The notes under the pieces are model-generated. The model saw only the letters and a program-made list of their open reading frames with translations, made no database searches and had not been told where the DNA came from. DNA of 6,436 nt from Gemmatimonadota bacterium (GTDB lineage: Bacteria; Latescibacterota; UBA2968; UBA8231): NCBI GenBank assembly GCA_026706505.1, contig JAPOYQ010000921.1:1-6436 (forward strand), read 5' to 3'. Positions within the stretch are counted from its first letter, which is position 1; the number at the start of each line of letters is the position of its first letter. Of the stretch, positions 1-6,436 are shown one piece after another. A program made the position numbers and the translations under genes.

Positions 1-1
1 C

Positions 2-250
2 CTCAACGAGGCGGGGCGCCGGACCCTGGAGATCTTGCGGCAGATCGCCGACGCCCACGGCCGCACCGTGGCGCAGACGGCGATCAACTGGGTGCTCTCC
101 CACCCCGAGGTGACGGCCGCCATCACCGGGGGCGACACCGCGGCCCACATGGAGGAGAACGCCGGCGCCGTGGGCTGGTCGATCACGCCGGAGGACCGGG
201 CGCGACTCGACGAGGCCTCGGCCGGCCAAGATCGCGTCTTGGATGACTGA
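2..250 (+). CDS. Aldo/keto reductase, C-terminal fragment (5' end outside window)
   Basis: This is the last 82 codons of a reading frame that enters from the left edge and stops at TGA 248-250. The residues AQTAINWVLSHPEVTAAITG, then a GGD turn and an HMEEN helix, match the end of the aldo/keto reductase TIM barrel. In that family this segment forms strand 8 and the loop that grips the adenine-ribose phosphate of NAD(P)H. The following SITPEDRARLDEAS matches the usual closing helix (the 'ls.ee...ld' pattern). Where many members have G-A-R or G-S-R in the cofactor loop, this one has G-G-D (Asp about residue 45 of the fragment), so its NADPH-versus-NADH preference cannot be assumed. The catalytic Asp-Tyr-Lys-His residues lie upstream of the window. 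The substrate is unknown. A hairpin and an intrinsic terminator follow, so it is probably the last gene of its transcript. The family call is fairly secure and the function is not. Confidence 0.85.
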   Translation, partial: LNEAGRRTLEILRQIADAHGRTVAQTAINWVLSHPEVTAAITGGDTAAHMEENAGAVGWSITPEDRARLDEASAGQDRVLDD

Positions 251-256
251 CCGCCG

Positions 257-283
257 TCCGGCTTAGAAGGAAGCTGAGCCGGA
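257..283 (+). other. Hairpin just after the aldo/keto reductase stop
   Basis: Bases 257-266 (TCCGGCTTAG) pair with 274-283 (CTGAGCCGGA) around a 7-nt loop, giving 10 pairs of which one is U-G in the plus-strand transcript. It starts six bases after the stop codon. No U-tract follows, so it is not a classical intrinsic terminator. It could be a 3'-end stabilising or pausing structure. The U-G pair would be an A-C mismatch on the other strand, which favours action in the plus-strand RNA. Confidence 0.45.
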
Positions 284-365
284 GGAGGCCAATAGGGCGC
301 TCAACGAAATGATGCGCTAAGGCTTGGAAATTGCGGCACTGCGATACCACTGGGAAGGAGAGGAG

Positions 366-392
366 GCGGGGCTCGGGCGTCCCGCTTTTTTT
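366..392 (+). terminator. Intrinsic terminator after the aldo/keto reductase
   Basis: A GC-rich stem, 366-372 (GCGGGGC) with 379-385 (GCGTCCCGC region, including one G-U pair), closes a 6-nt loop and is followed directly by seven T (386-392). This is the textbook Rho-independent layout for plus-strand transcription. It lies 116 nt after the aldo/keto reductase stop and upstream of the sigma-factor gene, so it should insulate the two. No gene is visible in the 236-nt gap (251-486) apart from this terminator and the hairpin at 257-283. Confidence 0.75.
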
Positions 393-534
393 GCCCAAAT
401 GCGAACCTTTTGCCTGTCGGTTTCTTCTTGTAGGGTGAAGGAGTTGTAGCCGTGGATAGAATATCAGCGCCACGGAAAGAAAAGAGTTGGGCGCTTTCCC
501 GTCGCCTAAAGACGAGTCCCCAGTGCCGGATTGT

Positions 535-1872
535 ATGGACAGCGAAGCCGACCTGGTGCGCCGGTGCCAGATGGGTGATGGCACGGCCTTTGCCCCGCTC
601 CTGCGTCCTTACGAATACGCCCTGGCCGCGCTGATCCGCTACCGGATCGGCCACCCGCAGCACGCCGAAGATGTATTGCAGGAGGCGCTGGTGCAGGCTT
701 GGACGCGGATCGGCGCGCTTAAAGAACCAGACAAGATCGGCCCCTGGCTGATGCAGATCGGCCGCAATCAATGCCGCGATTTCTTCAAGGCGGCACAGCG
801 GCGCGAAAAGCCCACCGAGGGCGCGGCGCTAGCGCGGGCTGTCGATAGCGACTTACTGCGGCAGCATCGACGGCAGTTGCAGCGGGACGAAGCGGCCCAG
901 GCGTTGGAGCAGGTACCGCAGCCCCAACAGCAGGTCGCCCGCTTGCACTACCTGGAGGGCTTGAGCATCGCCGAAATAGCCGCCCGCGGCCAATGGCCCC
1001 AAGGCACGGTCAAACGACATTTGTTCCAGGCTCGCCTGCACATGCGCCAGAGCATGGAAATCACCGCCCGCGGGAGGAGACCCGAAATGCGGACCCAATT
1101 GCCCAAAGACCAAAAGGACGGACAGTCCTTCCCCCAGCAGCGGCCCGAAATAGCCGTCCGCGAACTGGACGGGGTGCCCTTTGCGGTCGAATGCCCCGAG
1201 TTGCGCTGGTGGCTGGTGGTGCCGCGCCTGGGCGAGGAAGCCATCCAAGGTACGTATAAAGCGCCCGACTGGCGCTTGGACTGCGTTGCCCGCATGCGGG
1301 TGGCGCGCCCGGCCGAGGTGCATGGCTTGGAAGGCGTGGAAGTCGAGGTCGAAGAATGGGACGGAGACATTAAAGGCTGGCGCGATGCTGGCTGGTCTAT
1401 GTGCGCTCGGGAGAATGGGGAGGAGATCCAGTATCTGGCGGTCATTGAACAGCAGGAGGAGGGGATCTCGATCAATACTTATCTAAGTCAGAGTTTCACC
1501 GGGGCCTTCGGGTGTATGAAGCGCCGCATTGAGGACACTAGACGATATGTGCGCCAGTCGGACGGCTCGTGGAAACAGGCCCACAGCGCCGACAATCTCG
1601 ACGCCAGCGGTGCCGGGATGTACGAGGTGTGCATCGGCGATAAAGTCTTCACCTGTCTGCGGGTGCTGCAACTCGAAGGCTTGGTCACCGAAGAGGACGC
1701 GCCCGTCGACGAGGCGTACATTACCGCCGAGGGCCGCACTGTGCTAATCCGAGACTATGCCCACGACTGCTTTGACAATATCGACTTGGACCGCTCCCAT
1801 GCCTTGGTAATCGACGGGCAGACGCTGTACCACTGGACGGACCGGGTGACGGGGGCGGGATTGGGACTCTGA
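535..1872 (+). CDS. ECF-type RNA polymerase sigma factor with a long C-terminal domain of unknown function
   Basis: The protein is 445 residues from ATG 535. Residues 6-89 form sigma region 2, with DLVRRCQMGDGTAF, the HPQHAEDVLQEALVQAW helix at 40-56, and GPWLMQIGRNQCRDFF at 69-84. Residues 124-172 form region 4, with the -35-binding helix-turn-helix LSIAEIAARGQWPQGTVKRH starting at 143. Ordinary ECF sigmas end near here (170-200 residues). This one continues through a basic, polar linker (about 175-205) into about 240 residues rich in Trp and acidic residues, with seven cysteines and no membrane segment. That tail contains EAYI (393-396), GRTVL (400-404) and IDGQTLYHW (426-434). I recall the same pattern in sigma fusions of Paenibacillus and uncultured phyla, but know of no proven role. 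It could sense a ligand or hold the sigma inactive in place of a separate anti-sigma. TTG 487 is an alternative start: it has GGAAAG at 474-479 and adds 16 residues, but the ATG fits the usual family N-terminus better. No anti-sigma gene adjoins. Confidence 0.88.
   Translation: MDSEADLVRRCQMGDGTAFAPLLRPYEYALAALIRYRIGHPQHAEDVLQEALVQAWTRIGALKEPDKIGPWLMQIGRNQCRDFFKAAQRREKPTEGAALARAVDSDLLRQHRRQLQRDEAAQALEQVPQPQQQVARLHYLEGLSIAEIAARGQWPQGTVKRHLFQARLHMRQSMEITARGRRPEMRTQLPKDQKDGQSFPQQRPEIAVRELDGVPFAVECPELRWWLVVPRLGEEAIQGTYKAPDWRLDCVARMRVARPAEVHGLEGVEVEVEEWDGDIKGWRDAGWSMCARENGEEIQYLAVIEQQEEGISINTYLSQSFTGAFGCMKRRIEDTRRYVRQSDGSWKQAHSADNLDASGAGMYEVCIGDKVFTCLRVLQLEGLVTEEDAPVDEAYITAEGRTVLIRDYAHDCFDNIDLDRSHALVIDGQTLYHWTDRVTGAGLGL
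1072..1089 (+). promoter_or_regulatory. Internal ribosome-binding site and in-frame ATG at the sigma/C-domain junction
   Basis: GGGAGGAG (1072-1079) stands 7 nt before ATG 1087-1089, which is in the sigma reading frame (Met 185 when counted from ATG 535). It is the best Shine-Dalgarno match in this half of the window, and it sits at the boundary between the sigma part and the C-terminal domain. Translation from here would give the C-terminal domain alone, 261 residues. The same bases encode a Gly-Arg-Arg stretch, so the match could be a by-product of coding. Confidence 0.4.
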
Positions 1873-1893
1873 GGGGTACTTCTATAGCAGGAG

Positions 1894-1933
1894 CAGGAGA
1901 AAGCGCTCTGATGATTAGGAGTGCTTTCTCCTG
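1894..1933 (+). terminator. Long hairpin after the sigma-factor gene, possible terminator
   Basis: Bases 1894-1908 (CAGGAGAAAGCGCTC) pair with 1919-1933 (GAGTGCTTTCTCCTG) across a 10-nt loop. That gives 15 continuous pairs, with one G-U wobble in the plus-strand RNA (G1905 with U1922). The wobble would be a C-A mismatch on the opposite strand, which favours function in the sigma transcript. It begins 21 nt after the stop codon. Downstream comes AGCAAATAATAC rather than a U-run, so it would be a U-poor terminator or a 3'-end stabiliser. The stem is far too long and regular to be chance. Confidence 0.55.
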
Positions 1934-2013
1934 AGCAAATAATACTTGTCTGACCAGTTCATAGACGGGGAATATACGAAGGGTTGGCCTGACCTTGGTC
2001 TGGGCTGAGCGCC

Positions 2014-2044
2014 TTGACAGAGAATCCCAAAAAGCCCCTTTATT
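2014..2044 (+). promoter_or_regulatory. Possible sigma-70-like promoter of the SDR/kinase operon
   Basis: A perfect TTGACA lies at 2014-2019 in the 209-nt gap before the dehydrogenase gene. The nearest A/T-rich -10 candidate is TTTATT at 2039-2044, 19 nt further on, which is long and a weak match. The -35 box alone is convincing. Transcription from it would leave a leader of roughly 30 nt before ATG 2082. Apart from the hairpin at 1894-1933, I see nothing else in the gap. Confidence 0.3.
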
Positions 2045-2070
2045 TTTCCTATACATTCCAAAAAACCCAA

Positions 2071-2075
2071 GGGAG
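2071..2075 (+). promoter_or_regulatory. Ribosome-binding site that fixes the SDR start
   Basis: GGGAG stands 6 nt before ATG 2082. The reading frame is open back to 1995 (TTG), but the extra 29 codons have no homology-like pattern. Starting at 2082 gives the normal SDR opening, with the glycine-rich loop about 10 residues in. Confidence 0.7.
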
Positions 2076-2081
2076 ACTAGC

Positions 2082-2882
2082 ATGCGACTCAAAGACAGGA
2101 CAGCCATCGTCACCGGAGCCGGGGGCGGCATGGGCCTCGGCATAGCGAAATGCCTGACGCGCGAAGGGGCGGCCATCGTGGCGACTGACATCGACGGCGA
2201 CAGGGCGCAGGCCACCGCCGACCAGCTTGAGAGCGAAGGGGCCACCGCGGTCGCCATCACCGCAGACATAACGGATGAATCCGCCTGCCAGGACCTCGTC
2301 GCGCAGGCGATCGAGCACTTCGGCTCCATCGACATCCTCGTCAACAACGCCGGCCACTTTGGCACCATCGTCGGTGCCCCGTTCACCAACTTCACCGGCG
2401 AGGAGTGGGACAGCAACTACGACATACACGTCAAGGGCCCCTTCTTCCTCTGCAAGGCGATCGCCCCGCACATGATTGAGCGCCGCTACGGCAAGATCAT
2501 CAACATCTCTTCCGCCGCGGCCAAACGCGACCCGACCTTCCTGCCAACCTACGCGGCCGCCAAGAACGCGATGCTCAGCCTGACGCGGCTGACTGCCAAG
2601 GATTTGGGGCCGCACAACATCACCGTAAACGCCGTATGCCCCGGGTTCGTGTGGACCAATTTCTGGCACACGCTGGCGCCGAAGATCGCCGAGGTAGATC
2701 CCACCTATGCCGGCAAAAGCGCCCGCGAGGTGTTCGACCTGTTCATCGCCAACTCGACACCGATGCAGCGGGAACAGTCGCCTGAGGACATCGGCAACAT
2801 GGTCGCCTTCCTCGCTTCCGACGAGGCGCGCAACGTCACCGGCCAGACCATAAACGTCAGCGGCGGCATGGTCTTGGACTGA
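2082..2882 (+). CDS. Classical short-chain dehydrogenase/reductase (SDR), probably NAD-dependent
   Basis: The product is 266 residues, a normal length for a classical SDR, and is predicted to be cytosolic. It has the cofactor loop TGAGGGMG (11-18), an Asp at the end of the second strand (D36 in VATDID, which in this family usually favours NAD(H) over NADP(H)), the adenine-pocket Asp (D62), and NNAG (88-91). The catalytic residues are S144, Y157 and K161 (YAAAK), followed by PGFVWT after strand 6 and the closing SGGMVLD. It should oxidise an alcohol or reduce a carbonyl; the substrate cannot be read from the sequence. One oddity is that the fourth catalytic residue, an Asn in the usual 'V-N-x-x-G', is His116 here (IHVKG). 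Neighbouring motifs are normal, so a frame error is unlikely. The gene is 9 nt upstream of a kinase-like gene and probably co-transcribed with it, which hints that a phosphorylated or activated small molecule is involved, though this is inference. Confidence 0.93.
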   Translation: MRLKDRTAIVTGAGGGMGLGIAKCLTREGAAIVATDIDGDRAQATADQLESEGATAVAITADITDESACQDLVAQAIEHFGSIDILVNNAGHFGTIVGAPFTNFTGEEWDSNYDIHVKGPFFLCKAIAPHMIERRYGKIINISSAAAKRDPTFLPTYAAAKNAMLSLTRLTAKDLGPHNITVNAVCPGFVWTNFWHTLAPKIAEVDPTYAGKSAREVFDLFIANSTPMQREQSPEDIGNMVAFLASDEARNVTGQTINVSGGMVLD

Positions 2883-2891
2883 ACAACGCGA

Positions 2892-3500
2892 ATGCACAAA
2901 GTACCCGCTGACTTGCGAGTGATCCTGATCGGCGGCTCATCCCACGTCGGAAAATCGACCCTGGCCGATTCGCTGGCAGCAAAGCTGGGGTGGACCCAAA
3001 TCTCCACGGACAAACTTGCCCGCCATCCCGGTCGTCCATGGCCGGAACCAGTGCCCGACCACGTGGCCGAGCACTATCTCTCGCTGTCGGTGCTCGAATT
3101 GATTGAGGACGTGCTCCATCACTACAAGGTCAATGTGTGGCCGCAAGTTGAGACGATCGTCACGGAGGTCGCGACCGATACCTCCAAGGAGCGGATAATA
3201 GTGGAGGGATCTGCTCTGTGGCCAGAGTTTGTGGCGACGCTAGAGGTTGCCAACCTCGCTGCTATTTGGCTCACAGCGAGTGACGCCGTGTTTGAGCAGA
3301 GGATTCACGCTGCGAGCGAGTATCGAACGAAGTCACAGCGCGAAAGAGTGATGGTGGATAAGTTTCTGAAACGCAGCCTGCTCTACAACGCGCAGATGAT
3401 GGATGCGATCAGGCAGCATGAGCTGGTGAGTGTGGACGTAAATGCGGCCAGCGTGGATGAGCTGATAGAGAGGTGTTTGTCGTTGCTGGGATTGGAGTAG
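2892..3500 (+). CDS. P-loop kinase-like NTPase (AAA_33 / adenylate-kinase-like fold)
   Basis: The protein has 202 residues. Near the N-terminus it carries a Walker A motif, GSSHVGKS (15-22) followed by T23. Next comes ISTDKLAR (37-44), like the 'TD.hR' acceptor-site motif of small-molecule and zeta-toxin-like P-loop kinases. IIVEGSALWP (102-111) has the hydrophobic-strand-plus-Glu form of a Walker B. An Arg-rich stretch at 137-152 (RIHAASEYRTKSQRER) probably forms the lid that closes on ATP. The sizes and order fit a small cytosolic kinase, such as the 2-phosphoglycerate kinase or chloramphenicol-phosphotransferase relatives, but I cannot assign a substrate. ATG 2892 is 9 nt after the dehydrogenase stop and lacks a clear Shine-Dalgarno site, so translational coupling to the SDR is likely. 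The sequence around 3190-3500 looks less GC-rich than the SDR gene, which may mean a different history. It could instead be an uncharacterised nucleotide-binding protein. Confidence 0.75.
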   Translation: MHKVPADLRVILIGGSSHVGKSTLADSLAAKLGWTQISTDKLARHPGRPWPEPVPDHVAEHYLSLSVLELIEDVLHHYKVNVWPQVETIVTEVATDTSKERIIVEGSALWPEFVATLEVANLAAIWLTASDAVFEQRIHAASEYRTKSQRERVMVDKFLKRSLLYNAQMMDAIRQHELVSVDVNAASVDELIERCLSLLGLE

Positions 3501-3525
3501 GCTGGAACGCGTTGAAGATCCGTGG

Positions 3526-3546
3526 AAATCGACCGATTTATTTTTT
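3526..3546 (+). terminator. Weak candidate terminator between the converging operons
   Basis: AAATC (3526-3530) and GATTT (3535-3539) can pair around a GACC loop, followed by A and six T (3541-3546). The stem is short and A/T-rich, so it would be weak alone. It lies 26 nt after the kinase-like gene and overlaps the last codons of the minus-strand oxidase-like gene, where a shared end for both transcripts would be expected. Confidence 0.3.
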
Positions 3547-4047
3547 CCGGTCCTTGTAGCGGCGGCCTCGGTCTTCGACGCGGCGCTCGCGCACTAATTC
3601 CATTACTGGGACGCCGTAGCCGCAACTAGTGCCGGTTAGTTCGACTTCGACTTCGATTACTTGGCGTTTGGTGCGCAGGTGTTCGGACTCTGTTTGCAGG
3701 AGCAAGGCGGCGTGAGGCGATTCTTCGAGCGGGGTGGCCGTGGCTTTGCCGTAGAGGCGGATGATACCGGCGTCCTCTCCTTCAAAAGAACAGATCATGA
3801 CGGTGATCGGGCCACCGGCTATGGCATGACGCGCTGTTTCGTTGCCGCTGCCCAAGTAGTCGAGGAAGGCCACGCGGTTGGGATCAATCACGTGTAGCGG
3901 TACGCCGCCCTTGGGCGAGAGGTTGATTGGGCCAATGCCTTCAGGACCGGGTGCGAGCGCGGGGTCGGTGGAGGCGACGAAGAACAACGGCGCGTTGCGG
4001 ATCAGCGCGGCTTGGTCGTCGGTGATGGAAGGATAGTAGGTGGCCAT
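3538..4047 (-). CDS. Pyridoxamine 5'-phosphate oxidase-fold (FMN-binding split barrel) family protein
   Basis: The product is 169 residues from ATG 4047. It starts with a helix and the strand PLFFVASTDP (20-29), then INLSPKGG (41-48), RVAFLDYLGSGNETARHA (58-75), a central strand ITVMICSF (81-88), and IIRLYGKA (95-102). These are the landmarks of the small flavin-binding split-barrel family related to PNPOx. The near-C-terminal CGYGVPVMELVRERR (142-156) is typical of the stand-alone subfamily annotated as 'pyridoxamine 5'-phosphate oxidase family'. Members bind FMN or a deazaflavin and usually act as small oxidoreductases; genuine vitamin B6 synthesis is not implied. The frame is open much further upstream, but that part is only the ABC gene read in another frame; the ribosome-binding site at 4055-4059 selects this start. 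It lies 20 nt after the stop of the ABC exporter half and is probably the last gene of that operon. Its link to transport is unexplained. Confidence 0.85.
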   Translation of the reverse strand: MATYYPSITDDQAALIRNAPLFFVASTDPALAPGPEGIGPINLSPKGGVPLHVIDPNRVAFLDYLGSGNETARHAIAGGPITVMICSFEGEDAGIIRLYGKATATPLEESPHAALLLQTESEHLRTKRQVIEVEVELTGTSCGYGVPVMELVRERRVEDRGRRYKDRKK

Positions 4048-4054
4048 AGGTTTT

Positions 4055-4059
4055 TCCTC
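4055..4059 (-). promoter_or_regulatory. Ribosome-binding site of the PNPOx-family gene
   Basis: On the minus strand GAGGA (4059 to 4055) lies 7 nt before ATG 4047. It sits in the 20-nt gap after the ABC stop, and it is the main reason to reject a much longer reading frame that continues upstream. Confidence 0.7.
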
Positions 4060-4067
4060 GTTGGAAG

Positions 4068-5768
4068 CTAGGCTGATTGTGCTCGCGGGGCGAGGGCCTC
4101 GTTGTATTGCAATTGATGCAGGCGGGCGTAGATGCCGTCTTGGGCGAGGAGTTCTTCGTGGTGTCCCTCCTCGCGCAATTGGCCTCGGTGCAGCACGAGG
4201 ATTTTGTCGGCGCTGCGGATGGTGGAGAGGCGGTGGGCAATGACGATGGATGTGCGGTCGCGCATCAGTTTTTCCACCGCGTCTTGAATCCAGCCTTCGG
4301 TCTCGGTGTCGATGTGGGCGGTGGCTTCGTCTAGCACTAGAATGTCCGGGTCCGCAGCTAGGGCGCGGGCGAAGGATAAAAGTTGGCGCTGACCTGCAGA
4401 CAAGGCTGCGCCGCGCTCTTGCACGTCGTGGCGGTAAGTGTCGGGCAGGCGGTCGATAAAGCGGTCGGCGTTGACATAGCGGGCTGTTTGGGCGACGGCT
4501 GCGTCCGACAGCTCGGGAGCGCCGAGGCGGATGTTGCTGGCAATGTCGCCGGCAAAGAGAAAGACATCCTGCTGCACTAGACCGAAGCGCCGCCGCAGCG
4601 CTTCCACATTCCACTCGCGGATGTCGATGCCATCGACTAAGATCTGCCCGCGTTGAATTTCGTAAAAGCGACACAGCAAGCTGATGATGGTAGTCTTGCC
4701 CGAGCCGGTGGCCCCGACTAGCGCCAAGCTCTGGCCCGGCTCGGCGCAGAAAGAGACGTCGCGCAGGACCCACTCTTCTCCTTCATAAGCGAACCACACG
4801 TGGCGGAATTCAATGGCACCGGCTATGCGCTCCCGACGCACGGGACCGCCGACTGGCTCTGGCTCGGCGTCGATCAGTTCAAAGATGCGCTCGGAGGAAG
4901 CCATGGCCACCTGCACGGTGGCGTATTCCTCGGCGAGGTTGCGGATGGGCATGAAGAAGCGGGGTACGTATTGCAGCATGGCCACCAAAACGCCCCAGGC
5001 GATTTCCTCGCGTAGCACTTGGCCGACGCCGTACCACAGCACCAGCGCTATCAGGGCAGCACCGCACAATTCCATGAAGGGGAAGTAGGCCGAGTGGTAC
5101 CGGGTGCGCACCAAGCGGGCGTCGAGGTATTCGTCGGTGCCTTCATTAAAGCGTCGGGCGCTGCGCGGTTCGCAGTTGAACAGTTTTACTACTTCTATAC
5201 CCGACAGGGTTTCCTGCAAATCGGCGCTGAAGCGGGCAAAGCGGGTGCGGGCTTGGCGAAAGGCTTGGAAGGTGCGGTTTTGCAGCCACAGGGTGGCGGC
5301 AAAGGCCACGGGCAAAAAGGCGCAGGTGAGCAGACCGAGTTCGACATCGAGATAGAAGAAGATGTAAAACAGAATGGAGGCGATGGTGACGGCTTCGGTT
5401 ACTAAGGAGACGGCACCGTAGGTGAAGAATTCGTTGAGCGCATCGACATCGCTGGTGTTGCGCGCCATCAGCCGACCGATGGGCGTGCGGTCGAAGAATT
5501 TGAGCGGTAGGCCCTGTAGGCAGGTGAAAATGTTCAAGCGCACGTCGCGCATGGTCCACTGGCCGACCATACTGGTGATCCAGCTCTGGGCATAGCCAAT
5601 GGCGAATTGGGCTACCAACAGCGCGGCGAAGAGCAGGACGAGGGTGCCTAGGCCGTCTATACGGCGAGCCGCCGCCCGGCCAGGTGGCGCGGTCGTTCCA
5701 TGCCGCGGACCTGCCGTTGACGAGCACATCGTGCCCGGCGACCTAGACGGCCTAGGCACCCTCGTCAA
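4068..5768 (-). CDS. Main fragment of the split ABC exporter half: membrane and nucleotide-binding domains
   Basis: The frame is open from a TTG at 5768, but its first 36 codons (to about 5661) are rearranged sequence with no family resemblance, so no credible start exists; genuine coding begins near 5659. Counting from 5768, residues 43-290 are the remaining transmembrane helices, including FFDRTPIGRLMARNTSDVDA (91-110), the conserved segment of the intracellular loop. The nucleotide-binding domain has the A-loop tyrosine Y328, Walker A GATGSGKT (352-359), the Q-loop Q400, the signature LSAGQ (456-460), Walker B ILVLDE with catalytic E481, the D-loop at 485-487, and H512 of the H-loop. The signature deviates from LSGGQ while the catalytic Glu is present. 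This is the 'BmrD/YheH' side of an asymmetric pair, and the residues LSAGQRQLLSFARAL and LDEATAHIDTETE resemble that subfamily closely. Confidence 0.8.
   Translation of the reverse strand: MTRVPRPSRSPGTMCSSTAGPRHGTTAPPGRAAARRIDGLGTLVLLFAALLVAQFAIGYAQSWITSMVGQWTMRDVRLNIFTCLQGLPLKFFDRTPIGRLMARNTSDVDALNEFFTYGAVSLVTEAVTIASILFYIFFYLDVELGLLTCAFLPVAFAATLWLQNRTFQAFRQARTRFARFSADLQETLSGIEVVKLFNCEPRSARRFNEGTDEYLDARLVRTRYHSAYFPFMELCGAALIALVLWYGVGQVLREEIAWGVLVAMLQYVPRFFMPIRNLAEEYATVQVAMASSERIFELIDAEPEPVGGPVRRERIAGAIEFRHVWFAYEGEEWVLRDVSFCAEPGQSLALVGATGSGKTTIISLLCRFYEIQRGQILVDGIDIREWNVEALRRRFGLVQQDVFLFAGDIASNIRLGAPELSDAAVAQTARYVNADRFIDRLPDTYRHDVQERGAALSAGQRQLLSFARALAADPDILVLDEATAHIDTETEGWIQDAVEKLMRDRTSIVIAHRLSTIRSADKILVLHRGQLREEGHHEELLAQDGIYARLHQLQYNEALAPRAQSA
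5637..5659. repeat. Left arm of a 23-bp perfect inverted repeat
   Basis: This arm is the exact reverse complement of 5744-5766 over 23 bases, and neither side extends further. Read on the minus strand it is the true exporter coding sequence DGLGTLV. The two arms enclose 84 nt (5660-5743). Confidence 0.95.
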
Positions 5769-5772
5769 CGGC
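5713..5772. repeat. 12-bp inverted repeat bounding the inverted exporter block
   Basis: GCCGTTGACGAG (5713-5724) is the reverse complement of CTCGTCAACGGC (5761-5772). The copy at 5761-5772 is in the gene's proper orientation and encodes A-V-D-E on the minus strand. The copy at 5713-5724 belongs to the inverted block. The right arm overlaps the 23-bp repeat by six bases (CTCGTC). Those six bases were also a natural inverted repeat in the undamaged gene, a likely seed for strand switching. Confidence 0.9.
5744..5766. repeat. Right arm of the 23-bp perfect inverted repeat (misoriented copy)
   Basis: This is the second copy of the 23-bp sequence. Here the exporter residues DGLGTLV read on the plus strand, opposite to the gene. 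It is contiguous with the rest of the inverted 54-nt block at 5713-5766. Confidence 0.95.
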
Positions 5773-5946
5773 TATTTTGGTCAGCACGGGACCGGCCTGA
5801 CGGGCCAGCGAGGCCGCGAGGATGAGTACTAACGTCGAGACGGCCCAAGGCCAGTAGGGCCGCAAGAAACCCAACAGCCTAGCCATTAGGCGGAGGTCGA
5901 TGGATTTTTTGTCGATTTCCTGCTCGTCGCGGATGGTCGGCGGCAT
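5752..5946 (-). CDS. N-terminal fragment of the split ABC exporter half
   Basis: This open frame has 64 codons, from ATG 5946 to TAG 5752-5754. The start shares one base with the stop of the upstream ABC gene (TAATG), so it is translationally coupled to it; a GAGGAA about 14 nt upstream is too distant to be an ideal ribosome-binding site. Residues 1-20 are a charged cytosolic lead. Residues 24-48 are the first transmembrane helix. GPVLTKIAVDE (52-62) is the conserved end of that helix, where exporters normally continue with a short extracellular loop. The last two residues, Gly-Ala, and the stop come from inverted sequence. On its own this piece should have no function. Confidence 0.6.
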   Translation of the reverse strand: MPPTIRDEQEIDKKSIDLRLMARLLGFLRPYWPWAVSTLVLILAASLARQAGPVLTKIAVDEGA

Positions 5947-6434
5947 TAGAGGTCGCTCAATTCCTCGGTGAGGTGTTGGCGGCGGTACATGTCGGCGTAC
6001 AGGCCATCGCGTGCGAGCAATTCGTCGTGGGTGCCCTCTTCGACAATGCGCCCTTCGTCGAGCACGATGATGTGGTCCGCGGCCATGACGGTGGAGATGC
6101 GATGGGCGATGAGAATGGTGGTGCGCTCGGCCATGATGTCGCGCAGGCGCGTGAGGATTTGCTCTTCGGTGCGGGTATCGACGCTGGCTAAAGCGTCGTC
6201 GAGAATGAGGATTTTCGGTTGCCGCACAACCGAACGGGCTAAGGCCGTGCGCTGCTTCTGCCCGCCCGACAGGGTGACGCCGCGCTCGCCGACGATGGTT
6301 TCCAGCCCTTGGGGAAAGGTCTTGAGATCCGCGGCTAGTTGGGCTACCTCGATGGCGCGTTCGACCTCGTCTGGAGCGACTGAGTCGAGGGCGATGTTGT
6401 CGCGGATGCTCTCGGAGAACAGGAAGGTGTCCTG
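5946..6434 (-). CDS. Heterodimeric ABC exporter half (BmrC/YheI-like), C-terminal NBD fragment
   Basis: This is the last 162 codons of an ABC protein whose start lies beyond the right edge; the frame opens at 6434 with the Q-loop ([14 protein letters not shown]). It continues with the intact signature LSGGQKQR, then Walker B ILILDD, in which the catalytic Glu is replaced by Asp (LDDALASVD). An H-loop (IAHRIST) and the usual tail [17 protein letters not shown] follow. Asp in place of Glu plus a perfect signature is the 'BmrC/YheI/TM287' signature of one half of a heterodimeric exporter: its own ATP site is degenerate, while its signature completes the partner's active site. The partner is the next gene, whose features are the mirror image. 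The TAA stop overlaps the partner's ATG (TAATG). The call is secure for the family; the exported substrate is unknown. Confidence 0.9.
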
Positions 6435-6436
6435 CG

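What the first reader, a model, noticed from the sequence alone, without database searches (positions are those of the whole stretch)
5637..5772. An ABC exporter gene is broken by an inverted copy of its own sequence
Reading the minus strand, the gene runs correctly to AVDE (5761) and resumes correctly at DGLGTLV (5659). The linking peptide, AVDEHIVPGDLDGLGTLV, is encoded without error on the opposite strand at 5713-5766. So a 54-nt block is inverted, and its last 23 bases also exist in the right orientation. HIVPGD is present only in the wrong orientation. In the reconstructed intact gene, GACGAG and CTCGTC form a natural 6-bp inverted repeat around 35 bases, exactly where the switch occurred, so a template switch by fold-back is a simple explanation. 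The lesion separates 62 good N-terminal codons from 522 good remaining ones, with no other decay visible, so it is recent or artificial.
Basis: partly seen in the sequence, partly recalled or inferred. Interest (0 to 1): 0.72.

Follow-up and report, generated by a model that had tools for sequence, protein, structure and literature searches.

The report
Fold-back chimera breaks ABC exporter gene
In this short DNA assembly a transporter gene is interrupted by a flipped copy of its own sequence plus 53 letters of unrelated DNA, the kind of scar left when a copying enzyme jumps between templates, and it may well have been made in the test tube or by the assembly rather than in a cell.

Summary
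Positions 5713-5766 are an exact inverted copy of the exporter's own sequence: 54 of 54 bases match relative L001 in opposite orientation, and 23 of them form a perfect inverted repeat with 5637-5659. In 8 of 8 close relatives (L001-L008) the gene is uninterrupted, 592-598 codons. One junction fits a fold-back at the natural GACGAG/CTCGTC repeat; 6 or more matching bases occur at 0.2% of random inverted joins.

They are 77% G+C against 61% for the window, and no source was found. So 101 nt replace 19 nt, with three junctions; one fold-back does not suffice. The truncated 64-aa product was found in one contig of 6436 bp, evidently this window. The rest of the gene shows no decay (dN/dS 0.05-0.11).

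Best reading: a template-switch chimera, slightly more likely made in vitro or by assembly (0.52) than in a cell (0.42). Both kinds are known. Raw reads would decide.

The parts
5946..6434 (-). 3' end (162 codons, runs off the window) of the upstream ABC exporter gene
   Evidence: open ORF; PF00005 E=1.8e-10
5761..5946 (-). intact 5' part of the broken exporter gene, 62 codons, ending AVDE; with two further codons (GA) and a stop the ORF is 5752-5946
   Evidence: aligned without indels to 8 of 8 relatives over 5762-5946
5761..5766 (.). CTCGTC, shared by the inverted block and the native sequence: 6-nt microhomology at the fold-back junction
   Evidence: sequence; 6 or more at 0.2% of 200,000 random inverted joins
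5713..5766 (+). inverted copy of the gene's own sequence (54 nt), encoding AVDEHIVPGDLDGLGTLV on the wrong strand
   Evidence: 54/54 identical to L001 5025-5078 in opposite orientation
5725..5743 (+). 19 nt of the gene that exist only in the wrong orientation
5637..5659 (-). right-orientation copy of 23 nt of the block, where the gene resumes
   Evidence: perfect inverted repeat with 5744-5766
5660..5712 (.). 53-nt filler of unknown source, 41 of 53 G+C
   Evidence: no source
4068..5657 (-). intact remainder of the exporter gene, 529 codons from D70 plus stop
   Evidence: PF00664 E=1.8e-41 and PF00005 E=7e-29 in the 566-aa ORF that contains it

Best explanation
The stretch is a template-switch chimera inside an otherwise normal ABC exporter gene, and it more likely arose outside the cell (amplification, library end-repair or joining of contig ends) than inside it. 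Read in gene direction, synthesis reached GACGAG (5766-5761), switched at the complementary 6-nt repeat to the opposite strand, copied 48 nt backwards (to 5713), jumped to unrelated G+C-rich DNA for 53 nt (5712-5660) and rejoined the gene at 5659, 19 nt beyond its departure point. Shown: the geometry, the 6-nt microhomology, the 19 nt lost from the right orientation, intact relatives. Inferred: the order of steps, a foreign source of the filler, and the in-vitro or assembly origin. If the contig is a true sequence, the gene is a very young pseudogene: 62 codons plus two, a stop, then 529 codons lacking the start of the membrane domain.
For: Inverted repeat and block; 6-nt microhomology, 0.2% at random inverted joins; intact gene in 8 of 8 relatives; the truncated 64-aa protein was found in one contig only, of the window's length (3 proteins from 7 candidates, the other two, P0122 and P0123, differ); no other decay although the gene is strongly constrained; filler of unusual composition, reached by 1018 of 130,676 53-nt windows (0.8%) in 21 loci of the relatives' genomes, and absent from their genomes while native controls of the same length rang in 8 of 8. 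The pattern fits published artefacts: 406 of 475 MDA chimeras were inverted, over 70% of junctions with 2-21 nt complementarity (PMC1855051, passages); library chimeras form at short reverse-complementary regions, simulated at 6 bp on average (PMC8458033, passages), or at natural inverted repeats (PMC10908179, passages).
Against: The sequence returns to its own gene within 19 nt, which a simple one-jump chimera would not do; a chimeric molecule must also have won in assembly. The inverted repeat (6 bp) is below the 8 bp total used in the ArtifactsFinder criteria. The other genes of the window that I looked at are open and no second inverted repeat of 16 nt or more within 400 nt was found in it, so there is no sign of a generally chimeric contig. 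The filler's composition test is weak: windows overlap, 64 of 6279 windows of the rest of the contig also reach it, and the strain's own genome is not available.
Confidence: 0.52

Rival explanations
1. A real, recent mutation in the cell: replicative template switching (fold-back at the 6-bp repeat, then a jump to other DNA and return to the original template, as in microhomology-mediated break-induced replication) that inactivated the exporter in this strain or in part of the population.
For: Return to the same gene with only 19 nt lost is what a two-way template switch predicts; local inverted templating with 6-nt microhomology; template switching between short inverted repeats is known to break genes in phage T4, E. 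coli and yeast (PMC8604942, passages); templated insertions in MMBIR are described (PMC8421209, listing and start of abstract only). Absence of further decay fits a very recent event.
Against: Intact in 8 of 8 relatives; seen in one short contig; strong constraint on the gene (dN/dS 0.049-0.108); no donor for the filler in the clade's held genomes.
Confidence: 0.42
2. An invertible or mobile element: the 23-nt arms are terminal repeats of a small element that inserted or flips.
For: Perfect 23-nt arms around 84 nt; the fragment folds far better than shuffles as single-stranded DNA (z -6.8).
Against: Both arms and the block are ordinary coding sequence of this gene in relatives, so the repeat is a product of the lesion and explains the fold; 19 nt are missing from the right orientation, so flipping could not restore the gene; no repeat of the filler elsewhere in the window beyond 10 nt.
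Confidence: 0.02
3. A functional variant: the 566-aa ORF from TTG 5768 is a working exporter with a new N-terminus.
For: The frame is open through block and filler and joins the exporter in frame.
Against: Open frames are common in such G+C-rich DNA; none of the 120 listed homologues (of 7999 scored) covers more than 96% of the query; the ABC_membrane match begins at residue 41, profile position 41 of 274, so the start of the domain is lost.
Confidence: 0.02

Closest known systems
MDA (phi29 amplification) inverted chimeras, PMC1855051 (passages read)
   Same: inverted joining of nearby segments, intervening loss of sequence, few-nt complementarity at the switch
   Different: here the sequence returns to the original locus and carries 53 nt of unrelated filler; whether the sample was amplified is unknown
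Library end-repair chimeras at short reverse-complementary regions or inverted repeats, PMC8458033 and PMC10908179 (passages read)
   Same: switch at a natural short inverted repeat, spacer read in reverse complement
   Different: those are low-frequency reads, described in human samples; here it is in a contig, with filler and return
Template-switch mutations between short inverted repeats (quasipalindrome / spacer inversion), PMC8604942 (passages read), PMC7202029 (listing only)
   Same: fold-back or strand switch at a short inverted repeat inside a coding gene
   Different: the yeast spacer inversions had arms longer than 9 bp and no filler; here 6 bp arms, 53-nt filler, 19-nt loss
Microhomology-mediated break-induced replication with templated insertions, PMC8421209 (listing and start of abstract only)
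   Same: several template switches in one event, insertion between them
   Different: donor of the filler not identified; described there for cancer genomes
ABC exporter, subfamily B type
   Same: PF00664 and PF00005 in the broken gene, PF00005 in the neighbour; some close homologues carry the name 'ATP-binding cassette, subfamily B, multidrug efflux pump'
   Different: interrupted after codon 62 in this contig

Membership tests
Template-switch (fold-back) product, in vivo or in vitro | segment that is a reverse-complement copy of adjacent sequence | tested here: met
Template-switch (fold-back) product, in vivo or in vitro | microhomology / short inverted repeat at the switch point | tested here: met
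   6 nt at 5761-5766; 0.2% of random inverted joins reach 6. Not assessable at the two filler junctions
Template-switch (fold-back) product, in vivo or in vitro | all inserted sequence templated nearby | tested here: not met
   the 53-nt filler has no match longer than 10 nt in the window nor longer than 15 nt exact in the 53 loci then held; so a simple two-jump fold-back is excluded, a multi-jump event is not
Amplification / library / assembly artefact | not supported by independent reads or a second assembly | tested here: inconclusive
   truncated protein seen in one contig only; reads not available
Amplification / library / assembly artefact | sample amplified or treated so that such chimeras form | not testable with these tools
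   origin of the window not told
MMBIR-type mutation in the cell | donor of the filler in the same genome | tested here: inconclusive
   own genome not held; absent from 8 relatives' genomes and no convincing match in 64 genomes of the phylum
ABC exporter (ABC_membrane + ABC_tran) | transmembrane domain and ATP-binding cassette | tested here: met
   PF00664 1.8e-41, PF00005 7e-29, but the first 40 positions of PF00664 lie before the lesion or are lost

The most novel reading that the evidence does not exclude
The lesion is real and was made in one replication event in an uncultured bacterium: a fork folded back at a 6-bp repeat, copied 53 nt of DNA from another, more G+C-rich organism of the same community, and returned. 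That would be a natural record of illegitimate capture of a very short piece of foreign DNA combined with local inverted templating (compare 'short-patch double illegitimate recombination' of competent bacteria, recalled; two searches listed no paper on it in the library).
Probability: 0.15. Interest if true: 0.45.

Novelty: already known. Interest (0 to 1): 0.15.

Why it matters
If artificial, it is a clear example of a fold-back chimera with filler surviving into a contig and making a conserved gene look like a pseudogene; such contigs should not be used as evidence of gene loss. If real, it is a very young complex template-switch mutation in an uncultured lineage and a test case for capture of short non-local DNA.

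Tried and rejected
Origin of the filler 5660-5712. Local BLAST against the 53 loci then held: exact matches of at most 15 nt. As a 62-mer (with 9 flanking bases): 8 relatives' genomes, all 8 with rows at E<=10, best E 0.068, 14-17 nt exact or about 20-33 nt at 78-91%; 64 genomes of the phylum, 3 of 64 at E<=0.01, best 0.0019, partial matches of 24-39 bases at 82-92%, taken as chance; 8 genomes behind other loci, 0 of 8 at E<=1e-4; 396 genomes of the phylum of L017's genome, 0 of 396 at E<=1e-6, but at most 2 candidates per genome were scored in the rows shown. Plasmids: 72 records at E<=10, best E 0.3, 10 of them covering 80% or more at about 80% identity; phages: 55 records, best E 0.3; I take these as chance in G+C-rich DNA. 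Two exact pieces of 24 and 23 nt in viral contigs: 0. Two reading frames as 20-aa peptides: best E 3 in 8 genomes, 0.136 (9 of 64 genomes at E<=1) and 0.098 (18 of 64 at E<=1), against 7.5e-7 to 2.0e-5 for the native control. Four frames were not searched. A native 62-mer control rang in 8 of 8.

Another copy of the lesion: one search gave 3 proteins among 7 candidates. P0121 is the window's own. P0122 and P0123 end in ...RSRADQNSR and look like simple frameshifts of the same gene in other contigs, so they are not this lesion. Only proteins of similar length can be found that way, and clusters hide members above 90% identity, so a second contig with the lesion is not excluded.

Background of inverted repeats: in 70 loci plus the window (582,802 bases) four, the window included, have perfect arms of 20 nt or more with 30 nt or more between and within 400 nt (window, L036, L042, L050); none in L001-L008 (runs of N in L054 disregarded). 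L036, L042 and L050 were not examined.

Invertible or mobile element and new-protein readings were set aside as told under rivals. NCBIfam, PADLOC, PHROGs, Rfam, structure prediction and fold search were not used.

Full report
What the window is. It is 6436 bases, 61% G+C, and evidently a whole short contig: the protein database lists the window's 64-aa truncated ORF in one contig, of length 6436. No genome is held for it. Its closest relatives are MAG contigs titled Latescibacterota/Latescibacteria or Gemmatimonadota/Gemmatimonadetes (L001-L008, 93-98% identity in the best protein segment; dS 0.20-0.37). Sponge-associated members of this phylum are described in print (listing only); that these MAGs are sponge symbionts is my inference from bin names.

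The gene. On the minus strand lies the end of one ABC exporter gene (5946-6434) and directly after it the broken one. The 566-aa ORF that holds its 529 good codons matches PF00664 and PF00005. In 8 of 8 relatives the gene is uninterrupted with 592-598 codons.

The lesion. In gene direction the gene is normal through GCCGTTGACGAG (complement of 5761-5772). In relatives it goes on with 19 nt (HIVPGD and one base) and then TAGACGGCC... Here it goes on with the reverse complement of the gene itself, back to 5713, then with 53 nt (5712-5660) that are not from the gene, and resumes at 5659. The block is 54/54 identical to L001 in opposite orientation and makes a perfect 23-nt repeat. So 19 nt are replaced by 101 nt, with a stop after two new codons and a frameshift for the rest. 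The downstream frame happens to stay open to a TTG at 5768; none of the 120 homologues listed covers more than 96% of that ORF.

The switch point. CTCGTC at 5761-5766 belongs both to the inverted block and to the native sequence: a 6-nt microhomology from a natural GACGAG/CTCGTC repeat around 36 nt. Of 200,000 random inverted joins of the window 0.2% had 6 or more matching bases. The GACGAG arm is present in 4 of the 8 relatives (L001, L002, L005, L008; sequences printed). At the two filler junctions microhomology cannot be assessed because the source is unknown.

The filler. 41 of 53 bases are G or C. In 21 loci from the eight relatives' genomes 1018 of 130,676 overlapping 53-nt windows (0.8%) reach this, and 64 of 6279 in the rest of the window; nine of the 21 loci (L054-L061, L066) had been fetched because they resembled the filler, which if anything raises the figure. 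Two of its six frames have G or C at 16 of 17 third positions, as coding DNA of a G+C-rich organism would; a hint only. Its longest match elsewhere in the window is 10 nt, which 197 of 300 shuffles also reach or exceed. Searches in relatives, the phylum, a second phylum, plasmids, phages and viral contigs found no source, while native controls of the same length rang in 8 of 8 genomes. So it is not in the held genomes of this clade's close members; foreign origin is inferred, not shown.

Age. Against the eight relatives the gene has no indel except at its variable 3' end (differences at 4067-4085). dN/dS of the window's 580 good codons against each relative is 0.049-0.108, and window-only codon changes are 6 synonymous and 2 amino-acid changing, as in the intact relatives (7-18 and 0-5). 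The lesion is thus very young or not biological.

Real or artificial. For artificial: seen in one contig, a gene under strong constraint, filler of unusual composition, and a signature like that of amplification chimeras (406 of 475 MDA junctions inverted, PMC1855051, passages) and of library end-repair chimeras (PMC8458033, PMC10908179, passages). For real: the sequence returns to its own gene within 19 nt, which simple chimeras do not do and replicative template switching does (PMC8604942, passages); and nothing else in the window looks chimeric. An artificial origin needs either a complex molecule or the joining of two contigs that each end in a chimeric tail. I put 0.52 on artificial, 0.42 on a real mutation and the rest on other readings. 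The common core, a template-switch product with a fold-back at the 6-nt repeat, I hold at about 0.85.

Novelty. Both kinds of product are known. The three-junction form with unrelated filler is less usual, but one example without reads cannot carry a claim.

Noticed in passing
window 260-2027: About 1.77 kb with an ECF sigma-factor gene (487/541-1872; PF04542, PF08281) lies between the aldo-keto reductase end and the SDR gene; in 5 of the 5 relatives where both flanks aligned (L001-L004, L006) only 13-77 nt separate the flanks. Full-length homologues at 37-38% identity lie elsewhere in G003, G004 and G006.
   Followed up: partly
window 2892-3500: Kinase-like P-loop gene (weak AAA_33/AAA_18) aligned in 3 of 8 relatives (L003, L007, L008); the others have other content or nearly nothing between the flanking genes (16 nt in L004): a variable spot.
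   Followed up: no
P0122 and P0123 (contigs of 15428 and 10375 bp): 60-aa N-terminal fragments of the same exporter gene that end in a frameshift a few codons before this lesion's site; possibly single-base sequencing errors.
   Followed up: partly
L038 4333-4432: Perfect 50-nt palindrome exactly at the end of the MAG contig, which looks like a fold-back assembly artefact.
   Followed up: no
L036 6109-6299, L042 6686-6867: Perfect inverted repeats of 27 and 26 nt with 137 and 130 nt between the arms, similar in layout to the window's lesion; whether chimeric or natural was not tested.
   Followed up: no
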